In this document: positions 1-64,000 of the stretch, in pieces
Numbering within the stretch: the first letter of the stretch is position 1
Layout of the letters: each line of letters opens with the position of its first letter
Source: Ariolimax columbianus
Taxonomy: Eukaryota; Mollusca; Gastropoda; Stylommatophora; Arionidae
Direction of reading: 5' to 3'
Assembly (NCBI GenBank): GCA_036924085.1
Contig: JAVGWX010000001.1
Span: 1,321,103 to 1,385,102 of the forward strand
DNA length: 64,000 nt
Notes under the pieces: model-generated
The model's database searches: none
Seen by the model: only the letters and a program-made list of their open reading frames with translations
Told to the model about the DNA's origin: nothing
Program-made: the position numbers and the translations under genes

Positions 1-235
1 CCCACCCCACCCGTATGTACTATTTGCTGAGATAACCCATCCCACCCGTATGTACTGTTTGCTGAGATGACCCACCCACCTGTATGTACTGTTTGCTGAG
101 ATGACCCACCCCACCTGTATGTACTGTTTGCTGTGATGACCCACCCCACCCGTATGTACTGTTTGCTGAGATCACCCACCTGTGTGTACTGTTTGCTGAG
201 ATGACCCATCCCACCTGTGTGTACCATTTGCTGGG
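1..235. repeat. 35-bp minisatellite
   Basis: About 6.5 copies of a 35-bp unit built around GTATGTACTGTTTGCTGAG and a CCCACC stretch. It runs off the left edge of the window, so its true length is unknown. Confidence 0.95.
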
Positions 236-880
236 GGGAGTAAATATTTTCTCACAATGGTAGAACCATCAAATAATTTTGGTCGGTGAGAGAAGCAGTT
301 CTGGGGGCGCACACCATGTTGACATTATCTTGTCACAGTTAATGTCGGGTGTGTCTGCCGTGGTCACACATTTAACCCTTTCCAGCATGGCCTATTTTGT
401 TTAGATCTGTGTCCAACAGGTGGAGCTAAAATGTTGACCTTAAGGCATATATTTCTGACATGATGTATTTATAGTAACGGTGGAAGTATCACATGTCATG
501 AATGCTGAGGTGAGGATACCACCACATTTTGAACAATAATTTTTACTCGCGACACCTGTCGAAATTGTTGCTTTACGTCATTGACATTTTAATCTCTGTC
601 ATCTGTTTCAGTCTGAATTTGAATATCCATGTGTAACTCAGGTACACGATCATTGGCCTAATCAAATGTCATTTCTCAGCTCATGTGCCCTTAATCCCAT
701 CACGCACAGCACTATCACTTTTAGAAGTTCTCCGAAAACAGGAATATAGACTTCTACATTCACAAAAGTTGCCAGATATTCTGTCATCGATTGGTCAATC
801 TAAGTACGTAAATGTTTGCTGTAAACGAAACTGGGAACATCAGTGTTAGAAACTGAGTGTTGCAGAATCAGTGTCTTCAT

Positions 881-1016
881 GTCACTGTTGCCGTCATGTC
901 ACTGTTGCCTTCATGTCACTGTTGCCTTCATGTCACTGTTGCCTTCACGTCACTGTTGCCTTCACGTCACTGTTGCCTTCATGTCACTGTTGCCTTCATG
1001 TCACTGTTGCCTATAT
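881..1016. repeat. 17-bp minisatellite
   Basis: Eight copies of a 17-bp unit (GTCACTGTTGCCTTCAT) starting every 17 bases from 881. Substitutions are limited to T/C at one site and one C/G. Confidence 0.95.
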
Positions 1017-2460
1017 AATCAGGCAGAAAAGAGTCAACCCTTTCCAGCTTGTTTAACCCTCGCCTGCACCACTTCAAACTTCTATTCCATTGGACCAAAA
1101 TCGGCATCAGAACACTAACTATGGCCATTATTACATAGCCATGAACTTTCATTGGTTCGGAGACCCTAAATTATTACAAGAAATTCTGTGCATGTTTAGC
1201 ATTGTTTTATGTATAATTCGTAACATTCCGTGCATAATTGCACATGTGCCATCAACCTTTCTGTCCGATAAAATTTGGACCCTGAGATCTGAGAAATTAT
1301 TTTATCATTTGATCAGACCACAAATGTCTAATTCAGGCGAAGACTGGAACATAGATGATAAAGGCGTTGGTAATGTTAGAGGGGTGCAGAAATACACCTG
1401 ACCTCGTGAGGTGTTCCAGAAGTAATGTCTCTATGTTTATTGATTTCTGTACAAGCAAATGACAAACTGATTTTATTCAGACTTGTAAAGGTTGTAGAAG
1501 AGACATGGGAAAAATTGGTTTTAAACATATGTACTAAATATTCTTTAAAAAAAACAAATTTCTCCGTATTTCAAATTTTAAATAAAAATGTCCATTATAT
1601 ATCACAACTAAGAAATTGATTTCATTTTTTCTGAAAGATATTCATTTTTCTATATTAATTAACATGTCATTTAAAAAAAAAATATATGTCAAGTTATTTC
1701 TTTTCTTTAAAATGGTGTATGTGTTTTACTTTCCTGTTCTCTAGGTAGATTTTTTTCTTTATTCATTTATTTTATTTGGAAAATCACAATTTGACATTCT
1801 GAGTTGCGATACTTGGCGGGGACTGGACACACAATTTAGCCAGACTGTAGACCAATGCCAGGTGTCTTGCCACTCACAAAGGCACTCAATTGTTGTCTCA
1901 CAAGCAACAGGTTATTCTACTCATGACCAGACCACACATGATTCTTCAAATGTAGCAAAGACAAACAAACGACATTCTCTGCTTTGATATATCAAACAAC
2001 AGCTATGGAAATCAATTTGACACACAGTAGAGGTAGCTGCACTTGTTGGTCTGAAAACATGTTAGTTATACACAATATATCTGCATTGTTACCATCTAGG
2101 TGTCAGGGACTCCGTTATGTAAACATTTTCAAACAATATTTTTTTTTGACACACACAAGCAATATTGATCTTTGCATTTTTCGCCTTGACAGTCGGCCGT
2201 GAATGTGTCAATACATTTATTTGTTTGGTGTGCTTGAACATGGGCAGAAGATGTTTGTGTCTGGATGTACGGAGTAATATAAATACAGTAGAGCCATTCA
2301 CACTAAGTTATATTTGTTGGAGAGGATGCTAACTAGGATCATGTTTGAGGTCTACAATGTATGTAAATAGAAACTGTCATTTTGTAGATGTGTTAACAAA
2401 ACAGCAGCTTTTGTCAGTCTGAGCATAGACTTTATGTTCTTGATTCTTTCTTGTGAACAG

Positions 2461-2606
2461 GTTTAGTGGACGAACAGCAGAAAGTCAGGACTATCACTGC
2501 CTTAGCCTTGGCTGCTCTGGCAGAAGCTGCTACACCATATGGCATTGAGTCATTTGACAGTGTCCTCAAACCACTTTGGAAGGGTATCCGTCAGCACAGA
2601 GGAAAG
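2461..2606 (+). CDS. SF3B1: SF3B1 exon with residues 694-741 (K700 hotspot exon)
   Basis: Residues [11 protein letters not shown] through HRGK follow two bases (GT) completing a Gly codon begun in the previous exon. This is part of the HEAT repeat region that contacts the pre-mRNA near the branch site. K700, the commonest human cancer hotspot, is AAA at 2481-2483, and K741 is the last codon (2604-2606). The acceptor is GTGAACAG and the donor AAG|GTCAGA is of medium strength. Differences from vertebrates seen here are conservative (ITALAL for ISALAI). The ATG-like start at 2466 is only a GTG codon inside the exon, so no translation start is proposed. Confidence 0.97.
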
Positions 2607-2654
2607 GTCAGATCTCTCAGATGTAGCCTACACTCGTCATGTTTCACCTTTCCT

Positions 2655-2830
2655 AAGCCCTCTCGTGTTTAGTCTGAGTATAAGCCCTCTCGTGTTTAGT
2701 CTGAGTATAAGCCCTCTCGTGTTTAGTCTGAGTATAAGCCCTCTTATGTTTAGTCTGAGTATAAGCCCTCTCATATTTAGTCTATACGCCCACTCATGTT
2801 TTGTCTATAAGCCCTCTCATGTTTTTTATG
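2655..2830. repeat. 27-bp minisatellite in intron 1
   Basis: About six copies, period 27, with core CTCTCGTGTTTAGTCTGAG. The array starts about 50 bases after the exon donor and its last copies are diverged. Confidence 0.93.
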
Positions 2831-2984
2831 TCCATACAGTTTGTGTGTGTGCTGTTACCCTCTGATCCATGAACACTTTCATTCAACTTATTAAATTATA
2901 TGTGGGTATTCTAGCTCGAGTTTTTGATCAGTGTCTCAATTGTTCTAGAACTTCAGTTCCCCAGCTGTTGTGTGAAGACAACAG

Positions 2985-3262
2985 GAACATGTCAGTTTTT
3001 GTTCCGTGAATGAGGAGAGAGCATGAGAACATGTCAGCTTTTGTTCCGTGAATGAGGAGAGAGCATGAGAGCATGTCTGTTTTTGTTCTGTGAATGAGGA
3101 GAGAGCATGAGAGCATGTCTGTTTTTGTTCTGTGAATGAGGAGAGAGCATGAGAACATGTCTGTTTTTGTTCCGTGAATGAGGAGAGAGCATGAGAGCAT
3201 GTCTGTTTTTGTTCTGTGAATGAGGAGAGAGCATGAGAGCATGTCAGCTTTTGTTCCATGAA
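2985..3262. repeat. 42-bp minisatellite in intron 1
   Basis: About 6.5 copies, period 42, with core GAATGAGGAGAGAGCATGAG followed by a T-rich segment. The last truncated unit ends about 30 bp before the exon 2 acceptor. The long open frames across it are repeat artefacts. Confidence 0.95.
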
Positions 3263-3292
3263 TGCTGAAACAATTTGTCCTTCCTTGCTCAG

Positions 3293-3439
3293 GGTCTGGC
3301 TGCCTTCCTGAAGGCCATTGGTTACCTGATCCCACTGATGGATGCCGAGTACGCCAACTACTACACAAGGGAAGTCATGTTGATTCTCATCCGAGAGTTC
3401 CCTTCCCCTGACGAGGAAATGAAAAAGATTGTATTGAAA
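3293..3439 (+). CDS. SF3B1: SF3B1 exon with residues 742-790
   Basis: The exon encodes [20 protein letters not shown] through KKIVLK, 49 codons, phase 0 at both ends. G742, another human hotspot, is its first codon. The end is set by the next exon starting V-V-K-Q-C-C, so the donor is AAA|GTGCGT, which lacks the usual A at intron position +3 and is a weak-looking donor for an invariant exon. A P replaces Q in the RREFxSPDEE segment compared with vertebrates. Confidence 0.96.
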
Positions 3440-4316
3440 GTGCGTAATAGATTATTATTATATATATAGTCCTGTCACTGTGAAAGTCTGGTCCATGGTC
3501 AGTTGTACAATACGCTTTGGTTTAAATTCGTCAACCATTCAGCCAGACAAAATGCTAACCTGTTAGTGAGACATATTCCACAACTTGAAATGCTAGATAT
3601 GTCCACTTTACTGCCCAGCCCATATGTCCACTTTACTGTCCAGCCTATACGTCCACTTTACTGTCCAGCCCATACGTCCACTTTACTGCCCAGCCTATAC
3701 GTCCACTTTACTGCCCAGCCTATACGTCCACTTTACTGTCCAGCCCATATGTCCACTTTACTGTCCAGCCTATACGTCCACTTTACTGTCCAGCCTACAG
3801 TCTACAGAGTCTGTATACAACCAGTTTCATTTACATTACCTTGCTCTAAAAGATATGTGCATCCAGGTAGAGGGTAATATGTGGATCCCACGTGGACCTC
3901 CAAGAGAAATGTTTGTGGACCTACCTCCCTGTAAAAGAATTGTTCAGCAGAACCTCATCTGATGGTCAGATTAACTCTTGCAGTGTGGCGCACAATGTAG
4001 AACTACCTCTCAATGTCAGATATTGGATGAATTATGAGACAACTACATTCTCCTAATGTCCTCCCATGTGCTGGCAAGTTGTGTTTTGTCTAACCTGCAC
4101 ATTGTGACATGCCCAGTAACATGAAATAACCCTTCAATGGCCACTCTTGCCTTTCTAACAAGGATTGCATCTCACACAATCTTTGAATATTAATGCTAAA
4201 CCAGATGACCAGTATTACACAGATTTTCCATGTTTGGTGGGAGAAATGACCAATATTGTAGCACAATATTTCTTTGTTTTATCAGATGTCACTCAGCTCA
4301 ACTCTTATGTTACTAG
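3440..4316 (+). other. SF3B1 intron 2 of window (877 bp, phase 0)
   Basis: The intron contains a 25-bp array (3600-3800). Otherwise it is unique AT-rich sequence without recognised content. Its acceptor is the short GTTACTAG before 4317, with a poor polypyrimidine tract. Confidence 0.9.
3600..3800. repeat. 25-bp minisatellite in intron 2
   Basis: Eight copies, period 25, with core GTCCACTTTACTGYCCAGCC. The CCAGCC segments are flanked by pyrimidines, but no strong splice signal is formed. Confidence 0.95.
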
Positions 4317-4442
4317 GTCGTCAAACAATGCTGTGCCACTGATGGTGTGGAGTCGCAGTACATCAAGGATGAGATCTTGCCACCATTTTTCAAGAACTTC
4401 TGGAATCAAAGAATGGCCCTTGACAGACGCAACTACAGACAG
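4317..4442 (+). CDS. SF3B1: SF3B1 exon with residues 791-832
   Basis: The exon has 42 codons, [20 protein letters not shown] through DRRNYRQ, phase 0 at both ends, with donor CAG|GTAAGC. It belongs to the C-terminal HEAT superhelix. Compared with the vertebrate protein, A and S replace G and A in the CCGTDGVEA loop and N replaces H in FFKHFW, all substitutions at surface-type positions. Confidence 0.97.
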
Positions 4443-4759
4443 GTAAGCAAGATGTACTTGAAATGTGTGTTGAGCCGATATATTTCTCTGAGTTTATGTG
4501 ATATAAATGTGTCCATATGCGTACATGTCTCTGTTGTACACCATTATGAGTACATACCTCTGTTGTATGCCATATGAGTGCATGTCTCTGTTGTACGCCA
4601 TTATTAATTTCACTTGTAGGTTTGAACATCTGTGTTCTGGTTTGCTGGTGAAGACTGGTTAAAGGATGACCATTATTTGTACCTGGTTCTACCCCTGTCC
4701 TCCACACACTTCTATACCAGAGGTCAAGGCTATGGCTATTTCCAATGTTGAGAGCTTTA

Positions 4760-5605
4760 CAATAGTGCAGTCAGTGAATGTTTCATTTCTTCTAGTGCAG
4801 TCAGTGAATGTTTCATTTCTTCTAGTGCAGTCAGTGAATGTTTCATTTCTTCTAGTGCAGTCAGTGAATGTTTCATTTCTTCTACTGCAGTCAGTGAATG
4901 TTTCATTTCTTCTAGTGCAGTCAGTGAATGTTTCATTTCTTCTAGTGCAGTCAGTGAATGTTTCATTTCTTCTAGTGCAGTCAGTGAATGTTTCATTTCT
5001 TCTAGTGCAGTCAGTGAATGTTTCATTTCTTCTACTGCAGTCAGTGAATGTTTCATTTCTTCTAGTGCAGTCAGTGAATGTTTCATTTCTTCTAGTGCAG
5101 TCAGTGAATGTTTCATTTCTTCTAGTGCAGTCAGTGAATGTTTCATTTCTTCTACTGCAGTCAGTGAATGTTTCATTTCTTCTAGTGCAGTCAGTGAATG
5201 TTTCATTTCTTCTAGTGCAGTCAGTGAATGTTTCATTTCTTCTAGTGCAGTCAGTGAATGTTTCATTTCTTCTAATGCAGTCAGTGAATGTTTCATTTCT
5301 TCTAATGCAGTCAGTGAATGTTTCATTTCTTCTAGTGCAGTTAGTGAATGTTTCATTTCTTCTAGTGCAGTCAGTGAATGTTTCATTTCTTCTAGTGCAG
5401 TCAGTGAATGTTTCATTTCTTCTAATGCAGTCAGTGAATGTTTCATTTCTTCTAGTGCAGTCAGTGAATGTTTCATTTCTTCTAGTGCAGTCAGTGAATG
5501 TTTCATTTCTTCTAGTGCAGTCAGTGAATGTTTCATTTCTTCTAGTGCAGTCAGTGAATGTTTCATTTCTTCTAGTGCAGTCAGTGAATGTTTCATTTCA
5601 TCTGC
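4760..5605. repeat. 30-bp minisatellite with splice-acceptor-like units (intron 3)
   Basis: About 28 nearly identical copies with an exact 30-bp period. Each unit carries TTTCATTTCTTCTAGTGCAG, a pyrimidine tract followed by AG and CAG. The variable base (TCTAG, TCTAC or TCTAA before TGCAG) is almost the only polymorphism. Because 30 is a multiple of 3, both strands are open for about 300 codons, which is not evidence of coding. Confidence 0.97.
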
Positions 5606-5786
5606 TCCTGCATGAAGATTAGAAAGTAGTTCCTGAAATTGTTTCCACAAGTCATCGATTTCTTTTGCAAATAAAGAAGGAAATTAACATTGAAAAATAG
5701 TCAAGCTGTGAACTTGGCCTTGAAATCATACCAGTTTGGCTGTGAGTGCCTTGAATTTATATGACCTGAACAAATACCAATTTCGA

Positions 5787-6140
5787 TGGTCAGTATATTG
5801 TCCCTGACACAATACCCAGGTCAGTATATTGTCCCTGACACAATACCCAGGTCAGAATATTGTCCCTGACACAACACCCAGGTCAGTTTATTGTCCCTGA
5901 CACAACACTGAGGTCAGTATATTGTCCCTGACACAACACCCTGGTCAGTATATTGTCCCTGAAACGACGCCCTGGTCAGTATATTGTCCCTGACACAACA
6001 CCCTGGTCAGTATGTTGTCTCTGACAGAACACCCTGGTCAGTATATTGTCCCTGACACAACACCCTGGTCAGTATATTGTCCCTGACACAACACCCTGGT
6101 CAGTATATTGTCTCTGACACAACACCCTGGTCAGTATGTT
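5787..6140. repeat. 31-bp minisatellite in intron 3
   Basis: About 11 copies, period about 31, with core GTCAGTATATTGTCCCTGAC followed by ACAACACC(C/T)(T/A)G. Confidence 0.94.
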
Positions 6141-6550
6141 GAGCTTGACTGGACTAGCGTCTCAGTTTCCCTGTTGATTAAAATTCTCCATTGATAAAAC
6201 TTTTTTTCTCCCATGTGTCTTCGGTAAAGTTGGTGTGCACCGAATGAGACCACTGTCTTAAGAGTATTGAACATAATATGCAGTTTTATAAAGGTGTAAA
6301 TCTGTGTGATGGACGTCTTCTTTCAAACTCATCAGGTTTTTTTCTCTAATTTTGTGTGTGCAACTATAACCAAATTAAGAGTTAACGTCAAACAGTCGAT
6401 GACAGGCCCTCCCTGGACTTGACTACTGGTGCTACCAGGAGAACAACTGAATGTACAGTGAGTTGATGAGATTCTCATCAAATAGTTGCTGATGATTTGT
6501 ATTCCCATTAGCCTATATATTTACTTATTCTCTCCCCCCCCCTACCCTAG

Positions 6551-6772
6551 CTTGTGGACACAACTGTGGAGATAGCCAATAAAGTAGGTGCCGCTGAGAT
6601 CATCGGCCGTGTGGTGGACGACCTGAAAGATGAGGCAGAGCAGTACCGCAAGATGGTGATGGAGACCATAGAGAAGATCATGTCTAACCTAGGAGCATCC
6701 GACATCGACTCTCGTCTTGAAGAGCAACTTATTGATGGTATTCTCTATGCTTTCCAGGAACAGACCACAGAG
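6551..6772 (+). CDS. SF3B1: SF3B1 exon with residues 833-906
   Basis: The exon has 74 codons from [18 protein letters not shown] to AFQEQTTE, phase 0 at both ends, and continues the C-terminal HEAT repeats. The donor is GAG|GTGAGT, a strong U1 match. The bases straddling this donor are the unit of the tandem array that follows directly. Use of a downstream copy would meet an in-frame TGA at codon 3 of the retained sequence (GTG AGT TGA), so mis-splicing should give a truncated, NMD-prone message. Confidence 0.97.
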
Positions 6773-8721
6773 GTGAGTTGAGTCTGGAGGTGAGTTGAGT
6801 CTTGAGGTGAGTTGAGTCTTGAGGTGAGTTGAGTCTTGAGGTGAGTTGAGTCTGGAGGTGAGTTGAGTCTGGAGGTGAGTTGAGTCTGGAGGTGAGTTGA
6901 GTCTTGAGGTGAGTCTTGAGGTGAGTTGAGTCTGGAGGTGAGTCTTGAGGTGAGTTGAGTCTTGGGGTGAGTTGAGGTGAGTTGAGTCTTGGGGTGAGTT
7001 GAGGTGAGTTGAGTCTTGGGGTGAGTTGAGTCTGGAGGTGAGTTGAGTCTGGAGGTGAGTTGAGTCTTGAGGTGAGTTGAGTCTGGAGGTGAGTTGAGTC
7101 TTGAGGTGAGTTGAGTCTGGAGGTGAGTTGAGTCTTGAGGTGAGTTGAGGTGAGTTGAGTCTGGAGGTGAGTTGAGTCTTGAGGTGAGTTGAGTCTTGAG
7201 GTGAGTTGAGTCTTGAGGTGAGTTGAGTCTTGAGGTGAGTTGAGTCTGGAGGTGAGTTGAGTCTTGAGGTGAGTTGAGTCTGGAGGTGAGTTGAGTCTGG
7301 AGGTGAGTTGAGTCTTGAGGTGAGTTGAGGTGAGTTGAGTCTTGAGGTGAGTTGAGTCTGGAGGTGAGTTGAGTCTGGAGGTGAGTTGAGTCTTGAGGTG
7401 AGTTGAGTCTTGAGGTGAGTTGAGTTGTCTTGAAGTGAATTGAGTCTGGAGGTGAGTTGAGTCTTGAGGTGAGTTGAGTCTTGAAGTGAGTTGAGTCTGG
7501 AGGTGAGTTGAGTCTTGAGGTGAGTTGAGTCTGGAGGTGAGTTGAGTCTTGAGGTGAGTTGAGTCTTGAGGTGAGTTGAGTTGTCTTGAAGTGAATTGAG
7601 TCTGGAGGTGAGTTGAGTCTTGAGGTGAGTTGAGTCTTGAAGTGAGTTGAGTCTGGAGGTGAGTTGAGTCTGGAGGTGAGTTGAGTCTTGAGGTGAGTTG
7701 AGTTGAGTCTTGAAGTGAGTTGAGTCTGGAGGTGAGTTGAGTCTGGAGGTGAGTTGAGTCTTGAGGTGAGTTGAGTCTGGAGGTGAGTTGAGTTTTGAGG
7801 TGAGTTGAGTTGAGTCTTGAAGTGAGTTGAGTCTTGAAGTGAGTTGAGTCTGGAGGTGAGTTGAGTCTTGAGGTGAGTTGAGTCTTGAGGTGAGTTGAGT
7901 CGGAGGTGAGTTGAGTCTTGAGGTGAGTTGAGTCTTGAGGTGAGTTGAGTCTTGAGGTGAGTTGAGTCTTGAAGTGAGTTGAGTTGTCTTGAAGTGAATT
8001 GAGTCTGGAGGTGAGTTGAGTCTTGAGGTGAGTTGAGTCTTGAAGTGAGTTGAGTCTGGAGGTGAGTTGAGTCTTGAGGTGAGTTGAGTCTTGAGGTGAG
8101 TTGAGTCTGGAGGTGAGTTGAGTCTTGAGGTGAGTTGAGTCTGGAGGTGAGTTGAGTCTTGAGGTGAGTTGAGTCTTGAGGTGAGTTGAGTTGTCTTGAA
8201 GTGAATTGAGTCTGGAGGTGAGTTGAGTCTTGAGGTGAGTTGAGTCTTGAGGTGAGTTGAGTCTTGAAGTGAGTTTAGTCTGGAGGTGAGTTGAGTCTTG
8301 AGGTGAGTTGAGTTGAGTCTTGAAGTGAGTTGAGTCTGGAGGTGAGTTGAGTCTGGAGGTGAGTTGAGTCTTGAGGTGAGTTGAGTCTGGAGGTGAGTTG
8401 AGTCTGGAGGTGAGTTGAGTTGAGTCTTGAAGTGAGTTGAGTCTTGAAGTGAGTTGAGTCTGGAGGTGAGTTGAGTCTTGAGGTGAGTTGAGTCTGGAGG
8501 TGAGTTGAGTCTGGAGGTGAGTTGAGTCTTTAGGTGAGGTGAGTTGAGTCTTGAGGTGAGTTGAGTTGAGTCTTGAGGTGAGATGAGTCTTGAGGTGAGT
8601 TGAGTCTTGAGGTGAGTAGAGTTGAGTCTTGAGGTGAGTTGAGTCTTGAGTTGAGTTGAGGTGAGGAGTTGAGTCTTGAGGTGAGTTGAGGTGATTTGAG
8701 TCTTGAGGTGAGGTGAGTCTT
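6773..8721. repeat. 17-bp minisatellite made of the exon 4 splice donor
   Basis: About 110 units of GTGAGTTGAGTCTTGAG or GTGAGTTGAGTCTGGAG, starting at the first base of the intron, so nearly every unit recreates GAG|GTGAGT. Some units contain an extra TTGAG or a short GTGAGTTGAG. A variant block containing TTGTCTTGAAGTGAATTG recurs near 7,425, 7,580, 7,985 and 8,190, which shows higher-order duplication. The last copies (after about 8,525) decay into irregular spacing. Confidence 0.97.
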
Positions 8722-9012
8722 AGAAGGCACCTTGTTAGGGCACAGGTAATGGGAGGTGCGAGTCTTAGAAGTCAGTTTGTTAGAGTACAGGTAATAGCAT
8801 TGACTTTAACAGTGCAGAACGTGTTTTCTTAGTTCCTGTATGTATGTGCTAGCTGGCCAATATATGGACGTGTCCAAAACATAACTTCTAGTTACACGTA
8901 TTATATTAGAAGTATGTGACAGCTTGTTTCGGTGCATGTTTTCTGTCATACAGGTGGGAGTTGCTTCCTCACCTGGCCTCTTCTCACAGCTCATTCAATG
9001 TTGCTATGATAC

Positions 9013-9282
9013 TGTCAGATATGTCCCTGTCCTCAGTCAATCAATCCACTATGTCCCTGTCCTCAGTCAATCAATCCACTATGTCCCTGTCCTCAGTCAA
9101 TCAATCCACTATGTCCCTGTCCTCAGTCAATCAATCCACTATGTCCCTGTCCTCAGTCAACCAATCCACTATATCCCTGTCCTCAGTCAACCAATCCACT
9201 ATGTCCCTGTCCTCAGTCAATCAATCCACTATGTCCCTGTCCTCAGTCAATCAATCCACTATGTCCCTGTCCGCAGTCAATC
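9013..9282. repeat. 30-bp minisatellite, left part (intron 4)
   Basis: About nine copies, exact period 30, with core CAGTCAATCAATCCACTATG and TCCCTGTCCT. It is interrupted at 9,283 by a retrotransposon and resumes at 9,866 with the same unit. Confidence 0.96.
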
Positions 9283-9865
9283 TTCTTCTTCTTCTTCTGC
9301 GTACACAGTCAGACAGTAACCATTATTTTTTCGAAAAAAGCGGCGGTCATCCTGAGACTCTCGCAACTACCATAGAGCTTGTCTTGCAGTTCTACTGGCA
9401 ATGGCCACATCTGCTCTCTCTGATCCCCGTATGTCGGGCAGTTCTGCAGCAGATGTTCAGTGGTCATTTTACCAGTACCGCACGGGCATTCGTCGGTACA
9501 CCCTATCTTCAATTTGTTGAATAGGTGGTACCTCAGTCTATTGTGGCCAGTGCGAAGTCTGAAGACAACGACCTGCTCTCTTCGGTTCAACTGGTAATAG
9601 GCATCGTTTTTGGTGTAACCAGTATGTTCGGTTTCCCATTTGGTCATGTACCTGGCTTTGATAAGCCGTTTTGACTCTTCGTACGTCATACTGGTATCTG
9701 TTTGTGGTAGCCTTGCACCTTCTTTTGCCAGTCTGTCTGCCTCCTCGTTGCCTTGGATGTTGCAGTGTGACGGAACCCACTGTACCACTACCCTTTTTGG
9801 TGCGGACAGCTGGCACAGTTTGCAGAGTGCTGCTCTTAAGTCATTAAGCTCAGTGTTTTTCTGCT
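9283..9865 (-). mobile_element. 5'-truncated non-LTR retrotransposon 3' end with RNase H (copy A)
   Basis: Read on the minus strand this is the 3' end of an I-superfamily-type element. The open frame (about 9,320-9,862) encodes the end of an RNase H domain (QWVPSHCNIQGNEEADRLAK, with the NEEAD aspartate) and a C-terminal zinc-knuckle-like CPCGTGKMTTEHLLQNC, ending IMVTV-stop. A (GAA)n tail follows, seen here as TTCTTCTTCTTC. The flanks CAGTCAATC at 9,274-9,282 and 9,866-9,874 look like a target-site duplication, but they also belong to the host array unit. The frame has no stop, so the copy is young, though far too short to move by itself. Confidence 0.9.
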
Positions 9866-10064
9866 CAGTCAATCAATCCACTATGTCCCTGTCCTCAGTC
9901 AATCAATCCACTATGTCCCTGTCCTCAGTCAATCAATCCACTATGTCCCTGTCCTCAGTCAATCAATCCACTATGTCTCTGTCCTCAGTCAATCAATCCA
10001 CTATGTCCCTGTCCTCAGTCAATCAATCCACTATGTCCCTGTCTTGAGTCAATCAATCCACTAT
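9866..10064. repeat. 30-bp minisatellite, right part (intron 4)
   Basis: Continuation of the array at 9,013-9,282 after copy A: about 6.5 copies of the same 30-bp unit in the same orientation. Confidence 0.96.
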
Positions 10065-10649
10065 TTCCACATCTTTCCTGTTTCCTTTATTTTTGTCCTG
10101 AAGTTCTCTTCTCCGTGTCTTTCTGAGTTTTCTATTTCTCTACCAAGGGGATTCCACAAATAGAGAATGTTTTGTAATGCTGTCAGCTAGTTTCCTTAAT
10201 GTATGCTACTTTGTTTCTACTATTGCTCATGTTTATTTCTATTATTGAATGAAGTTGTCATCAACTATAAGCGCGTTTGACTAAAGTTACAAGTTGTGTG
10301 TTCAATGAACCAGATATGTTGGCCGCACATTTTAGTCAGACATCTTCTTGATGGCTCTTTAATACATTTGATAACTGTCAATACAGTTGATGGTCCTTCA
10401 ATACAGTTGACTGCTGATATGAACAGACAGATAGAGCTACATCAGTTATGATGTTACATCACATGTTCATGCTGTGACAGTATGGGTTCCTGGGACAAAT
10501 TGGTGTGCCTGGCCAAGCAGTTTGTAACAAGGCAGCTGAGGACTGCTTGTTTGGATGATATAGCAGTCACACTATGCTTCATCACAAGGCATGCTTTGCT
10601 GTATCAGTGGACCCACTATGCTCCATAAAAGTGAATAGGAAATATTAAT

Positions 10650-11200
10650 AGTTTGCTGGTATTATGGCTACAATAGTCTGCTGGTATTATGGCTACAAGT
10701 CTGGTGGTATTATGGCTAAAATAGTCTGCTGGTATTATGGCTACAAGTCTAGTGGTATTATGGCTAAAATAGTCTGCTGGTATTATGGCTACAAGTCTGC
10801 TGGTATGGCTACAAGTCTGGTGGAATTATGGCTACAAGTCTGGTGGTATTAGGGCTACAAGTCTGGTGGTATTATCGCTACAAGTCTGGTGGTATTATGG
10901 CTACAAGTCTGGTGGTATTATGGCTACAATAGTCTGGTGGTATAATGGCTACAAGTCTGGCGGTATTATGGCTACAAGTCTGGTGGTATTAGGGCTACAA
11001 GTCTGGTGGTATTATCGCTACAAGTCTGGTGGTATTATGGCTACAAGTCTGGTGGTATTATGGCTACAATAGTCTGGTGGTATTATGGCTACAAGTCTGG
11101 CGGTATTATGGCTACAAGTCTGGTGGTATTATGGCTACAATAGTCTGCTGGTATTATGGCTACAATAGTCTGCTGGTATTATGGCTACAATAGTTTGTCT
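10650..11200. repeat. Mixed 20-27-bp minisatellite (intron 4)
   Basis: About 23 copies of TGGTATTATGGCTACAAGTC with or without an added AATAG, giving mixed unit lengths. A block of several units (10,805-10,935) is duplicated at 10,970-11,095. Confidence 0.95.
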
Positions 11201-11907
11201 ACCTCGGAAGCACACAGTTGAGATCAGTGACTTGCTGATGAGCAAAGGTGAGAGCAGCCTTTGGTCGAATGCTCTCAACACTGGGGGAACATCGAGTAAT
11301 CAGAATAATGGCTAAACTGATCTACTGTATCTCCATTGTCCCCACCCTACTCTGTGCACGTGAGAGCTGGATTGTCTAAGCTCATGATGCCAGGAGGCTA
11401 AATCATTTTCACATGAAATATCTGAAATACAAACTACATTTCCGCTGGAAGGTATCCACTGGCAGCGCCATATGACAAATAATGAAGTGCTATTCAGAGT
11501 CAATATGCCAGGTATTCCTGTATATACTCCCAATGTGGCTTCTGTATAGTGTAGGGTGACAATCATAGGGATGTCCTAAGCAATTGTTACAAGATGTCCC
11601 TTGAGTGCTGTCAAATAGACACTAACACCTGGGAAAAACTGGCTCAAAATTAGTCAGCCTAGAAAGGTGTGTTTAAAAAAAAATCACGTTGCAATCACTG
11701 AGTACCTTTGTTTTCAGTCAGCATTGGATAGATATGTGATCTAGAGCAGAGGGGTCATCTTTGACAGCTGTGGATTATTTTTGCATCTGTTTACAAGCAC
11801 ACACACACTCAAGGATACAGTATGATAGGATGATGTCAATGGCCTTCATCCACGACGATGGACCAATTTATTATCAGTTTACTGGATTATGACTACGATC
11901 TTCCTGT

Positions 11908-12306
11908 GACCATGTGACCACTTCCCTGTACCTTCATCTTACTCCAGCCAATCTTGCTGTGACCACTTCCCTGTACCTTCATCTTACTCCAGCTAATCTT
12001 GCTGTGACCACTTCCCTGTACCTTCATCTTACTCCAGCCAATCTTGCTGTGACCACTTCCCTGTACCTTCATCTTACTCTAGCCAATCTTGCTGTGACCA
12101 CTTCCCTGTACCTTCATCTTACTCTAGCCAATCTTGCTGTGACCACTTCCCTGTACCTTCATCTTACTCCAGCTAATCTTGCTGTGACCACTTCCCTGTA
12201 CCTTCATCTTACTCTAGCCAATCTTGCTGTGACCACTTCCCTGTACCTTCATCTTACTCCAGCTAATCTTGCTGTGACCACTTCCCTGTACCTTTATCTT
12301 ACTCCA
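11908..12306. repeat. 45-bp minisatellite adjoining the exon 5 acceptor
   Basis: About nine copies, period 45, with core GTGACCACTTCCCTGTACCT followed by TCATCTTACTCCAGC. Each unit carries a pyrimidine-rich CTTACTCCAG or CTTACTCTAG that resembles a 3' splice site. The real acceptor lies 33 bp further on. Confidence 0.95.
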
Positions 12307-12339
12307 TAGTGTTACATTTACATTGAATCCTCCCTCCAG

Positions 12340-12522
12340 GATGTGGTCATGTTAAATGGCTTTGGCACGGTGGTGAATGCCCTGAGCAAGCGAGTGAAGC
12401 CGTACCTGCCCCAGATGTGCGGTACTATCTTATGGCGTCTGAACAACAAGTCTGCTAAAGTCAGGCAACAGGCCGCTGACCTCATTTCTCGTATTGCAAT
12501 TGTGATGAAAACCTGCCAGGAG
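12340..12522 (+). CDS. SF3B1: SF3B1 exon with residues 907-967
   Basis: The exon has 61 codons, [19 protein letters not shown] through VMKTCQE, phase 0 at both ends. It follows TTE of the previous exon as in vertebrates (TTEDSVML), with V for S at the third position. The acceptor is CTCCCTCCAG|GAT and the donor GAG|GTGAGT is strong. It forms another part of the HEAT superhelix ([19 protein letters not shown] is the recognisable core). The bases at the donor recur once 39 bp downstream. Confidence 0.97.
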
Positions 12523-13150
12523 GTGAGTCAGCAGTTCGTACATCTGTACACATTCTGTATTGTGAGTCAGCAGTTCGTACATCTGTACACATTAGTCTGT
12601 ATTGTGTGTCAGCAGTTCGTACATCTGTACACATTAGTCTGTATTGTGTGTCAGCAGTTCGTACATCTCTGCACATTATTCTGTATTGTGTGTCAGCAGT
12701 TCGTACATCTGTACACAGTCTGTATTGTGTGTCAGCAGTTCGTACATCTCTGCACATTTTTCTGTATTGTGTGTCAGCAGTTCGTACATCTGTACACAGT
12801 CTGTATTGTGTGTCAGCAGTTCGTACATCTGTACACATTATTCTGTATTGTGTGTCAGCAGTTCGTACATCTGTACATTACTTACTTAGTCGCTCCTCTT
12901 CTACCGTGAGGTGTAGAGGTACATCTGTACATATTAGTCTGTATTGTGTGTCAGCAGTTCGTACATCTGTACATATTAGTCTGTATTGTGTGTCAGCAGT
13001 TCGTACATCTGTACATATTAGTCTGTATTGTGTGTCAGCAGTTCGTACATCTGTACACATTAGTCTGTATTGTGTGTCAGCAGTTCGTACATCTGTACAC
13101 ATTAGTCTGTATTGTGTGTCAGCAGTTTGTACATCTGTACATATTTGTCT
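12523..13150. repeat. 36-42-bp minisatellite starting at the exon 5 donor
   Basis: About 15 units with core GTCAGCAGTTCGTACATCTG then TACACATTAGTCTGTATTGT. The first unit begins at the intron's first base with GTGAGTCAGCAG. The second copy at 12,562 keeps GTGAGTCAGCAG and all later ones have GTGTGTCAGCAG, so donor strength has been lost in all but two copies. The array is split at 12,881-12,918 by a short hairpin sequence. Confidence 0.95.
12881..12918. repeat. Single hairpin unit inserted in the intron 5 array
   Basis: A 38-base segment containing CTCCTCTTCTACCGTGAGG and GTGTAGAGG interrupts the array and is flanked by GTACATCTGTACAT on both sides. It is clearly related to the 41-bp unit amplified in intron 8 (CTCCTCGTCTACCACGAGG then TATAGAGG). 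Confidence 0.75.
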
Positions 13151-13559
13151 GTATGCTGCTCTTCAACCTATATTTAGGGAAAACCTGGTTACCGAGCTTT
13201 GTTTTGTGTCAAAGCCGACATGAACTAGACGAGGATACAGTTACTGGTGGCCATGATTTTTCTGAATAATTTAGTGTTGGACTCAATTCATTCATGTGCC
13301 TACACCATAGCACGCTGAAAACTTTCCCATTGGCATCGAGTTCTTGAGCTGCTCAATGTTTTATAAGTTCCTGACCACAAAGATGGAGACTCTTATGGAT
13401 GTTGTCAAATGCACGCCAAAAAAAAGTATCAAATTGTACGCCTGTAGGAAGAAAAATCATAGCTTTTAACAGTCTAAATTGTGTTCAAAATAACAGTAAT
13501 GATAAGTCAGTTGAACTAAATATTTGCCCTGTTCGTGAAGGAAAATAATTGGTATATAT

Positions 13560-14440
13560 CCCAAGGATAAATTTAGAACCTGGTATGTTGATCCTAGAAA
13601 TAAGTCGCCAGGTGTGGATGGTATAACTACTGTCCAAGCTTGCTGGAGAGCACGACTGAAGTGGCTAAAGAGAATATTTACAGAAGCATGGAAAGAAAGA
13701 AAGAGTACCAGACGATTAACAACTAGCTACAGTAGCACCTATCTGAGAGAAAGACAGCCAATAAAAGAAATGTATACATTCTCAGGCATATTGCTACTAA
13801 ATCATATAGGATAAATGTAAGCAAAAATCTTTGAACACAGAATAGCTTTTGATTGAGTAGATAGGGATAAACTTTGGCTGATTTCTGAATGTCTGGAATA
13901 CAAGGCCAACATCTGTAGATATGACCAGGTCCACTGTCTCATACAAAAAATGTTTAAATTCAGCTAGTCAGTTGAAATATGTTGTTGAAATATGTTGTTG
14001 AAATATGTTGTTGAAATATGTGGGATGATTTGTTGAGAAGATGGAAGACTAAATAGAGAAATAGAAACACAATGTCAGAAATCACCCACGAGAAGTCAAC
14101 ATCTGATAGACAATGTACTTCTACTAACCCTGTGCGTCAGACTTGACACACTTATCCAAGGTCCAAGAGAAGATAATAATAACTTGTGAAATTAAATGTT
14201 TATGAATTGCCATCGGTGTCACCAGGAGAGATTGAATGAAGACATTAGAAATATTGTGGTAACTATCCCTTGTGTTGAAAAGATTTCAAGGTCCGAAATA
14301 CATTGGTTTGGTCATCTCATGAGATCACAGACTGATCAACTCTCACTGCATGTCTACAACACAAGAGGTTTCAGCTACAGGACACAAGGGAGACCTCAAG
14401 ATTGATGGATAGATGTGACACAAGAGCAAAGCTTCAGCGA
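13560..14440 (+). pseudogene. Decayed non-LTR retrotransposon RT fragment
   Basis: Stop-ridden plus-strand sequence with pieces of RT-type coding in shifted frames. A segment near 13,845 reads FDRVDRDKLWLISECLE-like, the RT 'AFDxVxR..LW' region. The end near 14,280-14,410 reads KISRSEIHWFGHLMR...GRPQD-stop-WIDV, the familiar C-terminus of RTE/Jockey-type ORFs (W(Y/F)GH(V/L)MR...GRP...WIDD). It is heavily mutated, so the clade is uncertain. Confidence 0.6.
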
Positions 14441-14789
14441 GACAGGTTTGAAGCGACGCATCACACTTATCCCAAGAACGATGACTTAATCTTCCCCGCA
14501 ACACTCACTGGCCCAAGTGGACGAATATTGAACTCAAATAATGACAATGTTGATAGAATCTGACTTGCCTGATGTGGCAAACATTGACTCACTGATACTC
14601 AACCAATGACCGAAACACAAAGTTCATATGGAAAAGGACGTTTGAACTCAAGGAGGTATGACCTCCTTTGTTTAATATTTTTTTGGTTGGTGACAGTCCA
14701 CTGGTGACTTGCCAGGTCAATCTCAGTATCTGTTAGCTCCTGGAATATACGGTGGCCTATTTTTGGGACTGCTGGTCGTGGAAACGTAG

Positions 14790-14965
14790 ATTAAGTAAGA
14801 TAGACCCGCAGCCTGTCAGGCACCTGCACACAGGTGTTTGATCTCACTATTTTAAGATCAGGGAAAATTTTTACTGGATGATCCACTTGAAAAAAATCCC
14901 CATCTCCACCGTGGTTTGAACCCGCGACCTTCAGCACCGTCGAGACTACTGGGAATACTGTAACA
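14790..14965 (-). repeat. tRNA-like SINE fragment
   Basis: The minus strand contains GGGTTCAAACCACGG (near 14,920), a good B-box/T-loop match. The outer end carries AGACCCGCAGCCTGT, a string shared with 25,804-25,820, so this is a dispersed repeat and not a tRNA gene. No cloverleaf could be folded by eye. Confidence 0.45.
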
Positions 14966-15057
14966 AAGGCTAAATACAAATCTTCACAAAACACTTTTTT
15001 TGCTGAAGTTTAATTCTGTTTCTGTGGCCGTTATTGATTTCTAAGAAAATCAAATCT

Positions 15058-15935
15058 GAGAGGCTAACACACAGCACAATCCCTCTAACACACAGCACAA
15101 TCCCTCTAACACACAGCACAATCTCTCTAACACACAGCACAATCCCTCTAACACACAGCACAGTCTCTCTAACACACAGCACAATCCCTCTAACACACAG
15201 CACAATCCCTCTAACACACAGCACAGTCCCTCTAACACACGGCACAATCCCTGTAACACATACAGCACAATCCCTGTAACACATACAGCACAATCCCTGT
15301 AACACATACAGCACAATCCCTGTAACACATACAGCACAATCCCTCCAACACACGCACACAGCACAATCCCTGTAACACACAGCACAATCCCTGTAACACA
15401 CAGCACAATCCCTCTAACACATACAGCACAATCCCTGTAACACACACACAGCATAATCCCTGTAACACACAGCACAATCCCTCTAAAACATACAGAACAA
15501 TCTCTAACACACACAGCACAATCCCTGTAACACACACAGCACAATCCCTGTAACACACACAGAGCAATCCCTCTAACATACAGCACAATCCCTGTAACAC
15601 ACACACACAGCACAATCCCTCTAAAACACAGCACAATCCCTGTAACACACAGAGCACAATCCCTCTAACATACAGCACAATCCCTGTAACACACACACAG
15701 CACAATCCCTCTAAAACACAGCACAATCCCTCTAACACACACAGCACAATCCCTGTAACACACAGCACAATCCCTCTAACACACACAGCACAATCCCTCT
15801 AACACACACAGCACAATCCCTCTAACACACACAGCACAATCCCTGTAACACACAGCACAATCCCTCTAACACACACAGCACAATCCCTGTAACACACAGC
15901 ACAATCCCTCTAACACATACAGCACAATCCCACAC
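15058..15935. repeat. 20-26-bp CA-rich minisatellite (intron 5)
   Basis: About 40 units of CAGCACAATCCCTCTAACACA or with CCTGTAACACA, with variable numbers of CA. Both variants alternate in blocks. The antisense frames rich in Cys and Val are artefacts. Confidence 0.96.
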
Positions 15936-16354
15936 AAATGTCACTGTTATTTGACATTACATTCATATAGTCAAATGTTCATTTTTAGGAATATGTGTGT
16001 GGGTGAGAATTATCTATCTGAACTGAACATTATCAGAGTTGTTCTTGTAGCAAACAGAATACGACCTCTGCTTCCTTCCATGCATGACGTTAGACGTGAC
16101 CAAGGAAGGTTGTGAATCGGGTTGTCAGCTTTTGTGTAAAACCATTGCCATATAACCGTGCTGCGGATGACTGGAATTATGGGAGCAACAGAAAATAGAA
16201 CACGGAGTGGACTGACTGTTTCAAGGCAGTGGATGCCATGGGTTCATCTGTCAGGTTATGAGTTGGAAGGGGTTTTGTGTCTGACAACTGCCACGTCGCC
16301 AGGTGATTGTTGGTTGTTGAAGATTAAGCTGATGGCCTGCATTTGTATTTCTAG

Positions 16355-16533
16355 GAAAAACTGATGGGTCACCTGGGCATTGTGTTGTACGAGTACCTGG
16401 GAGAAGAGTATCCTGAGGTACTGGGTTCCATCTTGGGCGCCTTGAAGGCCATTGTCAATGTCATTGGAATGACCAAGATGACCCCTCCAATTAAAGACCT
16501 CCTACCTAGATTGACACCAATTTTGAAAAACAG
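16355..16533 (+). CDS. SF3B1: SF3B1 exon with residues 968-1026 (plus 2 bases of R1027)
   Basis: The exon encodes [20 protein letters not shown] through LTPILKN and the first two bases of the Arg codon (AG|A). Phase 0 in, phase 2 out. The donor is CAG|GTTGGT, weak at +3 and +5 for U1 pairing. Substitutions from the vertebrate protein are few (I for V in GVVLYEY, T for H in GMHKMTPP). The donor sequence is repeated every 39 bp downstream. Confidence 0.97.
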
Positions 16534-17133
16534 GTTGGTTGTATGTTTGCATGGGTTGATGGGTAAAGGCAGGTTGGTTGTATGTTTACATGGGTTGATG
16601 GGTAAAGGCAGGTTGGTTGTATGTTTACATGGGTTGATGGGTAAAGGCAGGTTGGTTGTATGTTTACATAGGTTGTATGTTTACATGGGTTGATGGGTAA
16701 AGGCAGGTTGGTTGTATGTTTACATGGGTTGATGGGTAAAGGCAGGTTGGTTGTATGATTACATGGGTTGATGGGTAAAGGCAGGTTGGTTGTATGTTTA
16801 CATGGGTTGTATGTTTGCATGGGTTGATCGGTAAAGGCAGGTTGGTTGTATGTTTACATTGGTTGATGGGTAAAGGCAGGTTGGTTGTATGTTTACATGG
16901 GTTGATGGGTAAAGGCAGGTTGGTTGTATGTTTACATTGGTTGATGGGTAAAGGCAGGTTGGTTGTATGTTTACATGGGTTGATGGGTAAAGGCAGGTTG
17001 GTTGTATGTTTACATTGGTTGATGGGTAAAGGCAGGTTGGTTGTATGTTTACATGGGTTGATGGGTAAAGGCAGGTTGGTTGTATGTTTACATTGGTTGA
17101 TGGGTAAAGGCAGGTTGGTTGTATGTTTACATT
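16531..17133. repeat. 39-bp minisatellite seeded at the exon 6 donor
   Basis: About 15 units beginning CAGGTTGGTTGTATGTTTAC, then ATGGGTTGATGGGTAAAGG. The CAG of the first unit is the end of exon 6 and GTTGGT is its donor. The next copy of the donor starts at 16,573. Two units are internally shortened (near 16,665 and 16,800). The array continues after copy B at 17,999. Confidence 0.96.
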
Positions 17134-17998
17134 CTAAGCTTTATATCGAAAAACTACCCAAGCATGGACTGGACCCATGCATACACCGACGGTTCTGTAA
17201 CAAACACTACACAGAACTAAGGGGCAGGAGCATTCCTGAACCTACCAAATGGCAGAAAAATAACACTGTCATTCGCTACTGGTAAGTACGCAAGCAATTT
17301 CAGAGCGGAGGCAGAGGCACTGAGGGCGGCAGTGGAAGAAATGGGGACACACAAAGAAAATGAAAGCCATATAGTCCTGCTTACGGATGCTCTCGCCGTA
17401 GTCACATCGCTAAAAAGCCAGAAAAACACTGAGCTTAATGACTTATACTCTGCAAACTATGCCAGCAGTCCGCACCAAAAAGGGTAGTGGTACAGTGGGT
17501 CCCATCACACTGCAACATCCAAGGCAACGAGGAGGCAGACAGACTGTCAAAAGAAGGCGCAAGACTACCACAACCAGATACTAGTATGACGTACGAAGAG
17601 TCAAAACGGCTTATTAAAGCCAGATACATGACCAAATGGGAAACTGAACATACCGGCTACACCAAAAACGATGCCTATTACCAGCTGAACAGAAGAGAGC
17701 AGGTCGTTGTCTTCAGACTTCGCACTGGCCACAATAGACTCGGATACCACCTATTCAACAAATTGAAGATAGGTGGTACCGACGAATGCCCATGTGGTAC
17801 CGGTAAAATGACCGCTGAACATCTGCTGCAGAACTGCCCGACATACGAGGATCAGAGAGAGCAGATGTGGCCATCACCAGTGGAACTGCAAGACAAGCTC
17901 TATGGTAGTGGCGACAGCCTCAGGATGACCGCCGCTTTTTTCGAAAAAATAATGGTTACTGTCTGACTGCGTACGATGAAGAAGAAGAAGAAGAAGTA
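17134..17998 (+). mobile_element. 5'-truncated non-LTR retrotransposon with RNase H (copy B)
   Basis: An 865-bp copy of the same family as copy A, in sense orientation. It holds nearly the whole RNase H domain: the YTDGS-type motif near 17,180, the AEAEAL glutamate near 17,315, LTDALAVV near 17,390 and SHCNIQGNEEADRLSK near 17,500. The CPCGTGKMTAEHLLQNC tail module, the end IMVTV-stop at 17,966 and a (GAA)n tail follow. The frame breaks between about 17,215 and 17,480, so the domain is not made intact. A target-site duplication GTATGTTTACATT lies at 17,121-17,133 and 17,999-18,011. The target is the host's own 39-bp array. Confidence 0.93.
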
Positions 17999-18046
17999 GT
18001 ATGTTTACATTGGTTGATGGGTAAAAGCTGGTTGGGGGTTATATGT
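17999..18046. repeat. Last unit of the 39-bp array after copy B
   Basis: About one diverged unit (GTATGTTTACATTGGTTGAT then GGGTAAAAGCTGGTTGG) resuming after the retrotransposon. Confidence 0.85.
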
Positions 18047-18159
18047 TTAACTCTCATTATCTGACCATCCCTGTGATGTTGGTTGACGTTGCTGATGTCC
18101 ACAGATGATTGGTGTTGTCTTCCCAAAAGAAGAAATGTCCATTTTGGTTTCCATCACAC

Positions 18160-18685
18160 AGGGCCATCTTGTATACTCATCGCATAGGGCCATCTTGTAC
18201 ACTCCATCACATAGGGCCATCTTGTACACTCCATCACACAGGGCCATCTTGTACACTCCATCACATAGGGCCATCTTGTACACTCCATCACACAGGGCCA
18301 TCTTGTACACTCCATCACACAGGGCCATCGTGTACACTCCATCACACAGGGCCATCGTGTACACTCCATCACACAGGGCCATCTTGTACACTCCGTCACA
18401 CAGGGCCATCTTGTACACTCCGTCACACAGGGCCATCTTGTACACTCATCACACAGGGCCATCTTGTATACTCCATCATACAGGGCCATCTTGTACACTC
18501 CATCACACAGGGCCATCTTGTACACTCATCACACAGGGCCATTTTGTATACTCCACACAGGGCCATCTTGTATACTCCATCACACAGGGCCATCTTGTAC
18601 ACTCCATCACACAGGGCCATCTCGTACACTCCATCACACAGGGCCATCTTGTACACTCCATCATACAGGGCCAACTTGTACACTC
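18160..18685. repeat. 27-bp minisatellite, left part (intron 6)
   Basis: About 19 units, period 27 (some 25 or 23), with core TCACACAGGGCCATCTTGTA then CACTCCA. It is interrupted by rRNA-derived sequence at about 18,686-19,399 and resumes with the same unit. Confidence 0.96.
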
Positions 18686-18730
18686 ATTGACAAAACAAAA
18701 AAGCCCTCTATTCATACGTCCGGTCTAATA

Positions 18731-19175
18731 TTGAACGGGTGCTGGAAATAGACCCTCGGAAGACAGGTCAGTTTTACCCTACTAATGACAGGGCGTTGCT
18801 ACGGTAATCCTGCTTAACTCGAGAGGAGCCGCAGACATTTGGTTCACATACTAGGCTGATAAGCCAACGGCGCGAGGCTACAAGGTGAGGGATTACGGCC
18901 GAACGCCTCTAAGCCAAAATCCCGCGCAAAAGCTCAGCACGATTGCAAGGGGAGGCTCCGACATGGTGGGGACCTGGGGCTCCAGCCCCGCCCGGTCGAG
19001 CCGCAGAATGAGGTCTCTGCCGTCCGCCGATCAAAGCAGGTGGGAAGCTGCTCGATATTCACCCCATACGGCGATGAGGTATGAAACCATTTGTAGAAGA
19101 CTTAGTTCTCGGTCGGGGTGCCCTAAGCAGTAGATCAGCTACCTCACTGCGAACTGCTGAGACTCAACCCTTGAC
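18731..19175 (+). pseudogene. 28S rRNA 3'-end pseudogene fragment
   Basis: The order and wording of the 28S 3' domain are recognisable: AGACAGGTCAGTTTTACCCT at 18,761, GGTAATCCTGCTTAACTCGA near 18,800 (including the A/P-site-proximal 'GTAATCCTGCTCAGTACGAGAGGAAC' stretch in altered form), GACATTTGG, GAACGCCTCTAAGCCAAAAT near 18,900, and the terminal part AAACCATTTGTAGAAGACTT near 19,083 to CTCACTGCGAACTGCTGAGA. Several substitutions and a short indel in the 18,855 region show it is not functional. It sits inside a minisatellite in an SF3B1 intron, so it is a transposed or retroposed rDNA fragment. Confidence 0.85.
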
Positions 19176-19247
19176 CATGAGATATGTCCGCACCAGGCGA
19201 ACAACATCTCTGTGCAATGACCAGACTTGTCCCCTGGTCAAATGCAC

Positions 19248-19395
19248 TATTTCGAGAGGAATCACAAGTCGCTGACATTTGGTCCACGTGCTTGGCTGAT
19301 AAGCTACCATCTGAGGGACTACGGCCGAACGCCTCTAAGCCAGAATCCCGCCCTAAATCTCAGCACCACTGTGATGGGAGGCTACGACATGGCTG
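19248..19395 (+). pseudogene. Second, shorter 28S rRNA 3' fragment
   Basis: A second copy of the same 28S segment in direct orientation, from CGAGAGGAATCACA through GACATTTGGTCCACGTGCTT to GAACGCCTCTAAGCCAGAAT and CCCGCCC. It is closer to the canonical rRNA than the first copy in places (GTGCTTGGCTGATAAG, CCAGAATCCCGCCC). A deletion removes the CAATGG-GCGAAG portion. Confidence 0.82.
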
Positions 19396-19399
19396 GGAT

Positions 19400-19656
19400 T
19401 TGTACACTCCATCACACAGGGCCATCTTGTACACTTCATCACACAGGGCCATCTTGTACACTCCATCACACAGGGCCATCTTGTACACTCCATCACACAG
19501 GGCCATCTCGTACACTCCATCACACAGGGCCATCTTGTACACTCCATCACACAGAGCCATCTTGTACACTGCATCACACAGGGCCAACTTGTACACTCCA
19601 TCACACAGGGCCATCTTGTACACTCCATCACACAGGGCCATCTCGTACACTCCATC
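19400..19656. repeat. 27-bp minisatellite, right part (intron 6)
   Basis: About nine more units of the 27-bp repeat seen at 18,160-18,685, in the same orientation. TTGTACACTC occurs at both junctions (18,676-18,685 and 19,400-19,409). Confidence 0.96.
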
Positions 19657-19782
19657 AGAGTTTGTAAAGCCATCTTGTAGATAGATTCCCTGAACTGACA
19701 GTGCTACGACGACATGTACATATCCTTCATGACATTGTACATATGTATCTTCTGTGCTAACCCACATTGTTATCCGTGACAG

Positions 19783-19968
19783 ACATGAGAAAGTACAGGA
19801 GAACTGTATTGACCTGGTGGGTCGTATTGCTGACCGTGGTCCAGAGTTTGTCTCTGCCAGAGAATGGATGAGGATTTGCTTCGAACTGCTGGAACTCCTG
19901 AAGGCCCACAAGAAAGCCATTCGCAGAGCAACAGTCAACACATTTGGCTACATCGCAAAGGCTATTGG
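19783..19968 (+). CDS. SF3B1: SF3B1 exon with residues 1028-1088 (drug-pocket exon)
   Basis: The first base completes R1027 (AG|A), then [19 protein letters not shown] through [12 protein letters not shown], and the last two bases GG start G1089. Residues of the pladienolide/branch-adenosine pocket are kept: K1071 at 19,913, R1074 (CGC) at 19,922 and V1078 at 19,934. PEF replaces the vertebrate AEY after ADRG. The acceptor is CCGTGACAG and the donor GG|GTGAGT. Phase 2 at both ends. Confidence 0.97.
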
Positions 19969-20180
19969 GTGAGTAAAGATGATCTCCATCTTTGGTTAGT
20001 GCAAGTTATTGTGGTGTAGCTGCAGTGTTGGGCAATCTCTTTTCAAGTATGTAGTTCTGATTGCAGTCAATCATTTGTTTGAAGCGTTTATTTCTGATTG
20101 TCATCAATCATTTCTTTGATGCATGTATTTCTGATTGCAGTTTGTTTGTCATAACTAAAGAAAACCAATGATTGTTGCAG
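19969..20180 (+). other. SF3B1 intron 7 of window (212 bp, phase 2)
   Basis: The only intron in the window without an expanded array. It shows merely two to three loose copies of a TTTCTGATTGCAGTCAATCA-like phrase near 20,055-20,140. The acceptor is GATTGTTGCAG. Confidence 0.93.
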
Positions 20181-20453
20181 CCCTCACGATGTTCTGGCCA
20201 CTCTGCTCAACAACTTGAAGGTCCAGGAGCGTCAGAATCGTGTGTGTACCACCGTGGCTATTGCTATTGTTGCAGAGACCTGCTCTCCGTTCACCGTGTT
20301 GCCGGCACTCATGAACGAGTACAGAGTTCCAGAACTGAACGTCCAAAACGGTGTTCTCAAATCTCTTTCCTTCATGTTTGAATACATTGGAGAAATGGGC
20401 AAGGACTACATCTACCCTGTGGCACCATTGTTGGAAGATGCTTTGATGGACAG
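20181..20453 (+). CDS. SF3B1: SF3B1 exon with residues 1090-1179
   Basis: The first base C completes G1089 (GG|C), then [20 protein letters not shown] through PLLEDALMD, then AG of R1180. This is the near-invariant HEAT segment ([40 protein letters not shown]). Differences from vertebrates are M for L in FMFEYIGEM and P/A in IYPVAPLL. The donor is CAG|GTATGT. It is the longest exon in the window. Confidence 0.97.
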
Positions 20454-20530
20454 GTATGTGATTTATTTGGTTGACTTGGTCGGACCTTACATGTTTGCTG
20501 TTGTTAGGAGAATAAGATTTTACTTGAGAT

Positions 20531-22600
20531 ATTGACTGACTTGGTCACTCCTCGTCTACCACGAGGTATAGAGGGACTGACTTGGTCACTCCTCGTCTAC
20601 CACGAGGTATAGAGGGACTGACTTGGTCACTCCTCGTCTACCACGAGGTATAGAGGGACTGACTTGGTCACTCCTCGTCTACCACGAGGTATAGAGGGAC
20701 TGACTTGGTCACTCCTCGTCTACCACGAGGTATAGAGGGACTGACTTGGTCACTCCTCGTCTACCACGAGGTATAGAGGGACTGACTTGGTCACTCCTCG
20801 TCTACCACGAGGTATAGAGGGACTGACTTGGTCACTCCTCGTCTACCACGAGGTATAGAGGGACTGACTTGGTCACTCCTCGTCTACCACGAGGTATAGA
20901 GGGACTGACTTGTTCACTCCTCGTCTACCACGAGGTATAGAGGGACTGACTTGGTCACTCCTCGTCTACCACGAGGTATAGAGGGACTGACTTGGTCACT
21001 CCTCGTCTACCACGAGGTATAGAGGGACTGACTTGGTCACTCCTCGTCTACCACGAGCTATAGAGGGACTGACTTGGTCACTCCTCGTCTACCACGAGGT
21101 ATAGAGGGACTGACTTGGTCACTCCTCGTCTACCACGAGGTATAGAGGGACTGACTTGGTCACTCCTCGTCTACCACGAGGTATAGAGGGACTGACTTGG
21201 TCACTCCTCGTCTACCACGAGGTATAGAGGGACTGACTTGGTCACTCCTCGTCTACCACGAGGTATAGAGGGACTGACTTGGTCACTCCTCGTCTACCAC
21301 GAGGTATAGAGGGACTGACTTGGTCACTCCTCGTCTACCACGAGGTATAGAGGGACTGACTTGGTCACTCCTCGTCTACCACGAGGTATAGAGGGACTGA
21401 CTTGGTCACTCCTCGTCTACCACGAGGTATAGAGGGACTGACTTGGTCACTCCTCGTCTACCACGAGGTATAGAGGGACTGACTTGGTCACTCCTCGTCT
21501 ACCACGAGGTATAGAGGGACTGACTTGGTCACTCCTCGTCTACCACGAGGTATAGAGGGACTGACTTGTTCACTCCTCGTCTACCACGAGGTATAGAGGG
21601 ACTGACTTGGTCACTCCTCGTCTACCACGAGGTATAGAGGGACTGACTTGGTCACTCCTCGTCTACCACGAGGTATAGAGGGACTGACTTGGTCACTCCT
21701 CGTCTACCACGAGGTATAGAGGGACTGACTTGGTCACTCCTCGTCTACCACGAGGTATAGAGGGACTGACTTGGTCACTCCTCGTCTACCACGAGGTATA
21801 GAGGGACTGACTTGGTCACTCCTCGTCTACCACGAGGTATAGAGGGACTGACTTGTTCACTCCTCGTCTACCACGAGGTATAGAGGGACTGACTTGGTCA
21901 CTCCTCGTCTACCACGAGGTATAGAGGGACTGACTTGGTCACTCCTCGTCTACCACGAGGTATAGAGGGACTGACTTGGTCACTCCTCGTCTACCACGAG
22001 GTATAGAGGGACTGACTTGGTCACTCCTCGTCTACCACGAGGTATAGAGGGACTGACTTGGTCACTCCTCGTCTACCACGAGGTATAGAGGGACTGACTT
22101 GGTCACTCCTCGTCTACCACGAGGTATAGAGGGACTGACTTGGTCACTCCTCGTCTACCACGAGGTATAGAGGGACTGACTTGTTCACTCCTCGTCTACC
22201 ACGAGGTATAGAGGGACTGACTTGGTCACTCCTCGTCTACCACGAGGTATAGAGGGACTGACTTGGTCACTCCTCGTCTACCACGAGGTATAGAGGGACT
22301 GACTTGGTCACTCCTCGTCTACCACGAGGTATAGAGGGACTGACTTGGTCACTCCTCGTCTACCACGAGGTATAGAGGGACTGACTTGGTCACTCCTCGT
22401 CTACCACGAGGTATAGAGGGACTGACTTGGTCACTCCTCGTCTACCACGAGGTATAGAGGGACTGACTTGGTCACTCCTCGTCTACCACGAGGTATAGAG
22501 GGACTGACTTGTTCACTCCTCCTCTACCACGAGGTATAGAGGGACTGACTTGTTCACTCCTCCTCTACCACGAGGTATAGAGGGACTGATTTGGTCACTC
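20531..22600. repeat. 41-bp hairpin minisatellite (intron 8)
   Basis: About 50 head-to-tail copies, period exactly 41. Each contains CCTCGTCTACCACGAGG, a 6-bp perfect stem (CCTCGT/ACGAGG) with a 5-base loop, followed by TATAGAGGGACTGACTTGG. Copies are almost identical. A variant ending CTTGTTC instead of CTTGGTC starts at 20,909, 21,565, 21,852, 22,180, 22,508 and 22,549, at spacings that are whole multiples of 41 (16, 7, 8, 8 and 1 units). The last copies (22,520 on) diverge. Confidence 0.98.
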
Positions 22601-22625
22601 CTCCTCTACATGTCTTGGTGTGTAG
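22600..22625. repeat. Head of a dispersed hairpin-containing repeat
   Basis: CTCCTCTACATGTCTTGGTG followed by TGTAGATGTC resembles the segment at 41,533-41,570 (CCTCTTCTACCATTTGGGGT then AGATGTCTTC). It looks like the parent element of the 41-bp array, here with its remaining body displaced to about 22,930. Confidence 0.5.
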
Positions 22626-22639
22626 ATGTCTCCCCTTCT

Positions 22640-22920
22640 ACTGCTAGGAGACTGTCTGGGCAGGCAAATCATACTGATCGGAAAATGACCAATGCCCCCA
22701 CCTCACTTCCACAGAGTTCTCCCTGGACGCAGACTGTTTCAGGGCAGTCAGGTGGGGGGTCGAAGTGATTCTCATAGCAGTGAATGACACGTAAATGCAG
22801 CCAAGCGAATCACAACCGCCTGAATGACCCTGGTCCACCTTCATCAGCACACTTGGGATGTAAAGTAAACTACTGCAGCCCGCCACACACCTTTTTCAGG
22901 GCGCACACAAAAATAAACAT
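22640..22920 (+). mobile_element. SINE-like element S, copy 1
   Basis: It shares with copies at 24,640-24,855 and 50,281-50,593 the tail region CCACCTTCATCAGCAC, GGGATGT..AG, CTACTGCAGCCCGCCAC and TTTTTCAGGGCGCACACAA. The upstream half (TGTTTCAGGGCAGTCAGGTG, GATTCTCATAGCAGTGAATG) matches more weakly. No ORF and no clear pol III boxes were seen. Confidence 0.7.
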
Positions 22921-22924
22921 ACTC

Positions 22925-23045
22925 TTCTGTGGCCATTCAGCAAGATGTACTGGTCCTCTGCCTCTAAATATCTTCTTGTGGCTTATAGTTTCCACAGGAT
23001 TGGCTAATCTGCCCCATGCCAAACCTTTCTTATTTGAATCTCATC
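22925..23045 (+). repeat. Dispersed repeat body
   Basis: The segment with CTTCTTGTGGCTTATAGTTT, CCACAGGATTGGCTAATCTG and CCCCATGCCAAACC recurs in diverged form at 51,925-52,015 (ATTCTTCATGTCACTTATAA ... CTGCCCCATGCCCCAACC) and partly at 41,560-41,640. Confidence 0.55.
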
Positions 23046-23395
23046 ACATTCGCTGCAGTGATTATTGTGTTTGCTCCTCCAGCAACTCGAAGACATGTGG
23101 CACAAGAATGTTACTATATGTGACACAAGAATATGTTATGTGACTTGAACTCCAGTAACACAAGAATGTATGTCATGTGAAAACGAGAATGTGTGACTCA
23201 AGAATATATGGGAAAATGTGTCAGTCATGTCGCATGAGACTGTGACAATATGTCACATGGAGGAATGTGTTACATGAGAATATATGGGACAATGTGTCAA
23301 TATGTCACATGAGAATGTGACGATATGTGAGTTGCTCTGCCTTTGAAGCTCCAGTAACACAGTTACTGTTGAATTGTTTTGTCACGTTATTTCAG

Positions 23396-23612
23396 AGACC
23401 TGGTCCATCGACAGACAGCAATGGCTGCCATTCAGCACATGGCATTAGGAGTGTGTGGTTTTGGATGTGAAGATGCGCTCATCCACCTTTTGAACTATGT
23501 GTGGCCAAATGTTTTTGAGAATTCTCCGCACGTTGTCCAGGCTTTCATGGGAGCTATGGAAGGACTGAGGGTAGCCATCGGTCCCGCCAAAATCTTCCAG
23601 TATGGCATGCAG
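23396..23612 (+). CDS. SF3B1: SF3B1 exon with residues 1181-1252
   Basis: The first base completes R1180, then 72 codons [19 protein letters not shown] through KIFQYGMQ. Phase 2 in, phase 0 out, with donor CAG|GTAAAT. It is less conserved than the other exons ([14 protein letters not shown] for [22 protein letters not shown] for CRMLQYCLQ), as expected for the C-terminal HEAT repeats. The [13 protein letters not shown] core is clear. Confidence 0.96.
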
Positions 23613-23783
23613 GTAAATGCTTGAACCCCATCAGACGTATAGCTATGTCTTGTCTTGCTGTACCAGGCACCGTCCTGGCTGTTGTGTAAATGTAAAATGT
23701 TTGGTGGAGAGCCATTGTTCAAAATAATTGATTCGATTTTTGTCTTGGAACAAATGAACCCATGTTTAAAACATCGTGATGGG

Positions 23784-24040
23784 GGAACGGTGTGGGCTAG
23801 TGGTTAAATGACACTGCTCACAACCCAAAGGTGCTGGGTTCGCTCCCCATGAATCAGCACCGACCGTTACCCCGGGGAAGCAAACCCTTAGAAAATGCAG
23901 GAGGAAGCAGACCCTTACATAAACTGCATGCCGAAGTCGGATGCACCGGGCAAACAGGTGCAAAATCAAAACCGTACTGCAGTGCACACCGGCTTGGGAA
24001 ATGGAGAAATAATACAAACAAAACAAAACATTGTGCTGGA
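23784..24040 (+). mobile_element. tRNA-derived SINE, copy 1
   Basis: The tRNA-like head has an A-box-like GGGCTAGTGGTTAAATG and a B box GGGTTCGCTCCCC about 45 bases later. The body has TTACCCCGGGGAAGCAAACC, TTAGAAAATGCAGGAGGAAG and CATGCCGAAGTCGGATG, and ends in an AACAAAACAAAAC tail. It is 80-90 percent alike by eye to 26,505-26,750, with the same boundaries. Confidence 0.85.
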
Positions 24041-24059
24041 GAAATGAGACGCTAGCCCA

Positions 24060-24590
24060 GTCAGCACATCATAATGACTGGGGGGGGGGCAGACGCTAGT
24101 CCAGTTAGCACAACATACTGGAGGGGGGGGACAGACGCTAGTCCAGTCAGCACAACATACTGACGGGGGGAGGGGGGGCAGACGCTAGTCCAGTCAGCAC
24201 AACATACTGACGGGGGGAGGGGGGGCAGACGCTAGTCCAGTTAGCACAACATACTGGAGGGGGGGGACAGACGCTAGTCCAGTCAGCACAACATACTGAC
24301 GGGGGGAGGGGGGGCAGACGCTAGTCCAGTCAGCACATCATACTGACGGGGGGGGGGGGTGGGGGGACAGACGCTAGTCCAGTCAGCACAACATACTGGG
24401 GGGGGGGCAGACGCTAGTCCAGTCAGCACAACATACTGGAGGGGGGGAGGGGACAGACGCTAGTCCAGTCAGCACAACATACTGACGGGGGGAGGGGGGG
24501 GGCAGACGCTAGTCCAGTCAGCACAACATACTGACGGGGGGAGGGGGGGGGCAGACGCTAGTCCAGTCAGCACAACATACTGACCAGGAC
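24060..24590. repeat. G-rich 41-55-bp minisatellite
   Basis: About 12 units with CAGACGCTAGTCCAGTCAGC then ACAACATACTG and a G tract of 7 to 15 guanines, often GGGGGGAGGGGGGG. The plus strand, which is the transcribed-RNA sense of SF3B1, has enough G runs to form quadruplexes repeatedly. The last unit ends in a diverged CTGACCAGGACATCACGTCAG. Confidence 0.95.
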
Positions 24591-24639
24591 ATCACGTCAG
24601 GCACATACACTGACCAAGACCACAATCTCTCTTCCATGT

Positions 24640-24855
24640 AGTGTTCCATTGAAACAGGCTGTTTTCAAGACAGCCTGGCAGGTGAGATGTGGATCAATGT
24701 GGTCCTCATAGTAGTGAGCGCCTTGCAGAAAAAAAACAAGCATAGCACAACTGCCTGGAGGACTGCGACCACCTTCATCGGGATGTGAGGATATCTACTA
24801 CAACCCGCCACTTAACGTCCTTTTCAATGTGCACAAAAGAGTAAATGTACGTGGG
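24640..24855 (+). mobile_element. SINE-like element S, copy 2
   Basis: It matches copy 1 and copy 3 over CAGGCTGTTTTCAAGACAGC, GGTCCTCATAGTAGTGAGCG, CCACCTTCATCGGGATGTGA and CTACAACCCGCCACTTAACG. A short deletion removes the CAGCACNCT part. Unclear 3' end. Confidence 0.65.
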
Positions 24856-25049
24856 CATTAAGAAACAGAACATCATGCTGGTTGGTTGCACTGGCAGTAA
24901 TGCACAAAACAAATGACAATGCGCTGTATATTAGGGACAAAAGCACACACACAAAACTCTAATTCCGTTCAAATAATTATTTGATTTGAAATCACAGAAT
25001 TGGATTATCTATTGTGTGAATTGTTTATGATAAAAGTATATATTAGCGA

Positions 25050-25135
25050 AGGTCACTTTCTGACAGGTAAGGCGCTGACCTCTCAATAGAGTTAAGAACG
25101 TGCAAACAGGTTGGTGGTTCGAATCCCACAAGTTT
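25050..25135 (+). repeat. Degenerate tRNA-like sequence
   Basis: GTAAGGCGCTGACCTC resembles a D-stem/anticodon-stem region of a leucine- or serine-type tRNA, and GGTTCGAATCCCAC is a perfect T-loop/B box. The long spacer between them and the unmatched acceptor ends argue against a functional tRNA gene. A SINE head or tRNA pseudogene is likelier. Confidence 0.5.
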
Positions 25136-25186
25136 CAAGCATTCCTTTATCTCATAAACTCCGAGGTACAGCACCCTTTCCATTCT

Positions 25187-25570
25187 GGCAATTGACTCGG
25201 GCGGTGAAAGTTTAACCTTTTCTAGTCTGGGAGTTGACTCGGGTGGTGAAAGTTCAACCTTTTCTAGTCTGGGAGTTGACTCGGGTGGTGAAAGTTCAAC
25301 CTTTTCTAGTCTGGGAGTTGACTCGGGTGGTGAAAGTTCAACCTTTTCTAGTCTGGGAGTTGACTCGGGTGGTGAAAGTTCAACCTTTTCTAGTCTGGGA
25401 GTTGACTCGGGTGGTGAAAGTTCAACCTTTTCTAGTCTGGGAGTTGACTCGGGTGGTGAAAGTTCAACCTTTTCTAGTCTGGGAGTTGACTCGGGTGGTG
25501 AAAGTTCAACCTTTTCTAGTCTGGGAGTTGACTCGGGCGGTGAAAGTTCAACCTTTTTTAGTCTGGGACA
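25187..25570. repeat. 42-bp minisatellite
   Basis: About nine copies, period 42, with core GGGAGTTGACTCGGGTGGTG then AAAGTTCAACCTTTTCTAGTC. The inner copies are identical and the outer copies diverged. Confidence 0.96.
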
Positions 25571-25599
25571 AGTGCCACAAATCTATGTCTTAGTTCTTA

Positions 25600-25915
25600 G
25601 TCGACCTGTACTTCTACAGGGACAGATGTCCCTGTGCAGGTCCCAGCTCTGGTATGAGCTGGATGTAGCTGGGAGAGGGTTTCCTGCTTAGCGGTTTAGG
25701 CTTGAGCAACTTAATACTCCGCTGCGTTGGGACAAGCGCTTGCGGAGGGTGGTTAACCAATGTACGAGTCCATCTTAATAGACTCAAACACTCGAGCTAA
25801 GTAGACCCGCAGCCTGTTAGGCGCCATCCGTACTGCTCTAAACAAACCACCTAACCATGGCCTGTGTTATGCCATGTCACCCAGTCGCCTCTTACGACCA
25901 TCTATGTCAATAAGT
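25600..25915. repeat. Probable dispersed repeat of mollusc type
   Basis: It contains AGACCCGCAGCCTGTTAGGC (also at 14,807), an inverted pair GGGACAGATGTCCC and, at its end, CAGTCGCCTCTTACGACCA, a phrase recalled from SINE tails in mollusc genomes. Only one full copy is present here, so its limits are unknown. Confidence 0.4.
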
Positions 25916-25924
25916 TTTAAGTAA

Positions 25925-26485
25925 AATCAAGTGCCAGGCTGGCGTCTCTACCACATCGTGATGTTGTCTGTTGCCCTCTACTCTGCCCTCCAAAATAACC
26001 TTTAGCAGACTGTCCTGGCTCTTTGACATGACCAAAATATTTGACTTTTCTGCTTTTTATTTCCTTCAAAAGTGTCTGTTCCACCTGAAGTTGTTCCAGA
26101 ACCTCATTATTGGTTTTCAAATCTTTCCAAGAATCTCGTCCAAGTCTTTTTGAATACCCACATCTCAAAGGCTTCAATACGCTTCTCCATTTTCTTTGTC
26201 AGGATCCACGTGTCTACTCCATACAATAAAACAAGTCACAGTAATTAATGAATCTCATTTTTAAGATCTGAGATATCTGTATCTCTCATGCTGATAAATG
26301 TATTGTTGGTGTTTGCAATCCTTTTAGTGATCTCCATTTCACATTTACCATCAGCTGAAATAAGTTGGCTAGGGATGAAACAAGGGCTAAAATCTAAGAG
26401 GGTAAGGGTCACAAACATCAAGAAATGTCCTGATTTCTTGAGTTTCTCCCATACCTTTGCCAAAGTCTCTTTCTTCTGTGTCCCA
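25925..26485 (-). pseudogene. Antisense 3' end of a non-LTR retrotransposon ORF
   Basis: On the minus strand the segment from about 26,360 reads ADGKCEMEITKRIANTNNTF, then LLYGVDTWILTKKMEKRIEA, FEMWVF and finally LLKEIKSRKVKYFGHVKEPG...GRGQQ. This is the usual order at the C-terminus of RTE/Jockey-like pol ORFs (EI..RI, LLYG.E.WT, FGHV, GRP). Stops and at least two frameshifts make it non-functional. Confidence 0.7.
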
Positions 26486-26504
26486 GTCTGAGTCTGAGTC
26501 CATT

Positions 26505-26750
26505 TGGGGACAGCATGGGCTAGTGGTTAAGTGACACGGCACACAATCCGAAGGTGCTGGCTTCGACCCCCATCACAGCATCGGATGTTACCCCGGGGAA
26601 GCAAACCCTTAGAAAATGCAGGAGGAAGCAAACCCTTACATAAAATGCATGCCAAAGTCAGATGTACTGGACCGACAGGCGCAAAATAAAAACCAAAGTG
26701 CAACGCACACCGCCTTCAGGAATAGAGAAATACGGAGAATGCAAACAAAA
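26505..26750 (+). mobile_element. tRNA-derived SINE, copy 2
   Basis: Same family as 23,784-24,040: head GGGCTAGTGGTTAAGTG, B-box-like GGCTTCGACCCCC, then CATCGGATGTTACCCCGGGG, AAATGCAGGAGGAAGCAAAC and CATGCCAAAGTCAGATG, with an A-rich end. It abuts the antisense RT relic. Confidence 0.85.
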
Positions 26751-27129
26751 TATTTAAAATATCTATTTGTAATCCAGATGTGTGATCTTTGGTCTGATCA
26801 AATAATAAATTATGTCTCATTTCTTTCTCAAGTCCAACTTTCTTAGTGTCGAATGTGTCAACTTTGATGCTCTCAAATGTCTGCCTCCCTGAAATAACTC
26901 TACAGTTAAACTTTCCCATAGGTTTCTTGAACAACTGAAGTTGTGGAAACCAAATAATAGGAATTAATGCGTGTTTTAGAACTCAACCTCGGTCAACTTG
27001 AGCGCAATTTGAGATCTTGCGGGTGATCAGCACTGGCCAAATCCAGCTGTCAATAGTTAGGCATCCAGGTCATAGATATGGCCTTCTGGCACTTTTATAG
27101 CTACCTGACATTGAGCCTGAATTTGCATG

Positions 27130-27404
27130 ACTAATCAATCATTATGTTCTGGTCACGTCTGTTTCGTCCGACTAATCAATCATTCTGTTCTGGTCACGCC
27201 TGTTTCGTCCGACTAATCAATCATTCTGTTCTGGTCACGCCTGTTTCGTCCGACTAATCAATCATTATGTTCTGGTCACGCCTGTTTCGTCCGACTAATC
27301 AATCATTCTGTTCTGGTCACGTCTGTTTCATCCGACTAATCAATCATTATGTCCTGGTCACGCCTGTTTCGTCCGACTAATCAATCATTCTGTTCTGGTG
27401 ACAG
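27130..27404. repeat. 41-bp minisatellite built from the exon 10 splice junction
   Basis: Units start GGTCAC at 27,151, 27,192, 27,233, 27,274, 27,315 and 27,356. The next step of 41 lands at 27,397 on GGTGACAG, the true acceptor. Each unit continues GCCTGTTTCGTCCGACTAAT, while exon 10 continues GGCCTGTTTCATCCAGCAAG, so the unit contains a copy of the exon's first 12-15 bases. Units lack the AG, and so cannot serve as acceptors. Confidence 0.93.
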
Positions 27405-27563
27405 GGCCTGTTTCATCCAGCAAGGAAAGTACGTGATGTGTACTGGAAGGTATATAACACTGTATACATTGGAGCACAGGATGGACTGATCCCAGCATAT
27501 CCACGGATTCCCAATGATGCCAAGAACCAGTATGTGCGATACGAGCTGGACTATGTTCTGTAG
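27405..27563 (+). CDS. SF3B1: SF3B1 last coding exon, residues 1253-1304 and stop
   Basis: The exon encodes [20 protein letters not shown] through [10 protein letters not shown], then TAG at 27,561-27,563. It has 52 codons, as in the vertebrate protein, whose end (RYELDYIL) matches. Upstream GGTGACAG serves as acceptor despite a poor pyrimidine tract, because the intron end is made of an expanded repeat. [12 protein letters not shown] replaces the vertebrate HYPRIYNDDKNT. Confidence 0.97.
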
Positions 27564-27769
27564 GATTTCTTCTCATCGTTGGCTGTGTTTTTAATGTTTG
27601 CCAGAATGAATGTGTGCAAGGCCATAGTTTCTGACAGCATCATCTTGTATAACTGTGTGTGTGTATTAGCTACATCGTTTGAAAGAACTTACTTTCTGCT
27701 TCACAATATGTGAAAGTACATCTGCCAGGTTGAGGCGTATTGGAATGTTGGAGCAAAGTGACAAGGTTC

Positions 27770-28035
27770 TCCATTCTGTCACATCTTACACAGTCAGCTC
27801 ATGAATATTGTGTAGGCAGTCGGGGTTAGCGGACAAAGTTCTCTATTCTGTCACATCTTACACAGTCAGCTCATGAATATTGTGTAGGCAGTCAGGGTTA
27901 GCAGTTCTCTATTCTGTCACATCTTACACAGTCAGCTCATGAATATTGTGTAGGCAGTCAGGGTTAGCAGTTCTCCATTCTGTCACATCTTACACAGTCA
28001 GCTCATGAATATTGTGTAGGCAGTCAGGGTTAGCA
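27770..28035. repeat. About 65-bp repeat in the 3' UTR
   Basis: Four copies with core CTGTCACATCTTACACAGTC, AGCTCATGAATATTGTGTAG and GCAGTCAGGGTTAGC. The first two units are separated by an extra GGACAAAG. Confidence 0.93.
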
Positions 28036-28619
28036 GAAGCTCTGATTTGTAAATAATAATGGTCATTTTTTTCTTTCTTGTCAGCTAAATGATTGTGACA
28101 GTTCTCATGTGCCGCTATGTCAGAATCAGATTATTATTGACAGTAGCTTGTGTATTCATGTTATCTTTTCATGTTTCTTATTGTCATCGTTGTCTTCATT
28201 ATGTAAACATGAACAGCTCTGATGTCACACTCCTGACCTAGTTGGAGGTGTGCAATCTGTACCTGAACTGATGGCAGACACACACAGAGGTGACACCCTA
28301 GTCAAACATGACCCCACTTACAAGAAGAGAGTGTCTGATCTTGGTGGCAGCTACTCCTGACAGCGTTGGTGTGGTAGCAGGTTACAGTGGCACTTCTTAC
28401 ATCCTGAGGTGTACTTGATTGGAGGCTCATTAGATGGCTCACCACTATTCGGATCACCATATTGTACGCCAGACTGCTCGTTTCCAGGATTCACAGTGAG
28501 GATGTGAGATGGGTGTCGTTATCAGTTTATTTCACCTGAGCCTGGAGCCAGTCTAGGCCCCCTTGTATCAGATCAACAATCACAATTATAGAACATATAA
28601 AACATGGCCCCACTGATGA

Positions 28620-28855
28620 TCACTAGCCAGACCTAATGGTGATATCAGCCAGACCTGATGGTGATATCAGCCAGACCTAATGGTGATATCAGCCAGACCT
28701 AATGGTGATATCAGCCAGACCTAATGGTGATATCAGCCAGACATAATGATATCAGTCAGACCTGACGGTGATATCAGCCAGACCTGATGATGATATCAGC
28801 CAGACCTAATGGTGATATCAGCCAGACCTAATGGTGATATCAGCCAGACCTGATA
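28620..28855. repeat. 22-bp minisatellite in the 3' UTR
   Basis: About 11 copies of CAGCCAGACCTAATGGTGAT plus AT, period 22, with C/T and G/A variants. Confidence 0.95.
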
Positions 28856-28894
28856 TAGGACATATGAGTTTGATGTTATGTTTGTTCTATACTG

Positions 28895-29150
28895 TGGTAG
28901 CGCAGTTGTTGATGCACCGACATCTCAGCACAATCGATCAGTGTTCAATCCCCAGTTGGTGCTGGATTTTTTTCTGATCACAAACCAGCTGCTGGAGTCA
29001 ACCCAGCCTCAGAGATTGGGTAGCAGAATAATGTGAGAAGTAAAGGTAGCCGGCATGATACTGTTCACACTAGCCATTATGTGCTGTAGGTCACCAAACT
29101 ATAGGCTTGACACCAGATGTCCCACAGACGGCATGGCTTGGCGGGGAACT
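28895..29150 (+). mobile_element. tRNA-derived SINE head in the 3' UTR
   Basis: TAGCGCAGTTG fits the A-box consensus TRGYNNARNNG exactly, and about 50 bases later GTTCAATCC fits the B box GWTCRANNC. The head is followed by T5 and a non-tRNA body (AGCAGAATAATGTGAGAAG, GGTAGCCGGCATGATACTG). The family differs from the SINE at 23,784 and 26,505. The 3' limit is a guess. Confidence 0.6.
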
Positions 29151-29350
29151 TTCACTGTTATATCATTTGCCGTTTTCATGTTTGACTTTTCTCACGTTTT
29201 ATTTTTTCTTTCCATCAAATGATTTGACTTTTATGATCAGATGAGCAGACAGACTGGCGTGACTGAGGAAGAGAAAAGGGGTTATATTTGAGTTGTTGTC
29301 TAATCATGGTTCAAGTGTTGCCTCCTAGTTTATCAATGCTCCACGGACAC

Positions 29351-29356
29351 AATAAA
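29351..29356 (+). promoter_or_regulatory. Candidate poly(A) signal of SF3B1
   Basis: AATAAA, with a GT-rich downstream element about 30 bases later. It is the first canonical hexamer found after the stop codon by reading. Confidence 0.6.
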
Positions 29357-29616
29357 ATCTGCTTGTTCTAACAGTAAACGAGCGGTGTTTGTTTTGTGAT
29401 GATTGGTGGTGCTGTTATTACAGTCTGAAAATCTGTTTGTGTGTTCACATGTACATCAGTGGCACCATCTGCAGTCTGGGCTGCTGCAGTGAAACTGTTC
29501 AAAAATAATTATTGTCTGCGAACCAGAGCTGGAATACTGTAGGTAGCATGGCTACAGCGGACTCAGCGGAGTGTTGGCAGTTTGTTGGGGCACTGAAGGA
29601 GACTTGCCTGCAGCGA

Positions 29617-29810
29617 GGATGTCCAGCCACCTACAGACATCGATTTCTAACAAGATGTCCAGCCACCTACAGACATCGATTTCTAACAAGATGTCCAGCC
29701 ACCTACAGACATCGATTTCTAACAAGATGTCCAGCCACCTACAGACATCGATTTCTAACAAGATGTCCAGCCACCTACAGACATCGATTTCTAACAAGAT
29801 GTCCAGCTGA
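29617..29810. repeat. 36-bp minisatellite
   Basis: Just over five identical copies, period 36, with core GATGTCCAGCCACCTACAGA then CATCGATTTCTAACAA. As 36 is a multiple of 3, several frames are open. Confidence 0.96.
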
Positions 29811-29849
29811 TTATGAAATGCAGTCTTGCCTGTTTATGGTGCAATATTT

Positions 29850-30070
29850 GAGCTGACCCTTGAGGTCGAAGGTTAGTGAAGGACCTAACAGTAATTGATA
29901 CTTTCTCAGGCATGTACATTAGGAGGACGAGCAGTTTCAACTGGGCACCAATAGCAGCTGACACTTGTTTAGCAGAAACATACAAGGGCCGTCGTTTAGA
30001 TCAATAAATGACTTAGTATTAATCATAGGAGAGATGGCCACCACATTCTAGGACTAAACTTCACTTCCTT
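29850..30070 (+). repeat. Dispersed repeat R, copy 1 (possible retrotransposon 5' region)
   Basis: It is similar to 36,955-37,175: AGGTCGAAGGTTA, AATTGATACTTTCTC, ACATTAGGA, TCAACTGGGCACCAATAGCA and GTTTAGATCAATAAATGACT. RNase H-bearing element remains follow soon after, which suggests it is the 5' non-coding part of such an element. Confidence 0.6.
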
Positions 30071-30084
30071 GACAACAGCCGACA

Positions 30085-31470
30085 GGAGAAGATACTTGTG
30101 CACAGTCAGAAGACAAACTTCAGACACCGACTGGAGAGAACCAGCCTCCTACACAAATCAAAACCTCTGCATCACAGCCATGATAACCTCCCAAAGCTAT
30201 TCACAGAAATGACAATACTAACTAACTATACGGTCGGTGAGCCAAACACACGAATGGGGATAATGACTGACTATGGGGACCCAAACAATTGCCGTGAACA
30301 TAACCACCGAGATACCAGGGATAACAAATAAATGTTGCCAGGCTGTCCACCTAGAAGTTCTGGTAATGATTAATGGAGGATGCAGCCCTAAGGACTGGAT
30401 TCGAGTATACACAGAGAGTGCAGTAAAGGTTGATGGAGGAGGCATCTTTATAAGATACAACAATGGTAAAAATAACATATAGGGCCTTCCCACATCTTCC
30501 AATGTTAGGACAGTCTCTAGTGTGCTCATCCAGACACTAGGAAGGTTCACCAGACGAACACCCGCCAACTCAGACTATTCTTTACAGATTGCAGATCATT
30601 ACTGGAAGCAATACACCAGAGGTGAACAAATGCTGTGGAAAATCAGATCAGAACAAAATGCATAGAACCTCGACAGTGGCTTCCTTCCCATTGTGGAACC
30701 ACAGGGAATGAGAGAGCTAATGCCCAGTCTAAGGCAGGTGACAGGATGGAGCAATTTTCCCAAACAGTGTCTTGCCGAGAAGCACAAATCATCCACAATC
30801 AGTCAGTACAACTCAAAATGGACGAAAGACTTTGACGGGAGCAATAGACCTGAGCCAATCGACCAGTTCTAACAATAGACCTGACCCAATCCAACAGCTC
30901 CAACGATAGACCTGACCCAATCCACCAGCTCCAATGATAGACCTGACCCAATCCACCAGCTCCAACGATAGACCTGACCCAATCCACCAGCTCCAACAAT
31001 AGACCTGATGTAATCCACCAGCTCCAACAATAGACCTGACCCAATCCACCAGCTCCAACAATAGACCTGACCCAATCCACCACCTCCACAGACAACAACA
31101 AAAACCGATCTTTTGTCCGCGAACAGACCACTGCAGACTATTGGGTCATCTACATCGGCTCAAGATATCACACACAAGTGAGTGCCCATGTGGAACCGGA
31201 GTCCAACTCCATGAACACACCCTACAGGACCCTATGATGCCAGACCTGGCCAGAAGGAGCCTAGGTGACGGAGAAGCTGTGGGTCTACCACCCGAATGTG
31301 GAGAGGACTGTGGACTTCGACTGACAGGATTGCAGATCTAGCACGATCAAAAAATCTGAACGCAGAAGGCGGCAAATCAGGGTGATAAACCAGTCCCTTG
31401 ACCTCAGTGAGCAGCGCTGCGGTCTCACAAGACTGCACGGTTGATGATTGGCTGACCTACTTGCAAGTAG
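30085..31470 (+). pseudogene. Decayed RNase H-containing retrotransposon
   Basis: In shifted frames it shows PRQWLPSHCGTTGNERANAQ near 30,670 (RNase H 'WIPSHCGIPGNE.AD', with the final Asp replaced by Asn) and, near 31,110-31,210, RTDHCRLLGHLHRLKI then SECPCGTGVQLHEHTLQDP, the RTGH...CPCG...EH module. Stops are numerous. A 30-bp array has expanded between the two parts. Confidence 0.75.
30850..31085. repeat. 30-bp minisatellite inside the RNase H relic
   Basis: About eight copies, period 30, with core AATAGACCTGACCCAATCCA then CCAGCTCCAAC. It separates the end of the RNase H domain from the C-terminal CPCG module of the relic. Confidence 0.94.
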
Positions 31471-31711
31471 CAAATGTTGTGTGTCGGTTCAGTTTCACTT
31501 GTTCCCCCAACCTACTGATCCACTCTGTACTTCTATTTCTTCTACTCTACTCTGTTAAAGGCGAGGACTCGGCTTCATTGCCGAGGGTTTCCCGATATGG
31601 CTAAATCTCTCTCAGAAAGGTATCCGCCAAAATCAAGAAAGCATCATCGCACTCAAGGCAGCTGCTGCAAGATATAGGAAAACAGTCAACCAAGCATGCA
31701 GGAAAAGCTGG

Positions 31712-32048
31712 CACGAGCATACAGAAACCCTCAACTTTGATAGAGAGAGCAAGAAACTCTGGAAGCTAGCAAAGGCTGACACGAGCAGACAGAAACCCTC
31801 AACTTTGATAGAAAGAGCAAGAAACTCTGGAAGCTAGCAAAGGCTGACACGAGCAGACAGAAACCCTCAACTTTGATAGAAAGAGCAAGAAACTCTGGAA
31901 GCTAGCAAAGGCTGACACGAGCAGACAGAAACCCTCAACTTTGATAGAAAGAGCAAGAAACTCTGGAAGCTAGCAAAGGCTGACACGAGCAGACAGAAAC
32001 CCTCAACTTTGATAGAGATAGCAAGAAACTCTGGAAGCTAGCAAAGGC
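31712..32048. repeat. 68-bp tandem array inside element D
   Basis: Five units, period 68 (GCTGACACGAG at 31,775, 31,843, 31,911 and 31,979), each coding a TETLNFDRxSKKLWKLAKA-like segment of the element. As 68 is not a multiple of 3, the frame is lost after each unit. Confidence 0.95.
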
Positions 32049-32891
32049 CTTGAGTGACGAAAACAGCTACAAACCAACAATTGCGATTGAAAATAAAGGA
32101 AAGGTACTAACTGGGGAAAAAAGCAACAGATGTTCTAATCCAAAATTATGCAGAAACTAGTACAAACAAAATCCCAACAGACATGAAAAGGTATATTATG
32201 AAAGAAATAAACCAGATGGAGCACTCAATGCGAGAACCTGAGGAACATCTGATAGTAAATATCACCAAAACAGAACTGGAGTCAGCCATTTGTAAACTCA
32301 AGAAGAGAAAAGCCCCAGGAAAGGATGGCATCACTAATGAAATGCTCTCCAACATGGGAGAAGTAGCAAAGAACAAACTGCTACACATCTTTAACACAAG
32401 CTGGAAACAAGGAACTGTGGCCACAGTGTGGAAGGAGGCAAGGACTATCCCCATCCTTAAAATATGGGAAAGACAACATGAAGCCAGGCAGTTACAGACC
32501 TATTAGTCTACTCAGCCATGACTCAGATGTGTGAGGAAATTAATGGAACGAATAGTTAACACTAGAATAACCTGGCATATGGAATCAAAGAATTTACTTA
32601 TCCCCCAGCAAGCAGGTTTTTCGTAGAAACAGATCGACCGAAGATCAGGTGACATATATCTCGCAGGAGATAGAAGATGCATTTCAAGAAAAAAAGAAAA
32701 CACTGGCAGTCTGGATATATCTAGAAAAGCATTTCATAAAATGTGGAAAAGCGGGTTAAAACTCAAGTACTCCAACTGGGTGTAACCAACAACATGTACA
32801 AGTGGATCAGTGATTACCTAGAAAACAGGACAGCAAGAGGACACCTCCGAGGACACCTCAGCAAAAAGGATGAAAATGGAACAAGCAGTTC

Positions 32892-34730
32892 TTCTTCTTC
32901 TTCATCGTACGCAGTCAAACATCAACCTTTATTTTTTCGAAAAAAAGCAGCGGTCATCCTGAGGCTGTCGACACTGCCATAGAGCTTGTCTAGTGTTGCC
33001 ACTGGTGATGGCCACATCATTTCTCTCTGGTCCTCGTATATCAGGCAGTTTTGCAGCAAATGCTCAGCGGTCATTTTCCCGGTACCACCTATCTTCAATT
33101 TGTTGAATAGGTGGTACCTCAGTCTATTGTGGCCAGTGCGAAGTCTGAAGACAACGACCTGCTCTCTTCTGTTCAACTGGTAATAGGCATCGTTTTTTGT
33201 GTAGCCAGTATGTTCGGTTTCCCATTTGGTCATGTATCTAGCTCTAATAAGCCGTTTTGACTCTTCGTATGTCATACTAGTATCTGGTTGTGGTAGTCTT
33301 GCACCTTCTTTTGCCAGTCTGTCTGCCTCCTCGTTGCCGTGGATGTTGCAGTGGAATGGAACCCACTGTACCACTACCCTTTTTGGTGCGGACTGCTGGC
33401 ATAGTTGACAGAGTACTGCTCTTAAATCATTAAGTTCAGTATTTTTCTGGATTTTCAGTGCTGTGACTACGGCCAGTGCATCTGTAAGCAGGACTATGTG
33501 GCTTTCATTCCTTTTACCTGTCCCCATTTCTTCCACTGCCGCCCTCAGTGCCTCTGCCTCCGCTCTGAAATTGCTTGTGTATTTTCCAATTGCCACTGAC
33601 AGTGTTATTTTTCTGCCATTTGGTAGGTTCAGAAATGCTCCTGCCCCTCCGTTCTGTGTTTGTTACAGAACCGTCGGTGTATGCATGGGTCCAGTCCATG
33701 CTTGGGTAGTTTTTCGTTATGTAGCTCAGGGTAGTATCTCTTCTTTCTTTTTCAGTCTGGCAGTTTTTGTTTCCAATACCTGGTATATTTTCTACTACCT
33801 CTGGAAATATATCCTGCCTCCAGGTAGGTTTTCGTACAGTAGTGATGGACTTTGGTGTTATAAGTGCGTTCATGGGGCCTTCGTGCAATTATGCTTTGGC
33901 TATTTCTGCAAAGTTTCTCCGCTTTAGTTTCCCATTTCCAAAATTGTTTAGTCTCTGGTGCATTGGATGGTCAGTCAGTCTTCGGAGTTTCTCTGACTGC
34001 AGCTGGGCTTTGCAGTCTCTTCTGTCGGTCATGGATTGCAGTCTTGTAACCTTTTCAAGTTCTACAATTGGCGTTGACTTCATGCCTCCTGTTATAACTC
34101 TCATGGCTTGGTTTTGGAGTTTGCTAATTTTATCGAAGTTCGCCTTTGCTGCTGTTGTCCATGCTGCAATGCCATACTCGAGAACTGGTCTCACTCTTCC
34201 AGTGTACAGTTTCTTTAGTATACTTTCGTCTGCTCCCCAGCTTGTGCCAGCAAGTTTCCTCATGATTGCCATTCTTTGTCTGGCTCTCATTCGGTTTCTC
34301 TCGATCTGACTTTTCCTTGTCATGCACCGATAAAATGTGACTCCCAGGTAGTTTGGGTTGTCGTTTGGCTGCAAGTATTTGCCGTTAAGACTTAATTTGG
34401 TGTTTTGTGGTTTGTTTGACAGCGAGAATATCGTACATGTTGTTTTTTCCTCCTTTATTTTGACCAGCCATGAGTTCGCCCACTCTTCCAACGATGTTAG
34501 GGCCTGCTGCATCAGATTTCTTGCTATGGTGAGATTCTTTTCAGAGGTCCACATAGCCAGATCGTCTGCAAACATTGAGCTATGGACTCTTCGTGGTATA
34601 TTCTCTGTTATGTTATTTATATACACCAGGAAGAGAGTGGGTGACAGTTCTCCTCCTTGGGGTACTCCCTGCTCAAGTGTCACCGTTTTGCTCATCTGCC
34701 CTTGTACTTGAACTCTGGCTGTTCTGTTTT
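32892..34730 (-). mobile_element. Nested 5'-truncated non-LTR retrotransposon (copy C)
   Basis: A minus-strand insertion of 1,839 bp into element D. From 34,730 downwards it reads QNRTARVQVQGQMSKTVT, EQGVPQGGELSPTLFLVYIN, catalytic FADD near 34,570, YLGVTFYRCMT, LKKLYTGRVRPVLEYGIAAW, a linker frame at 33,514-33,888 (YTDGSVTNTERRGRSISEPT) and an RNase H frame at 32,922-33,596. It ends in a (GAA)n tail at 32,892. The RNase H tail lacks the seven residues TDECPCG that the other copies have, so the CPCG motif is deleted. Target-site duplication GAACAAGCAGTTC/GAACAAGGAGTTC lies at 32,879-32,891 and 34,731-34,743. Confidence 0.93.
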
Positions 34731-35934
34731 GAACAAGGAGTTCCACAAGGTGGAATACTCTCACCCAAGCTGTTCCTCGCGTACATCAATGATATAATCC
34801 CAGAAACCCATAAAAGAGTACACATTGCACTTTATGCAGATGACCCGGAACTATGGACATCCGAAGAGTCTACACCTGTAGCTAGAAACCAAATGCAAGA
34901 GGCCCTAAATACAATAGAGACATGCACGAAAAAATGTCAAATCGCTATAAACAAAACCAAAACCACGTACACAATCTTCTCTCTATCTCCCAAGCTCCAA
35001 GAAGTGATCCTGAAAGTAAATGGCCAGGCTCTCCCCCTTGACATAAGTCCAACTTATCTGGGAATAACAATGGACCCAAGATTGACATGGAAAAACCAGA
35101 TTTAAAAAAGCCACCAACAAAGCTAAGACCAGAATGGCGATAATGAGGAAGATATCAGGCTCAACATGGGGAGCGGACACGGGCACCCTAAAAAAACTGT
35201 ACACAGGTTATGTGAGACCAGTGCTAGAATACGGGATAGCAGCTTGGTCCACATCAACAAAGAATAACTTTCACAAAATAAATACAACCCAAAATCAAGG
35301 TATATGAATCACTGGAGCTATGAGAACATCACACGAATCGAAAGTATGGAAACGCGCAGAGACCAAAAAACACTCCAGCAGGGGAAGAAGTTCAAACGAA
35401 TGCCTGATCGATCACCCAATATATGACAGGATAGATCGCATGGGAAGAGGGAGATTAAAGAGAAACCACTTCATATTAAAAACAAAAGAACTTGCCAAGA
35501 GCAGACCAAATCATAAGTCAGGCAGTGGTTAGAGGTCTGAAACAAATATCCCAAATCCGAACATGGAAAAAAAGCCATGTTCCATGAGATGGTAGAAACG
35601 ATAGAGGGAATAGGGAAAAAGGGAACTCATTCAGGACAGATTTAGAAAGGAAATTTATTACAGAAAAATATTTTAGGAGAGTATACCCACCAGAAACATG
35701 GATACACGTATATACAGATGGCTCATCTAACAAAGCCACATCCAATGGAAGTGGAGAGGTCTATTACAGACTAAGAAATGGAGTAGAAAAAACTCGAGTA
35801 TTAACGGGAACATACTCCAATAACTTCCGTGCAGAAGCAGAGGCACTGAAGGCCACAGCTGAGCTTGTAATCCAAGATAAAGATATCCACCAAGAAAACA
35901 TAGTATTCCTAACTGGTGTAGCTCCAGCTATAAA

Positions 35935-36370
35935 CCTATGGATCTCCGTAGCTCTAGCGATGAACCCAGGTATCTCCAGCGATGAACCCAGGGATCTCCA
36001 GCGATGAATCCCAGGGATCTCCAGCGATGAATCCCAGGGATCTCCAGCGATGAACCCAGGTATCTCCAGCGATGAATCCCAGGGATCTCCAGCGATGAAC
36101 CCAGGGATCTCCAGCGATGAACCCAGGTATCTCCAGTGATGAACCCAGGGATCTCCAGCGATGAATCCCAGGGATCTCCAGCGATGAACCCAGGGATCTC
36201 CAGCGATGAACCCAGGTATCTCCAGCGATGAACCCAGGTATCTCCAGAGATCTCCAGCGATGAACCCAGGTATCTCCAGCGATGAACCCAGAGATCTCCA
36301 GCGATGAACCCAGGTATCTCCAGCGATGAACCCAGGGATCTCCAGCGATGAATCCCAGGGATCTCCGAAA
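35935..36370. repeat. 22-23-bp minisatellite
   Basis: About 19 units of CTCCAGCGATGAACCCAGGGAT or with GAATCCCAGGGAT, giving 22- and 23-bp periods. Antisense frames are artefacts. Confidence 0.95.
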
Positions 36371-36954
36371 AATTGACATCATGAACCGACCACCACAGCT
36401 TGAATTCGAACCCTGACCGTCTGGACAAGAGGCAAACGGCTTGGGCACAGAGACCCCCTGTTGTGTCTGCCTGTTACTATTGTCTATCTGTCCGTGTGGC
36501 TGATTAAACTAGCTCCGTACGGTCCACCACAGGAGGATGCATGTTAGTCTTATTTCAAGATCGCCGTATATTCGGGTCATGCCCTCCTGGCATATCTTCA
36601 AATGTCAGGTGCACTCTGATTATTTCATGGATGCGGGTTTTTGTTACCTATCTGGTCATACGTCTGACTTTTATTAAGTTAATTAATTACAGACAAAACT
36701 CGAGCTATGAGGTGCGGCCAGGCCCGAGAGACAAGCCCTGCTGGTCTGGAACACAGTCTAGTAAGTTTACCCAACTTTGAGAAGCTGGACGGCATTGTCG
36801 GGAGTACTGAGCTGACAGCTGCCTTTGTTAGAGCCACTGATATGGATGAAGAAGAAGAAAGCCATTTACTTGAATAGGTGTTCTCCACCAGGAACGTGAG
36901 TGACAAATGTCCGTCAGCAAATTCGTTTGAGTACCTGCAACAGCCGGCAAAATA
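36371..36954. other. No recognised feature
   Basis: One frame is open at about 36,745-36,870 (LPNFEKLDGIVGSTELTAAF then acidic DEEEE), but no splice sites or homologue could be assigned. It may be part of the repeat that follows. Confidence 0.4.
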
Positions 36955-37175
36955 CGATGTTTGACCTGACCCCATCAGGTCGAAGGTTACAGTTCAGGGG
37001 CTAATAATAATCGATACTTTCTCTAGTATTGACATTAGGAAGGCCTGCAGTCTCAACTGGACACCAATAGCAACAAACACATGCAAGGCTCGGGTGCACT
37101 TGGTCAACAGACACAGACAAGTACCTACGTTTAGACCAATAAATTACTTCTCAAGGACTGTTCCAACCTAAACAG
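36955..37175 (+). repeat. Dispersed repeat R, copy 2
   Basis: Counterpart of 29,850-30,070: AGGTCGAAGGTTACAG, AATCGATACTTTCTCTAGT, CATTAGGAAGGCCTGCAG, TCAACTGGACACCAATAGCA and GTTTAGACCAATAAATTACT. The two copies differ by substitutions and a roughly 25-bp length difference. Confidence 0.6.
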
Positions 37176-38060
37176 CGCAGGCCAAAACTAGCAAACTAAA
37201 TCAAATTTACATTTAAAGGTGGAAAAACTAAACAAAAAACCAATGAAGTAATCAATATAATGTAACAATTAATTCTCCTTCTGTTTTTGTTTCTTCTTTT
37301 TCTTTGATCCTTTCTCATTAGGGAGATTGCTCTGTTTGCAGCTTGGTATCCAGGATCACCGCGTGGAAGTGTAGAAGGGTATGGGCAGCTCTGGGTCGCT
37401 GGCACTGACGCTAACAGTAACAGGCAGCTTTGGGTCGCCACAGCTAACAAATTGATCATAACATTATTATCAGTTGACGAAATTTGATGAAAATTCCTAC
37501 AGATAGTTTGCACATAATTAGCCAAGAAACATTGCTGGCTATTTCATTTTGTGTTGGAAGTATCCTCTTGTTGCTGAAACACAAGTCCTCATACGATTTC
37601 CCCTATTGGTTGACTGGCTTGTGGTTTGATTGCGTCCATTTCAAGCGTCCAATACTCGAAGTTTAAACTCAATGACCTCTCTCATCGGCGAGCGATACCA
37701 TTTTTGTAACCATAAACCCCCGCATTGCAAAGTGATTTAGGTCAGAGCTGTTCGGTGGTGCATGCCAGTACAAGTCTCCGGCTGGAGAAATGGAAGACGT
37801 GCTCTAGCAGGACTAGCTTGTCCACCGTCTTGTTGACAGATAAACAAACAGCTCGAACATCAACTAGAAGATAGAGATAGTAGGCACTGTTTGTTGTTTA
37901 TACCTGGCTCGACGAGGTCAATAAAAGTTTATCCCATCTTAGACGAGCAGACTCGGACCGAACTGCTGAGAGTTGGTTGGAAGCAGTCTTCATTCATCGA
38001 TGTCCTTTTGTCACCTGTAAACCAGCTGACATGTGCCCTGAATAACTGTTTAGGGGCGAT
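37176..38060. other. No recognised feature
   Basis: A mixture of AT-rich sequence and a segment with CAATAAAAGTTTATCC near 37,919. No ORF, repeat or exon could be supported. Confidence 0.5.
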
Positions 38061-38065
38061 CGCTT

Positions 38066-38525
38066 CAGTCTTGCCGCTTCCGTTAGTTCACTGGCTCTCC
38101 GTCCAGTCAGTCTTGCCGCTTCCGTTAGTTCACTGGCTCTCCGTCCAGTCAGTCTTGCCCCTTCACTAACCTCCGTTAGTTCACTGGCTCTCCGTCCAGT
38201 CAGTCTTGCCGCTTCCGTTAGTTCACTGGCTCTCCGTCCAGTCAGTCTTGCCGCTTCCGTTAGTTCACTGGCTCTCCGTCCATTCAGTCTTGCCCCTTCA
38301 CTAACCTCCGTTAGTTCACTGGCTCTCCGTTCAGTCAGTCTTGCCGCTTCCGTTAGTTCACTGGCTCTCCGTCCAGTCAGTCTTGCCCCTTCACTTACCT
38401 CCGTTAGTTCACTGGCTCTCCGTCCAGTCAGTCTTGCCGCTTCCGTTAGTTCACTGGCTCTCCGTCCAGTCAGTCTTGCCCCTTCACTAACCTCCGTTAG
38501 TTCAGTGGCTCCCCGTTCAGTCTCA
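38066..38525. repeat. 38/54-bp minisatellite
   Basis: About 10 units with core CCGTTAGTTCACTGGCTCTC then CGTCCAGTCAGTCTTGCCGC. Some units carry an extra CCTTCACTAACCT, and these longer units recur periodically, a higher-order pattern. Confidence 0.93.
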
Positions 38526-39297
38526 GACAGAACTTGATATCTCAGATCGATAACCGAAATGATAAAATCTTAAAATTGTTGGAACGTTTGCACTTAACTG
38601 TTGGACATCGGTGATGCTCTCGTCAGTCCGTACACATCTCGGTCTTCCACTTCCGACAGCATCATTTGACAAAACCAACCCCATCCACCTTACACAAAAG
38701 TATGTCCAATCCACTACGCCACCAACTGATGTAAAAACTGTTCTTAAAATCACATCGAACTGTGGGATCAAGATGCTGAGCAGCGCATGAGCTGCAGTGG
38801 TCAGTGACTCATAGCTGACTGCTAGCGTCAGGGCCAGCGAACCAGAGCTGCCAAGACCATTCTACACCTCCACGTGGTGATCCTGGATAACAGGCTGCAA
38901 CAAAGCAGACTGGCTAAGGAGAAGGGATAGAAGAGGGAATGCTAACCCTGTACTCAAAAAATGCTTGCTGAAGTCGGATGTGTTGGACCGAAAGGTGCAA
39001 ATATCGCAGTCAAGCTGTAAACTACGACACAACGCATTCCGTTCTCTGGACTACATTCTGCTACTTAAGCCCTTTCAGTGTTTGGTAGCGGGAGATTGAG
39101 AATGAACGAAGCCAAGCCAAGTCATATCGATCTGTTATTTTCAGTTTGTGCATGGAAAATAACCCAAACTTATCAAATGTCTTTCTCTGGAATGAACGCA
39201 TTTTAGAACAGACGGATCTAACAATGACGCCATAAAAACAATACAAAAATAACCAGAATCACTGCTGTTCAAAAAAGAAAGGCAACAACTACTATTG
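38526..39297. repeat. Mostly unrecognised; contains a SINE fragment
   Basis: At about 38,955-39,010 ATGCTTGCTGAAGTCGGATG, TGTTGGACCGAAAGGTGCAA matches the body of the tRNA-derived SINE at 23,930 and 26,650. The head is missing. The rest shows nothing recognisable. Confidence 0.5.
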
Positions 39298-39308
39298 TAC
39301 GAAGTTTA

Positions 39309-39840
39309 GTCAGGACCAAAAAAGGTAGGGGTACAGTGGGTCCCATCACACTGCAACATCCAAGGCAACGAGGAGGCAGACAGACTGGCAAAAGAAGGTG
39401 CAAGACTACCACAACCAGATACTAGTATGACATACGAAGAGTCAAAACGGCTTATTAGAGCCAGATACATGACCAAATGGGAAACAGAACATACTGGCTA
39501 CACCAAAAACGATGCCTATTACCAGTTGAACAGAAAAGAGCAGGTCGTGGTCTTCAGACTTCGCACTGGCCACAATAGACTGAGGTACCACCTATTCAAC
39601 AAATTGAAGATAAAGATAGGTGGCACCGACGAATGCCCGTGTGGTACCGAGAAAATGATCGCTGAACATTTGCTGCAAAACTGCCCGACATACGAGGATC
39701 AGAGAGAGCAGATGTGGCCATCACCAGTGGCAACACTAGACAAGCTCTATGGCAGTGTCGACAGCCTCAGGATGATCGCTGCTTTTTTCGAAAAAATAAT
39801 GGTTACTGTCTGATTGCGTACGAAGAATAAGAAGAAGAAG
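39309..39840 (+). mobile_element. Short 3' copy of the RNase H element (copy E)
   Basis: A 532-bp sense copy with frame QWVPSHCNIQGNEEADRLAK through CPCGTEKMIAEHLLQNC to IMVTV-stop at 39,813, then a GAATAAGAAGAAGAAG tail. It carries a two-residue duplication (KIKI) relative to copies A and B. Target-site duplication TACGAAGTTTA lies at 39,298-39,308 and 39,841-39,851. The tail also carries CGTACGAAG. Confidence 0.93.
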
Positions 39841-40059
39841 TACGAAGTTTAATTAAATTTCGTCAATTAATAACTATTTTCTAATGGATTTGTTTTATTC
39901 TTTTGTTTCATGCCTACCCTGTAACTGTATGTTTTAAACACATTTATGGAAATCGACCAGAACCACCCACATCATCTTCTCCCTGACCCCCCCCCCCCCA
40001 CAAAGTTCTCCCCCTAGACGTGTTTAACATATCTAGAAATAACCCTTGACCCGGGACTA

Positions 40060-40775
40060 ACAAACCTGAGAACAGAAAGGTCATTGCGAGAAAGATGCCT
40101 CAAGGTGCTCTAATTTATCCTTTCCAATAATTAATTTATTAACTTGTTTTAAGTCATCTCGAATTCTTCTCTGTCCAAGACACCGAAAACCAGATTACTT
40201 AAGTCCTTCCTCATAACTGTAATTCTGGAATCCCACTATCATTTTTGTATCCTTTCCAGCATGCTTATATCCCCTCTATGATAAGGACTCCACACCTGTA
40301 CACAGTACTCCAATCTAGGTATAATGCTTTATACAGTTTGACGATCACTTCCTTGCTACTATGTTTAATATTTCTTTTTATCATACCTACCATTGCATTT
40401 GCCTTTTTCACTGCTACCTTAACTTGTTCACTCACCTTACCTGTATGATCTATTATAACCCCTAGGTACCTTACCTTTTCTTTCTTTCTAGTATTGTTCT
40501 CGCCTATCCTGTAATTATGTTCCAAATTTGATCTACCCTGTACATTTATCAACATTAAACTCCGTTTGCCAGCTTACAGACCACTCTTGAATTTTATCTA
40601 AATCCGACCTCAATATATCCACTTCTGCTTTAGATGAGACACTACTGCATAGTTTTGTGTGATCCGCAAATTTTGCAATCATGGATCCGATATCAATGTC
40701 CAATTCCTTTATATATATCGAGAACGCAATTGGTCCCAAAGCTATCTGACACGGTGGTTTCCTGAGCCCGTGACA
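40060..40775 (-). pseudogene. CR1/L2-like retrotransposon fragment (antisense)
   Basis: The minus strand reads LGPIAFSIYIKELDIDIGSM, IAKFADH (RT motif FADD with the last Asp changed to His), SSVSSKAEVDILRSDLDKIQ, EWSVSWQTEFNVDKC, then YLGVIIDHTGKVSEQVKVAV and KRNIKHSSKEVIVKLYKAL. It is the same family as 49,300-51,720. Frameshifts are present and the 5' part is missing. Confidence 0.85.
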
Positions 40776-40904
40776 AAATACATGCCTAGAGCATGTGACA
40801 TAAAATGCGCTGATGGCATTTAACATGTTCATGGTCTTCTCTCTGAAGAACTGCTCCCAGTAATGTCCCTGGCGCGACATAAAATCAGAATAATATGCGG
40901 GACA

Positions 40905-41165
40905 CATGTCTCTGGCACAATCTAACATAAGTATACTATTCAGGATACATATCTCTGGCCCAATCTAACATAAGTATACTATTCAGGATACATATCTCTG
41001 GCCCAATCTAACATAAGTATACTATTCAGGATACATGTCTCTGGCACAAACTAACATAAGTATACTATTCAGGATACATGTCTCTGGCACAAACTAACAT
41101 AAGTATACTATTCAGGATACATGTCTCTGGCACAAACTAACATAAGTATACTATTCAGGATACAT
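40905..41165. repeat. 43-bp minisatellite
   Basis: About six copies, period 43, with core CATGTCTCTGGCACAAACTA then ACATAAGTATACTATTCAGGA. Two early units have CATATCTCTGGCCCAATCTA. Confidence 0.95.
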
Positions 41166-41527
41166 GCATTATGTAATCTATTTAGTATAACTAATCTAGG
41201 AGATAGATACATCTGAGCGGACGCTACCTGATCCATTGCAGGTAGGCTGGTGTCTGTCAAAGTAAAGATTACTGCAAACAATTATTTTATTTTATTCTCT
41301 TATTTATGTGCAGCTATTTTTGATAACAGATCGTGGTTCTTTTAGCCGTGCCCACTACGCATAGGTATGTCTCTTTGCGTGTATTTGGGTTGTAAATTGT
41401 ATAGGAACATTGTGAAGTGACCGTTCTAAGGTACTGTGACAATGATCAGGTCGTCCCTACAAGTTACGCAAAGGGAAATACGATTTCAGACCAGTGTTAG
41501 TGGAGTTCCTAGGTCAAGTAGACAAAA
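41166..41527. other. Unique sequence upstream of the candidate second gene
   Basis: No ORF, array or SINE was seen. It could include promoter sequence of the gene whose first coding exon is at 42,290, but no specific element is supported. Confidence 0.4.
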
Positions 41528-41645
41528 CTTTATTGTTCCTCTTCTACCATTTGGGGTAGATGTCTTCTATTATTTCTCTTGTAGCTTATATTTTCTATAT
41601 TAAAGAGCAGCTGGCTCAATGTCCAATCCTTCCTAGTCGACTCCA
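41528..41645 (+). repeat. Dispersed hairpin-containing repeat
   Basis: TTCCTCTTCTACCATTTGGG, GTAGATGTCTTCT and CTTGTAGCTTATATTTTCT match the order at 22,600-22,625 plus 22,950-22,995 and at 51,925-51,985. Confidence 0.5.
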
Positions 41646-41764
41646 ACGACATATTTTGTCAGGTTACAGCGTTACAGTTATGTGGTACTCTTTCGGACCC
41701 GGCAGCCCTAACATTATTATAATATTCAATACCAGATATTTGGTTGGGAAATTGTCTCGATTAT

Positions 41765-42289
41765 TGTGAGAATCGACTCGGTCCGTCAGCTGTGAGTCTG
41801 CAAACTTCCGGCGTGGGAACAGCGAAAACCTGGACGGGAGAGCTCGGCGAAACACGGAGACAATCAGTCCGTCGTCGCTAGCAGCAGCAGCAGCAAACAC
41901 TAACAGTGAACAGGCAGCAGCTCTATCACAAGCAGCCACAGTCTCGGCAGCAACACGGCAACGAGCTCAGCATCAGCAGCACTCAACCAGGCAGCAACCA
42001 TCTCAGCGACAGCAGCACTGTACAAGACAGACACCATCTCGGTTTCAACATCAATCTCTAGTTTGCAGCAGCCACCTCCCCGGCACCGTCAGCCAGGCAG
42101 TTTGTCGCGCACGAACTGGTCGCTCCTGTTACTGTTAGTTGCTTTCGTTTCTTGTCATCAGTGGTTCGTCAAAAGTATAGTTTCGATGGATTAATTGATT
42201 GATGTGTGTTGACAGTCTGAGTGACAGAAGCGCTATCTGACCACCTGTGATAATAATGATGCTCCTATTCTGTGATTACAATTTTCATC
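41765..42289 (+). other. Candidate 5' UTR, CAG-rich
   Basis: This segment is richer in G+C than its surroundings, has many AGCAGC/GCAGCA runs (41,880-42,020) and is free of minisatellites. It leads to the first ATG in good context (ATCATGG). The transcription start is not determined. Confidence 0.4.
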
Positions 42290-42357
42290 ATGGATGGCTT
42301 CGCCTTCAAGAAAGAGCTTTTAGAAGATAATTATGAAGTCGGTGAAGATATTGGCAG
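42290..42357 (+). CDS. Candidate first coding exon of a Ser/Thr kinase-like gene
   Basis: ATG at 42,290 in context ATCATGGA opens MDGFAFKKELLEDNYEVGED, then IG and AG of a split codon, followed by donor AG|GTAAGC. The pattern NYEVGEDIG(R/S) is what precedes the glycine-rich loop (YE.GEELG.G.FA) in CAMK-group kinases such as death-associated protein kinases. That link is an inference from 23 residues. Downstream exons were not found in the window, so the intron may exceed 21 kb or the exon may be false. Confidence 0.5.
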
Positions 42358-42499
42358 GTAAGCTGTCAGAAGTCGTCCTGCTCACTTTGTTTTTACTTTT
42401 ATTTCGTTTGAACGTTTGTGATGAGAAAGGTTTTTGTTGTTGATATGATCAGGAGCGTAGCTAGTTTACAGTTAGTAGTACAGGTGTGGGGTCCTGATC

Positions 42500-42965
42500 G
42501 TAGAGGGGATATCAACATGCTGGAAGGAAACGATACAAAGAGGAGCGACAAAGCTGATATAATTCAAAAATTACAGTTATGAGAAATTACAGAAAAACCG
42601 GCCCACAGTGTCTAGAAAAGAGAAGAATTAGAGATCACAATAGCAGTTTATAAGATAATCAAATGAAAAGATAAATAAGACAATAACAAGTTGTTCAAAA
42701 GACAACCACCCACAAGAACAAGAGGGCATAAGATACAAATTAACCAAAGAAAGGTCCAGATTAGATACTAGGAAATATTTTTTTAGTCAGAGAGTGGTGA
42801 ATTCTTGGACTTGCATTGTCACATGAAACAGTGGAGGCAGGGTCGATTAATGCATTCAAGAACAGATTGTATGCACATAGTTATTTTTAGATCAAGTAAA
42901 TGTAAAGGAAACTGGTTGTATACAGACTCTACAGAGTCTTCTAAACTAGTATAAAGAAGTTAAGA
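42500..42965 (+). mobile_element. 5'-truncated CR1/L2-like 3' end
   Basis: It matches the last 450 bp of the element at 49,300-51,720: AGAGGGGATATCAACATGCT, CCCACAGTGTCTAGAAAAGA, AGAGGGCATAAGATACAAAT, AGTCAGAGAGTGGTGAATTC and GAAACTGGTTGTATACAGAC. It contains stops in all frames. Confidence 0.85.
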
Positions 42966-43420
42966 TAGTCTACCTCTTTTGTTGACTTTCTTCATATTAC
43001 TTTCACATTGGTCATTCTTGAGTCTGGTTTCATCACTTCCTCTCATCACTTCACTAAACACATCTCCCCATTTCCATGGATTCTTGGGTTTCCTTGCCAT
43101 TTACTCAGACATCTATGCCAGACCTATGAAGCAATCACTTTGTTTCATGCAGAGATCTATCCAATGGATGTTTGTACTTGCTCTGCATTGTGTTGACATC
43201 TCTCACCGTGATGGCTTCACAAAAAAACCCCAAACAACCTTGAAGTTCAACTGGTCTTAACTTTTCACCCTGACAGTTAAAAGGTCCATAGGATTTGTTT
43301 GTTTAGTAATCTTTCTCTGCTATTCAGATTTGGAAACTTGCTGTTTTCATAGATAGATCTTTGGTGTTCTATAAGTGGATTAGGAACTTGAAGAACCTTC
43401 TGGAGAGAATCTGCAGCAGT
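42966..43420. other. No recognised feature
   Basis: T-rich unique sequence. Possible acceptor-like GCTATTCAG near 43,328 is not followed by kinase-like coding sequence. Confidence 0.5.
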
Positions 43421-43535
43421 CACCCCACACACACGTCACCCTCACACACACATCACCCCCACACACAAGTCACCCCCACACACGTCACCCTCACACACAA
43501 ATCACCCCCTCACACACGTCACCCCCACCCCCACA
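43420..43535. repeat. CA/CCCC-rich short tandem repeat
   Basis: About seven irregular 16-18-bp units of CACACACGTCACCCCCA type. Confidence 0.9.
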
Positions 43536-44645
43536 ATGTTGTTATAAAAGTAAATGTTACACTTGTTGTTGAGACCCATGCCACACCCTCCCTGCAAGCT
43601 ACATTTCAAATCAATTATGGCTTTACTTGCAAGTCCCTCAACATCTTATCATTTGTGAGCAGGTGCAGTAGGACATGAAACTTACAAGATGTTTGTTGCT
43701 TGCACCTTCTTCATCTCTTTCTGTCTCACACATTGTGCTGCTGTTTGCTTGCCATGTGTCCATGTGTACTCTCTAGAAGATTCTCTAACTACCAGAGGAT
43801 GTACACAATCATTGCTGACCCCATGATTTGATTTTTTCAAAGTTTTTGCTGTCTACTTTATAATGATATTAGTTTCACTTTAGTGTTTGCCTGTGCTGTG
43901 CTTGTTGTCTGTGTTTTACTTATTTGTCCAGCCCTTCGTTGAGGTACAAACATTGGTTGGAATCTGTTACGGTTCTCATGTCAAACTGACTGTTAATCTT
44001 ATTTGTATATTCCAACATGGCATCTCTCCCACATTGACATATAATGTTCTGTTTTTGTTGAATATATTGTTTTATTTTTCAGTGTTTCAGTTTCCACCTC
44101 AAACAAATCTTTGTTTCATGTTATTTCCTCTCAATGTGGTCTCAGACTGACATACAAGTTTTTCATATAAAAATGCAACTCAGAAGTAACATAGTGACCT
44201 GAATAAGGTCGGCCATAACCCCTGCATGGATTGTGTACACATCAGGTGGGGTTCATCTTGTCACTGAATATTTGATCACATGCCACCAGGTTATGGGTAC
44301 CTAGGAGGAGGGGATGTATGATTGTTTCTCTAAGAAAGAACTCCTGTTATTAGCGTGAGGCCTCACGTTTGGCTAGCTCGGTCTGCTGTTGATATAAGGA
44401 TGGAGTGTTTGCTGGTTAAATGTTTGAAGTCATATTCACACCTAAACAGTAGCGGAGACAGCCTGGGGCTGCCATGAGAGGGTCATATAATGTATTTTTG
44501 CTTCTTGTCATGTGTGTCATGTAACTTTGTTATGACCATCTTATGTTTGGGACAAATTTACATGTTGTCACAACTTTTAGTGTTAGATATCAATGGAAGG
44601 AGTCGCATCTCTCTAGGTCCGACATGGATGTTAATATAGTGCAAT
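43536..44645. other. No recognised feature
   Basis: AT-rich unique sequence, read on both strands without finding exons, repeats or RNA genes. Confidence 0.5.
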
Positions 44646-44649
44646 CAGT

Positions 44650-45770
44650 CATGAATGGATGTGCTCTACTCCACTGGATGGATGTGCTCTACTTCATGGA
44701 TGTGCTCCACTGGATGGATGTGCTCTACTCCACTGGATGGATGTGCTCTACTCCACTAGATGAATGTGCTCTACTCCACTGGATGGATGTGCTCTACTCC
44801 ACTGGATGGATGTGCTCCACTGGATGGATGTGCTCCACTAGATGGATGTGCTCCACTGGATGGATGTGCTCCACTGGATGGATGTGCTCCACTAGATGGA
44901 TGTGCTCCACTAGATGGATGTGCTCCACTGGATGGATGTGCTCCACTAGATGGATGTGCTCTACTTGATGGATGTGCTCTACTCCACTGGATGGATGTGC
45001 TCCACTGGATAGATGTGCTCCACTAGATGGATGTGCTCTACTCCACTGGATGGATGTGCTCTACTCCACTGGATGGATGTGCTCTACTCCACTGGATGGA
45101 TCTGGTCTACCCCACTGGATGGATGTGCTCTACTCCACTGGATGTATGTGCTCTACTCCACTGGATGGATGTGCTCTACTCCACTGGATGGATGTGCTCT
45201 ACTCCACTGGATGGATCTGGTCTACTCCACTGGATGGATGTGCTCTACTCCACTGGATGTATGTGCTCTACTCCACTGGATGGATCTGGTCTACCCCACT
45301 GGATGGATGTGCTCTACTCCACTGGATGGATGTGCTCTACTCCACTGGATGGATGTGCTCTACTCCACTGGATGGATGTGCTCTACTCCACTGGATGGAT
45401 CTGGTCTACCCCACTGGATGGATGTGCTCTACTCCACTGGATGGATGTGCTCTACTCCACTGGATGGATGTGCTCTACTCCACTGGATGGATGTGCTCTA
45501 CTCCACTGGATGGATCTGGTCTACCCCACTGGATGGATGTGCTCTACTCTACTGGATGGATGTGCTCTATTCCACTGGATGGATGTGCTCTACTCCACTG
45601 GATGGATATGCTCTACTCCACTGGATGGATCTGGTCTACCCCACTGGATGGATGTGCTCTACTCCACTGGATGTATGTGCTCTACTCCACTGGATGGATC
45701 TGGTCTACCCCACTGGATGGATGTGCTCTACTCCACTGGATGTATGTGCTATACCCCACAGGGCGCATCA
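44650..45770. repeat. 23-bp (and 16-bp) minisatellite
   Basis: About 50 units of CTCCACTGGATGGATGTGCT with or without CTA, giving 23- and 16-bp periods. A variant with GGATCTGGTCTACCCCACT recurs at fairly regular spacing between 45,095 and 45,710 (higher-order pattern). All three sense frames are open because neither unit contains a stop. Confidence 0.96.
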
Positions 45771-45945
45771 AGGATGTGCATCTAACATAGATTATTGGGA
45801 CCACAGCTTTTGTTGTTGTGTGACATCATATCTTCTCAGGGGGCTAGACGGAGCATCCCAGGCCATGGTGATAGAGGTCTTGTAGGCAACCTTTCTGTGA
45901 GGCATTCACCAGGTGAATACATAGTCTTACTCTGTTTTGTGTTCT
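45771..45945. other. Short unique spacer
   Basis: Sequence between two arrays with no recognised content. Confidence 0.5.
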
Positions 45946-47000
45946 GTAGCCATGCCAGGGAGGTTGTGTCCTGTAGCCATGTCAGGGAGGTTGTGTCCTG
46001 TAGCCATGTTGGTTGTGTCCTGTAGCCATGTTGGTTGTGTCTTGTAGCCATGTTGGTTGTGTTCTGTAGTCATGTAAGTTGTTTCCTGAAGCCATGTTGG
46101 TTGTTTCCTGAAGCCATGTTGGTTGTGTTCTGAAGCCATGTTGGTTGTTTCCTGAAGCCTTGTTGATTGTGCCTTGTAGCCATGTTGGTTGTGTCTTGTA
46201 GCCATGTTGGTTGTGTTCTGTAGTCATGTTGGTTGTGTTCTGTAGCCATGTCAGGGAGGTTGTGTCCTGTAGCCATGTCAGGATGGTTGTGTTGTAGCCA
46301 TGTCAGTGAGGTTGTGTCCTGTAGCCATGTCAGGAAAGTTGTGTCCTGTAGCCATGTCAGGGAGGTTGTGGCCATGTTGGTTGTGTCCTGTAGCCATGTT
46401 GGTTGTGTCCTGTAGCCATGTTGGTTGTGTTCTGTAGCCATGTTGGTTGTATTCTGTAGCCATGTTGGTTGTTTCCTGTATACATGTTGTTTATGTCCTG
46501 AATCCATGTTGGTTGTGTCCTGTAGCCATGTTGGTTGCGCCTTGTAGCCATGTTGGTTGTGTTCTGTAGCCATGTCAGTGAGGTTGTGTCCTGTAGCCAT
46601 GTCAGAAAAGTTGTGTCCTGTAGCCATATCAGGGAGGTTGTGTCCTGTGCCCATGTTGGTTGTGTCCTGTAGCCATGTTGGTTGTGTCCTGTAGCCATGT
46701 TGGTTGTGTTCTGTAGCCATTTTGGTTGTTTCCTGTAGTTATGTTGTTTATGTCCTGTAGTTATGTTGGTTGTGTCCTGTAGCCATGCCAAGTTGGTTGT
46801 GTCCTGTAGCCAAGTTGGTTGTGTTCTGTAACCATGTCATGTTGATTGTGTCCTGTAGCCATGTCATGTTGGTAGTATCCTGTAGCCAAGTTGGTTGTGT
46901 CCTGTAGCCATGTCATGTTGGTTGTGTCCTGTAGCCAAGTTGGCTGTGTCCTGTAGCCATGTCATGTTGGTTGTGTCCTGTAGCCATGTCTTGTTATTAC
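45946..47000. repeat. 22-bp minisatellite
   Basis: About 46 units with core CCATGTTGGTTGTGTCCTGTAG (period 22) and longer variants with CCATGTCAGGGAGGTTGTG. Blocks of both variants at 46,230-46,370 and 46,560-46,650 indicate duplication of larger segments. Confidence 0.95.
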
Positions 47001-47069
47001 CATTAAAGGAGGCTTGTGGTGTCTCCCGCCATGCCTTGTCGTCTGCGGAGAGCAGAAGAGTTTCTTTGT

Positions 47070-47350
47070 TGAGTCCAGGCTCCACCCATGTTTCTACATG
47101 ATTTCTACGTCCGTGTCAGTCCAGGCTCCACCCATGTTTCTACATGATTTCTACGTCCGTGTCAGTCCATGCTCCACCCATGTTTCTACATGATTTCTAC
47201 GTCCGTGTCAGTCCATGCTCCACCCATGTTTCTACAAGATTTCTACGTCCGTGTCAGTCCAGGCTCCACCCATGTTTCTACAAGATTTTTACATCCGTGT
47301 CAGTCCATGCTCCACCCATGTTTCTACAGGATTTCTACGTCCGCGTCAGT
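47070..47350. repeat. 46-bp minisatellite
   Basis: Six copies, period 46, with core TCCACCCATGTTTCTACATG then ATTTCTACGTCCGTGTCAGT. Confidence 0.95.
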
Positions 47351-47479
47351 TTGCCCAGAAACCACGTTAGTCCAGTCTGCCTCTCTATTAGTCTTGTTCT
47401 CACCAAATCACTTCTTGGAATATGCAGTCGTTCTTTGTAGGGAGCTTTGAGTTGTCACGTTTTCACTATAAAATTCACC

Positions 47480-47690
47480 TAGATCGCCAGGTGTAAATAG
47501 AGCTTACCTTGTATAATACTAGCCACGTGTAAATAGAGCTTATCTTGTATAATACTGACCAGGTGTAAATAGAGCGCATCTTGTATAATACTGGCCAGGT
47601 GTAAATATAGCCTACCCTGTAGAATACTGGCCATGTGTAAATAGAGCTTACCTTGTAGAATACTGGCCCAGATGTAAATAGGGCTTTCCC
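47480..47690. repeat. 35-bp minisatellite
   Basis: About six copies of GCCAGGTGTAAATAGAGCTT then ACCTTGTATAATACTG, with A/G variants. Confidence 0.93.
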
Positions 47691-47699
47691 TGTAGAACT

Positions 47700-48520
47700 C
47701 TCGCCTAATCTCTCCATGTCAGAAATTGCAGCCAAATCTGTCTCAAACCTTTCCAGCTCTAGTAGGTTGTTAAATCAAACCTTTCCAGATCTAGTAGGTT
47801 GTTAAATCAAACATTTCTATTTATTGGTAACTGGTCACAGTGCGGTGGTTGACCGAGACCATACTTACCAGAGTCTAACTGTCCGTACACTATTAGCTGA
47901 CAGTTATGCGCAGTCCAGTCTTCTGTACATGACATTAAATGTATCGCCAACAACGTAGAACTATGGGCCCGGTCAAAGTTAAGAATACTTTTATAGAAGG
48001 GAAAGTTGATGGAAACATTGTGCCGAAGGATAGATCCATGCCACTTTAATAAATGGCACCAACGTAATTGAGGACGCTAGGAAGATATGGCCCGACATGA
48101 AGACGGCAAGAACAAGACAGTGTTGGTAGCGCGCGAGGTTGAGGCGTCACGAGTCGTTGTCTGGGAGTGGAATTGTCCTTGAAGGTGGTTCTGTTTTAAC
48201 CATCTATCAAGTCGACTACTGGTGGTTAAATTAGCCATTCAGTTAATATGTTTCTCTTACGTTCATTCTATGTTAGTCTCCCCCGCCACCACAAGCTACA
48301 GAACGCTTTCCGTGGACGTAAACAAACACAGCGACAGAACGTGAAGAAGGAGAGACAATATCTGGACTGCAGTCCGTCCTAGCCACGCGCCACGAATTAT
48401 TGATTTTGTTATTACAAGCAACACCTGTCCGATCGATACGATCCGTCTGTCGGTTTTGTAACCGCTGGAAGAGGACAGCACTTGCGCTAGTTTGCCTGCT
48501 GCTCTAGATAATCATGTTGT
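47700..48520. other. No recognised feature
   Basis: Unique sequence apart from a two-copy phrase AAACCTTTCCAG(C/A)TCTAGTAG near 47,745-47,800. No exons were recognised. Confidence 0.5.
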
Positions 48521-48524
48521 ATGG

Positions 48525-48680
48525 CGCCCCCGGCCGTCCCGCCCCAATTAGGCCGAGCAGGCGCCCCCTGCCATCCCGCCTCAATTAGGCCGAGCAGGCG
48601 CCCCCTGCCATCCCGCCCCAATTAGACTGAGCAGGCGCCCCCTGCCATTCCGCCCCAATAAGGCCGAGCAGGCGCCCTGG
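48525..48680. repeat. GC-rich 39-bp repeat
   Basis: Four copies with AATTAGGCCGAGCAGGCGCC then CCCTGCCATCCCGCC. This is the most GC-rich block of the window. Confidence 0.93.
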
Positions 48681-48959
48681 GACTGAACCAACAGCAGAAC
48701 CGCCAGTCAGCCCAAACAGAGGCTGTTTTAGGTGGAGTGGGAAGACGCCACAAATATATAGAGCACCTGCTTACCGCTGTAAACGTACATGGTCCGTTTT
48801 CCAATAACGACACGCTCTAGTTTATCTAGCGGGAAGTTGGGTGTCTGCTTGACGGTCAGGGATGTGGTGCCAACCAAATCCCCCAACACTTGATCTCCGT
48901 TAGCAGTGTCTTCTATGAGGCTGCATTGATCTTTTTATACATACGCTAGTACACACCTC

Positions 48960-49295
48960 TCAGCCACAAGCGTACACACCATGTACACAACTCTCAGCTC
49001 GCCTACATACCATGTACACAACTCTCAGCTCACCTACACAGCCTACATACCATGTACACAACTTTCAGCTCACCTACACAGCCTACACACCATGTACACA
49101 ACTCTCAGCTCACCTACACACCATGTACACAACTCTCATCTCGCCTACATACCATGTACACAACTCTCAGCTCACCTACATACCATGTACACAACTCTCA
49201 GCTCGCCTACACACTATGTACACAACTCTCAGCTCACATACACACCATGTACACAACTCTCAGCTCGCCTACACACCATGTACACAACTCTCAGC
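48960..49295. repeat. 31-bp minisatellite
   Basis: About 10 copies of CCATGTACACAACTCTCAGC then TCGCCTACACA, with an extra CAGCCTACA in two units. The CR1/L2-like relic starts at its end. Confidence 0.95.
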
Positions 49296-51720
49296 TACTC
49301 TAAGGCAGATGTTAAGAAGATTAAAGAGGCAGCGAGCCACATAATCTGGAAAGATATTGTCAGAGGAACAGATGTTGAACAAGAGTGGGAGAGTTTTAAA
49401 ACAGTTCTAGAAAAGCTAAAAGAGGAATGTGTTCCATGTAGGGAGGTAAACCCCAAGCGTAAAAAGTGGATAACTAGATTTGTAATGAAATGTAGAAGAG
49501 CTAAAAATAAAGCATGGAAAAAATATATAGAGGCAGGTAAATCAAAAGAAACATATTTAAAATATTTGGACAAGCTCAAAAAGTAAATTTAAGAATAGCT
49601 CAGAGAGTAAATAAAACAGCAAAAATAGACTTAAAAAATAATCTTGCTCATAGATCAAGACTGACAGTAAAAGCGTCTTTTCTTATGTTAGAAATAAACA
49701 AAGAACGAAAGACAAAGTAGGCCCTCTCATAGACAGTACAGGGAAAATAATAAGTGAGAATAGGGAGGCAGCTAATCTGCTCAATCAGTACTTTGGCACA
49801 GTCTTCACAAAGGAGGACTGCTCCGAGATCCCAGAGCCTATAGCTATTTTCTAAAGAGACATGGATACAGCGGGATTAGGATCAATCTGTATTACAGAGG
49901 AATTTGTTTTAAAAAAATTGGAGGAGTTGAAAGTGGATAAATGTCCAGGTCGAGATGGTATTCATCCAAAATTGCTGTTTGAAATTAGAGACCAACTAGA
50001 AAACCATTGGCTATATTATGTTCTCAATCACTTACAAAAGGGATTGTTCCACGGGATTAGAAAGTTGCAGGAGTGATTCCCTTATTCAAAAAAGGGGAAA
50101 CATTAAGTTCCAGCAAATTATAGACCGGTGAGTTTAACGAGCATAGTCTGTAAATTGTTAAGAGTCAATAATCAAAGAAAACATTGTAATGCATTTAGAT
50201 AAATAATCTAATTAGAAATAGTAACATGGGTTTACTAGAGGGAGATCATGCTTAACAAATCTATTAGAATTCATGGAGGAAAGACGACTAACCTCTGGTT
50301 AGGCAAAACATACTGGCCAAGACCCTCACCTTGGCTTCCTCGCAGCCCTTCTTGGAAACGGGTTGTTTTCATGTCGGCCTGGCTAACAAGGTGAAGGATC
50401 GACGTGATCCCCGTAATAGTAAGCGACACACAGATGAAGCCGAGCAAAGCAAAACCACATAGAGGACCCCGGTCCACCTTCATCAGCACGCTCGGGATGT
50501 GAGGAAAGCTACTGCAACCCGCCACTTGACCTCCTTTTCAGGGCGCACACAAGAGTAAACCTACTCATTGTGTGCATTCACAAACAACAACAAAGAATTC
50601 ATGGAGGAGGTTACTAAAATGATAGATAAAGGGGAGCCAGTGGATGTTATTTTTCTAGATTTTACAAAGGCCTTACAAAGAGTACATTGTCATAGATTAT
50701 TTAGAAAGTTAAAGTCACATGGAATAGGTGAGAAGTTGCCAAATGGATTGAAAGTTGAAACCGGAAGAAGGCAGAGGGTGGGCATAAATAAGGAGTACTC
50801 TGAGTGGTGTGGAGTGCCATAGGGCTTGGTTTTGGGACCAATTTTGTTCTTGATATATATATAAATGATTTGGACAAATGCAGTAGTGTCTCATCTAAAG
50901 CGGAAGTGGATATATTGAGGTCGAGTTTAGATAAAATTAAAGAATGGTATGTAAGCTGGCAAATGGAGTTTAATGTAGATAAATGTACAGTCATCCACAT
51001 GGGTAGATCCAATATGGAACATAATTACAGAATGGGCGAGAACAATAGGAAAGGGACCTAGGGGTTATAATAGATCATACAGGAAAGGTGAGTGAGCAAG
51101 TCCAGGTAGCAGTGAAAAAAGCAAATACAATGTTAAGTATAATAAAAAGAAATATTAAACATTGAAGCAAGTAAGTGATAGTCAAACTGTATAATGCATT
51201 ATTTAGACCTAGATTGGAGTACTGTGTACAGATGTGGAGTACTGTGTACAGATGTGGAGTACTGTGTACAGTCCTTATCATAGAGGAAAAGCTGGAAAAG
51301 ATTTTTTAGAAAAGCGAAAAAGCTGATAGTAGGATTGAAGAATTACAGTTACGAGTAAAGAAAAACCGACCTACAGTGTCTAGAAGAGAGAAGAATTCGT
51401 GGTGACTTAATACAGGTTTATAAGATGATCAGAGGAATGGATAAATTAGACTATAACAAGTTTTAACAAAATACAGTCACCCACAAGATAAAGAGGGCAT
51501 AGCTACAAGTTGAGTAAAGAGAGGTCCAGATTAGATATTAGAAAATATTTTTTAATCAGAGAGTGGTGAATGTTTGAAATGCATTGCTACAGGAAGTAGT
51601 GAAGGCAGGTACAATTAATGCGTTTAAGAATAAATTGGATGCGCATAGCTTTTAGAGCAAGGTAATGTAAATGAAACTGGTTGTATACAGACTCCAGAGT
51701 CTTCTAAACCAGTATAAAGA
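49296..51720 (+). pseudogene. CR1/L2-like non-LTR retrotransposon, decayed, with SINE insertion
   Basis: The frame at 49,300-49,585 reads VKKIKEAASHIIWKDIVRGT and PKRKKWITRFVMKCRRAKNK (linker before RT). Next come VGPLIDSTGKIISENREAA near 49,720, VLKKLEELKVDKCPGRDGIH near 49,905 (RT 'D..PG.D'), VIFLDFTKALQRV near 50,645 (catalytic F.D.(S/T)KAF, here KAL), LGPILFLIYINDLD near 50,830 and SSVSSKAEVDILRSSLDKIK. The FADD box is deleted between the last two. The C-terminal thumb and tail run to 51,720. There are many stops. Two shorter copies are at 40,060 and 42,500. Confidence 0.9.
50281..50593 (+). mobile_element. SINE-like element S, copy 3, with perfect target duplication
   Basis: A 313-bp insertion in the CR1/L2-like relic. 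It starts AAGACGACTAACCTCTGGTT and ends in a CAAACAACAACAA tail. It is flanked by the 15-bp duplication AGAATTCATGGAGGA at 50,266-50,280 and 50,594-50,608. The 3' part is shared with 22,640 and 24,640. The perfect duplication and the simple tail are the hallmarks of L1/RTE-type retroposition. The head shows no certain A and B boxes, so its RNA origin is unknown. Confidence 0.88.
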
Positions 51721-51732
51721 TGTTAAGTTAAG

Positions 51733-51897
51733 CTCACCGACACGCCCCGTACACAGTTCACCGACACGCCCCGTACACAGCTCACCGACACGTCCCGTAC
51801 ACAGCTCACCGATACGTCTCGTACACAGTTCACCGACACGCCCCGTACACAGTTCACCGACACGCCCCGTACACAGTTCACCGACACGCTCCGTACA
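51733..51897. repeat. 24-bp minisatellite
   Basis: Seven copies of GTTCACCGACACGCCCCGTA plus CACA, directly after the end of the CR1/L2-like element. Confidence 0.95.
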
Positions 51898-51917
51898 TGA
51901 AAGAAAAGATTCGTGTT

Positions 51918-52020
51918 ATTCACTGTTCCTTGGCTGTAGAGGTGTTCTTGTATTCTTCATGTCACTTATAATTTCTAGTGGAGCCCATAGCCTGCCCCAT
52001 GCCCCAACCCGTCTTTATGA
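51918..52020 (+). repeat. Dispersed hairpin-family repeat, diverged copy
   Basis: CACTGTTCCTTGGCTGTAGA, ATTCTTCATGTCACTTATAA and CTGCCCCATGCCCCAACCC follow the same order as 22,925-23,045. Confidence 0.5.
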
Positions 52021-52094
52021 CCATTTATGACATGTCTGGCAAGTTTTAGTGTGCCTATTATTTGCGCTATCTTTGGGGTGACACTGACTCGTGC

Positions 52095-53725
52095 AGACAC
52101 GAGTCACAGCCCACAGTGACACACGAGCCCACAGTGACGTGACACACGAGCCCCAGTGACACGAGTCCACAGTGACGTGACACCCGAGCTCCAGTGACAC
52201 ACGAGCCCCAGTGACACACGAGCACACAGTGACGTGACACACGATCTTAAGTGACACACGAGCCCACAGTGACGTGACACACGAGCCCCAGTGACACACG
52301 AGCCCACAGTGACGTGACAAACGAGCCCCAGTGACACATAAGCCCACAGTGACGTGACACACGATTTTAAGTGACACACGAGCCCACAGTGACGTGACAC
52401 ACGAGCCCAGTGACACATGAGCCCCAGTGACACACGAACCCACAGTGACGTGACACACGAGCCCACAGTGACGGGACACACGAGCCCTAGTGACACATGA
52501 GCCAACAGTGACGTGATACACGAGCTCCAGCGACACACGAACCCACAGTGACGTGACACACGAGCCCTAGTGACACACGAGCCCACAGTAACACACGAGC
52601 CCACAGTGACACACGAGCTCACAGTGACACACGAGCCAACAGTGACATATGAACCCACAGTGACGTGACACACGAGCCCCAGCGATACACCAACCCACAG
52701 TGTCGTGACACACGAGCCCACAGTGACGTGACACACGAGCCCACAGTGACGTGATACACGAGCCCCAGTGACGTGACACGAGTCCCAGTGACGCGACACA
52801 CGAGTCCCAGTGACGTGACACGAGCCCCAGTGAGGTGACACATTAGCACCAGTGGCGTGACACAAAGCCCCAGTGACGTGACACACGAGCCCCCAGTGAC
52901 ACACAATAGTCCCATTGCCACACGAGCCCAAAATGACGTGACACATAAGCACCATTGCCACACGAGCCCAAGTGACGTGCCACACGAGCCTCAGTGTCGT
53001 GACACACACGCCTCAGTGACACACGAGCCCAAGTGACGTGACACACGAGCCCAAGTGACGTGACACACGATCCCAAGTGACGTGACAGACGAGCCCCCAG
53101 CGGCGTGACACACGAGCCCATGGTGCCGTGACACACGAGCTTCAGCGACGTGACACATGAGGCACAGCCGCGACGTGACACACGAGCCGCCAGTGTCGCG
53201 ACACACGAGCTCCCAGTGACGTGACACGAGCTCCCAGTGACGTGACACACGAGCTCCCAGTGTCGCGACATACCAGCCCCAGTGACGTGACACGAATCGA
53301 AGTGGTGCAACACACGAGCCACCAGCGACATGACACACGAGTCCCCATTGACGTGACACACGAGCCCCCCAGTGACGTGACACAGAGCCCCAATGACGTG
53401 ACACACACGCCCCAATGACGTGACACACGCGCCCCAATGACGTGACATATGAGCCCCCAAATGACGTGACACACGAGCCCCCAGCGATGTGACACACGAG
53501 CCCCCAGCGATGTGACACACGAGCCCCCAATGACGTGACACACGAGCCACCAGTGACGTGACACATGAGCCCCCAGTGACATGACACATGAGCCCCCAGT
53601 GACAGGACACACGAGCCCCCCAGTGACGTGACACACGAGCTCCCCAGTGACGTGACACATCAGCCCCCAGTGACGTGACACACGAGCCCCACAGTGACGT
53701 GACAAACGAGCCCCAGTGACATGTT
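52095..53725. repeat. 18-37-bp irregular minisatellite
   Basis: About 75 units of the type ACACGAGCCCACAGTGACGTG, with variable CCC/CAG spacing. The segment TGACGTGA resembles a cAMP-response element half-consensus. Antisense frames are open but repeat-derived. Confidence 0.94.
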
Positions 53726-53729
53726 CTGG

Positions 53730-54440
53730 TGTATCCAGTTTTGACAGGACGTGTTCATTTCACGCCATCATCTAAGCGTTTCTTGACCGATCTCAATACT
53801 GTCGTTATACCTGAACTGGTTTATGGCAGCCTAACATGGACATTTGACAGGGCCGAAGATGTCAGACAGTGAACAAGCTGACAGAAGTCAAAACTGAATG
53901 CCTTATCGCGGTCAACAAACCACAGCTGACCGAGTTAGTATTCCGTCTCCAAGCAGCGACCCTGGGAGCAGTCTGCGCTAGTGTAGTCTGGCCAAGAGAA
54001 TGGGGATCGCAGAGGCAAAACTCACTAATCTAACAACAACCGGATGTATCGGACTGAACAGCGCAGACATCGTGGCCTCGCCGCAAAATGCGAAGAAGAT
54101 GAAGGACATTAGCCAATACATAGAGATGAACAACTGGACACTAAGAACAGGGGGTAAATAGGGCAAGAGAAACAGGAACCCGACTATCGGACTCTGTGGA
54201 GATGATAGATCCTGTCTGTGACCTGGGAGACAAGCAGCAAGCATGCTGATGTGCAGACAACAGTCACCTTTACACCTTGGGTAATTATAGAGTGGTAGGG
54301 GCTTCGGTGAAGAATTTTAATAGAGCTCACGTTAAACAGGTCAACGCTGTCTGCAGGCACCACTAGTCTCACTGCTGACACCAGTCCCATAGAAAGGGAT
54401 TCACCGGAGCGTCGGTGGCTAGAAAAACCACACAGACACG
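53730..54440 (+). other. Possible RT relic, weak
   Basis: Broken coding-like pieces such as VVIPELVYGSLTWTFDRAED near 53,805 and KTECLIAVNKPQLTELVFRL near 53,890 recall the post-RT part of non-LTR ORFs (ILPALLYG.E.W). No catalytic motif was seen and the assignment is tentative. Confidence 0.3.
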
Positions 54441-54449
54441 TGGTCACTG

Positions 54450-54850
54450 CATTACCGGAGATGTAGGGACCGCATAGAGACAGCACTGGAGATGTAGGGA
54501 CCGCGTGGAGACAGCACTGGAGATGTAGGGACCGCATAGAGACAGCACTGGAGGTGTAGGGACCTCGTGGAGACAGCACTGGAGGTGTAGGGACCGCGTG
54601 GAGACAGCACTGGAGATGTAGGGACCACATAGAGACAGCACTGGAGGTGTAGGGACCTCGTGGAGACAGCACTGGAGATGTAGGGACCACATAGAGACAA
54701 CACTGGAGGTGTAGGGACCTCGTGGAGACAGCACTGGAGGTGTAGGGACCTCGTGGAGACAGCACTGGAGGTGTAGGGACCGGAGGGAGACGGCACTGGA
54801 GGTGTAGGGACCGGAGGGAGACGGCACTGGAAATGTAGGGACCGGAGGAA
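54450..54850. repeat. 31-bp minisatellite
   Basis: About 13 units of CACTGGAGGTGTAGGGACCG then CATAGAGACAG or CGTGGAGACAG. Confidence 0.95.
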
Positions 54851-55059
54851 GATGCGGTTAAAGAATCTGTGCACATTTATCAGTTGAATGGCATTTTCAC
54901 GTGGGCTGACGTCAACAAAATTAGTGCGAGGTTTCTGACACAGCGAGCCCTTCCCTGTGGACGAGGACTAGCGAAGCTGCTGGACTTGACCTTGTGACAC
55001 GTCTGGAGATGTTGACTAGAACTCCATCCGACATTGCCAGCCCACTACCACTACCTCGC

Positions 55060-55345
55060 TGTACCGTCGTGTCGTCCGACGATCACACCACCTCGCTGTA
55101 CCGTCGTGTCGTCCGACGACCACACCACTTCACTGTACCGTCGTGTCGTCCGACGACCACACCACCTAGCTGTACCGTCGAGTCGTCCGACGACCACACC
55201 ACCTCGCTGTACCGTCGTGTCGCCCGACGACCACACCACCTCGCTGAACCGTCGTGTCGCCCGACGACCACACCACCTCGCTGTACCGTCGGGTCGCCCG
55301 ACGACCACACCACCTCGCTGTACCGTCGTGTCGTTGTCCGACGAT
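55060..55345. repeat. 37-bp minisatellite
   Basis: About 7.5 copies of CGACCACACCACCTCGCTGT then ACCGTCGTGTCGTCCGA. Each unit has CGTCGTGTCG-type CpG clusters, which is unusual in this CpG-poor window. Confidence 0.95.
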
Positions 55346-55930
55346 TACCCCCAGTTAACTACCTACTTGTGTTTGAGACTCAATCCTCTTGATTGCCGTC
55401 CTGACAACATCTTCAGTCGCTGTGTTTGGGACATTTGTTAGTAAACCAGTCAATATTGGCTGGGTCGGATTATCCATAAGGCTTAGTCGGCACATTGCTG
55501 AGGCAGTTTGGGGGGGGGGGGGGGGGGGAAGGGAGATGGCTTCGGATCCGTATAAGCTAACAAAGTTGATAATATAGATTTGTCATTGCCCACAACAAGC
55601 AAATGTTGACACTTTGCAACCTCATTGATACAGCGTTTAAGGGACTTCCTGACAGGCACCACAATGCACAACAGCCAAGTCAAACAGACCATTCAAATAT
55701 GTTCAGATCTCTTGAAGTTTCCGTTTGGGAACAGTGTGTTTAAGATTGATCTACCTGGCTTTACATCAACTCTTGGGCATCGTCATTGCTGAGGTCAGTG
55801 AGGGCATATCTCGGTCTTTCTTCCATTCCCGGCACATCGTTGGACCGAACCGGTTTGTCCAAACTATCACGCGACCAACGCCAACCATTGTCCGGAAACT
55901 ATTAAAAAGCGACCCAGCATAGAACGGATG
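55346..55930. other. No recognised feature; G tract
   Basis: It includes a run of about 18 G at 55,510. Otherwise unique sequence without recognised exons. Confidence 0.5.
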
Positions 55931-55937
55931 AGAAATC

Positions 55938-56195
55938 TGGGAGGGATGAATGTGAGGTCCGGGAGGGATGTGAGGTCCGGGAGGGATGAATGTGAGGTCC
56001 GGGAGGGATGTGAGGTCCGGGAGGGATGAATGTGAGGTCCGGGAGGGATGAATGTGAGGTCCGGGAGGGATGTGAGGTCCGGGAGGGATGTGAGGTCCGG
56101 GAGGGATGTGAGGTCCGGGAGGGATGTGAGGTCCGGGAGGGATGTGAGGTCCGGGAGGGTTGTGAGGTCCGGGAGGGATGTGAGGTCCGGCTGTC
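55938..56195. repeat. 18-bp (22-bp) minisatellite
   Basis: About 13 units of GAGGTCCGGGAGGGATGT, some with an extra GAAT. Nearly perfect. Confidence 0.96.
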
Positions 56196-56975
56196 TAAGC
56201 AGACATGTCTGTTACTCTCATACCAATTGGCGGCTCCCGCGCAAGACAAGCCCAGCTTACCTTGTGTTCTCACGTCTGATCTGACTGTTTGCAACACGTC
56301 TGTTTTAGGTCTGTCTCATTGAGCAGTACCCGGCCACCTTTCCTTCTGTCTCCCTTGTTCTGAGTTCAAACCGCGAATACTCCAGGCTTAGGTGGATTCC
56401 TTTGATATTTGTTTCGCCCAGGAAGTGGCTGGTCCTAAAAAAGAAACACTTTTTCATTTCTTACAATCTGGTAGTGTCTTGTTCTTTGATCCGAAGTCCT
56501 TTCCGTGCTTTTGTTGAAGCTGCCGTAAGAGGACCTTGTTCTAGCCTCGTCCCACCGAGACACAATAGCACAGCAGACTGTCCTCAGTTTCTGCACCACG
56601 TCTTAGATGAATAACATGGACAATTTCGTTGATCCAATCTCAGAGCTGACCACCAGACGCCTCAGGTTGTGATTGATCCAATCTCAGAGCTGACCTCCAG
56701 ACAACGGCTCACTCAGGCTGTGAATGCAGCCTCTATGCGTGCTAAACAATCATCAGTACATGATGCAATATCGAATGAGAAACTCGGTCCCTCCCCCTAT
56801 CCCCACATGCGAGCGACTCTCAACACTGGTTCTGTAAAATGTTGAATCCAATGCCGAGGTCGATCATCCAGCAGGGACAGCTAACCAGTTGATCACTGAA
56901 AGCAGTTTAAAACTGTCTCCATTCCGACTTCCGGTCACTAGAAAATGAACATTTTTAATCAGAAGTTTGATTTCT
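56196..56975. other. No recognised feature
   Basis: Unique sequence with a short duplicated phrase (GATCCAATCTCAGAGCTGAC at about 56,633 and 56,674). No exon was recognised. Confidence 0.5.
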
Positions 56976-56981
56976 TAGACC

Positions 56982-57825
56982 TTTGGACAAGATCACATCA
57001 AACTTTGGACAAGGTCACATCAAACTTTGGACAAGGTCACATCAAACTTTGGACAAGGTCACATCAAACTTTGGACAAGGTCACAGCAAACTTTGGACAA
57101 GGTCACAGCAAACATTGGACAAGATCATATCAAACTTTGGACAAGGTCACATCAAACTTTGAACAAAGTCACAGCAAACTTTGGACAAGGTCACATCAAA
57201 CTTTGGACAAGATCACATCAAACTTTGGACAAGGTCACATCAAACTTTGGACAAGGTCACAGCAAACTTTGGACAAGGTCACAGCAAACATTGGACAAGG
57301 TCACAGCAAACTTTGGACAAGGTCACATCAAACTTTGGACAAGGTCACATCAAACTTTGGACAAGGTCACAGCAAACTTTGGACAAGGTCACAGCAAACA
57401 TTGGACAAGATCATATCAAACTTTGGACAAGGTCACATCAAACTTTGAACAAAGTCACAGCAAACTTTGGACAAGGTCACATCAAACTTTGGACAAGATC
57501 ACATCAAACTTTGGACAAGGTCACATCAAACTTTGGACAAGGTCACAGCAAACTTTGGACAAGGTCACAGCAAACATTGGACAAGGTCACAGCAAACTTT
57601 GGACAAGGTCACATCAAACTTTGGACAAGGTCACAGCAAACTTTGGACAAGGTCACAGCAAACTTTGGACAAGGTCACAGCAAACTTTGGACAAGGTCAC
57701 ATCAAACTTTGGACAAGGTCACAGCAAACTTTGGACAAGGTCACAGCAAACTTTGGACAAGGTCACAGCAAACATTGGACAAGGTCACAGCAAACTTTGG
57801 ACAAGGTCACAGCAAACTTTAGCGT
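56982..57825. repeat. 22-bp minisatellite with nuclear-receptor-like half sites
   Basis: About 38 copies, period 22, of CTTTGGACAAGGTCACATCAAA or with CACAGCAAA. Most units contain CAAGGTCA. Large blocks recur (57,105-57,300 is copied at 57,400-57,595, spacing about 286-308), so the array grew by multi-unit duplications. Confidence 0.97.
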
Positions 57826-57879
57826 AATCTATTAATCAGGTCATCACCTTCTGAACTAGAAAAGGAATAGGGACACCTC

Positions 57880-58112
57880 AACATCACGTGTCAAACCAAC
57901 ATCACGTGTCAAACCAACATCACGTGTCAAACCAACATCACGTGTCAAACCAACATCACGTGTCAAACCAACATCACGTGTCAAACCAACATCACGTGTC
58001 AAACCAACATCACGTGTCAGACCAACATCACGTGTCAAACCAACATCACGTGTCAAACCAACATCACGTGTCAGACCAACATCACGTGTCAAACCAACAT
58101 CACGTGTCAAAC
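57880..58112. repeat. 18-bp minisatellite with CACGTG in each unit
   Basis: About 13 copies of AACCAACATCACGTGTCA, exact period 18. Each unit contains the palindromic E-box core CACGTG. Only an A/G change distinguishes units. Confidence 0.97.
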
Positions 58113-58980
58113 TGGGAAATTATTTCAAAACCTCTAGTTGAAATTGTGATTAGGGGTTTTTCTTCGTTGCCCAGAAGGGATGGTGTGGGAAACAGTACAC
58201 GCAGACCTAGCTGGCTACTCAGGCTACAATGGGACCATCACAGGTCCTAGCAAGTTTTAGCTAGAGGATAACACGTGGACATGGGATGTCATCTTAGGGA
58301 CCTGTTTCAAATCATCCAGAACTATTAATGGGGAAATGTTCAAAGAAGTGGTAGGGCAGTTTTGGATGGATCGAGGAATTGGAAACAAGGGGTAACCATG
58401 GCAACAAAAACGCGGTTGGTCCGAGGTCAGGCAGGAAGGATCACGTGATTAACTGTCCCCGGCAGCCACAAAAAGGCGTATCTTAGGATGCACATATAAA
58501 GTGGTGTATCGGTGCAGTCATATAGAGAGGCAGACCCAAAGTGGCTCATGAGTTCGCAGCATGAATCATGAATGGACATTTGGGGAGCCTGACATGTGGC
58601 TTGCGGAGATAGAATCACGGTGAAGATGAGGCATGCACACAATTGCCTCTAGCTGACAATATCGTCTAATTCTAGTGAGTATCTGTTCGACAGTTAGTGT
58701 GTCCCAAGGTCAGAGAAGTGTTGACAAAATATTAGGGAACGTTTTCCTGAATCGTGTTTAAGAAAAGTGTTGGAAAATAACACTATAGATAACTTTCATG
58801 AGTCCTGAGAGAGAGGAGAGTGTTGACAAAACATTACGGATCGCTTCCATGAGTACGATAAAAAGAAGCCTTTTGTATTCCACAATGAAACGTAAACGAA
58901 GCAGCCAGAACGGCAGAAGTCACAGATACCTCAGTAGTTCTGAGGAACAAGAAACACGTACACAGTTAACAGTTAGATTA
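58113..58980. other. No recognised feature
   Basis: Unique sequence. Short open frames (for example at 58,798) show no family resemblance. Confidence 0.5.
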
Positions 58981-59107
58981 TGTTGTTAGGGAGAGAGAAA
59001 GATTATGTTGTTAGGGAGAGAGAAAGATTATGTTGTTAGGGAGAGAGAAAGATTATGTTGTTAGGGAGAGAGAAAGATTATGTTGTTAGGGAGAGAGAAA
59101 GATTATA
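58975..59107. repeat. 25-bp minisatellite
   Basis: About five copies of GATTATGTTGTTAGGGAGAG plus AGAAA. Confidence 0.95.
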
Positions 59108-59317
59108 ATTGACCAAGAGATTACGAATCTCGGCATCGATTATAGCAGAGAGGCCACCTTTCTAGTTGCATACATTCTCTGAATTTTGTTTGTGTAATCG
59201 TTTCAGGTTATGAAATCAAATTCATACAGTTTTTATTTTATTGCCGTGTTGAATTAATTCAATATGGGAAGTAATTCAGGGAAAAATTATTTCATCTAAG
59301 CGAGTAACATACTAAAC

Positions 59318-59492
59318 ACTCGGTGTTATCGTCTGTTCTGTGTGACACGTATCCGAACCTCGGTGTTATCGTCTGTTCTGTGTGACACGTATCCAGACCT
59401 TGGTGTTATCGTCTGTTCTGTGTGACACGTATCCAGACCTTGGTGTTATCGTCTGTTCTGTGTGACACGTATCCAGACCTTGGTGTTATCGC
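59318..59492. repeat. 40-bp minisatellite
   Basis: Just over four copies of CGGTGTTATCGTCTGTTCTG then TGTGACACGTATCCAGACCT. Confidence 0.95.
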
Positions 59493-59925
59493 CTGATCTG
59501 AACGTTTTCTTTCTGTCCTGCCAGTGACCTTCTGCATGTTGTCACACCTGGTCTTCCTCCAACTGTCCTGGGACTCAATCGTCTGTATGTTCATTCTCCT
59601 TCTGCGGACAGGACATCCTAGTGGTACAATGGTTGGTTGAGCTGTCGTTTGTTGCCTTACATGGTGAGGGGGTCAGTTGTCGTCTCACCGTTACTCAGCG
59701 TCATATCGTACATTTCTAACCACATGTATCGTGTTGTATTGATTTTCTCTGAATGGGTGGCACGTGGCACGACAAGAGACTGGAAAGCTTGCTCGTTCGG
59801 AGAATAGTAGAAGTGTCCTTCACTCTACCATTTGTTTGTGACACATGTCAGGGGTCTACTTTGTGGAATTTGTGGGTCGTGCATGTCTGGCATCTCTGTA
59901 CAAGCACGACGACATCTCTGTACAA
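59493..59925. other. No recognised feature
   Basis: Unique sequence without a supported exon. Confidence 0.5.
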
Positions 59926-60025
59926 CCATGTATACATCTGTGTACAGCCACGTGGGCATCTCTCTGTGTACAGCCACGTGGGCATCTCTCTGTGTACAGC
60001 CATGTGGGCATCTCTCTGTACAATC
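59925..60025. repeat. 26-bp repeat
   Basis: Three to four copies of TACAGCCACGTGGGCATCTC plus TCTGTG. Two of them contain CACGTG. Confidence 0.9.
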
Positions 60026-60189
60026 ACTTATTACAATCACATTATGGACTTATTAACCAACACGAGAGGAAGCTACGTTTATAGTAATTGTAAATTTTCA
60101 CGAGACAATCTTTGCTGACTGCTGGTGTTGTGATACAAGTGATGTATGGCTACCATACAAAACTCCACATAAGGTATCAGTGGATGCCA

Positions 60190-61600
60190 ACCCCCCCCCC
60201 CCCCCCCCCCCCCCCATTCGGAATATCTGTTAAATCAGATGACTGGTTTGAAGCGAAAGGGAAGGATCTGACGCCTGTCGATGAGACCGAGCATGCTGCT
60301 CAGATTAAATACAAGCAGCTTCCAAATGTAGGTACATTGCACACCTTCAAGTCAGCCAGAAGCAAAGTCCAACACACAGCTCGTCGCTGTGAATATGAAT
60401 ACTGGCTACAGCACAGGGAAAATATCCAGACTTTATCACAAACAGGGAACATCATACACATGTACGAGGGTATAAAAACAGCCATTGGGCCTGTAAATAG
60501 GAAAACAGCACCACTGAAAATCATCACTGGCGAGAACATAACAGGAAAGCAGATCGAGCAGTGGGTCGAGTACTGTTCCGAGCTCTACTCGTAGTCAAAG
60601 TAGATGGAGCAGTGGATTGAGCACTATTCTGAGCTCTACTCGTAGTCAAAGTAGATCCCACCATGAACGAGCTAGTCATTGAACCATCATCAGATAATAA
60701 AGTCATTGGCTTGAATCTGATTTGATCAAACGCTGTAAGGTTGCACTTTTGCAACAGCTGTATTTGATGTCAGTGCTGGAAGAGGTCATTATACCTCCAG
60801 ATCTGAGAGATGCACAGAATATAACATTAAACAGCAATAAGGGGCTGCAATAACCATGGAGGCATTTCTCTGCTCAGTGTTGTAGGCAAAGTCTCTGTCT
60901 GCTCAGTGTTGTAGGCAAAGTCTCTCTCTGCTCAGTGTTGTAGGCAAAGTCTCTGTCTGCTCAGTGTTGTAGGCAAAGTCTTCGTCAGAGTAATTTTACT
61001 ACGGCTACAACACTTGGCTGAGCGTGTGTATTAGGAGTCAGAAGAGGATGGTCCACGATATTTTCTCGTAAAGGCATTTGATTTGGTTAGTAGGAATAGA
61101 CTGTTCAACATCCTCTCTAAAATAGGCTGCCCAAGCAAGCTGCTGCGACTAAGAATATCGTTCGATGAGGGCAGGACAGGAACAGTCCAATCTGATGGTA
61201 GCATATCACAACCATTTGGAATTCCCAGTGGTGTTAAGCAGGGCTGTGTTCTGGCCCCGACACTGTTCGGAATCTTCTTTGCTCTGTTACTGAAACATGC
61301 ATTTGGTAACGCAAGGGAAGGAATCTGCCTTCACACTAGGTCGGATGGTAGATGGTAGATGGTAGATGGTAGACTGTTTAACCCTGCAAGGCTCAAGGCC
61401 AAAACGAAAATGAGAGGGAGATCACCATCAGGGACTTGTTGCTGGGGATGCTGCAATTGTTACCCATAGTCAGCAGGAACTTCAGAGCGTCTTCCAGGCG
61501 TCCACAAATGTTGGTCCATAGAAGACGTCTCAACAAAGCAAATGTTCTGGGGCAGGAAGTAGATGCCACGTCAACTCTTAGCATAAATAATTATTAACTG
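60190..61600 (+). pseudogene. Non-LTR retrotransposon RT ORF, decayed
   Basis: After a C tract (60,190-60,216) a frame open to 60,594 reads SARSKVQHTARRCEYEYWLQ and GIKTAIGPVNRKTAPLK, the spacer found before RT in many invertebrate non-LTR ORFs. Next comes VLEEVIIPPDLRDAQNI near 60,770, then at 61,083-61,340 SRNRLFNILSKIGCPSKLLR and SGVKQGCVLAPTLFGIFFAL (RT motif G(V/T)KQGC.L(S/A)P). A four-copy 25-30-bp repeat (60,875-60,985) interrupts the RT fingers. The catalytic YADD region is lost. The clade could be Jockey- or RTE-like and is not settled. Confidence 0.82.
60870..60985. repeat. 29-bp repeat inside the RT ORF
   Basis: Four copies of CTGCTCAGTGTTGTAGGCAA plus AGTCTCTGT. The unit codes the LLSVVGKV segment (normally 'LLSIAGKI', seen once in RT ORFs), so it is another internal amplification. 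Confidence 0.9.
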
Positions 61601-61611
61601 ATAGCTGTGCA

Positions 61612-62118
61612 CCACATACCTGGGATCCCTCATCAATGACAAGCTCTCTCTAGACCCAGAAATAGACCCCACACCTGGGATCCCTCATCAATGACAAGCT
61701 CTCTCTAGACCCAGAAATAGACCTCACATACCTGGGATCCCTCACCAATGACAAGCTCTCTCTAGACCCAGAAATAGACCCCACATACCTGGGATCCCTC
61801 ATCAATGACAAGCTCTCTCTAGACCCAGAAATAGACCCCACATACCTGGGATCCCTCATCAATGACAAGCTCTCTCTAGACCCAGAAATAGACCTCACAT
61901 ACCTGGGATCCCTCATCAATGACAAGCTCTCTCTAGACCCAGAAATAGACCCCACATACCTGGGATCCCTCATCAATGACAAGCTCTCTCTAGACCCAGA
62001 AATAGACCCCACATACCTGGGATCCCTCATCAATGACAAGCTCTCTCTAGACCCAGAAATATACCCCACAAACCTGGGATCCCTAATCAACAAGCTCTCT
62101 CTAGATCCAGAAATAGAC
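61612..62118. repeat. 57-bp array of a retrotransposon coding segment
   Basis: About nine copies, period 57, each coding TYLGSLINDKLSLDPEIDP, the 'YLGS.I...LS.D.EI..RI' segment after the RT thumb of non-LTR ORFs. As 57 is a multiple of three the frame is kept through most units. The first unit is 55 bp. Confidence 0.96.
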
Positions 62119-62232
62119 CCCACATTGACGAAGCTGCTGCCACATTTGCTCGCCTCCCAAAGCGTGTCTGGAAAAACCAGAAACCGGCAATTCAAAACAA
62201 GACCATGGTATACGATGTCTATGTCGTCAGCG
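62119..62232 (+). pseudogene. Single-copy RT ORF segment between two arrays
   Basis: It reads DEAAATFARLPKRVWKNQKP then AIQNKTMVYDVYVVSE, the stretch that normally joins the YLGS segment to the LLYGSETWT segment in non-LTR ORFs. It shows that both neighbouring arrays derive from the same ORF. Confidence 0.85.
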
Positions 62233-64000
62233 AGACGGACAACTTATGTGACGTCAGCACACTCCTATATGGCAGCGAGACTTGGACAACTTATGTGAGG
62301 TCAGCACACTCCTATATGGCAGCGAGACTTGGACAACTTATGTGACGTCAGCAGACTCCTATATGGCAGCGAGACTTGGACAACTTATGTGGGGTCAGCA
62401 CACTCCTATATGGCAGCGAGACTTGGACAACTTATGTGACGTCAGCACACTCCTATATGGTAGCCAGACTTGGACAACTTATGTGAGGTCAGCACACTCC
62501 TATATGGCAGCGAGACTTGGACAACTTGTGTGACGTCAGCACACTCCTATATGGCAGCGAGACTTGGACAACTTATGTGACGTCAGCAGACTCCTATATG
62601 GCAGCGAGACTTGGACAACTTATGTGGGGTCAGCACACTCCTATATGGCAGCGAGACTTGGACAACTTATGTGACGTCAGCACACTCCTATATGGCAGCG
62701 AGACTTGGACAACTTGTGTGACGTCAGCACACTCCTATATGGCAGCGAGACTTGGACAACTTATGTGACGTCAGCACACTCCTATATGGCAGCGAGACTT
62801 GGACAACTTATGTGAGGTCAGCACACTCCTATATGGCAGCGAGACTTGGACAACTTATGCGAGGTCAGCACACTCCTATATGTTAGCCAGACTTGGACAA
62901 CTTATGTGAGGTCAGCACACTCCTATATGGCAGCGAGACTTGGACAACTTATGTGAGGTCAGCACACTCCTATATGGTAGCCAGACTTGGACAACTTATG
63001 TGAGGTCAGCACACTCCTATATGGCAGTGAGACTTGGACAACTTATGTGAGGTCAGCACACTCCTATATGGTAGCCAGACTTGGACAACTTATGTGAGGT
63101 CAGCACACTCCTATATGGCAGCGAGACTTGGACAACTTATGTGAGGTCAGCACACTCCTATATGGTAGTCAGACTTGGACAACTTATGTGAGGTCAGCAC
63201 ACTCCTATATGGTAGCCAGACTTGGACAACTTATGTGAGGTCAGCACACTCTTATATGGCAGCGAGACTTGGACAACTTATGTGAGGTCAGCACACTCTT
63301 ATATGGCAGCGAGACTTGGACAACTTATGTGACGTCAGCACACTCCTATATTGCAGCGAGACTTGGACAACCTATGTGACGTCAGCACACTCCTATATGG
63401 CAGCGAGACTTGGACAACTTATGTGAGGTCAGCACACTCCTATATGGTAGCCAGACTTGGACAACTTATGTGAGGTCAGCACACTCCTATATGGCAGCGA
63501 GACTTGGACAACTTATGTGAGGTCAGCACACTCCTATATGGTAGCCAGACTTGGACAACTTATGTGAGGTCAGCACACTCCTATATGGCAGCGAGACTTG
63601 GACAACTTATGTGAGGTCAGCACACTCCTATATGGTAGCCAGACTTGGACAACTTATGTTAGGTCAGCACACTCCTATATGGCAGCGAGACTTGGACAAC
63701 TTATGTTAGGTCAGCACACTCTTATATGGCAGCGAGACTTGGACAACTTATGTGAGGTCAGCACACTCCTATATGGTAGCCAGACTTGGACAACTTATGT
63801 GAGGTCAGCACACTCCTATATGGCAGCGAGACTTGGACAACTTATGTGAGGTCAGCACACTCCTATATGGCAGCGAGACTTGGACAACTTATGTGAGGTC
63901 AGCACACTCCTATATGGCAGCGAGACTTGGACAACTTATGTGAGGTCAGCACACTCCTATATGGCAGCGAGACTTGGACAACTTATGTGAGGTCAGCACA
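62233..64000. repeat. 47-bp array of a retrotransposon coding segment (runs off window)
   Basis: About 37 copies, period 47, coding (D/E)VSTLLYGSETWTTY in one frame per unit. Because 47 is not a multiple of 3 the frame changes at each unit. Main variants: TGACGTCAG versus TGAGGTCAG, and GGCAGCGAG versus GGTAGCCAG. The second half is mostly TGAGGTCAG. The array is not complete at the window end. Confidence 0.97.

Follow-up and report, generated by a model that had tools for sequence, protein, structure and literature searches.

In human genetics, minisatellites cluster at chromosome ends, and the minisatellite of the human 6-16/G1P3 gene is said to carry multiple splice donors, judging from the title of Turri et al. 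1995. In this gene (IFI6), two downstream minisatellite units are said to be used as donors, giving isoforms (PMC4526556). Closer in form are the “mirage” minisatellites of amphioxus, which two papers describe in Adh3, troponin C, the globins BflGb6/BflGb9 and PGBD5, and which are tandem repeats that span exon-intron boundaries, on the donor or the acceptor side, with many copies retaining AG/GT (PMC3087553, PMC3902484). According to the same papers, mirage units measure 10-160 bp, the BflGb6 mirage has 6 and 3 units in two haplotypes, and regular splicing is reportedly undisturbed, cryptic use being thought possible (PMC3087553, PMC3902484). Herein we describe an array at a splice donor of the gastropod SF3B1 gene, located in a 64-kb stretch of DNA (the window, G000:C1:1321103-1385102, from an assembly of 2.29 Gb in 401 contigs) in whose coordinates positions are given unless another contig is named. 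Contig C401 of the assembly carries a COX1 that can be read with the invertebrate mitochondrial code; among 7999 candidates scored, its best match is Deroceras (90%), and gastropods, land snails and slugs among them, make up most of the top of the 120 matches listed, a chiton and flies ranking lower, which makes a stylommatophoran gastropod very probable as the source.

The SF3B1 exon map, which was built using human SF3B1 as the query, comprises 19 exons from −36696 to 27563, with GT at 18/18 donors and AG at 18/18 acceptors, and may lack a short exon in the region of human residues 141-167. Exon E13 (6551..6772, + strand, phase 0/0, 222 nt) translates into 74 residues, and the match to human SF3B1 covers 74/74 of them (E 3.1e-37), which confirms the gene identity proposed in an earlier note on this DNA. 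The exon is preceded by an acceptor AG at 6549-6550 and terminates in GAG|GTGAGT at 6772|6773, exactly where that note had placed its end; the label “exon 4” given there is a count within the window, of whose full exons it is the fourth, and the gene-wise number is 13 of the 19 mapped. Intron 13 (6773..12339, + strand, 5567 nt) separates it from E14 (12340..12522, + strand), which likewise terminates in GAG|GTGAGT.

A 17-bp tandem array occupies the exon-proximal part of this intron (6770..8721, + strand, unit GAGGTGAGTTGAGTCTT/G). TRF called it at 6770-8690 with period 17 and 112.8 copies, and donor anchors extend it to about 8721, giving 116 anchors in total: 93 exact GAGGTGAGT, 11 GAAGTGAGT, four GAAGTGAAT, three GGGGTGAGT, two GAGGTGAGG and three singletons. 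An array of about 110 donor copies at the start of the intron, as first noticed, is thus borne out. Unit 1 includes the authentic donor, which is counted among the 93 exact anchors, so that it faces 92 exact rivals. The earlier description of GAG|GTGAGT in nearly every copy is right for most copies but too generous for the exact 9-mer, which is present in 80% (93/116), and the unit, said to start at the first intron base, does lie at the exon/intron boundary but begins on the last three exon bases, at 6770. Unit length is 17 bp in 93 units and 5 to 27 in the others, and most of the odd units sit at the exon-distal end. Tandem arrays are generally error-prone in assemblies, yet the order of unit variants is irregular, just two runs of 8 units being reported to recur, and 401 contigs for 2.29 Gb suggests a long-read assembly, so an assembly artefact is scarcely credible here. 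On the antisense of 6770-8721, two of three frames are stop-free over 650 codons, probably as a consequence of unit composition.

The phase of the array takes in the last codon of E13 itself, which supports an origin by local duplication: a stretch made up of the final codon of the exon and the first 14 bases of the intron would have been tandemly duplicated, and the array would then have expanded inside the intron to its present size of about 116 copies. When the assembly was scanned for pairs of GAGGTGAGT placed 17 bp apart, 98 hits were obtained, 67 of them within the E13 array, whereas the remaining 31 carry different spacers, leaving the spacer of the E13 unit confined to the E13 array among the 98. 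These results bear on the possibility that the array was imported with a chance donor match, or that selection at the exon determined where its edge lies. Arrays are indeed dense in this region (61 merged within the 64-kb window), but the E13 unit is found nowhere else among the 98 pattern hits and three arrays stand in register with three donors (see below), and we therefore regard such an origin as improbable. The reversed control pattern gave 155 hits against the 98, i.e., the genome as a whole shows no surplus of tandem GAGGTGAGT pairs, and an enrichment of strong-donor arrays as such is accordingly not shown. On another contig (L017, 4460-4760), a second 17-bp GAGGTGAGTGATGGAAT array runs from a candidate exon end. 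For the other GAGGTGAGT arrays, a reading of one (L018) as an exon (MNEEEEDTDFE) was dropped; it adjoins what by eye is a retroelement RNase H frame.

The U1 genes of this genome begin ATACTTACCTG in the four copies read among the 42 matches listed; a cluster of U1 snRNA matches, many of them ~1.9 kb apart, lies at G000:C13:25323280-25394539. The calculated U1 duplex of the authentic E13 donor is −10.8 kcal/mol, in agreement with the claim that GAG|GTGAGT pairs well with U1, and the same value is obtained for 92/116 anchors of the array, the authentic donor included. All of the 41 exon-nearest copies are strong donors (38 at −10.8 and three at −10.4), and the weak copies (−5.7 or −2.5, n = 15) occur only beyond them. 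The strong pressure on splice fidelity that had been supposed has thus left no trace in the array, given that strong donors are kept nearest to the exon and weak ones lie farther off. Among the 93 units of 17 bp, the variable columns are −1 (0.26), +5 (0.10) and one spacer column (0.48), and conservation is not higher in the donor columns than in those of the spacer, i.e., donor-specific conservation is absent. RNA folding of the E13 end plus the first units was no better than that of shuffles (z +1.03). The codons directly 3′ of E13 read GTG AGT TGA, which upholds the claim that any later donor copy introduces an in-frame TGA.

The density of U1-complementary sites is specific to this intron, since VAGGTRAGT occurs 92 times on the sense strand of intron 13 and 0 times in the other 17 mapped SF3B1 introns. 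Among 48 arrays in SF3B1, strong sense-strand donors were found in the E13 array only, and the sense-strand donor content of the others was like that of controls, as scored with a rough matrix. Such density would suit telescripting, in which many bound U1 particles would block premature polyadenylation in the long intron 13, and the intron does hold 13 occurrences among ten weaker polyadenylation hexamer variants. Its sense strand, however, is devoid of AATAAA and ATTAAA, and intron 8, which has 12 of these hexamers, has no VAGGTRAGT, so that the telescripting platform suggested in the earlier note lacks support and appears most improbable to us. The absence of AATAAA/ATTAAA from intron 13 is itself unremarkable, as introns 3, 4, 11 and 16 are likewise without them, the other 17 introns combined having 39 on the sense strand. 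The juxtaposition of AG|GT in most copies raises another possibility, namely a recursive splicing ladder with each AG|GTGAGT copy being a ratchet point at which a donor is restored. By the equally rough acceptor matrix, the 97 AG|GTGA sites of the array score at or below −2.1 (median −7.0), all of them below the authentic SF3B1 acceptors (−0.8 to 7.4), and acceptor-grade sequence before AG|GT was found at none of the 97, which makes such a ladder barely conceivable.

Each SF3B1 junction was self-aligned with its own adjacent intron and compared with 60 shuffles, and 4/36 boundaries proved to be duplicated there: the donors at 6772, 12522 and 16533 (3/18 donors) and the acceptor at 27405 (1/18 acceptors), each scoring above the best shuffle (38 v 22 for E13; 32 v 22, 36 v 23 and 43 v 24 for the others). 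By the same test, no duplication in the adjacent intron was seen at the remaining 32/36 boundaries. The E14 array (12523..13154, + strand) consists of a ~42-bp unit that starts from the first intron base, with 14 units by anchor, one of them 96 bp; units 1-2 carry GTGAGT and the other 12 GTGTGT. Exon E15 (16355..16533, + strand) terminates in CAG|GTTGGT, which is also carried by the 39-bp units of its array (16531..17133, + strand; 15 units by the anchor CAGGTTGGT), two of which measure 56 bp, each with an extra partial unit without CAG. On the acceptor side, the last exon E19 (27405..27563, + strand, stop codon included) is preceded by an array at 27129..27399 (+ strand) whose 41-bp unit matches the pre-acceptor stretch of E19 plus the first exon bases. 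The authentic site reads GTGACAGGG, whereas six copies read GTCACG and AG is absent from the entire acceptor array; since the six copies share a single change, this loss was possibly one event.

The position of array starts relative to donors was assessed by rotation (64,160 rotations), in which 3 of the 18 SF3B1 donors with an array start no more than 3 nt away stand against a mean of 0.096 expected (fraction 0.00017), the fraction being 0.004 within 12 nt. Because the E13 array had prompted the question, we repeated the statistic without it, which gave 2/17 against a mean of 0.088 within 3 nt (fraction 0.0026), with fractions of 0.0099 within 6 nt and 0.036 within 12 nt. Array ends show little excess near acceptors by position alone (0/18 within 3 nt, 1/18 within 6 and 2/18 within 12, fraction 0.049), and they do not reach significance at either 3 or 6 nt.

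Several further arrays lie close to SF3B1 junctions. An array with a 51-bp unit (−13992 to −10114, L009/L010; 76 copies that are 99% identical) starts 17 nt downstream of the E7 donor; a weak-homology hint had made E7 a candidate boundary array, and it was rejected in the boundary test (15 v 21). A 41-bp array at 20534-22609 lies 81 nt downstream of the E17 donor, and its 99% matches across 50.6 copies suggest recent growth. Just upstream of E14, a 45-bp array (11913-12306) repeats acceptor-like CCTTCATCTTACTC(C/T)AG, five copies of which score 4.4, the authentic acceptor at 12340 scoring 3.4 (rough matrix), and the use of which would be a frameshift; intron 13 thus begins with copies of a donor and ends with copies that resemble an acceptor.

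Tandem repeats account for some 40% of the SF3B1 introns and for 39% of the whole window. We sampled 4-kb pieces 1.32 Mb from the contig starts (one per contig, six contigs), taking contig starts as chromosome ends, which they presumably are, and found a mean tandem-repeat fraction of 53% (range 14-78%) as against 6% (range 1-10%) in six interior samples. For comparison, PRPF8 (contig C15, at 32 Mb) has a tandem-repeat content of 2.3% in 56 kb around its exons, and none of the 28 tests of donors and 27 of acceptors made there, with a reach of up to 1.5 kb, flagged a boundary array. The PRPF8 scan covered 20/42 candidate places. Its junctions were picked by a script using the rough matrices; a few of these junctions are incorrect, and the terminal exon's end was treated as a donor. 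A flag meant more than 2 points over the shuffle maximum, three acceptors that exceeded it by 2 being uncounted. SF3B1 is the single gene that represents contig ends in these tests. Taken together, the repeat fractions of the contig-start samples against those of the interior and PRPF8 place SF3B1 in an array-rich region, in which some of the arrays take in a junction. Other repeats in the window include a 57-bp and a 47-bp array (61612-64000) whose units by eye resemble parts of retroelement reading frames, the 47-bp unit shifting the frame in every copy. Introns 13 and 15 contain two closely similar ORFs (9312-9872 on the − strand and 17442-17963 on the + strand, respectively) that look by eye like retroelement RNase H ends, and intron 15 also holds a large-subunit rRNA fragment (18790-19185, Rfam RF02543, 79.6 bits).

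The comparison across junctions also informs on whether the E13 array could serve SF3B1 itself. As SF3B1 is a splicing factor, and the authentic donor has 92 exact rivals, nearly all equal to it in calculated U1 pairing and every one giving GTG AGT TGA, changing levels of U1, SR proteins or the spliceosome could in principle move splicing to later donors, with TGA leading to decay and SF3B1 so setting its own dose. We consider this distinctly unlikely, since the arrays at other SF3B1 junctions have weak donor copies, contig-start samples are repeat-rich regardless, and the donor columns are not better conserved than the spacer. It is also highly unlikely that the donors form a ladder in use, which would read U1/spliceosome activity via competition from late donors, again with TGA leading to decay, and in which array length would set the dose of the gene. 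The self-regulation or special role in SF3B1 that the earlier note put forward is therefore without support, with boundary arrays at 3/18 donors and 1/18 acceptors of a gene in a repeat-rich region close to a contig end. The presence of three donor arrays in a single gene might nevertheless reflect a donor-directed bias, mutational or functional, which is a counterpoint to simple tolerance, although the three may not be independent because E13, E14 and E15 are neighbors.

We thus favor, with a probability of about 0.78, the view that the E13 array is a tolerated splice-junction minisatellite of the mirage kind that arose by local duplication and leaves the exon-adjacent donor in use. Its setting would be an array-prone region close to a chromosome end, the array probably being a by-product of repeat growth there. 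Splicing from the exon-adjacent donor would leave the mRNA unchanged and remove the array with the intron, so that copies downstream of the authentic donor could multiply as long as the first donor is used, and the array is presumably neutral. Transcripts spliced from a later copy would meet a stop within three codons, and nonsense-mediated decay of such mis-spliced SF3B1 RNA is to be expected. Acceptor copies, by contrast, precede the exon and might be encountered before the authentic site, a view that the loss of AG in the E19 copies fits. Choice of the first donor by position is the likeliest mechanism. If two strong donors are occupied at the same time, the intron-proximal site is reportedly favored (Eperon et al. 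1993), which would predict that the last copies are in use and makes donor choice a real question. The locus represents an extreme natural competition experiment, in which 92 exact copies, all within 2 kb, rival the authentic donor and every one of them would break the frame, and donor choice here could separate synthesis order, exon definition and acceptor proximity. It also suggests a contrast, in that extra donors downstream can stay intact whereas the single set of extra acceptors lost AG.

As in the amphioxus mirages, the unit of the E13 array contains the exon-intron boundary, starting on the last exon codon, and both sides are hit within SF3B1 (donors of E13, E14 and E15, acceptor of E19), with units of 17, 42, 39 and 41 bp that fall inside the range of 10 to about 160 bp given in the mirage papers. 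Unlike the mirages, which are from cephalochordates, the SF3B1 case comes from a gastropod, reaches about 116 units and involves four junctions of one gene. With IFI6 it shares minisatellite units that contain splice donors, those of SF3B1 being predicted from sequence, but open isoforms of the IFI6 kind are not predicted from the later units: GTG AGT TGA follows E13, and the unit length of 17 cannot be divided by 3. The abundance of tandem repeats near contig starts recalls the minisatellite clusters of chromosome ends, from which the SF3B1 region differs in that its arrays reach splice junctions of a housekeeping gene; boundary minisatellites are thereby linked with repeat growth near chromosome ends. 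Among the matches listed in the open-access literature (titles and abstract openings), none was a mollusc boundary minisatellite. The E13 array belongs to the known splice-boundary minisatellites, which it extends from amphioxus to a mollusc; it is new in its phylum as far as this search reaches, and extreme in copy number compared with the cases described.
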